Of a stretch of 27,890 nt of DNA, positions 1-27,890 are shown in pieces. Below the pieces are notes generated by a model. The model had not been told where the DNA came from. It was given only the letters and a program-made list of their open reading frames with translations, and searched no databases. Both the position numbers and the translations under genes were made by a program. The DNA is taken from IMG/VR virus record IMGVR_UViG_3300031759_000121, positions 1 through 27,890 of that record; one strand, 5' to 3'. Numbering within the stretch: the stretch's first letter is position 1; each line of letters starts with the position of its first letter. The DNA is from a virus.

Positions 1-229
1 CCCAAGTTTGAGAAGAAGTAAGTAAAACAGTTTGTAATGTGAGTTTTTTAGCACCGTAGAAATTGCTGAGACTGACGGCGCCCGATGTGGGCACATTGGG
101 AGCATAGACATTGCCAGTTACATACGCTCCGTTGCGATAATAGCTACTTAGAGCTATCGGGGCGGCGGGACCACCAAATTCAGTTTGTATATCTTTAAGC
201 GATATGGGTCCAGAAGCTGGCAAAGTCAT
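1..229 (-). CDS. Tail-fibre-like structural protein, N-terminal part only
   Basis: This leftward reading frame starts at the ATG at 227-229 and stays open to the window edge, so only about 76 N-terminal residues are visible. It begins MTLPASGPISLKDIQTEFGG and continues with an 'ALSSYYRNGAYV' stretch and 'VPTSGAVSLSNFYGAKK'. From memory, this 'PISL.DI..EFGG ... LS.YY ... IP.SG.ISLS.FYG' pattern occurs at the N-terminus of many phage tail fibre and other virion proteins, especially in marine phages; it probably attaches the protein to the virion. It is the last leftward gene seen, about 60 bases after the preceding gene. A candidate late promoter (AATAAATA at 260-267) lies just upstream. The structural assignment is likely, but the exact role (fibre, neck or other) cannot be settled from the fragment. 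Confidence 0.6.
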   Translation of the reverse strand, partial: MTLPASGPISLKDIQTEFGGPAAPIALSSYYRNGAYVTGNVYAPNVPTSGAVSLSNFYGAKKLTLQTVLLTSSQTW

Positions 230-259
230 TTTAGTATTCCAATTTTAGTTATATAACTT

Positions 260-267
260 TATTTATT
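260..267 (-). promoter_or_regulatory. Candidate late promoter, AATAAATA
   Basis: On the minus strand the octamer AATAAATA lies about 30 bases upstream of the ATG of the fibre-like gene, in the short AT-rich gap after the preceding gene. It differs from the T4 late consensus TATAAATA by one base. In an AT-rich gap such a match can occur by chance. Confidence 0.35.
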
Positions 268-293
268 TGATTTTTGTTTGATATTTTTTATAG

Positions 294-842
294 TCAGCGT
301 TGGGCAAAATCTTGAATAAATTTATCGTACATTTTGACAAGTTTATTATATTGTTTTGATAGCGTTTTAAGCGACGCGATCATCGCAGTATAATCTTCAC
401 TGCCTTGTAACAGGCACTTCCACAGGCATTGACGCTGTTCGTATGTCATATTTCTACTAATTTCTTCCACCAGCGTTTCCAACTGGTTATCAGTGGCTAG
501 TCGCAAAAAGTTTAACCTATCAACTGCCTGGCGATATTCAGCTTCCACAAAGACTGTGCCAAATAAACTGTAAAATGTCATGTTACCGTAATCAGCAGCG
601 GCGCCGTCTTCTCGGTGAAGACGATTGTTCTTTTCCCAGTAACGGTTGCCATAGTTACTAACTTGATACGTGGTGCCGTCACGAAATTCCAACTTGATCT
701 GTGGTTCATACAACTGATTTTTGATGACTCGCATCAAATAGTCGTGGTCAAACTGTGTGTATTCGTTAAAGTTTAAATAGTGCGATTTAATCATTTTGCT
801 TGGTCTTGACGTTTCTATTGGGGTCGTGTTTACAGCGGTCAC
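294..842 (-). CDS. Hypothetical protein with an LHREDG motif
   Basis: This 182-residue protein has no recognised function. Residues 69-82 read as a W-E-K-N-N-R-LHREDGAA element, which resembles the 'W...G.LHREDGPA' units found singly or repeated in many large-phage proteins of unknown role. The C-terminal third is helical and charged and ends in 'YDKFIQDFAQR'. It lies 17 bases downstream of the 175-residue gene and seems to belong to the same leftward transcript. Neither the first ATG (840-842) nor the internal ATG giving MIKSHYL (start at 794) has a clear Shine-Dalgarno sequence. The true protein may therefore be about 16 residues shorter. The gene is probably real, given its length and compact neighbours. 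Confidence 0.65.
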   Translation of the reverse strand: MTAVNTTPIETSRPSKMIKSHYLNFNEYTQFDHDYLMRVIKNQLYEPQIKLEFRDGTTYQVSNYGNRYWEKNNRLHREDGAAADYGNMTFYSLFGTVFVEAEYRQAVDRLNFLRLATDNQLETLVEEISRNMTYEQRQCLWKCLLQGSEDYTAMIASLKTLSKQYNKLVKMYDKFIQDFAQR

Positions 843-859
843 TGTGCCAGCGGGCGGCG

Positions 860-1387
860 TTAGCTGTCTAAGTTAAATGTTACTATATAAAAATGAAATT
901 CTGTTCCATTTTTTTCTAAGAATTTTTCTTTTGAGAACTGAATTTCAGTCAATCCTACATGATCTGGATCTTTAAATAAGATTGCACTTTCCTCGACAAA
1001 ATCAACTACATCGTCAAGAGTAGGATACCACAATACTCTTTCAAATGGGCCTCGCATAAACATAAATGGTAATTCTTTTTTGAACATTGACTTGTATCGC
1101 TTACGTTGATTACTATCAAGCCAAACGTTAATAGCTGGATTCAAAAAACAATCAAGGGCTCGATGTTTACAGTCTTGTGCTTCTTTCCAAGTCCATCCTG
1201 CTTGCTTGACCATTGCTTTAACTTCTTTAACAGATTCAAATTGATAATCAAAGTAATTATCGGCTAACTCATTTTCGCTTTTGCGTTTTAAATGACGGAT
1301 TAATTTATTTTGAGCAATAATCGAGGCTTTATTTTTCTTTGCTTCGTGTTCTGCTATTCGCATTGTTTCGTATTGTCTTGAGTTCAT
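860..1387 (-). CDS. Hypothetical protein, basic N-terminal half
   Basis: This 175-residue protein has no family I recognise. Its first 55 residues are charged and predicted helical (M-N-S-R-Q-Y-E-T-M-R-I-A-E-H-E-A-K-K). A middle section contains aromatic-rich 'AGWTWKEAQDCKH' and 'PFMFMRGPFERVLWYPTLDDVVDFVEE', and the end is beta-like ('FHFYIVTFNLDS'). Its ATG overlaps the stop codon of the upstream HNH endonuclease gene as ATGA (1384-1387), and AAGGA lies seven bases before the ATG, so translation is probably coupled to the endonuclease. It could be an independent accessory gene that travels with the endonuclease. No catalytic motif is visible. Confidence 0.7.
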   Translation of the reverse strand: MNSRQYETMRIAEHEAKKNKASIIAQNKLIRHLKRKSENELADNYFDYQFESVKEVKAMVKQAGWTWKEAQDCKHRALDCFLNPAINVWLDSNQRKRYKSMFKKELPFMFMRGPFERVLWYPTLDDVVDFVEESAILFKDPDHVGLTEIQFSKEKFLEKNGTEFHFYIVTFNLDS

Positions 1388-2169
1388 TTTTTGTCCTTAC
1401 ATTTATCGCCGTGAAAACGAGCATAGCCATTTACTGCTATTAATCGATTACAATGCTCGCAAAGTTTCTTTTCTCGTTTACTGCCACGTACCGCGTCTGC
1501 TTTAGCTTTGATAGTTTCTGCCGATTGTTTACGTCCTGTGGCTTTTGCTCTCATTTTTTCTTTTGTAGCATTTGAGTGTGATCCGTCGAAACCAGGCTTT
1601 GTACTTTTATGATTTTTTGATAATTTTTTTCTGTGTTCGTCGGTAATGGGTGGCTTCTTTTTGCCCGTTGTGTTTGCTACCAGTCTTGCGTGTTGTTCTT
1701 TGGTTAGCTTGTTGCCAGTATTTTTTTGGCGAATAGTTTCTTTTGCTTTATCAGTGTGGCGCTTATTGTACATTGGATTTCCTGCGCCTTTCATAGCATC
1801 ACTTTGTAATTTAGCTCGTTCGGCACGAATTCCTTCAAGTCGTCTTGAAGAGAAATGTCTATTACTAACTTGATTATGATTTACTACACTTCGCATTTCG
1901 TATGCTTTAAGTACTTTGAAGTATGCTTGTTTGTTATCCTTATAGATTTTTGTTAATAAGAAGTGTACTAGCTCGTGTTCTCTGTCTGTTAAATGTGTAA
2001 TATTACTAGCATCGTCGCTATCGCCTTTGAGCCAACCAGCAGGTCCTTTACGTTTACGGATAGCGTAGAACGATTCCGGAACAATATGATGTCGTTCTGT
2101 ATATTCATCGGTAACACGGGTTTGTCCTCGTTTACAGATATTATTGTACCAATTTTTGTATTTGTCCAT
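1384..2169 (-). CDS. HNH endonuclease of homing type with NUMOD3-like repeats
   Basis: The preferred start gives 261 residues beginning MDKYKNWYNNI. An in-frame ATG at 2223 would add 18 hydrophobic residues, but it lies only a few bases after the gp23 terminator and has no ribosome site. The N-terminal domain has an HNH-type core: ERHHIVP (25-31), N56 and HLTDREHELVH (59-69). A NUMOD3-like DNA-binding element follows (GNPMYNKRHTDKAKE, from 130, to NTG at 150-152), then two similar basic segments (175-188, 199-227). The end carries a putative zinc knuckle (C237, C240, H253, C257). This arrangement is typical of free-standing phage homing endonucleases. Its place directly beside gp23 suggests insertion next to a conserved target. 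A promoter-like CATAAATA sits six bases upstream of the start. Confidence 0.88.
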   Translation of the reverse strand: MDKYKNWYNNICKRGQTRVTDEYTERHHIVPESFYAIRKRKGPAGWLKGDSDDASNITHLTDREHELVHFLLTKIYKDNKQAYFKVLKAYEMRSVVNHNQVSNRHFSSRRLEGIRAERAKLQSDAMKGAGNPMYNKRHTDKAKETIRQKNTGNKLTKEQHARLVANTTGKKKPPITDEHRKKLSKNHKSTKPGFDGSHSNATKEKMRAKATGRKQSAETIKAKADAVRGSKREKKLCEHCNRLIAVNGYARFHGDKCKDKK

Positions 2170-2174
2170 ATTTT

Positions 2175-2182
2175 TATTTATG
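2175..2182 (-). promoter_or_regulatory. Candidate late promoter, CATAAATA, at the HNH gene
   Basis: CATAAATA on the minus strand differs from the T4 late consensus in one base and is identical to the octamer before the rightward structural operon at 20173-20180. It lies between the gp23 terminator and the MDKY start of the HNH gene, with only five bases to the ATG, so the transcript would have almost no leader. It offers a way to express the endonuclease despite the upstream terminator. Confidence 0.4.
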
Positions 2183-2230
2183 TTTGTTAAGTCTACAAAT
2201 AATATTAACATACACAACAGCATTAGTCAA

Positions 2231-2256
2231 CAAAAAACCCACCGAAGTGGGTTTTT
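2231..2256 (-). terminator. Rho-independent terminator after gp23
   Basis: The stem AAAAACCCAC / GTGGGTTTTT (2233-2242 and 2247-2256) encloses a four-base loop that reads TTCG on the minus strand. It is followed there by further T residues. It begins about 40 bases after the gp23 stop codon, the expected place to end the abundant head-gene transcript. Because A and T runs flank both sides, it could also work on the plus strand. Confidence 0.85.
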
Positions 2257-2271
2257 GTTTTGTTGCTTGAA

Positions 2272-2288
2272 GTACAGAAATACTGTAC
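2272..2288 (-). other. Small hairpin in the gp23 3' untranslated region
   Basis: GTACAG and CTGTAC form a perfect six-base-pair stem around AAATA, between the gp23 stop codon and the terminator. It has no T-run of its own. It might protect the 3' end of the message or be an accessory part of the terminator. Confidence 0.4.
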
Positions 2289-2297
2289 CAAAATGGA

Positions 2298-3494
2298 TCA
2301 GCTAAAGCTGAGATTTTGGACAGCTATCTCGCCTACGTAATCTGCTGCGTTACCGAAGGAACTTGCAGTATTAGTGAGCTCGACGAAGCCATACCTGGTC
2401 ATAAATGAAACGACTGGTTCGAAAGTACTTGGATCCAATACAACTCCTGAACTCATCAACGGAATATATGGGCAATAGAAAGCGGCAGCATCTGCCTCAC
2501 TAGAACCTTTATATCCAACCAATACAGGCTGTGTATCTTGAGCATAGCTGTTTACGAATACACGTAAACTGCCGTTTAAAGTACCAACAAACTTGGTGTT
2601 TGTAGGAGCTTCAAATGTGCCTTCTGTTGTACGAGCAAAAGCTGAAGTAGTAGCTGACTGTAATACTGTCAACGCTGCACTTGATACAACTGCCCAGTTA
2701 CCAGCGCCACGACGTGTACGCTGAGCAATCAAGTTAGCAACACGATTGATAAGCACTGCCAATGCGGCATGTTCGTCACCAACGAATGTAGCTGTACCTG
2801 ATACTGTAGCTTGGTTGTATGTGTACTCTGTAGCAGCCAAACTGCTTAATGACAAGAGAATCTCTTGATCGATTTCAGCTGTGATTTCTTGTGCTAGAGC
2901 AGCCATAATTTCTGCTTCAACATCAATACCATGCATAGCCTGTGCGTCTTGAGCACTTTCAAATGTCCAACGTGCTTGTAACTTACGTGTCTTAGCTTCA
3001 ACAGCTTGTTTCAAGATCTGGATACTGATCTGCTTACCGCCTGTACCTTCCATAGTTGCTGTATTGTTACCAGTATAGCCAGTAGCTGTAGTGGTATTTT
3101 GTGGCACTGTGGAGTAGGCAGTAGCGATGGTAAACGGACTCAACGCTTCTTGACCTGCTGTTACACTGGTGTTAGCCAAACTGTTGTCTGTCAAACTCTG
3201 TGCATAACGTACACGTAATGTATGGATCTGTGATACAGGTCCAGTCATTGGCTGTACACCAACCAACTCGTTAGCAATAACAGTTGGCATCACACGACGG
3301 ATTACTGGGAGAATAACACGGTTCAATGTTGCGATGTTACCTGAACTTGTTGAACCTGCTGATGCGTTCTCTTTCAAATACTTACGTGTGTTTTCAAGGA
3401 TTACACTCATAGAAGAACGCTTTGAGCCGTTAAGGCCTTCCAGCAGTGCATCTTTAGTTTCACCCCAACGATTTTCTAATAATTCTTGTGACAT
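2298..3494 (-). CDS. 23: Major capsid protein gp23
   Basis: This 398-residue protein is the T4-type major capsid protein, which forms the hexameric shell after proteolytic maturation. Characteristic stretches are the N-terminal 'LLENRWGETKDALLEGL', the region around residues 58-85 (ILPVIRRVMPTVIANELVGVQPM), 'RKLQARWTFESAQDAQAMHG', and 'RRGAGNWAVVSSAALTVLQ'. The C-terminal region contains 'VLVGYKGSSEADAAAFYCPYIPL' and 'TRYGFVEL'. Processing sites of the gp21 type (LXE) occur at 5-7, 17-19, 32-34 and 40-42; cleavage after E42 (LKE, then NASAGS) would give a mature shell protein of about 356 residues. It is shorter than T4 gp23 (521 residues), as in other marine relatives. A strong AAGGAG ribosome site sits eight bases before the ATG. 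It follows gp22 and gp21 in the usual T4 order and is closed by a strong terminator. Confidence 0.97.
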   Translation of the reverse strand: MSQELLENRWGETKDALLEGLNGSKRSSMSVILENTRKYLKENASAGSTSSGNIATLNRVILPVIRRVMPTVIANELVGVQPMTGPVSQIHTLRVRYAQSLTDNSLANTSVTAGQEALSPFTIATAYSTVPQNTTTATGYTGNNTATMEGTGGKQISIQILKQAVEAKTRKLQARWTFESAQDAQAMHGIDVEAEIMAALAQEITAEIDQEILLSLSSLAATEYTYNQATVSGTATFVGDEHAALAVLINRVANLIAQRTRRGAGNWAVVSSAALTVLQSATTSAFARTTEGTFEAPTNTKFVGTLNGSLRVFVNSYAQDTQPVLVGYKGSSEADAAAFYCPYIPLMSSGVVLDPSTFEPVVSFMTRYGFVELTNTASSFGNAADYVGEIAVQNLSFS

Positions 3495-3515
3495 TTAAGT
3501 CTCCTTTTATTTTTT

Positions 3516-4610
3516 TTACAGCCCGGCCAAACGCTTCAAATCAATAACGTTGCTATTTGCTTCGTCATCTGATTCTTGGCTACGGACCGATTTATCGCCA
3601 GTTGCTTCAGACAATGTTTCAGTAATTACTGTTTTGGCTTTTACTGAACCATTTTCTAGCACAGCTGGAAGATACTTTTCGAAAGCGGATTTCAAACGTT
3701 TTGTCTGTACGCTTTCAAGTAAATTACGCATTACCTCGGCTTTTTTCTCGTTTAACGGAGCTAACAGCTCGTCCATTGTGCGGGTACGCTCGTTGGATTC
3801 TTTGATAATACGCATTTCACGCTCTTTTGATTCGACAAGATGTGTTGCTTTCTTGGCGAAACGGATGGCCTCACTAAGTTTGGCGTCTTTTTGTTGTATG
3901 ATAGTGTGTAACTTGCGAACTTCGGCTTTTTCATTTAAATGAGTAGCACCAAATTCTGCACTATATGCTTCAAAAATTCTGCGACCAAAGTTGTTCTCGC
4001 GAGCAACTTGGATGTCTTCTTTCAAACTTACAAGTTCAGCTTTGAGATGCTGGCTTACTACACGTGTCATTTTTTCAGCAGATTCTTTTACAAAACGGCT
4101 TTTCAATGATTCTAACTGTTGACGTGCGTTGGCAACCAGTCTAACTTTGGTTTCCACTACTGCCTGCTTGTCTTCAGCAAATTCTTTTATTTCACGTGCC
4201 AAAGCATGCACAATGAAGCCTTCAAATTTCTTCATGCCATCATTGTGTGCCTTGCGATCTCTACGCAATTCGCCAATTTCTTCAGCTAATTTGGTCACCA
4301 TAAAGTTGTTAAACTTGTTGGCGCTTTCCTTAATAGTGTTTTGAAATTTAACGCGATCTTCGGCCAACTGTTGCTTTTCAGCTTTTAGTTGTTCGACTTC
4401 TGCGATGAGACTTTCTGTAACCATGCGATCCAATGCTTCCACCATCACTTGTTTGTCATGCTCATAGCGTTGGGCAAACTCTTCGCGGAGTTCTGCACGT
4501 GCTTGTTCTTTGACTTCAACTATCTTGGCTTCCCAAGCTTCGTTAATCTCTGTACGAGTTTCTTCATTGATCAAGTCGCTATCTAGTAACGGTTTTAAAC
4601 TGTCTAGCAT
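3516..4610 (-). CDS. 22: Prohead core scaffolding protein gp22
   Basis: This 364-residue, highly charged protein is predicted to be nearly all alpha-helix and coiled coil (for example 'IAEVEQLKAEKQQLAEDRVKF' and 'KKFEGFIVHALAREIKEFAEDK'). It is the T4-type internal scaffold on which gp23 assembles and which gp21 later degrades. The N-terminus (MLDSLKPLLDSDLINEETRTEINEAWE) and C-terminus (NVIDLKRLAGL) look like the family. It lies between gp21 and gp23, as in T4. Its ATG is directly next to the gp21 stop codon (TAA at 4612-4614), with a purine-rich AGAGGGAAATAAA leader. A 21-base gap then leads to gp23. The identification rests on composition, gene order and end motifs. Confidence 0.92.
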   Translation of the reverse strand: MLDSLKPLLDSDLINEETRTEINEAWEAKIVEVKEQARAELREEFAQRYEHDKQVMVEALDRMVTESLIAEVEQLKAEKQQLAEDRVKFQNTIKESANKFNNFMVTKLAEEIGELRRDRKAHNDGMKKFEGFIVHALAREIKEFAEDKQAVVETKVRLVANARQQLESLKSRFVKESAEKMTRVVSQHLKAELVSLKEDIQVARENNFGRRIFEAYSAEFGATHLNEKAEVRKLHTIIQQKDAKLSEAIRFAKKATHLVESKEREMRIIKESNERTRTMDELLAPLNEKKAEVMRNLLESVQTKRLKSAFEKYLPAVLENGSVKAKTVITETLSEATGDKSVRSQESDDEANSNVIDLKRLAGL

Positions 4611-4611
4611 T

Positions 4612-5265
4612 TTATTTCCCTCTTAATTTGAGATCATTGATTAACTTTACTACTTCTGTTTTCAAATATCTCTGTACTTTGTTGTCCTGACTGGCTTCTT
4701 TAGCTACATCAAACAGTCTATGTCCGTGCTTCATGTTAAGAAGACCTTCATAAATTGCTGTTGGATACGCATTTGGAGCACTGGGTTGGGCAACCACATC
4801 CACAGTGACGATTTCAAAGTCACTGACATGTCCGTTATGGTCGTTGACGTTTCCTGATCCACGACTACTAACACCTAATTTAACACCCGAATCTAACATG
4901 GTTTTTACCAGTGTTCCCATCGGGGTTGGTAATACTTTTAATTTTCCATATCCGCATGGACCATCCATCCACATGTTTTCAATCATGTGACTGACTCGAT
5001 CCAAGTTGATCTTCAAATCGTCTGGGTGATCAACTTCGCCTAACACGCTATGACCTGACTTTATCTGTTCGTTGATAGTATCTACTGCTTTGGCTATCTC
5101 GTTTACTGGATAAACTCTTTCATTTGCATTACGCACCCCACCCTCTATACAAATACCCTTCATGTAAAGCGTTTTTCCGGATCCATCGGCAGCTTCTTCA
5201 GACTCCAATACTACACGAGCCTGAGTAAAGCTGAGATGTTCTTTTAGATAAGTGTTACGCTTCAT
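4612..5265 (-). CDS. 21: Prohead protease gp21
   Basis: This 217-residue protein is the T4-type prohead protease, a serine protease that cleaves scaffold and capsid proteins inside the prohead. Family motifs are visible: 'RNANERVYP' (45-53), 'GEVDHPDDLKINLDRVSHMIENMW' with the likely catalytic H80, and 'PTPMGTLVKTMLDSGVKLGVSSRGSG' with the likely nucleophile S133 or S134. 'VTVDVVAQPSAPNAY' follows. The final 40 residues (RLFDVAKEASQDNKVQRYLKTEVV) may be the self-cleaved tail. It starts nine bases after the acidic core-like gene and ends directly before gp22. Its ribosome site is weak (AAGG about 13 bases upstream), which suggests reliance on translation of the preceding gene. Confidence 0.95.
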   Translation of the reverse strand: MKRNTYLKEHLSFTQARVVLESEEAADGSGKTLYMKGICIEGGVRNANERVYPVNEIAKAVDTINEQIKSGHSVLGEVDHPDDLKINLDRVSHMIENMWMDGPCGYGKLKVLPTPMGTLVKTMLDSGVKLGVSSRGSGNVNDHNGHVSDFEIVTVDVVAQPSAPNAYPTAIYEGLLNMKHGHRLFDVAKEASQDNKVQRYLKTEVVKLINDLKLRGK

Positions 5266-5274
5266 ATGTGTACA

Positions 5275-6135
5275 TTAACCTTTTGGAAATGGGGTACGTG
5301 TGTTTGGATTCATCTGATCAAACTTTGGCTTGGTAGCTGGCTCCATTTTGCTGCCATATCCGCCTTTTGCTGGTGTATTTTTAAATTTTCCAGCATTTGG
5401 CAAATCGCCTTCACCTTTGCTATACTCATTGCTAGGTTGCTTGTAAGCAGTTGTGCCATCTGGATTTGTTTCAGAAGCTACATTTTTAACCGGGCGTCCC
5501 ATCATTCCTGCTGCGCCTGAATCAACAGCGTATGATGACTTTTTATTAACAAAGCTAGGCTCTGTTGTAACTGGACTTGGGGCACGATCTAATGTGATAT
5601 TTTCACTCATTGGCATTGGCTCATCTTCAAACTCTGATGTGTCGTCCATAGCATAAGCATCACCACCAACTTCATGATCTTTTGGCTCCATAGTTTCGCC
5701 ACCTTCGCCGCCCATCATTTGTTCAAATTCAGCCATTAACTCGTCTAATTTGTCTTCTAAATCAATAACACGGTCTTCGATGTCATGATCAACTTCATCA
5801 TCTTCGCTATCCATGTCTTTGTCTTCTTCTTCTTCTTCTTCGGCTTCACTCATGCCTTCTTCGTCAACTTCAACTTCACGCATTAAGTCTTGGCTGGCGC
5901 TTCCGGAAGTATCTTCCATGCCTTCTTCATACATGCACTCATCACAGCCTTCGCCATGACAGTGATGGCATTCTTCGCCTTCTTCGATGTCTTCTTCTTC
6001 CATGCCTTCTTCATTCATGAGATTCTCATAAATTTCGCGTGACTTTTCAACTACTATATCATGGAATAATTCTTTAGCTTTCGCTTCTTCATCGTTAATC
6101 ACATATTCGATTAACTGTTCAAATTTCGATGTCAT
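5275..6135 (-). CDS. Acidic prohead-core-like protein (gp68-like)
   Basis: The chosen ATG gives 286 residues beginning MTSKFEQLIEYVIND. AAGGAG (6143-6148) is seven bases from this ATG but only one base from the ATG at 6141, and an ATG at 6165 has no such site. Residues 1-45 (FEQLIEYVINDEEAKAKELFHDIVVEKSREIYENLMNEE) resemble the gp68-type prohead core proteins of marine T4-like phages. Residues 43-150 are extremely acidic, with a run of eight glutamates near 97-104. A Cys cluster in the acidic region (C56, C59, C64, C67 as CHHCHGEGCDEC) could bind zinc. The rest is low-complexity and proline/glycine-rich. Its place between portal and protease genes is where T4 keeps the core proteins gp67/gp68. 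The family assignment is an inference from position and the first 45 residues. Confidence 0.65.
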   Translation of the reverse strand: MTSKFEQLIEYVINDEEAKAKELFHDIVVEKSREIYENLMNEEGMEEEDIEEGEECHHCHGEGCDECMYEEGMEDTSGSASQDLMREVEVDEEGMSEAEEEEEEDKDMDSEDDEVDHDIEDRVIDLEDKLDELMAEFEQMMGGEGGETMEPKDHEVGGDAYAMDDTSEFEDEPMPMSENITLDRAPSPVTTEPSFVNKKSSYAVDSGAAGMMGRPVKNVASETNPDGTTAYKQPSNEYSKGEGDLPNAGKFKNTPAKGGYGSKMEPATKPKFDQMNPNTRTPFPKG

Positions 6136-6142
6136 ATACATT

Positions 6143-6148
6143 CTCCTT
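6143..6148 (-). promoter_or_regulatory. Ribosome-binding site that sets the start of the acidic core-like gene
   Basis: AAGGAG on the minus strand has seven bases between it and the ATG at 6133-6135, a standard spacing. The nearer ATG at 6139-6141 would be only one base away, and the ATG at 6165 lies upstream of the site. Confidence 0.8.
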
Positions 6149-6168
6149 GGGTTATGGCTCGTCATAGA

Positions 6169-6176
6169 TATTTACT
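6169..6176 (-). promoter_or_regulatory. Candidate late promoter, AGTAAATA
   Basis: AGTAAATA on the minus strand lies 33 bases upstream of the selected start of the acidic core-like gene, in a 96-base gap. The TAAATA core matches the T4 late consensus. This would start a transcript for the core protein, gp21, gp22 and gp23. Confidence 0.45.
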
Positions 6177-6231
6177 CTAGACGGAGAAAAACTAGTATAT
6201 AACGACTATAAAATGGGTAGGTTTAAGATTT

Positions 6232-6450
6232 TTAAATTGCCGGAGCGGCAGGAGGTGCGTATTGTGCGCGAAGATCTTTTAGTTTGTCTCTAAATTCAAC
6301 TGCTCTAATGTCATTCATCTTGCGTAGTTTATTAATTTGACGCAGAGTAAGTCGTGTTTTACGTAGTTGTCCCATTTGTGGCTGGGTATTGTCTTGGCTT
6401 AGATCTTGATAAGCTTCGGGTTCACGCTCGTATAGTTCGTTCAGTATCAT
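6232..6450 (-). CDS. Small basic protein in the head module
   Basis: This 72-residue protein begins MILNELYEREPEAYQDL and has a basic, helical centre ('LRKTRLTLRQINKLRKMNDIRAVEFRDKLKDLRAQY') and a Pro/Ala tail. Comparable small 'LTLR.INKLRKM' proteins sit in the head cluster of marine T4-like phages, from memory. T4 has the small core protein gp67 near this location, but gp67 is acidic and I see no convincing similarity. It starts ten bases before the end of the preceding gene's intergenic gap and has GCTAAATA just upstream. The function is unknown; a scaffold-core or structural role is possible from context alone. Confidence 0.7.
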   Translation of the reverse strand: MILNELYEREPEAYQDLSQDNTQPQMGQLRKTRLTLRQINKLRKMNDIRAVEFRDKLKDLRAQYAPPAAPAI

Positions 6451-6457
6451 AATACTG

Positions 6458-6465
6458 TATTTAGC
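6458..6465 (-). promoter_or_regulatory. Candidate late promoter, GCTAAATA
   Basis: GCTAAATA followed by C lies seven bases before the ATG of the 72-residue gene and overlaps the end of the preceding gene. The same nonamer GCTAAATAC lies just before the portal start at 10711-10718. The repeated arrangement supports a real element, although the implied leader is very short. Confidence 0.45.
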
Positions 6466-6721
6466 GTTTTTTATTTGTTTCGCTGGAATTTATTGTGGCA
6501 GTTCCGGTTTTTTCATCAACTGTCATATAGCCATGACAAGCTATATTCCAGTCCTCGTTACCTTGTCCATTGCCTGTGGTTTCAGATTGGCTAGGCACGT
6601 TTATAATGACATTTTTTACTATGTATTCTTCTTCATTTTCAAAAACGCGCCACACGTGATTCAAACTACCCCTGCCAGGTAGTCCTCTAGTTTTATTAAA
6701 ACGTATCAAATACTTGTTCAT
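6461..6721 (-). CDS. Conserved hypothetical protein of T4-like marine phages
   Basis: This 86-residue protein reads 'MNKYLIRFNKTRGLPGRGS', then 'NHVWRVFENEEEYIVKNVIINVPSQSET', then 'DWNIACHGYMTVDEKTGTATI'. Proteins with the same 'YLIRFNK.RG.PGRG..DHVWRVFE...DWNI.CHG' pattern occur beside the portal and prohead genes of many cyanophages, as I recall, with no known function. Its ATG overlaps the TGA of the oxygenase-like gene (ATGA at 6718-6721), so translation is probably coupled. The likely fold is a small beta-rich domain. Confidence is high that it is a gene and low for any role. Confidence 0.85.
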   Translation of the reverse strand: MNKYLIRFNKTRGLPGRGSLNHVWRVFENEEEYIVKNVIINVPSQSETTGNGQGNEDWNIACHGYMTVDEKTGTATINSSETNKKR

Positions 6722-7401
6722 ACCACTGTAGGTTGTGTTGTATCTAATTTCATTGCCACTCCCAAATTAAAATGTATAAATCTAAAGGGTTTGACTGATG
6801 GATTCTTGAGGAAACTGTGCGGTAACCAAGAATTTGTAAAAATAAATGTGCCAGGTATTGGCAAGAAATTTATCATCGTACTGCCATAGGTAGCTTGAGC
6901 AGGATTAGACTCAGGAAGATTAGAATAGACTTTAGCCGACCTGGGATCATGAAATACAACTCTAGGAGCGTCATCAGGTACGTCTAGAAAATAAAATCCT
7001 GTAATATGGCTGCCGCCGTGTATGTGTTGTTCTTGTCCGGAAAATTTATAGTGTTCTTGTGCCCACAATTCATGGAATATAACTTCCAGCATCTGCATAT
7101 TATAGCCTTGGCTCATTAAAATATTAGATGCCGTGGCTTTGATAAAATTTGTAAAATCAGACAGTCTGGGATCAGCAGACATATTATCGCCCATATAAAC
7201 AGGATAAATCTCGTTTAGTTTAATGCCTTTTTTTGTGCGATTTACATATTCTCTTGATATCTTGTTGATGTCTTTGAGAAAGTCAGTGTGTGTAACACTG
7301 TACACAGCAGAAGTAAAATAATGCCATTCTTTTAGTTCTAACAGATTTTCTGATTCTGCTGGTGTTGTGTTAGTAGTATCTTCACCTATAATTTTAGCCA
7401 T
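6718..7401 (-). CDS. 2OG-Fe(II) oxygenase-like protein
   Basis: This 227-residue protein has the pattern of a phage 2-oxoglutarate/iron-dependent oxygenase of the TIGR02466-like type. Visible elements are 'QHIHGGSHITGFYFLDVPDD' (H126, H128 and H132 as possible metal ligands), 'RVVFHDPR' (147-154), the jelly-roll strand 'INFLPIPGTFIFTNSWLPHSF' with H195 as the likely distal metal ligand, and 'PFRFIHFNLGV' with R207 as the candidate 2-oxoglutarate-binding residue. Members hydroxylate proteins or small molecules; the substrate is unknown here. It lies between the portal and core genes, a position where marine T4-like phages often carry such a gene, so a virion protein might be modified. A GGAG ribosome site precedes the ATG. 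Confidence 0.82.
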   Translation of the reverse strand: MAKIIGEDTTNTTPAESENLLELKEWHYFTSAVYSVTHTDFLKDINKISREYVNRTKKGIKLNEIYPVYMGDNMSADPRLSDFTNFIKATASNILMSQGYNMQMLEVIFHELWAQEHYKFSGQEQHIHGGSHITGFYFLDVPDDAPRVVFHDPRSAKVYSNLPESNPAQATYGSTMINFLPIPGTFIFTNSWLPHSFLKNPSVKPFRFIHFNLGVAMKLDTTQPTVV

Positions 7402-7470
7402 AATATCTCCGATTTAAACAATAATAACAGGTAATTTAAAAAAGATCAAGAAGATAAGGAAGATATTTGG

Positions 7471-10400
7471 TTAAAGTCCGGCCGGGCCACCGCTCGGAGC
7501 TCCTGGTGTTGGTACAACCGCTGGGGCAGGACCTGCTCCAGTATCTACTTCGGCACTGCCCAAATCAGTATTAGTCAAGTCAGTATTCATATCTAAATCA
7601 GATGATAATCCGCCCGGAGTAATGCCCACACTACGAAGACCTTGTCCTTGCTGTGCCTGCATTTGTGGATTGTCGCGTTCTTCTTTCCATAGTGTTTCAT
7701 TTTCTAATATTTCTTCGTCGGACAAACCTAAGAAACGTTTGAGTGTAAATCGTTTGCTGAGATAATTCAATGGTTCTAAAGAAGCAAATGTTGCTACACG
7801 AGCTGTATCCAGCTCAGATTGGCGATAACTGGCAAAATTCTGTGGTTCTGTTAATGTTATGTCAAACAACCCGTTATCAATTTCAAAACCTCTCCATCGC
7901 ATGTACATTTTAAATTCGTCATCTAATTTCTGCATTATTAATTTCTGTAGGCGTTCGCAGTATTTGTTGAATCGAAATTCTTGTATTAATGCTGTACCCA
8001 CACGTCCATCGTTAGTGGCGGCTCCGGAATCATCCGGTCCTGTGGGCAAATAGCTACTAGGCACACGCAGACCTCTAGCCATTTTGTTGTTAAAGTATTT
8101 TAAATCATCAATTTCGCCTAAGTTTGAATTTTTGGTAAACACACCGGCACTTAACGCAAACGTATGATAGCCATGATAAATTTCATCACCGTCGATAGTT
8201 AAAGTACCAACATCCATTGGCTCATCTAAGTATTCAATTTTAGCAATTCGATGGTTGTGAACGCTTTCTTTTTTACGGAAATCAGACCAGCTAGTATAGC
8301 CATACTGTTTAACCATACTAGTCAGTCCTGTTGCTGTAAATCCTTTGTCTATACTCCAATTGCGAACTTTTTTATCTTTGTTTAATATTGCCAATTCATT
8401 AACGATGTTGATATTTTTATTCAGTTCATCGATAATATCATTAACAGTTATTTCGTGCGTAGTTTTGTCTTTAACCATATCGATCACACGCTTAAGCATA
8501 CTGTGAGAATATGACACTGATTGCAATTCTTTCATATTGCTACGACGTTTTTCGTTGTTTTTCCAATCTTTTAGGTTACGGTCAGATACAAATTTACTAC
8601 GTTCTTCTCTTAGCTCACTAGTCCAACCAGCTTTTTGTTGTTCACATACCCATTGACGATATTCTTCATCTTTGGCCATTTTTTCTAGTTTTGTTTTGTT
8701 TGCTATTTTAAATGCAGCTCTACTGTTAGCGGTCCGGATTGCCTTTGAATCATCATCTAATGATTCAAAGTACTTTTTAAGTCCAGCTGCCTTATTCTCA
8801 TTTAATTCTACTAGTTCTTCTTCTGTTAATGAACTATACCAATTTGTAAATCTTTCACCAACAGTTTTACAATATTTTTCATATTCTGCTAGATTATTAT
8901 CTTTAAGATTTTGTAATCTACGTTTTGCGGCTAGTGTACCCAACTGTTGAGATTCTTTAGAAAATCCATGATGTTGATGTAGTTTTTGATGGTCGTGCCA
9001 TGCCATCCAGCATAAATTTTCCGGGCTGTTATCATGCCTGTTAAAATTTACATGATGTCTGACATCATATTTGCCATCACTGTATTCTTCGTTAAATATT
9101 TTATATTTTACTAACGTATCTTTAAACTCATCTGCTACCATTCGATGAGTATATTTCCATTGTTTACTACTATTATCAAAGTATTCTTCATATCCATCGA
9201 GTTTAGTGTCACAAACTTCTTTTTTACGATATAATGGAATTAAACTATCACCAACTGTCAGTTCATCAGCACGTTTGAATTCTACATCATACTGGGGAAA
9301 TTTATGATCTGGTGTACATATAATAGATTCACCATTGTCTAAAGTAATCTTTAAAACTTGTGCTTGCCGTTGCGTCATGCCAGCCCAAGATACTAATCCT
9401 GGTACAACTTTGCCTGTTATAGGTTCACAACTATAAACCCAAAGCGTTTTACCTTCTGCTAATTCATCAGATACTTGTGCTATAGTAAGTTCTCTACCAT
9501 CTAACAATGACACACTAGTGTCCATACTAAAACATCCACCTGGCAATACTTCAATACTACTTCCTCTACCATCTGAAGTTTGCGGGAAAAAGTAATCTTC
9601 ATTTACAGACAACGCATTATAACTAGCGTCCATCATATTAGCCCCGCCGCCTGATATAGTTGGTATTCTGCGCTGATGCATTTCATTTTTAACACGTTCC
9701 ACAAACGCCATAGCCATATGGCTGGGCATGTTACCCACATCTATCTTGAACAAACGTCGTTCTGGGGCACGTTGTACACGATATATCAATATAGAATCTT
9801 CTAGTAGCTCTTTTTGTTTGTAAACTTTATAGATATTTTCCAGTATACTTTGTCCAAACGGCCAAAAATAATCTAATCCCTCGTTTAAACTCAAATGTAC
9901 CACATGTTTAGAGTCAATACATGATTCATTCATAGCTTGTGTAAAGCGGCTGTTACCCACACCGCCTCCGCCGCCACCACCAGATCCACCGTTAGGTGCG
10001 TTGTAATTATTTCCCGTAGTAACCGAACCAGTGCTACGACTCACATAGTAGTCTGATGTAGTCTTGGCTGCCATGCTCATATTCTGAAAGTTAGGATTTA
10101 TATCGCGTATGATATACTGCTCAGGACGTTTGCCTTCGCTTTCATTAACTATGATACGTGCTACTTTAATCATGTCTACCCAATACATTTCAAATGTCTC
10201 GGGATCACGCACAAACACTTGATCCCCATATTTAATAGTGTTTCGAAACAGTTTAAATATACGTTGATCCAGCTTGTTTAATTTAGTCCATTGCTGTAAC
10301 TGTTTTTTTATTATTTCAATTTCATGATCAGTGGGTTTATTTGTAAATTTAATATCAAAAGGAGTGCCATTGTCGCTGTTTTGCTGTGTGCTAAATTCTG

Positions 10401-10704
10401 CGATAATGTCTAAACAAGCATTGACTTCTGAATCACAATCCATGTTTTCATACTGATTGTAGCGTTCTAATCTATTTGGATGTCCAGAATATACTTCGGG
10501 TAATCTAGACGCATAGTTTCTAAAAGCAAATTCATTGCGACTACCTGACTCAAAATCTCCGCTGTTGCGATTGTACCCAGGCAATCCAAAATTATTTTTG
10601 CCAGATATAGGACTCAGTTGTCCCAATTGATTAACGTCAGCAACTTTGAAGTACTTTCTCCAAGAACCCCCGTTGCGACTGTTGTGTCCGTCATTAGTAG
10701 CCAT
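7471..10704 (-). CDS. 20: Portal protein gp20, interrupted by an HNH intein
   Basis: The 1077-residue precursor contains the T4-type portal vertex protein, split by an in-frame intein (residues 391-859). Joining the flanks gives a portal of 608 residues. The N-extein shows family features: 'ENMDCDSEVNACLDIIAEF', 'FRNTIKYGDQVFVRD', 'HLSLNEGLDYFWPFGQSILENIYKVYKQKELLEDSILIYRVQRAPERRLFKIDVGNMP'. It ends 'SSIEVLPGG'. The C-extein continues 'SNLGEIDDLKYFNNKMARGLRVPSSYLP', the equivalent of the conserved LPGG-NLGEIDD segment of gp20. A glycine-rich run lies near residues 240-250. The portal forms the dodecameric ring through which DNA is packaged and to which the neck attaches, so infection should depend on splicing. 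GCTAAATA stands directly before the ATG. Confidence 0.96.
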   Translation of the reverse strand: MATNDGHNSRNGGSWRKYFKVADVNQLGQLSPISGKNNFGLPGYNRNSGDFESGSRNEFAFRNYASRLPEVYSGHPNRLERYNQYENMDCDSEVNACLDIIAEFSTQQNSDNGTPFDIKFTNKPTDHEIEIIKKQLQQWTKLNKLDQRIFKLFRNTIKYGDQVFVRDPETFEMYWVDMIKVARIIVNESEGKRPEQYIIRDINPNFQNMSMAAKTTSDYYVSRSTGSVTTGNNYNAPNGGSGGGGGGGVGNSRFTQAMNESCIDSKHVVHLSLNEGLDYFWPFGQSILENIYKVYKQKELLEDSILIYRVQRAPERRLFKIDVGNMPSHMAMAFVERVKNEMHQRRIPTISGGGANMMDASYNALSVNEDYFFPQTSDGRGSSIEVLPGGCFSMDTSVSLLDGRELTIAQVSDELAEGKTLWVYSCEPITGKVVPGLVSWAGMTQRQAQVLKITLDNGESIICTPDHKFPQYDVEFKRADELTVGDSLIPLYRKKEVCDTKLDGYEEYFDNSSKQWKYTHRMVADEFKDTLVKYKIFNEEYSDGKYDVRHHVNFNRHDNSPENLCWMAWHDHQKLHQHHGFSKESQQLGTLAAKRRLQNLKDNNLAEYEKYCKTVGERFTNWYSSLTEEELVELNENKAAGLKKYFESLDDDSKAIRTANSRAAFKIANKTKLEKMAKDEEYRQWVCEQQKAGWTSELREERSKFVSDRNLKDWKNNEKRRSNMKELQSVSYSHSMLKRVIDMVKDKTTHEITVNDIIDELNKNINIVNELAILNKDKKVRNWSIDKGFTATGLTSMVKQYGYTSWSDFRKKESVHNHRIAKIEYLDEPMDVGTLTIDGDEIYHGYHTFALSAGVFTKNSNLGEIDDLKYFNNKMARGLRVPSSYLPTGPDDSGAATNDGRVGTALIQEFRFNKYCERLQKLIMQKLDDEFKMYMRWRGFEIDNGLFDITLTEPQNFASYRQSELDTARVATFASLEPLNYLSKRFTLKRFLGLSDEEILENETLWKEERDNPQMQAQQGQGLRSVGITPGGLSSDLDMNTDLTNTDLGSAEVDTGAGPAPAVVPTPGAPSGGPAGL
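8128..9534 (-). mobile_element. Intein with HNH homing endonuclease inside gp20
   Basis: This 469-residue insert starts at Cys (codon 9532-9534, after ...VLPGG) and ends with Asn (codon 8128-8130), followed by extein Ser. Splicing motifs are visible: block A 'CFSMDTSVSLLDGREL', block B 'GESIICTPDHKF' (TxxH), and a C-terminal block 'MDVGTLTIDG' and 'HTFALSAGVFTKN'. The penultimate residue is Lys, not the usual His. The middle contains an HNH nuclease signature around intein residues 158-186 (VRHHVNFNRHDNSPENL, then WHDHQKLH), followed by a long helical basic region that probably binds DNA. The insertion site is a highly conserved portal segment, as expected for a homing intein. The insert looks more AT-rich than the exteins by eye. 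Boundaries rest on motif reading and restoration of the portal sequence. Confidence 0.93.
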
Positions 10705-10710
10705 AGATAG

Positions 10711-10718
10711 TATTTAGC
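10711..10718 (-). promoter_or_regulatory. Candidate late promoter, GCTAAATA, before gp20
   Basis: GCTAAATA followed by C lies six bases before the portal ATG, in the 17-base gap after the tape-measure-like gene. It is the same nonamer as at 6458-6465. The TAAATA core matches the T4 late promoter, but so short a distance to the ATG would leave almost no leader. Confidence 0.4.
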
Positions 10719-10721
10719 TTG

Positions 10722-13187
10722 TTAGCTTTGTCGTTGTAATATCTTGTTGTTTATACTGTTGGCTTTTTCCATAGTACGCACTATAGCGTCCAATTTATTT
10801 AACTGCATAGCCATCATGTTCATTTGCTCAGAAGATCCAGTATTTTGTGTCATCTGAACTGGTATATTTCTTCCATCTGGCAATGGTACCACAGCTTCGG
10901 TGTTGTGTAACATAGCAGTATAGCCGCTTTTTGGTCCGCTTAGTATTCCGCCAACCTCGGCTGTGGGCATATTATTAGCAAAAGCCGAAGCATATTGTGT
11001 TCGTTTATCTGTTTCTTCTTTTCCACCTGCATACCCTACAGCTTTTCCAGTTTGTTTTATATCGCTTAAATCATATTTCTTCGAAGCTTCTTTGAAATAA
11101 GCCACGGCAATTTTTTCAGCAACTTCGGGATCATTCGCTAGATCCGGATCTTTTACCAAATCAACCCCAATCAACTTACTAAATTTTGAATAATTGTCTT
11201 TTCCAGTAAGTTGTATAAGTCCTCGGCCACGATATTTGTATCCCTCGTCACCGGCATTGCCCATTCTTCCGCCGTAAATGAAATTACCAATCGCCTCTGG
11301 ACCCTGTGCTGCCAGGGCATCTGCCTCGTCTTGTGATTTAAATTTTTTCGGAAACAATTTCATCAATGTTTTACCGGAATAATTTAAATTTTCTGACTGG
11401 GGTTTGAAATTACTTTCTGCTTTTATTTGAGCTAAAATATTTGCCTGCGATTGATTATCTGTTATACCCGAAGCTGACAACAGTTTTACTATGTCGCCTG
11501 GATTTACAGAAGCAGGCTTCCCTCCTGCCGCTGGTTTAAGAGTTGCAGCAGGTGCTGGTGCTGGGGCTGGCGATGGGGCTGGTGCTGGTGCTGGCGATGG
11601 TGCTGGTGCTGGGGCAGGTGCTGGTGCCGGGGCTGGTTTGGGTTTTGCCAGAGGTGCCTCTTGCGGCCCACTGCCTGACACAATATTACCCATTTCGTCA
11701 TATTGAGTTTCCCCCAGCGCCGTTTCTGCTTTAGTAAGAGCGGGGGCTGGTTCTCCCAGTTTACCCAAAGCCTTTGCTGCCGACATTGCGGCATTTGCCA
11801 CAGCTACCATGCCTGTTTGTACAGCTTTTTCGGCAGTTTGAGTAAGCTTACGCTGAGCCATACTTGCCGCCACTGCCACAGCCGTTTCTTTATCTGCGCC
11901 TGCTTTTTGTTTATCCTGCTGATCTTTGGCATCTTTTATATTTTGTGCCATGGAAGTACCTGCTGTAGAAGCAAATTTTACTAAAACGCCCTGAGAAGTA
12001 ATAATCGAATCAGATAATCCAGCACCGGCTAATCCGACTGTATCATTAAGAGTTTTTCTAGAATCTTTGGCTGCCAAATCCATGGCCACACCCATGTCTC
12101 GGCCACCTTTTTGTATATACGACGCTGTTTCTGGCAAAGATCTAGCTATTTTTTGATATTCAGGATTATTAACTGCTCCAGAAAGCAACAATGTCATCTG
12201 ATCTGCAGCTTCTTGTCCACCTTTACCAAAAGCGGCATTTATCAATTCTGTATTTCTAGCCAATTCTTCTTTGGCGGCTATATCCCCAGCATCTGCTCTT
12301 TGTTGTAACTGGAAGGCCTTGCTGGCATATTGTTGTGTGGCCAATGCTTTTTCTTGTACAGAATTTTGTTGATCTGCTGACAAACCAGTTAGTTTTGTCA
12401 ATCGGTCTTGTTGTTCTATATAAGCTTCGGCACTGGCTGCCATCTGTTCTGCTGTTTGTTTTTGAGAAGATCCGCTTAACTGTTGTATTTTGACATAGCC
12501 CGCCATACCTCGATTAATATCATCTACGGTCATGCCCATGCGTTGGAATTGCTCGCCAACACCACTTTCTGCTATACTTTTAGATGCCGCGGCAAATTGT
12601 TTTGCTCCTTGCGCTGCCGTACCTCCTAATGTTGACAAATTAGAGGAATTTTCTTTCATCAAAGCACCCATTTTACCAATCTCACCCATGGTATAACCCA
12701 TGCTTTGTAGATTTTCAAATGTGTCCTGCATGCCAGTAGCTAGTCCGCTACGACTTATGTCTCTATAGCCATCTAATAGTTCTTGACCCTGTTTGATTGC
12801 GGCTTTGGCAAATTCAGTAACAGCCCCAACAGCGAAAACCAAAGCTTTGCCCAACAGTCCCACAGGACCAAGAGCTAAGGTCAATGCGGCACCAGCAGCA
12901 TCGGCAGCTGAACCAAATTCCGATACACTATTACCGCCAGATGCTAATGATTTAGCCAAACCCAACGTAGATGAACCTAAATCAGCTTTGGCTTTTTTCA
13001 TAGCCTCAGTATAGCCTAATATGCCTTTTTTAGCGTCTGCTAATGCGGTTTCATAGGCTTTTGATGCGGACAAATATTGTGCGGAGCTTTTTCCATGAGA
13101 CGCCGCAAAGCGAGTCATATCTTCGGCAGCATTTTCTAAAGCTATACGTAAATCGTCGGAAATTTTCGGGTCAAATTCTTCAGCCAT
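10722..13187 (-). CDS. Tape-measure-like tail protein fused to a GH19-type muralytic domain
   Basis: This 821-residue protein has four parts. Residues 1-510 are helical and Ala/Gln-rich, with a hydrophobic segment near 98-130, as in tail tape-measure proteins. Residues 512-549 are an almost pure Ala-Pro linker. Residues about 565-735 form a GH19-like peptidoglycan or chitin hydrolase: 'QIKAESNFKPQSENLNYSGKTLMKLFPKKF' carries the candidate catalytic E591 and E599, followed by 'GNFIYGGRMGNAGDEGYKYRGRGLIQLTGKDNYSKF'. Residues 742-780 match a C-terminal element common in tape-measure proteins ('VGGILSGPKSGYTAMLHNTEAVVPLPDGRNIPV'). It probably acts in the tail, cutting the cell wall during DNA entry. 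It replaces neither a free endolysin nor a T4 gp29 that I can recognise. It is the first leftward gene, only 26 bases from the divergent gp26-like gene. Confidence 0.85.
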   Translation of the reverse strand: MAEEFDPKISDDLRIALENAAEDMTRFAASHGKSSAQYLSASKAYETALADAKKGILGYTEAMKKAKADLGSSTLGLAKSLASGGNSVSEFGSAADAAGAALTLALGPVGLLGKALVFAVGAVTEFAKAAIKQGQELLDGYRDISRSGLATGMQDTFENLQSMGYTMGEIGKMGALMKENSSNLSTLGGTAAQGAKQFAAASKSIAESGVGEQFQRMGMTVDDINRGMAGYVKIQQLSGSSQKQTAEQMAASAEAYIEQQDRLTKLTGLSADQQNSVQEKALATQQYASKAFQLQQRADAGDIAAKEELARNTELINAAFGKGGQEAADQMTLLLSGAVNNPEYQKIARSLPETASYIQKGGRDMGVAMDLAAKDSRKTLNDTVGLAGAGLSDSIITSQGVLVKFASTAGTSMAQNIKDAKDQQDKQKAGADKETAVAVAASMAQRKLTQTAEKAVQTGMVAVANAAMSAAKALGKLGEPAPALTKAETALGETQYDEMGNIVSGSGPQEAPLAKPKPAPAPAPAPAPAPSPAPAPAPSPAPAPAPAATLKPAAGGKPASVNPGDIVKLLSASGITDNQSQANILAQIKAESNFKPQSENLNYSGKTLMKLFPKKFKSQDEADALAAQGPEAIGNFIYGGRMGNAGDEGYKYRGRGLIQLTGKDNYSKFSKLIGVDLVKDPDLANDPEVAEKIAVAYFKEASKKYDLSDIKQTGKAVGYAGGKEETDKRTQYASAFANNMPTAEVGGILSGPKSGYTAMLHNTEAVVPLPDGRNIPVQMTQNTGSSEQMNMMAMQLNKLDAIVRTMEKANSINNKILQRQS
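11541..11642 (-). repeat. Ala-Pro-coding low-complexity repeat
   Basis: About 100 bases of near-perfect GGTGCT hexamers (plus-strand reading) encode alternating Ala and Pro, with occasional Ser, at residues 516-549 of the tape-measure-like protein. It forms a stiff, extended linker before the GH19 domain. The pattern creates long spurious open frames in other phases. Its copy number may vary by slippage. Confidence 0.9.
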
Positions 13188-13213
13188 AACTATACTTATC
13201 CAAGGAAAACCAT

Positions 13214-14053
13214 ATGAACTCTAATAACCCATTGAAACAATATTTTAGACAGCCTGCTGTGTATATCAAATTACCCAGTCAAGGCAATTACTATCCAGCA
13301 GGCACATTAGAAATGCCAGAAAATAAAGAATTGCCAGTATACCCTATGACTGCCATAGATGAAATAACCTATCGTACCCCCGATGCGTTACTCAGCGGAC
13401 AAGCAGTGATCAATGTGATTCAAAGCTGCGTCCCAAATATAAAAAATGCTTGGTTTATTCCGTCCATAGATGTGGACACTATATTGATAGGCATAAGATT
13501 AGCTAGTTATGGACACGAAATGGACTTTACTACCAGTTGTCCAGGATGTAACACTACCAAAGACTACGGAGTAGACCTACGCAGAACTTTGGATAGTATT
13601 CAAGCTCCTGATTATAGTCAACCTATCATACAGGGCGATATTGAAATATATTTCAAACCCATGACTTACAAAAATCTTTCGGATAATAATAAAATGCAGT
13701 TTGATGATCAACGCACGTTAAACTCTCTAAATATCAGTTCGGCAGATGATGTCACTAAGATATCAGCCATAGCAGATGCCATCAAAAAAATGACCGAAAT
13801 GACAGTGATAGCTCTAGCACAAAGCATAGTTACCATAAAGACACCCACGGCTATAGTAAACGAACCAGAATACATAACAGAATTCATGATAAATTGTGAC
13901 AGAACCATGTTCAATCGCATACAAAATTATGTTATTGAAAAGAAAACCATGGCAGAGATGCAGCCTTTGGAAATAACCTGCGATCAATGTCAGCATACTT
14001 ACAAGCAACCACTCACACTGGATATGTCAAATTTTTTCGAGCGCGCCTCCTAA
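13214..14053 (+). CDS. 26: Baseplate hub protein gp26-like
   Basis: This 279-residue protein matches the gp26-type baseplate hub subunits of T4-like phages. The N-terminal part reads 'VYIKLPSQGNYYPAGTLEMP', then 'ITYRTPDALLSGQAVINVIQSCVPNIKNAWFIPSIDVDTILIGIRLASYGHEM'. Two cysteine pairs (C109/C112 as CPGC, C256/C259 as CDQC) probably bind one zinc ion, as in relatives. The C-terminal region holds 'EYITEFMINCDRTMFNRIQNYV'. Its role is hub assembly on the baseplate. An AAGGA ribosome site (AAGGAAAACCAT before ATG) is well placed. It is divergent from the tape-measure-like gene by 26 bases and is followed after two bases by gp51, the usual partner. Confidence 0.9.
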   Translation: MNSNNPLKQYFRQPAVYIKLPSQGNYYPAGTLEMPENKELPVYPMTAIDEITYRTPDALLSGQAVINVIQSCVPNIKNAWFIPSIDVDTILIGIRLASYGHEMDFTTSCPGCNTTKDYGVDLRRTLDSIQAPDYSQPIIQGDIEIYFKPMTYKNLSDNNKMQFDDQRTLNSLNISSADDVTKISAIADAIKKMTEMTVIALAQSIVTIKTPTAIVNEPEYITEFMINCDRTMFNRIQNYVIEKKTMAEMQPLEITCDQCQHTYKQPLTLDMSNFFERAS

Positions 14054-14055
14054 CT

Positions 14056-14268
14056 ATGACCAACGAACAGATCTCAGAATACATAGATGATCTGGATAAA
14101 GAATCAGATGCGATAAGGACGGAGGCGTTACGTATGTGTTGGTACATGCGGGGTGGAATTACCTATGATGATGCCATGCAGCTCAGTAACTCAGAAAAAC
14201 AATTGATATCAAAGATTATTGATGAAAACTTAGAAACGACGAAAAAAACAGGACTTAACTTTTTTTAA
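14056..14268 (+). CDS. 51: Baseplate hub assembly protein gp51-like
   Basis: This gene encodes 70 residues from the ATG two bases after the gp26 stop codon; a longer in-frame reading overlaps gp26 and is not supported. The sequence is acidic at the start (ISEYIDDLDKESDAIRTEALRMCWYMRGGITYDDAMQLS) and ends 'ISKIIDENLETTKKTGLNFF'. The 'MRGG..YD.AM.LS...K..I..II.ENLE.TKK.G..FF' pattern fits the small gp51 proteins found directly after gp26 in marine T4-like phages. T4 gp51 itself is much larger (about 249 residues). In T4, gp51 is needed for hub assembly but is not part of the finished virion. Translation is probably coupled to gp26. Confidence 0.8.
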   Translation: MTNEQISEYIDDLDKESDAIRTEALRMCWYMRGGITYDDAMQLSNSEKQLISKIIDENLETTKKTGLNFF

Positions 14269-14399
14269 AAATATTAAACTTTATTAATAGAAGTATGAAA
14301 AATACATTTATTCAAAACAAAAGATGTGCGAGTCTAAATCAGAAGAACATAAAGACAATATGTTTGAAACCTCTAAAGACATACCAGCAATCAAGTAGA
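14269..14399. other. Spacer after gp51 without a convincing gene
   Basis: This very AT-rich stretch contains only short frames: 45 codons (14295-14432) and 24 codons (14324-14398) on the plus strand, neither with a ribosome site. I see no promoter or hairpin strong enough to list. It leads into the structured region at 14400. Confidence 0.6.
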
Positions 14400-14445
14400 C
14401 AAAAGCTAAAAACAAATTTGTTAAAGAGTTAATTTGAATAATATT

Positions 14446-14467
14446 AAAAGATTAGCTACGCTAATCT
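14446..14467 (-). terminator. Possible leftward terminator
   Basis: On the minus strand, AGATTAGC-GTA-GCTAATCT forms an eight-base-pair hairpin followed by only a few T residues. It is the first hairpin-plus-T signal met after the GIY-YIG gene and the structured region. The short T-run makes it a weak candidate. Confidence 0.4.
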
Positions 14468-14499
14468 AAGATCTCGTTTGCACTCGATCTTATTTTTTT
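14467..14499 (+). terminator. Rho-independent terminator for the gp26-gp51 transcript
   Basis: TAAGATC and GATCTTA form a seven-base-pair stem with a 12-base loop, followed immediately by seven T residues on the plus strand. It lies about 200 bases after the gp51 stop codon. It shares bases with the leftward hairpin at 14446-14467, making a compact convergent terminator. Confidence 0.7.
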
Positions 14500-14870
14500 A
14501 GCTTTTGATTGTAGCACTTCATCTAGATTAACAGCTCATAATTCACCGTAAACACGGTGAATTCAATGACTTCATCTGAGTTGCACAGTCATCTATCATA
14601 AAGAGATTGTAGTTTCCTACGCGGAGGCGGTTGACCGGTACCCCCTACTCTAGCTTCACATGTCAACGGAACCCTAGTGACTTGATGATAAATCCAAGTT
14701 CTATAAGCATGGGTCGTATCTTTTTCCACGGAGCCCAAACCATTTGTTGCCTTAAGTTAGCTTTTGCCTTTGACGCCCGAGCGAACCGAAGTCCATTCTA
14801 TCCGAGCTGGGTATCTCACCAGCCCTCAACGGGGATCGAGCAGCCTCGATCAAACGTAGTCGGTTAGATG
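14500..14870 (-). ncRNA. Candidate structured non-coding RNA
   Basis: This 370-base stretch has no plausible protein gene and looks clearly richer in G+C than its surroundings. Read on the minus strand it contains two tetraloop hairpins of standard RNA type: GGAC-TTCG-GTTC (14783-14794) and GTAG-GAAA-CTAC (14609-14620, a GNRA loop). Both loops lose their special sequence on the plus strand. Further hairpins are GATCGAG/CTCGATC (14834-14851), GCTGG/CCAGC (14806-14823), GGGGG..CCTCC around CGG-TCAA-CCG (about 14620-14645), and AATTCACCGT/ACGGTGAATT (14540-14563). It begins directly after the GIY-YIG stop codon and may extend through the cloverleaf to about 14400. I do not recognise it as tRNA, tmRNA, RNase P RNA or a group I or II intron. 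Confidence 0.55.
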
Positions 14871-14872
14871 CC

Positions 14873-15313
14873 TTACTGTGATGCTTGTAATTTATTGATT
14901 ATATGGCTGCCATGTACGCGGACTTGTATATGCCCGTTATAGTAGTCGTTAGTTTCTAACACACGTCTACTAAACTGTTCTCTGGCCTCTATGTAACTGC
15001 ATTCGGCTTTTGAACGGCAATAATACAAAATCTCTCTGGTAAAGTTTTCGATGCCTAATTTTTCAATATCTTGATTGAGTTCTATACTGCTGCCGGTGTA
15101 CTGTTGCCAGTCGCTGTCTATTTTACTACGGATGCGTTTTCTTTTTTTGATGCCGTTTTTTTGTTTAACTGTTTTATATGTTGTTTTACTAAATTTTGCT
15201 AATTTTTTACCAATATATTTTCTGCCAGTCAAGTTATTTTTAATCAAATAAACAAAACCAACACAGTCGTCGGGTAGTGATTCTACAGTAGTATTTTCGA
15301 AAAGCCAGGGCAT
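14873..15313 (-). CDS. GIY-YIG nuclease family protein
   Basis: This 146-residue protein has a GIY-YIG domain: 'VGFVYLIKNNLTGRKYIGKKLAKF' (from about residue 18; the G-Y/Y-I-G motif appears as VYL and KYIGKK), a basic insert 'VKQKNGIKKRKRIRSK', 'DWQQYTGSS' and 'LGIENFTREILYYCRSKAECSYIEAREQF'. The E in 'EAREQF' is the likely metal ligand. Similar proteins are widespread in cyanophages, from memory, and may be nucleases of homing or recombination type; no separate DNA-targeting domain is visible. It lies 39 bases after gp46, at the end of the gp55-gp47-gp46 transcript, and directly upstream of the structured RNA candidate. The Shine-Dalgarno sequence is weak. Confidence 0.85.
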   Translation of the reverse strand: MPWLFENTTVESLPDDCVGFVYLIKNNLTGRKYIGKKLAKFSKTTYKTVKQKNGIKKRKRIRSKIDSDWQQYTGSSIELNQDIEKLGIENFTREILYYCRSKAECSYIEAREQFSRRVLETNDYYNGHIQVRVHGSHIINKLQASQ

Positions 15314-15352
15314 GACATGTAATTAGCAAGCCGTGCTTCGCTGATAAAATTT

Positions 15353-17116
15353 TTACTCTACCTCAACATCTGTGTTGTAACTGGTATATCCATTTTCTTT
15401 TACTACTTTTAATATATTCTCTACACGACTAACTAACTCGTCTCGATGCGAAACCAGCCATATGCTCTTTTGTCTTTCACGACTCATTTGTTTTAAAAGA
15501 GCAAGGGCGTTCTCAACACCCTGGGTATCAAGACCGTTATCTATCATTTCATCCACAAAGAGTAAATTAATCGGTTGATACAGCGATTCAAACACATCTC
15601 GAAAGGCCCATGCCATACTTAGTATTAATCGATTCCTTTCACCTCTGGACAGATTATCAAAATCAAGTTCTCTGCCCAGCTCTTCAATGCTAACAGTGAG
15701 ATCGTTTTGAAACACCACGGTATGCGGTAATCCCATACGATCTAGATAGTGTGTTAGTCTTGTATTGAGATAACTTAAATTTTGTTCTATAATCTTTTTT
15801 CGTATAAAACTGTCTTTGCTAGTTAATAACTTTAGCAAAAAGTCCTGATGATCTTGTAGTCTTGTAAGTTCGTTGACTGTGTCATATGACACTTCTTCGG
15901 CGGCTGTAGCAGTCATCTCTTCTATCTGTTCCGCATAAGGATCAATTTCTACACGTTTCGCATCTAGTTCTTTTTGTAGATTGGCGAGATTGGCTCGATG
16001 TTGTATGGCATCTTCTTCTTTGTCATAAAACATCACTGGACGTTTGCCTATCTTACCTAAACTATCAACACTTGATTGTAATTCATTGACAAGATCAAGA
16101 TATTGTTGGCATGCTGTGATAGCTGTTGATAATTCTTTCTTTTTTTCCGCTAGCACTGCCTCGTGTTTGTGATCATGGAACTCTTGACCGCAGGTATGGC
16201 AAGTGTGTTGTTCAAGTGTAGCGATTTCGTTAGTAAGCTTCTTAGTTGTTTTTTCTTCTCGAGCATGATCCATTTTTGCTCGGCTAATTGCCGTCGCATG
16301 GTCGTTTAGATTTTTCCTCAGTGCTTCCCATGTTGCAAATGCTTTGTGTGATGAAATTTCAGCTTCGATGTCAATTTCTTGAAACGTTGCCAGCGCCGAT
16401 TCAAGCGATAACAAGTCTTCTGCATTTTTTGCTTGCCATAATGTTTGTCTACGCTTAACTGCTTCTATTTGTTCTTGTATGCGTTTGTTAGCATCTTGAA
16501 CAGCACGTATTCTAAATTCTTCCCGAGTAATATCTTCTTTGGTTGTGCGTGATAATTCTTTAATGCGTTCAGCACGTTCACTTAACATGGTAATGCCCAA
16601 CAACTGCTCGATAATAGTGCGTTGATCGTTGGCTTTTAATGATAAAAACGGCTCAGTATAAGTATTCAATGCCATGATATGTTTAAACATGTCATGACTC
16701 ATACCCAAAATATCTTCTATGGCGTCTTGTGTTTCACGGCTATCACCTTGGGCATTGTCTTCTGCCTCAGTGACTTTGTTATTGACATAGAATTTTAAAA
16801 TGTTAGGCTTACGTCCGCGTTCAATTTTATATTCTTGTTCACCAACAACAAAGTCTAAACTTACCATCATACCTTTGGTGTTGGTTTTATTAACAAGATT
16901 GTCTCGGCGAATATTACTCAATGCTTGCCCATATAAAGCATAGCTTAGGGCGTTTATGATTGTAGTTTTCCCTGTGCCATTCCTGGATCCGTCCCCACCC
17001 AAATCTAAATTTTCTCCCAGTACCAAAGTTAAATCATTGCGATCAAAATTAATACCTTGTGTGGCATTACCCACACTCATGAAATTTTTAACTAAAAGAT
17101 TTTTTATTTTAATCAT
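15353..17116 (-). CDS. 46: Recombination endonuclease subunit gp46 (Rad50/SbcC-like)
   Basis: This 587-residue SMC-like ATPase pairs with gp47 to resect DNA ends for recombination-dependent replication. The ATP-binding loop is 'GSRNGTGKTT' (43-52), a Rad50-type variant. Two coiled-coil arms (about 170-300 and 320-450) surround a zinc hook C306-H-T-C309. The ABC signature is 'LSRGERNRL' (489-497), Walker B is 'INLLFVDE' (516-523), and the switch histidine is H557 in 'SHRDE'. Length is close to T4 gp46 (560 residues). Its ATG overlaps the TGA of gp47 (ATGA at 17113-17116), so the two subunits are translationally coupled. Confidence 0.96.
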   Translation of the reverse strand: MIKIKNLLVKNFMSVGNATQGINFDRNDLTLVLGENLDLGGDGSRNGTGKTTIINALSYALYGQALSNIRRDNLVNKTNTKGMMVSLDFVVGEQEYKIERGRKPNILKFYVNNKVTEAEDNAQGDSRETQDAIEDILGMSHDMFKHIMALNTYTEPFLSLKANDQRTIIEQLLGITMLSERAERIKELSRTTKEDITREEFRIRAVQDANKRIQEQIEAVKRRQTLWQAKNAEDLLSLESALATFQEIDIEAEISSHKAFATWEALRKNLNDHATAISRAKMDHAREEKTTKKLTNEIATLEQHTCHTCGQEFHDHKHEAVLAEKKKELSTAITACQQYLDLVNELQSSVDSLGKIGKRPVMFYDKEEDAIQHRANLANLQKELDAKRVEIDPYAEQIEEMTATAAEEVSYDTVNELTRLQDHQDFLLKLLTSKDSFIRKKIIEQNLSYLNTRLTHYLDRMGLPHTVVFQNDLTVSIEELGRELDFDNLSRGERNRLILSMAWAFRDVFESLYQPINLLFVDEMIDNGLDTQGVENALALLKQMSRERQKSIWLVSHRDELVSRVENILKVVKENGYTSYNTDVEVE

Positions 17117-18129
17117 AGATTTTGATATATTTTTAATAGTAATTTAGGATCGTAGAATTCTGACTCTATATTAGTAATCTGATCTGTAACAATTTGATCT
17201 ACTGATTCAAACTTTACTTCCCCGGGTGCTAGATCTACATCAACATCTGTGCGCTTACTGGGTATAAGCGCCATTTCTCGTAAGCCATGAGTTTGTATAA
17301 ATGTTTCTTTAATAAAGGTAGCTTCTTCGTAGGATATATCGATATCTAATTCCACGCGAACATGCATGTTTTTCTTTAGTATACTGCCGCCTTGATCAAT
17401 AGCTTCGCTTAATTTCATAACACGATACAACGGTTGGTTTGGCCAAGCATGGAATTTGGGAGTTTCTCCCCAGTTTAATACCATCATGCCACGATCTTCA
17501 TCGCCGGCGTCGGCAAAATTATGCGGGAAACAATTTCCTATATAGGTTACGTTATTTCTCTGTTGGCGCAAATGAAAGTGGCCGCTAAACACGCTACCTA
17601 CTCCGCCAAAATGATCTAATTTTATATCACCGTGATCAGGCATTGACACCATAGCATTCATTTTAAAATGTGGAAGTTCAAAGTGTCCAAACATATAATC
17701 AGCTGACATTTTGTGTAGTTTTTTGTAATCATCCCCCACTAACCACGGAGCTATTATGACATTGTCTTGTTTGAACCAATCATTTACTACAACAATATTT
17801 GGAATATGTCGAGCCCACTCGGCTCCGTGTATATCGCGTTTGTCTCTATAATACAAATCGTGATTTCCTGGAATAAAGTAGAATGTGTCAAAAGCACGAC
17901 TTAGTTTTTCTAATGCCTGAACACTAAACTGCAGTGTTTGTAAATTAATGCTGGCTCGATGATTGTGCCAGTCTCCGAGAAACATTCCAGTTTCACATCC
18001 TTCTTCTTTTGCCTTAGATATAAACCAATCTATAAATGCTTCACAATCTCGATTGTGAATTAAACTGTTAGATTTCAAACCCCAGTGTACGTCTGTACAA
18101 ACAGCGGCTTTCTTAAAAAGATTTGTCAT
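17113..18129 (-). CDS. 47: Recombination endonuclease subunit gp47 (Mre11/SbcD-like)
   Basis: This 338-residue protein has the metallophosphoesterase motifs of the Mre11 family: 'CTDVHWG' (11-17, D13 and H15), 'LGDWHNHR' (51-58), 'PGNHD' (87-91), 'GHFELPH' (148-154) and 'SGHFHLRQ' (182-189). It is the nuclease partner of gp46. Length matches T4 gp47 (339 residues). It follows gp55 by 37 bases, with an ACTAAATC sequence in the gap that only weakly resembles a late promoter. The overlap with gp46 fixes their production ratio. Confidence 0.96.
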   Translation of the reverse strand: MTNLFKKAAVCTDVHWGLKSNSLIHNRDCEAFIDWFISKAKEEGCETGMFLGDWHNHRASINLQTLQFSVQALEKLSRAFDTFYFIPGNHDLYYRDKRDIHGAEWARHIPNIVVVNDWFKQDNVIIAPWLVGDDYKKLHKMSADYMFGHFELPHFKMNAMVSMPDHGDIKLDHFGGVGSVFSGHFHLRQQRNNVTYIGNCFPHNFADAGDEDRGMMVLNWGETPKFHAWPNQPLYRVMKLSEAIDQGGSILKKNMHVRVELDIDISYEEATFIKETFIQTHGLREMALIPSKRTDVDVDLAPGEVKFESVDQIVTDQITNIESEFYDPKLLLKIYQNL

Positions 18130-18166
18130 ATAGATTTAGTATACAGGAATGCGTCGAGAGAAACAA

Positions 18167-20086
18167 CTATTCTGGCAGTTCTTCTTCAAATGTGGTAATA
18201 GTAACTTTGGCATCTAAGTTTTGATCTTTTTTGCCAGCATTTTGTCTAGTCCAACTTGGATTCAGCCCATTCATTTCTAACATATCGTCACGAATGTTTT
18301 GATTCTTTTTTTCACTGTTGAGTACATGAGTAAATGAATTGGTAATAGCCGCGGTATAATAAGCAAAAGGATTTTGACTCTTACTTTCGTCAAATCTCAA
18401 TCCAATTTGACTCAACTGAACTAGGGCCGCCCCTCTCATTTCTTCATTATAGGTATTACCAGTTAGGTATACAGTGCCATTACGTCTAGCTACAAAGCAG
18501 CCATATTCAGTTTCTGGACACCATACTTGTCCTTGATACGCAGTAGTGGGTTCGTTGGGATGAGTAATTTTGCCTTGGCCAACGTGGGCTCGGCCATTGC
18601 GTTTGCCACCGTGAAAGTTAACACAATGTACTTTGGTAGTGTTTTTACTTTTAGAAAATAAATTTACGGCATAGCATTGACTTGGTTTACCAAAAGACAA
18701 TGATTCTCGCAGATGTGTATTGGTTCTCACCCCCGCTAGTACGCACAATGCTTGGAATAAGTCAACATGATGTTTGTCTTTTTGAACATAGCTTCTACCA
18801 CCGTTGGCTCTACGCCAGCCATCACCGTCAATCATAGTTTCAATCAACAGTTCGCGCTGTCGAACGGTCAGTGCTAGTATAAATTCCATATTGAGATTTT
18901 TTTCCGGAAAAGTTTTTATAATCTCTCTGCAGTCATTTCTGCTGATAGAAAAGCAGAGATTCTTACTTCTTTGTCCTTCACTAAATTTATAATTTAACGC
19001 AGTCAAGCAGTTTCTAATACGATCAGCTTTGGCTCCAGCATTTTGATAAATCGTGATACGTTTAATATTCCCCAAATGTTTTTCATCATGTCGTTCAATT
19101 TCATAACAGCCTTCGGTCATGATCCATCCTGCTAGTTCTACAAAGCTGTCGGGATATACTGCCTCGTTGGTATCTCGAGGAGCAGGCGCTAACAATATCA
19201 TACGATCTGTTTCTTTCAGTAGCTCTACAGGAACAAGTCCAGTGTCAGTGACTATTTTGTGATGTGGTGTGACCAAGGAGTCTAGACCACGCATGGTCAA
19301 ACGATGCATTAGACCATTGTAATTATCCCGGAAAATACTGCGGATCTTACTCCAAGCCAATTCACTGCCGTTATAACTTAAAATACGATCTTGTTTAGAT
19401 ATATCGTTGATGCCCACCCAGCCTCGATTGGTCAGTGCTTCTGTGACTTCATCAACGCAGTACCCGCGCCAGTTGCTGCGGGTAGCATAACGATCGCACA
19501 ACTTCATAAACATGGTGGCTAATATGCGTGTCATGTTACCGTGATCTTTACTGAATTCACCATTTTCTAAATCACCTTGCCAATGGCTCTTGCCCACAAT
19601 ATAGGGTTGTTTTTTACTGTCTATCCTATAGTGATAAAATGGAGGAAATGGCAATCTCACGTATTTGTCGCTCATTACGGGATCATCTGGTAAAACAGGA
19701 ATAAGTTCTTCTTCTGCATCATCAAAATCAAATAGATCTTCGATTTTTTTCTTTTTAGTAGCGGATTTGGGTATTTTTTTTGGAGCCATAGGTATATGAT
19801 CCCAGCAGGTAATTCTAAATACTAAATCAGTATTGGGTATTTTTTTAGGATCTGTGACTACACCAGTTTCTTTTTTAATACGATCAGCACGATTACGTCT
19901 AGCCTCTGCTACTGTGCGCTGATTGATTTTCATTACTGTGGGCAAAATAATGTCGTATTGATGATCGTTTACAGGATCTAAAAATGAACAGTAAGTGTTT
20001 TTGCTAAGATGTATTTGTGTTAAAATATCTCGATTATTAAGATATATGGTTTTGGTACCTTGTTTGCCTATTGCGGTTGTAGCCAC
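18167..20086 (-). CDS. 55: Late-transcription sigma factor gp55, interrupted by a LAGLIDADG intein
   Basis: The 639-residue precursor contains the gp55 sigma-like factor, which directs host RNA polymerase to late promoters. An in-frame intein occupies residues 210-544; the spliced protein would be 304 residues. The N-extein has 'YLNNRDILTQIHLSKNTYCSFLDP', 'KINQRTVAEARRNRADRI', an acidic/basic stretch near 105-130, and 'GKSHWQGDLENGEFSKDHGNMTRILATMFMKLCDRYATRSNWRGY'. The C-extein starts 'TYNEEMRGAALVQLSQIGLRFDESKSQNPFAYYTAAITNSF'. Rejoining restores the conserved NWRGYTYNEEM core of gp55. It is much longer than T4 gp55 (185 residues), mainly through an N-terminal extension that marine relatives share. 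Translation starts at GTG (20084-20086), with AGGAG eight bases upstream. Confidence 0.95.
   Translation of the reverse strand: MATTAIGKQGTKTIYLNNRDILTQIHLSKNTYCSFLDPVNDHQYDIILPTVMKINQRTVAEARRNRADRIKKETGVVTDPKKIPNTDLVFRITCWDHIPMAPKKIPKSATKKKKIEDLFDFDDAEEELIPVLPDDPVMSDKYVRLPFPPFYHYRIDSKKQPYIVGKSHWQGDLENGEFSKDHGNMTRILATMFMKLCDRYATRSNWRGYCVDEVTEALTNRGWVGINDISKQDRILSYNGSELAWSKIRSIFRDNYNGLMHRLTMRGLDSLVTPHHKIVTDTGLVPVELLKETDRMILLAPAPRDTNEAVYPDSFVELAGWIMTEGCYEIERHDEKHLGNIKRITIYQNAGAKADRIRNCLTALNYKFSEGQRSKNLCFSISRNDCREIIKTFPEKNLNMEFILALTVRQRELLIETMIDGDGWRRANGGRSYVQKDKHHVDLFQALCVLAGVRTNTHLRESLSFGKPSQCYAVNLFSKSKNTTKVHCVNFHGGKRNGRAHVGQGKITHPNEPTTAYQGQVWCPETEYGCFVARRNGTVYLTGNTYNEEMRGAALVQLSQIGLRFDESKSQNPFAYYTAAITNSFTHVLNSEKKNQNIRDDMLEMNGLNPSWTRQNAGKKDQNLDAKVTITTFEEELPE
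18455..19459 (-). mobile_element. Intein with LAGLIDADG homing endonuclease inside gp55
   Basis: This 335-residue insert starts at Cys (codon 19457-19459, after NWRGY) and ends at Asn (codon 18455-18457), with Thr as the first C-extein residue. Splicing motifs are block A 'CVDEVTEALTNRGWVGINDI', block B 'GLDSLVTPHHKIVTD' (TxxH), and the C-terminal 'EYGCFVARRNGTVYLTGN'. The penultimate residue is Gly rather than His. The endonuclease has two LAGLIDADG-type motifs, 'LAGWIMTEG' (intein 109-117) and 'LIETMIDGDG' (205-214), with candidate catalytic acids E116 and D213. Both motifs appear intact, so the homing enzyme may be active. It is unrelated in nuclease type to the portal intein, which points to separate acquisition. 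Confidence 0.94.
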
Positions 20087-20094
20087 TAGTTAAT

Positions 20095-20099
20095 CTCCT
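20095..20099 (-). promoter_or_regulatory. Ribosome-binding site supporting the GTG start of gp55
   Basis: AGGAG on the minus strand lies eight bases before the GTG at 20084-20086. No in-frame ATG is better placed, so GTG is the start. Confidence 0.75.
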
Positions 20100-20106
20100 G
20101 GTTGTG

Positions 20107-20114
20107 TATTTATT
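20107..20114 (-). promoter_or_regulatory. Candidate late-type promoter, AATAAATA, before gp55
   Basis: AATAAATA on the minus strand is 20 bases upstream of the gp55 start, in the 113-base divergent region, just before the AGGAG site. It matches the T4 late consensus in seven of eight positions. It may let gp55 reinforce its own synthesis. Confidence 0.45.
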
Positions 20115-20172
20115 GTAGCACAAAAACAACAGAAATCAACCTTTTTATATAAAATGGACACATTATTTAAGG

Positions 20173-20180
20173 CATAAATA
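20173..20180 (+). promoter_or_regulatory. Candidate late promoter for the baseplate operon, CATAAATA
   Basis: CATAAATA on the plus strand lies 19 bases before the ATG of the first rightward structural gene. It differs in one base from the T4 late consensus TATAAATA. It faces away from the AATAAATA element at 20107-20114, so the short gap seems to hold divergent late-type promoters. Confidence 0.6.
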
Positions 20181-20199
20181 TGGTATAGGATAATAAACA

Positions 20200-21462
20200 A
20201 TGGCAACCAATCAACCAGTAAACAATCCTCCTGATCCCCAAGTGCCGTCAGACGCACAAACCACGACTATTTCTATTAACACTCAGCCGGATCCCTTGTC
20301 GCCAGCTTTAGATGGTTATAATTCCCCGCCAACAGATGCGGTACCGGCAAATGAGTTTATCGGCTCACCGAAACCAATTATATCAAATGCTGTATTTGAG
20401 GCGCAGTCATCCAGCCTTACCCCAATTGGCTCAGCAGCACCGCTAATATCAGACGCTGTGACCTCGGCTCAAGCAGCCAGCGGCTCTGGGATCAGCAGTT
20501 TTGTAGGTGAACCCAAACCAGTTATTTCGGATGCGGTAGCAAACGCACAAGAATCCAGCAATACTGACTCTAGTATCTTTAATGGTAATCCCACTAACTC
20601 TGACCAGCCGCAGTCAACAGCCATGGTTGGTGTGATGAATGCCCAGCAACAGCCCAGTCGTTCGGCGGTACAAGGTGTAAGACCATCTAGCAATGACTGG
20701 CGGTTCAGAGTAAGTCTCGCCCCAAGTGCTAATTATCTCTATATGGGCTCTAACCCCGGCATACTGTCTCCACTACAAGCCACAGGCGGTGTATTATACC
20801 CTTACACACCAAAAATTGAAGTAGGGTACAAAGCCAATTACTCAGCTTACGAGCTTACACATTCTAATTACAAAGGATACTACTATAAAAATAGCAGTGT
20901 AGATGCTATTACTATAACCGGACATTTTACCGCACAAAACACCACCGACGCCAACTATCTTTTGGCGGTGATTCAGTTTTATAAATCGGTTACTAAAATG
21001 TTTTATGGACAAGACGCACAGCGTGGTACACCTCCTCCCCTAGTTTATCTCACAGGATTTGGCACTTATCAGTTTAATAATCACCCAGGTGTGGTTCAAA
21101 GTTTTACCTACAGTTTGCCTGACGAAGTGGACTATATAAGAGCCGACACTGTTAATCAAGCTGGCAGTGCAGTGCCCTTGGGTGGATTGACTGGAGCTTT
21201 ACAAAATTTAGGTACACCCGGGGCTTCGGCTATAGTGTCTAGGTTGACTAATGTTGGAGCCACCGTGGGTGCGGTTAGCCAGGCAGCTAGTTTATTTGGC
21301 ATTGGTGGCAAGGCTAAGCCGCCAGTTAGTCCTACTTATGTTCCTACCAAAATGGATATTACCGTTTCTATATTGCCAATCATAAGTCGCAAAACTCAAA
21401 GTACTGAATGGAGTTTGGATCAATTTGCCAGTGGAGCCGGAATTACGAAAGGATGGTGGTAA
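20200..21462 (+). CDS. Baseplate tail-tube-junction-like structural protein (gp48/gp54-like)
   Basis: This 420-residue protein has a disordered Pro/Ser/Ala-rich N-terminus of about 165 residues that contains three copies of a 20-residue repeat. A structured part follows: 'DWRFRVSLAPSANYLYMG', 'YPYTPKIEVGYKANYSAYELTHSNYKGYYYKNSSVDAITITGHFTAQN', 'ANYLLAVIQFYKSVTKMFYGQD' and 'PLVYLTGFGTYQFNNHPGVVQSFTYSLPDEVDYIRA'. It ends 'YVPTKMDITVSILPIISRKTQ', then 'WSLDQFASGAGITKGWW'. The order of these elements is reminiscent of the T4 tail-tube cap proteins gp48 and gp54 (YLLAVI..., then PGVVQSF..., then a final beta strand), but similarity is weak. It begins the baseplate operon and its stop codon overlaps the gp53-like start. 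Confidence 0.75.
   Translation: MATNQPVNNPPDPQVPSDAQTTTISINTQPDPLSPALDGYNSPPTDAVPANEFIGSPKPIISNAVFEAQSSSLTPIGSAAPLISDAVTSAQAASGSGISSFVGEPKPVISDAVANAQESSNTDSSIFNGNPTNSDQPQSTAMVGVMNAQQQPSRSAVQGVRPSSNDWRFRVSLAPSANYLYMGSNPGILSPLQATGGVLYPYTPKIEVGYKANYSAYELTHSNYKGYYYKNSSVDAITITGHFTAQNTTDANYLLAVIQFYKSVTKMFYGQDAQRGTPPPLVYLTGFGTYQFNNHPGVVQSFTYSLPDEVDYIRADTVNQAGSAVPLGGLTGALQNLGTPGASAIVSRLTNVGATVGAVSQAASLFGIGGKAKPPVSPTYVPTKMDITVSILPIISRKTQSTEWSLDQFASGAGITKGWW
20356..20559 (+). repeat. Three imperfect 20-residue repeats inside the gp48/gp54-like protein
   Basis: Residues 53-72, 75-94 and 101-120 share the pattern F/P-I/V-G-x-x-x-P-I/L/V-I-S-N/D-A-V-x-x-A-Q-x-x-S (for example FIGSPKPIISNAVFEAQSSS and FVGEPKPVISDAVANAQESS). 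The DNA copies have diverged, so the repeat is old or kept for its peptide. It may be a short binding motif. Confidence 0.75.
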
Positions 21463-21761
21463 TGGCCACGTATAATCAATCTAGTCCCTATTTTTCAACA
21501 CAATATAGTCAATTCTTTTTAGATGTAATGGTCAATAGACCTATACCTAAATTGCCCGGAGATCAGCTGTTGACTCTAAATCAAACTTATCAGTATAGAC
21601 CTGATTTATTGGCTTATGATCTTTATCAAAATAGCTCACTGTGGTGGGTATTTTATCAACGTAATCCCAATACCCTTACCAGTCCGCCTTTTGATTTTAC
21701 TTCGGGCACACAAATTTATCTTCCAAACATTAATACTTTAAAATCAGCTTTGGGCATCTAA
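21462..21761 (+). CDS. 53: Baseplate wedge protein gp53-like
   Basis: This gene encodes 99 residues from the ATG that overlaps the previous stop codon (TAATG at 21460-21464), with AAAGGA upstream; a longer in-frame start inside the previous gene is not needed. The protein shows 'YFSTQYSQFFLDVMVNRPIPKLPGDQLLTLNQTYQYRPDLLAYDLYQNSSLWWVFYQRNPNTL', then 'FDFTSGTQIYLPNINTLKSALGI'. This 'YRPDLLAYDLYGNS.LWWVF..RN' and LysM-like 'G..IYLP....L' pattern is typical of gp53-type wedge proteins. In T4, gp53 completes the wedges before the baseplate forms. It is about half the length of T4 gp53 (196 residues), as in other marine phages. Confidence 0.8.
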   Translation: MATYNQSSPYFSTQYSQFFLDVMVNRPIPKLPGDQLLTLNQTYQYRPDLLAYDLYQNSSLWWVFYQRNPNTLTSPPFDFTSGTQIYLPNINTLKSALGI

Positions 21762-21762
21762 A

Positions 21763-23106
21763 ATGACACAAGACCAGCTTAATAGATATGCGGCTATAAC
21801 TAATCAAATAACACCGCTCACACAACAATATGCTCAAAGTCGGCAAAATCTTGCAGATGCTCAGGCCAGCGGTGATCCTGCTGCAATCGCGGCAGTACAA
21901 GAACAGCGAGCACAATTATTGTCACAAATATCAACGCTTGACCAACAGCAAACTGCTATCTTGAATGGAACAGACGGCACAAATGATCCTGTTGTAACAA
22001 CTTCAACTAGTCAAAGTACCAGTAGTCAACCTGCCACTGGTCCAATTGATAATGCTCAAAATATATCAGGCACGCCAGCAGTGGCTAATAGCCAACCAGG
22101 AGCTGCCGCTCCCAGCGACGATGCTGGCGTTATCACACGAAGTACTGTTAATCAGAATATCAATTCAGCTACCACACCCACAGGAACAATCAACCCTCAG
22201 CCAAATATTTTAGATTCATTTGACAGTTATACATATTCTTTGAGCTGGTATATGCTGACTCCTGCTCAATTCAGCTACGCCCTTAAAGTTCCCACTGCTC
22301 AGTGGAATCCTACACAATGGTCATTGTTGATTCAAAGCGGTGGTGCTGCTGTGAATAATACGCAATCTGCGCCAACTGTAACTGGAGCATATAATAATCC
22401 TGCTACAAATACTAAATCTACTGTATCTGGTAATAGAAACCCCTATTTTAATTTGGACTATTACTTAGATGATTTAGAAATTGAAACAGCTTTGGGTAAA
22501 AACGGTATGGTGGCAATTTCTTCTATGAAATTTAAAATTACTGAACCCACGGGTATAACTTTATTAAAAAATCTAAACAATGCTTACAGAGACCTTACTA
22601 AAAACCCTCAAGCTAATTTAATAGCCGCTCAATTTTGTATGGTGATTAATTTTTATGGGTATGACTCTCAGGGAAATCAAATTACTCATTCTCCGGTAAC
22701 AAAATATTATCCTCATATAGTGACAGGGTTAGAATTTAGAATGGCTGATAAGCAAATAGAATATTCAGTTACAGCAGCCTTTACTAGCACTTATTATGGT
22801 ACCTCTAGTTCAACTGCGTCAGTGCCAACTAATATTGAATTGACTGGGGTTACTGTAGATGATTTATTAAATGGATCTACTAATAACATTGCATCAGCAA
22901 ATTCATCCAGCGATGGAAGACCAACAACTTCTGCTCCAACATCTTCGTCTTCGGCTCCGCTGAGTAAAGCAGTACCCAATATTAATGGCTTAGTAAATAC
23001 AGGAACTAACATATTGAAAAATTATACTTCTAGTTCAGCAGAAATAGCTGCCGGGCAACAAGTAAACACAGATATTTCCAATAACGACGGATGGGGCCAA
23101 GGATAA
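21763..23106 (+). CDS. Virion structural protein, probably baseplate hub
   Basis: This 447-residue protein starts one base after the gp53 stop codon. Residues 1-70 are predicted coiled coil ('TPLTQQYAQSRQNLADAQASGDPAAIAAVQEQRAQLLSQISTLDQQQ'), followed by a disordered Ser/Thr/Gln-rich link. The central domain (about 145-365) reads 'LDSFDSYTYSLSWYML', 'WSLLIQSGGAA', 'YYLDDLEIETALGKNG', 'FKITEPTGITLLKNLNNAYRDL', 'MVINFYGYDSQG' and 'YSVTAAFTSTYYG'. The same order of motifs occurs, as I recall, in large virion structural proteins of cyanophages, placed between gp53 and gp5. With the next gene it could be a split version of one such long protein. Membership in the baseplate is inferred from position. 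Confidence 0.8.
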   Translation: MTQDQLNRYAAITNQITPLTQQYAQSRQNLADAQASGDPAAIAAVQEQRAQLLSQISTLDQQQTAILNGTDGTNDPVVTTSTSQSTSSQPATGPIDNAQNISGTPAVANSQPGAAAPSDDAGVITRSTVNQNINSATTPTGTINPQPNILDSFDSYTYSLSWYMLTPAQFSYALKVPTAQWNPTQWSLLIQSGGAAVNNTQSAPTVTGAYNNPATNTKSTVSGNRNPYFNLDYYLDDLEIETALGKNGMVAISSMKFKITEPTGITLLKNLNNAYRDLTKNPQANLIAAQFCMVINFYGYDSQGNQITHSPVTKYYPHIVTGLEFRMADKQIEYSVTAAFTSTYYGTSSSTASVPTNIELTGVTVDDLLNGSTNNIASANSSSDGRPTTSAPTSSSSAPLSKAVPNINGLVNTGTNILKNYTSSSAEIAAGQQVNTDISNNDGWGQG

Positions 23107-23107
23107 A

Positions 23108-24802
23108 ATGCCGGGTATAAGCAACTTAAATCCAATTACTACTTTTGGACAACAAGCAGGTGTTAGAGCTCCTAATATTTTACCCACCCCTGCCGCCGGA
23201 TCAGCAGCCACTTCGGCGTCAGCACCACCAAACGCTACTTCTGCGCCTAAAGGAAATTCAAAATATGTTTATACTGGATTATGTGCGGCGCTTAATCAGG
23301 CGGAACAAGAATTAGTTCAAAAGGGCACAGTTGAAATAGCCAATACTTTTGAAGTTCAATTTTCTCCACCATCTTTGGCACAGTCTAAAGTTAAAGTTCC
23401 TGGATCAACAGACTATTCCTCAACCCCCATGGAAAACTCCAGTAGTGCGTCGTTAAATCCGGCTAGCAATAGTATGAATACCACAGCTGATTCTAGAGCA
23501 GTATCGCAAGGTACGCAAGTGGTACAGGTTATTGAACTGGTAATGAGAAATAGTGACTTTATTACAAATCAACAAAATGCTATAGTCAATCAAGAATCAG
23601 GAAATTTAACGCCAAACGCAAAAGCAAACAGCTCAAAATCAGGCGACACACAATGGTTTAAAATCTCAGTTAATTCTTTGCCTATAGGTGACAAGATAGA
23701 CTCCAAAAGAAATACCTATGCTTACAGAACTATATACACAGTTACACCTTACGCTTTGACTGACGCCAATAGTCAATTTTTTCCTGTTCCTAAATTTCGA
23801 GGTGTGCATAAAGTTTATAATTATTGGTTCACTGGGCAAAATACTCAGGTATTACATTATGAACAAAATTTTACAGCATTATGGCATAATGTTTCTGTTG
23901 GTATAGCTCCAGAAACACAAACAGTATCAACACAGCCTGGATTATCACAACAACTTTTAGAATGGGTATATCCCACAATACCAATGACTGCGGCAGCCCA
24001 AAGTGATCAGGGTGGAAAAAAAGGATCACTGAATCCTGCGGCCAGTTTGGCTGATTTTTTATACAGCAGAGATGATCAAGCTAAAATAACTTTGAAAATT
24101 GTCGGCGATCCTGCGTGGATACTACAAGGCGAGGTAACTGGAATAACAGGTAGTACTTTTCAATTTGGGGGGTTTTATCCTGACGGAACAATTAACACCG
24201 ATGCACAAGACGGAGTCTTTGTTGTAAATTGGAATGCTCCTGAAGACTACGATCTCAGTACGGGATTGATGGATATAAATGCTACAGGTACAAACTATAA
24301 CAATAGCAAATTATCAACTACTTCTGCTACTCAAAGCGCCGCATATTCGGCTATTAACGTTAAGCATACTTTTAGACAAGGCATGTTTGAACAAGAATTA
24401 ACAGGAGTGCTGTTGACTAATTTAAGTCAACAGCAATTAGCATCCATCAACGGAACTGGCAGACCGCAATCAGTACAAACTAATATGTCAAATTCTCGGC
24501 AACCTAATTTAAAAGACGCTGTATCTAGTTTAGACTCTGGCGTTACATCTGCGCTGTCCACTATCAACACTATCGGAAGCAAATTAAAAACAGCTGGGTC
24601 AGCACTGCTTAATAATCTTCCTAGTCCATCTTATACCACACCTGTGTTGTTACCAGCTGATCCTGTGCCTGCCGCCCCGCCAAACGCTCCATCTAGTAAC
24701 GGACAATCAGTTGAAACACCAGCAACGGAAACAGGCACCAACAATGCGAGTTTTGCCCCCGCACAAACAATTGCCGCGCCCGATGATGCTGGCCCTGGGT
24801 GA
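23108..24802 (+). CDS. Virion structural protein, probably baseplate hub
   Basis: This 564-residue protein starts one base after the preceding stop codon, with AAGGA four bases before the ATG. After a disordered start, residues 50-290 carry a recognisable pattern: 'KYVYTGLCAALNQAEQELVQKGTVEIANTFEVQFSPPSLAQ', 'VVQVIELVMRNSDFITNQQNAI', 'WFKISVNSLPIGDKIDSKRNTYAYRTIYTVTPYAL' and 'KFRGVHKVYNYWFTGQNTQVLHYEQNFTALWHNV'. A later part has 'AKITLKIVGDPAWILQGE' and a beta-rich segment similar to hub domains, then a low-complexity tail. The 'HK.Y.YWFTG.NT.VL.YEQN' motif occurs in large baseplate-associated proteins of marine T4-like phages, to my recollection. It may work with the preceding protein and the gp5-like protein at the centre of the baseplate. 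Confidence 0.8.
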   Translation: MPGISNLNPITTFGQQAGVRAPNILPTPAAGSAATSASAPPNATSAPKGNSKYVYTGLCAALNQAEQELVQKGTVEIANTFEVQFSPPSLAQSKVKVPGSTDYSSTPMENSSSASLNPASNSMNTTADSRAVSQGTQVVQVIELVMRNSDFITNQQNAIVNQESGNLTPNAKANSSKSGDTQWFKISVNSLPIGDKIDSKRNTYAYRTIYTVTPYALTDANSQFFPVPKFRGVHKVYNYWFTGQNTQVLHYEQNFTALWHNVSVGIAPETQTVSTQPGLSQQLLEWVYPTIPMTAAAQSDQGGKKGSLNPAASLADFLYSRDDQAKITLKIVGDPAWILQGEVTGITGSTFQFGGFYPDGTINTDAQDGVFVVNWNAPEDYDLSTGLMDINATGTNYNNSKLSTTSATQSAAYSAINVKHTFRQGMFEQELTGVLLTNLSQQQLASINGTGRPQSVQTNMSNSRQPNLKDAVSSLDSGVTSALSTINTIGSKLKTAGSALLNNLPSPSYTTPVLLPADPVPAAPPNAPSSNGQSVETPATETGTNNASFAPAQTIAAPDDAGPG

Positions 24803-24826
24803 ATAAACTAACTAAAGGATATATTA

Positions 24827-26431
24827 ATGACAATCAATACCGAACGCACAACTGGTAGATCGCAAAATTACAAATTTGACCGCGGAGGAGTGCCTACAGA
24901 TTTTGGACCCTTCAGTGGCGAAGTCATGAATAACGTTGACGCCACAAGGTCAGGAAGACTACAGGTTTACATTGACCAATTTGGCACAGGCAACAAAAAT
25001 GATCAATCAAAATGGCGTACTGTCAGTTACTGCTCGCCGTTTGCCGGTGCTACTCCCAAGACCAGCACATCAACTGGTTCTGGTACGTATGGATCAAACA
25101 ATAATCAACAAAGTTATGGTATGTGGGCCACTGTGCCAGATGTTGGGGTCACAGTATTGTGCTTCTTTATAGGTGGTGATCCCAAGCAGGGTTACTATAC
25201 TGGTTTCCTTCCAGGACAGGGTATTAACCAGATGACGCCGGCAATAGGTGCTACTACTAACGCTGCCAAACAAAATGCCGATCAAAACTCTTATTTTGCA
25301 CAATCTACTCAGTTGCCCGCCACTGAAATAAACAATGCTTTGGAAAATACGCAGATTACCGAAAATCCACAATTTTTTAATCAACCTAAACCAGTACACA
25401 GTTACGTTGCCAGTGCTTTGTTTCAACAGGGCACAGTAAATGATCCTATACGCGGCACTATTACATCTTCGGCTCAACGTGAGAGTCCGTCTTCTGTAAC
25501 TGGGTTGAGTTCTCCTGGTCGTCCCATATACACCGGGGGCCTACAAGATGCCACCATCAAACAGCAGATATCCGCTGGCACAGTACAATCAACGCAAACT
25601 CAAGTGGCAGGACGTAGAGGAGGACACAGCATTGTGTTAGATGATGGAGATCTTTCGGGAAATAATCAGTTGATACGTATTCGTACATCATTGGGACATC
25701 AGATTACTATGAGTGATGATGGCAGAAGTATCTATATAGCTCACGCCAATGGTCAAGCTTGGGTAGAGTTTGGGCAAGAAGGCACACTGGATATTTACAC
25801 TACTAATAGCGTTAATGTTCGCACCGAAGGCACATTAAATCTTCATGCCGATCAAGATATCAATATTAATGCCGGGGGAAATTTAAACATGCTCAGCAAT
25901 CTTGCTACAACTTTACAGAGTAATCAGAATTTTGGTATAATATCTAAACAAGATCTCAATATGTATGGTCAAGCTATGATAGGTATTAATGCCGGGGGAA
26001 CATTGGGTTTAAAAAGCGGAAGTGGGGGCTGGACAGCCGACGGAGAATTGGCGTTTGACGGATCAACTATAGATCTTAATTCAGGAACAAGTTCTTCAGA
26101 AACTTCATTTATACAAACACCAAAAGGGTTGACTACATACACCATGCCCGATGCTTCATTTAATACATCTACAGGATGGCAAGTGGCCGCCACAAAATTA
26201 AACAGTGTAGTTACTAGAGCGCCAACTCACGAGCCTTGGCCTTATCACAATCAAGGAACTAAAGTAGACGTTAATCTCAGTGATGGCACAAATAGTACGC
26301 CACCCAGTGCTCCTGCTATTCCGCCAGGATTTGCCATTACACAGACGGGAAATTCAGTTACTTTGGCTGCTCAGGCATTGGCTACGGCTAAATCTGCGGT
26401 GGCATTTAATCAAGGTTCAACTACACAATAA
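24827..26431 (+). CDS. 5: Baseplate hub needle protein gp5-like, without lysozyme domain
   Basis: This 534-residue protein has an N-terminal OB-fold like gp5/VgrG (about 25-140: 'GPFSGEVMNNVDATRSGRLQVYIDQFG', 'MWATVPDVGVTVLCFFIGGDPKQGYYTGFLPG'). A linker (140-260) follows, then 'RRGGHSIVLDDGDLSGNNQLIRIRTSLGHQITMSDDGRSIYI' and a triple-stranded beta-helix (about 310-425) with short repeats such as 'INAGGNLNM' and 'INAGGTLGL'. Their DNA repeats (25865-25880 and 25985-26000) are exactly 120 bases apart. The conserved-looking 'THEPWPYHNQG' lies after the helix. T4 gp5 carries a lysozyme domain between OB-fold and needle; here no catalytic domain is present. AAAGGA seven bases before the ATG supports the start. 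Confidence 0.9.
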   Translation: MTINTERTTGRSQNYKFDRGGVPTDFGPFSGEVMNNVDATRSGRLQVYIDQFGTGNKNDQSKWRTVSYCSPFAGATPKTSTSTGSGTYGSNNNQQSYGMWATVPDVGVTVLCFFIGGDPKQGYYTGFLPGQGINQMTPAIGATTNAAKQNADQNSYFAQSTQLPATEINNALENTQITENPQFFNQPKPVHSYVASALFQQGTVNDPIRGTITSSAQRESPSSVTGLSSPGRPIYTGGLQDATIKQQISAGTVQSTQTQVAGRRGGHSIVLDDGDLSGNNQLIRIRTSLGHQITMSDDGRSIYIAHANGQAWVEFGQEGTLDIYTTNSVNVRTEGTLNLHADQDININAGGNLNMLSNLATTLQSNQNFGIISKQDLNMYGQAMIGINAGGTLGLKSGSGGWTADGELAFDGSTIDLNSGTSSSETSFIQTPKGLTTYTMPDASFNTSTGWQVAATKLNSVVTRAPTHEPWPYHNQGTKVDVNLSDGTNSTPPSAPAIPPGFAITQTGNSVTLAAQALATAKSAVAFNQGSTTQ

Positions 26432-27890
26432 TGGCTAATTTTAATTATACTTTGCCCTCGGGAGACGTATTTACATTGACAGCTCCAGAAGGCACTACAC
26501 AGATAGCAGCCGATAAAGTATTTTACGGTCAGGTGGCCGCAGGAAGTTTTGTAGGTTATAAAATAGGAGATAGTTTAACACATCCGGTTGAAACTTTTCA
26601 ACAATTTGGACTGACTAGACTACAACGAGGCACCGCAGGAGTAGATGATAAAACTTTATTGGCAGTTATTGCAAATTTGCCTATAGTAGCAAGCATACCT
26701 ACCACAGTATCAACCACTCCGGTTTCGGCCCCAATAAGTTCAGCAGATTATGCTCAGGTAATCAGCAATCCAACCCAAGGTATATTTGTACCTCCTCCTG
26801 CTCCTATAGGAATATTGACTTCTTCCCAAATACAAGGAACCATGGCACAAATTGCCAATGATGTTAACCAACCAGCTGACACTAGTAGTCAAGCCAAAGG
26901 AGTTGGAAAATATGGGTTTAATTCATCGCAATTAGAAAGAGCGGGATATATCAAACCAGGATACGCCGCAAGATATTGCCCAGTTAATTCTAATACCAAT
27001 GCTAATCCTGATAATTTTACAGCTTTTATGAATTCTCCCGCAGTATGGACCGGACTTAACGGAGTATACAGTGTAAACAATCTGTTGGCTAACGAAGGTC
27101 TTCAGAATCAAATACAGCAGGAATTAATGAAGGATAGTTATGATCAGCTGGTTAGCACTGGTACTATTATACCCCCAGTGGCATCTACTTCTACCCCCAG
27201 TATAGCCACTGGACAAGTGTTTACAAATGACGGACAATTAACTACTGTTTCTCCCTTGAGTTTGTTTACAGCTAACCCAACTAACTTGTCATCTAACAGT
27301 TTATTGAACCAAACTACAACAAAATTGGGAGATCCTGTGTGGCTTGACGGTATAAATTCGGCATTGTCTTCTTCGCCATTGGGCAAGATTCCCGCTGATA
27401 TATCAAATTTAGGACCCAACGCTCAGGCTTTGTATGCCCAGGGGTTAAATAGTCTAGCCACAGGTACAACTAATTTTTCCGCCGCAACAAGTCAATTATC
27501 AAGTGTGGGAGCTTCGCAATTATTGGGAAGTGCGGGAGATCAAATTTCTACTGTGTCTACTTCTGTGGCTCAAGCCACTAGTGTTTTATCCAATACAGTA
27601 TCAGGTGATGTGAGTTCATTGGTAAGTGTAGCCAGTAAATATGGAACGCAAGCTACTAATTTATGGGCTAGCTCTTCCAGTAGTTTATCATCTGGATTGA
27701 GCGGAACTTTATCTAGTGGTATTAGCAGCATTACTGGTGGCATAGGTTCAACTGTGTCTGATATCACAGGAAAAATTGGAACAATAGCAGGCAGTGTGTC
27801 TGGTAGTTTATCGGGCAGTTTATCTAACCTTACTCAAGGACTGTCATTAGATTCTATATCGGGTGGCATAAGTCAGCAGATGAATACACT
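26431..27890 (+). CDS. Large virion structural protein, 3' end outside the window
   Basis: This reading frame starts at the ATG overlapping the gp5 stop codon (TAATG at 26429-26433) and stays open for over 486 codons to the window edge. It begins MANFNYTLPSGDVFTLTAPE, continues 'FYGQVAAGSFVGYKIGDSL', and has 'KYGFNSSQLERAGYIKPG' at about residue 160, a motif of the 'YGF...LE.AGY.KPG' type seen in some phage tail proteins. From about residue 350 it becomes strongly Ser/Gly/Thr-rich, with repeated 'SSLSSGLSG' and 'GSVSGSLSGSLS' elements. This suggests an extended or fibrous part. It is probably a baseplate or tail protein, by operon position and composition; no enzymatic motif is seen. Confidence 0.8.
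   Translation, partial: MANFNYTLPSGDVFTLTAPEGTTQIAADKVFYGQVAAGSFVGYKIGDSLTHPVETFQQFGLTRLQRGTAGVDDKTLLAVIANLPIVASIPTTVSTTPVSAPISSADYAQVISNPTQGIFVPPPAPIGILTSSQIQGTMAQIANDVNQPADTSSQAKGVGKYGFNSSQLERAGYIKPGYAARYCPVNSNTNANPDNFTAFMNSPAVWTGLNGVYSVNNLLANEGLQNQIQQELMKDSYDQLVSTGTIIPPVASTSTPSIATGQVFTNDGQLTTVSPLSLFTANPTNLSSNSLLNQTTTKLGDPVWLDGINSALSSSPLGKIPADISNLGPNAQALYAQGLNSLATGTTNFSAATSQLSSVGASQLLGSAGDQISTVSTSVAQATSVLSNTVSGDVSSLVSVASKYGTQATNLWASSSSSLSSGLSGTLSSGISSITGGIGSTVSDITGKIGTIAGSVSGSLSGSLSNLTQGLSLDSISGGISQQMNT

Follow-up and report, generated by a model that had tools for sequence, protein, structure and literature searches.

Polynucleobacter-1 (Rfam RF01718) is listed as a probable cis-regulator in Burkholderiales and fresh water, without phage context (Weinberg et al. 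2010, PMC2864571). The RNA described here lies in a window of 27,890 bases, the whole stretch of DNA that was analysed, which comes from an IMG/VR virus record and belongs to an uncultured lake phage, T4-like by gene content (portal with intein, prohead protease, capsid, hub, gp46, gp47 and late sigma factor). We refer to RNAs of the window type as class A and to phage RNAs whose 5′ part is RF01718 as class B. The RF01718-led phage RNAs occupy the locus of the window RNA, behind the same GIY-YIG gene, and share with it an arm-loop pseudoknot, a pseudoknotted core (PKa), twin heptamers, a tail hairpin and a terminator. They differ in that RF01718, which spans the first 141 positions only, has no match in the 5′ domain of the window RNA. 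On sequence evidence, RF01718 is only the 5′ part (the first third) of the RNA of one subtype, and the window RNA is an uncatalogued subtype of the same superfamily with a different 5′ domain. A short orphan Rfam motif of 2010 thereby grows into a superfamily of full-length RNAs whose fold is defined, with at least three phage subtypes and one chromosomal subtype. In one group of T4-like phages the superfamily occupies a set site, and in chromosomes its protein neighbour is constantly DUF6641; the role of the motif therefore becomes testable through its fold, subtypes, phage locus and neighbour.

GOLLD, ROOL and OLE, which are large and ornate, build assemblies of RNA alone (PMC12286853). The window RNA resembles them in being large, conserved and pseudoknotted, and GOLLD and ROOL are linked to phages; the window RNA is shorter, however, and has no match to them in Rfam. 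The initial annotation, which proposed an undescribed structured phage RNA at this site, had been unable to match it to GOLLD or ROOL, and rightly so: membership of GOLLD, ROOL or HEARO was rejected because the Rfam covariance models have no match in the window. Space between phage genes in which Rfam finds nothing can thus contain a large conserved RNA.

Genomic context and coding potential

The RNA is encoded on the minus strand (14445-14873, with approximate, inferred ends), where a GIY-YIG stop codon forms its 5′ boundary and the T run of a probable terminator its 3′ boundary. The SegE-like GIY-YIG gene (14873-15313, minus strand; PF19835, E = 5e-32; phrog_447) lies immediately upstream on the same strand. 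On the other side, a small plus-strand gene (13987-14268), whose ORF is kept in relatives, is convergent with the RNA and follows the hub gene (13214-14053; PF12322). Elsewhere in the window, the portal protein (7471-10704) contains an intein (PF14890), part of which is HNH-like; gp55, the late sigma factor (18167-20086), carries a large insert that resembles a second intein but has no Pfam match; and a NUMOD3-type homing endonuclease (1384-2223) is close to the capsid gene.

The view that 14400-14870 holds no credible gene was borne out. The ORFs wholly within this stretch, of 49 aa (minus strand) and 78 aa (plus strand), gave no match in Pfam or PHROG, and their frames are open in 5 and 8 of 57 homologues, respectively. 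Most deletions that homologues show against the window have lengths not divisible by three (109 and 32 vs 32). The check for a decayed gene did not count against the RNA. The raised G+C content that had been noted is also present (0.43-0.56 over approximately 14550-14850, compared with 0.21-0.37 immediately to the left). Rfam searches of the window, both at the gathering level and with E up to 10, returned only chance matches such as mir-183, and a tmRNA or tRNA was ruled out, as neither Rfam nor ARAGORN, which found nothing in the window, gave a match. No promoter for the RNA was recognised by pattern scan. Comparison of the folding energy with shuffled sequences supports the proposal only weakly, with a z-score of -1.73 for the minus strand (4 of 100 shuffles were equally good) and -2.77 for the plus strand, a value to which terminator-like stems contribute. 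The case for a structured RNA is a comparative one, and folding energy alone would not decide it.

A scan of IMG/VR with the GIY-YIG and gp46 proteins provided 160 loci, over 100 of which match the minus strand of the region with 60-89% identity. Wherever a locus shows both, the RNA is 3′ of the GIY-YIG gene or of one further gene on the same strand; it is always on the strand of the upstream gene and the gene order is constant, with gp55-gp47-gp46-GIY-RNA followed by the convergent hub gene. In 178 of 188 class A loci, the ORF that follows the RNA is convergent with it; with no downstream gene left to control, the RNA can hardly be a leader or 5′ UTR. At four loci (L003, L117, L128 and L023), an extra gene separates the GIY-YIG gene from the RNA, which then begins after the stop codon of the extra gene; by eye, this gene resembles SGNH or sulfotransferase-like proteins. 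A pattern scan with the conserved core found at least 120 stretches, and 10 of the 12 phage records searched with the class B model described below, which reach 355 kb, have exactly one copy. Searches of cultured phages at the DNA level found nothing, and the GIY-YIG homologues examined in cultured phages sit in packed gene arrays from which the RNA is absent. A genome scan with the core pattern gave 78 matches, mostly in high-G+C genomes, as chance would give.

Covariation and fold of the RNA

An alignment of 57 distinct class A sequences with the window as first row (A1) was made with MAFFT, as were the other alignments. A structure of 65 pairs that includes two pseudoknots fits these sequences with 92.9% of cells paired, compared with 84.7% after shuffling and at most 46.4% when the structure is slid along the alignment. 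Thirty-four pairs changed on both sides (20.6 for the control) and there are 309 double-change cells (92 when shuffled); the structures used for these pair counts derive partly from the same data, while the slid controls and a class B model described below are independent. These helices were also recovered by a mutual-information scan of 120 class A sequences, as was the pairing of the arm loop with the segment that follows the core. Among 94 distinct class B sequences, covariation supports a long-range helix, a 5′ pseudoknot, the arm-loop contact, PKa, the core helices and the terminator. The homologous regions thus contain covarying helices and two pseudoknots, and together with a homologue at the equivalent site of more than 100 contigs and the lack of an Rfam match, this upholds the proposed structured phage RNA. 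Comparative analysis confirms that the minus strand of about 14873-14445 specifies a structured non-coding RNA of approximately 420 nt.

The RNA begins with a 5′ domain (14772-14861; all features are on the minus strand) in which a long-range helix, GAC/GUC, closes two hairpins and an inner helix, CCCG/CGGG (A1 helices 1-4; both sides changed in 15 of 20 pairs). This is followed by a hairpin, UGGG/CCCA with inner CG/CG (14710-14737; A1 helices 5 and 6), that shows the pairs UA, GC, CG and AU, and by the arm hairpin (14680-14699; A1 helices 7 and 8), whose loop (14692-14686) pairs with 14598-14592 to form pseudoknot PKb. The 3′ strand of PKb (14592-14598) shows covariation in classes A and B. 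In the window, the arm-loop contact is UUUAUCAU with AUGAUAGA, with one C-G pair in place of the U-A pair of its relatives, and the homologous pairing in class B is 96% paired with 92 double-change cells. The second pseudoknot, PKa, joins GUUGA (14663-14667) to UCAAC (14630-14634), the latter inside GGUACCGGUCAACCGCC; the GUUGA strand is invariant in class A, and the pairing covaries in class B, where there are 69 double-change cells. A GGGG/CUCC helix (14623-14645) crosses PKa and has an outer pair that is G-C in 37 and A-U in 20 of the 57 sequences. The helix AGAG/CUCU (14602-14651), with an outer pair that is A-U in 38/57 and U-A in 19/57, encloses the PKa core and the GNRA hairpin GUAG-GAAA-CUAC (14620-14609; A1 helices 12-13), for which up to 23 double changes per pair were counted.

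The initial annotation had deduced the strand, correctly, from two tetraloops. The GNRA hairpin is strongly supported by covariation, but the UUCG hairpin (GGAC-UUCG-GUUC, at about 14794-14783) is clade-specific: it is present in the window as a local insertion and absent from most homologues. A hairpin predicted by RNAalifold, ACUAG...CUAGAGU (A1 columns 213-245), was set aside because it is incompatible with the covarying AGAG/CUCU helix and PKa.

The 3′ part of the RNA features two copies of the heptamer AGAUGAA, R1 (14571-14577, in the context CUC-R1-G) and R2 (14518-14524, in the context UCU-R2-G), on either side of a hairpin, UUCACCGU/ACGGUGAA (14542-14561; A1 helix 14), that is 100% paired. 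A tail hairpin with the loop GAGUGCAAACGA (14468-14491) has a covarying stem (columns 388-411 of the class A alignment) and is of the GAGCG-NRA-GCGAA type in most relatives. The RNA then ends with a probable intrinsic terminator, AGATTAGCGTAGCTAATCT-TTTAA (14449-14467), that was identified by a pattern scan (1 found, 0.5 expected) and has a stem that covaries in classes A and B.

Relationship to RF01718-bearing RNAs

The more distant phage loci match only the 3′ half of the window RNA profile, and the 5′ part of their RNAs is RF01718 (82-120 bits). A covariance model was constructed from 18 class B cores, with no window-like sequence included. In the window, this model has a sole match at 14669-14517 on the minus strand (59 bits, E = 2.8e-12) that covers positions 1-140 of 140, and it matches other class A loci with E values from 1e-4 to 3e-14. 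As a model made only from class B finds the window over its full length, the window RNA and the RF01718-bearing RNAs form one superfamily. The features of this superfamily are all found in the window RNA: the PKb arm-loop pseudoknot, PKa crossing a helix of the GGGG/CUCC type and identical twin heptamers. By contrast, the RF01718 model itself (141 nt, gathering cut-off 37 bits) has no match in the window at the gathering level or with E up to 10, nor in the class A phage records G002 and G005. The suggestion of a possible new class of non-coding RNA therefore requires qualification: the subtype is new and uncatalogued, but it is not isolated, since its 3′ half is homologous to RF01718-bearing phage RNAs. 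A strong match to a known family was not found, the related family being catalogued only as the fragment RF01718.

Seven loci (L005, L037, L042, L044, L048, L066 and L073) encode a further type of RNA, class C, of approximately 440 nt, with the twin heptamer ACATGAA and no Rfam match. On reading the sequences, what class C has in common with the other classes appears to be limited to the twin heptamers, tail hairpin and terminator, and the covariance model of class B cores does not match it.

Co-switching of the twin heptamers

The twin heptamers (AGATGAA twice in the DNA of the window) are spaced 48-63 nt apart across the family. R1 and R2 are identical over all seven letters in 92 of 94 class B sequences, and in 111 of 120 class A sequences, where the nine exceptions comprise six shifted columns, one bad alignment and two real differences. 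On a class B tree built without the heptamer columns, position 1 changes approximately 19 times in R1 and 21 times in R2, such trees being approximate. At the variable positions in class B, R1 and R2 agree in 98-99% of cases, compared with 50-65% expected. The switches involve all four letters with hardly any mismatched intermediate, so identity has been kept through about 20 of them. Gene conversion is an unlikely cause of this identity because the flanks differ in a fixed manner (CUC before R1, UCU before R2). The chromosomal twins obey the same identity rule with other letters (AGCGAAA, AGAGAAA, GGAGAAA, GGCGAAA, AACAAAA and ATCAAAA). Such strong identity covariation within a structured RNA, repeated some 20 times, is unusual and points to a definite partner or contact.

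Covariation in classes A and B revealed no pairing partner for the heptamers inside the RNA. Copies of the heptamers are not enriched in 2.1 Mb of flanking DNA (190 sense and 138 antisense for a phage's own heptamer, 190 and 144 for permuted cores), and no coupling stands out between heptamer letters and residues of the GIY, gp46, gp47 or hub proteins. CsrA sites, C/D boxes, ribosome hopping of the T4 gene 60 type and template-jumping reverse transcription were considered as explanations of the twins and rejected, as the heptamer variants, the unphased spacing or the lack of a suitable gene nearby speaks against each.

Chromosomal copies and DUF6641

Of 399 Burkholderiales genomes, 4 contain RF01718; within a single bacterial genus, probably Polynucleobacter to judge by the Rfam name, it occurs in 20 of 186 genomes. 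The virus contigs carry no host label, so a phage host can be proposed from the chromosomal relatives alone. A DUF6641 gene is divergent from the RNA in all 27 chromosomal loci examined (L488, L489, L491, L492 and L512-L534), 20 of which have a Xer-type recombinase in the short flank. Defence genes are near the RNA in both of the loci that were seen with wide context: a complete Zorya type I set in one, and a PDC-M33 set with a methyltransferase in the other. By eye, the chromosomal RNA extends 3′ beyond RF01718 with a GUUUC/GAAAC-CGCC element, a tail hairpin and a terminator, and the first of these looks like the counterpart of PKa. The covariance model of class B cores has no match in the chromosomal copies, and DUF6641 was not found in nine phage records, a search for which the control was likewise without a positive. 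Other DUF6641 genes (L507, L509, L510; L495, L499, L511) have structured-looking intergenic stretches upstream, of at least two types, in which RF01718 has no match.

Proposed mode of action

The RNA is probably a stand-alone structured non-coding RNA, part of a superfamily of T4-like phages and chromosomes, that acts in trans via two copies of one binding site. We infer its transcription, trans action and binding as follows. The RNA would be made either as the last part of the gp47-gp46-GIY transcript or from an internal promoter, and would stop at the probable terminator. Its multi-pseudoknot body could be a rigid scaffold that presents R1 and R2 unpaired, allowing them to bind two copies of one partner, either a dimeric protein or a nucleic acid. 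A partner preference that varies between phages would lead both heptamers to change together. Such a trans partner would have to supply a third matching change at every switch, and about 20 triple changes with almost no intermediates are a lot to ask; if the twins touched each other directly, two changes would be enough. That economy is the attraction of supposing that R1 and R2 are in like-with-like base contact, so that the twin pattern is part of the fold, but their spacing varies from 48 to 63 nt and we know of no precedent in natural RNA for parallel like-with-like pairing over seven bases, which leaves this explanation very doubtful.

A role in cis is unlikely in our view: as a 3′ UTR element, the RNA would protect, process or regulate the gp47-gp46-GIY transcript, or prevent read-through into the convergent hub gene. 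In the loci examined, its start does coincide with or closely follow the stop codon of a same-strand gene, a terminator closes it and no promoter was found; yet it is far larger and better conserved than a terminator requires, a further gene intervenes after GIY in some phages, and the chromosomal RNA is divergent to DUF6641 rather than behind a GIY-YIG gene. The RNA is therefore not tied to one message. The common superfamily of phage and chromosomal RNAs, and the proximity of the latter to Xer-type recombinases and, in two cases, to Zorya and PDC-M33 genes, would also fit a phage RNA that serves as a mimic or antidote, competing with the chromosomal RNA of host mobile elements that carry defence genes beside DUF6641. 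We regard this as quite improbable, because a copy number of one and a constant position at a core locus in many phages suggest a core function, the heptamer cores differ between the phage and chromosomal sets, DUF6641 has no known defence role and the search of nine phage records, whose control also lacked a positive, did not find it. GIY-YIG genes often reside in introns, and a divergent self-splicing intron or other ribozyme left by a homing GIY-YIG gene would account for a highly conserved RNA. However, the RNA is intergenic between complete genes and interrupts none, group I and II models fail to match at E values up to 10, and inheritance of the locus is vertical, so this origin is highly improbable. 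There is equally little to recommend a DNA element in which proteins bind the repeats R1 and R2, such as an origin of replication or a site of recombination: direct repeats recall iterons and gp46/gp47 are recombination genes, but the covariation in helices, pseudoknots and loop contacts is that of RNA pairs on one strand. Beyond the probable trans-acting RNA, a bolder and unlikely proposal is that this widespread superfamily of large T4-like phages and chromosomal DUF6641 elements, which can carry anti-phage genes, acts through twins kept identical by an undescribed mode of recognition (like-with-like contact, or paired docking of a fast-changing partner), with rival versions in phage and host.

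Largely uncoded stretches of 0.9-1 kb are also present in the distantly related cultured jumbo phages PA5oct (L277, about 11190-12080) and Phosso (L483, about 9410-10425), beyond a Holliday-junction resolvase gene near gp46, in a neighbourhood like that of the window RNA. The RNA profile has no match in the gaps of PA5oct, Phosso or Atu_ph07, and the PA5oct and Phosso stretches are positional analogues only, with no sequence similarity to the window RNA family or to each other; they may hold other large RNAs.
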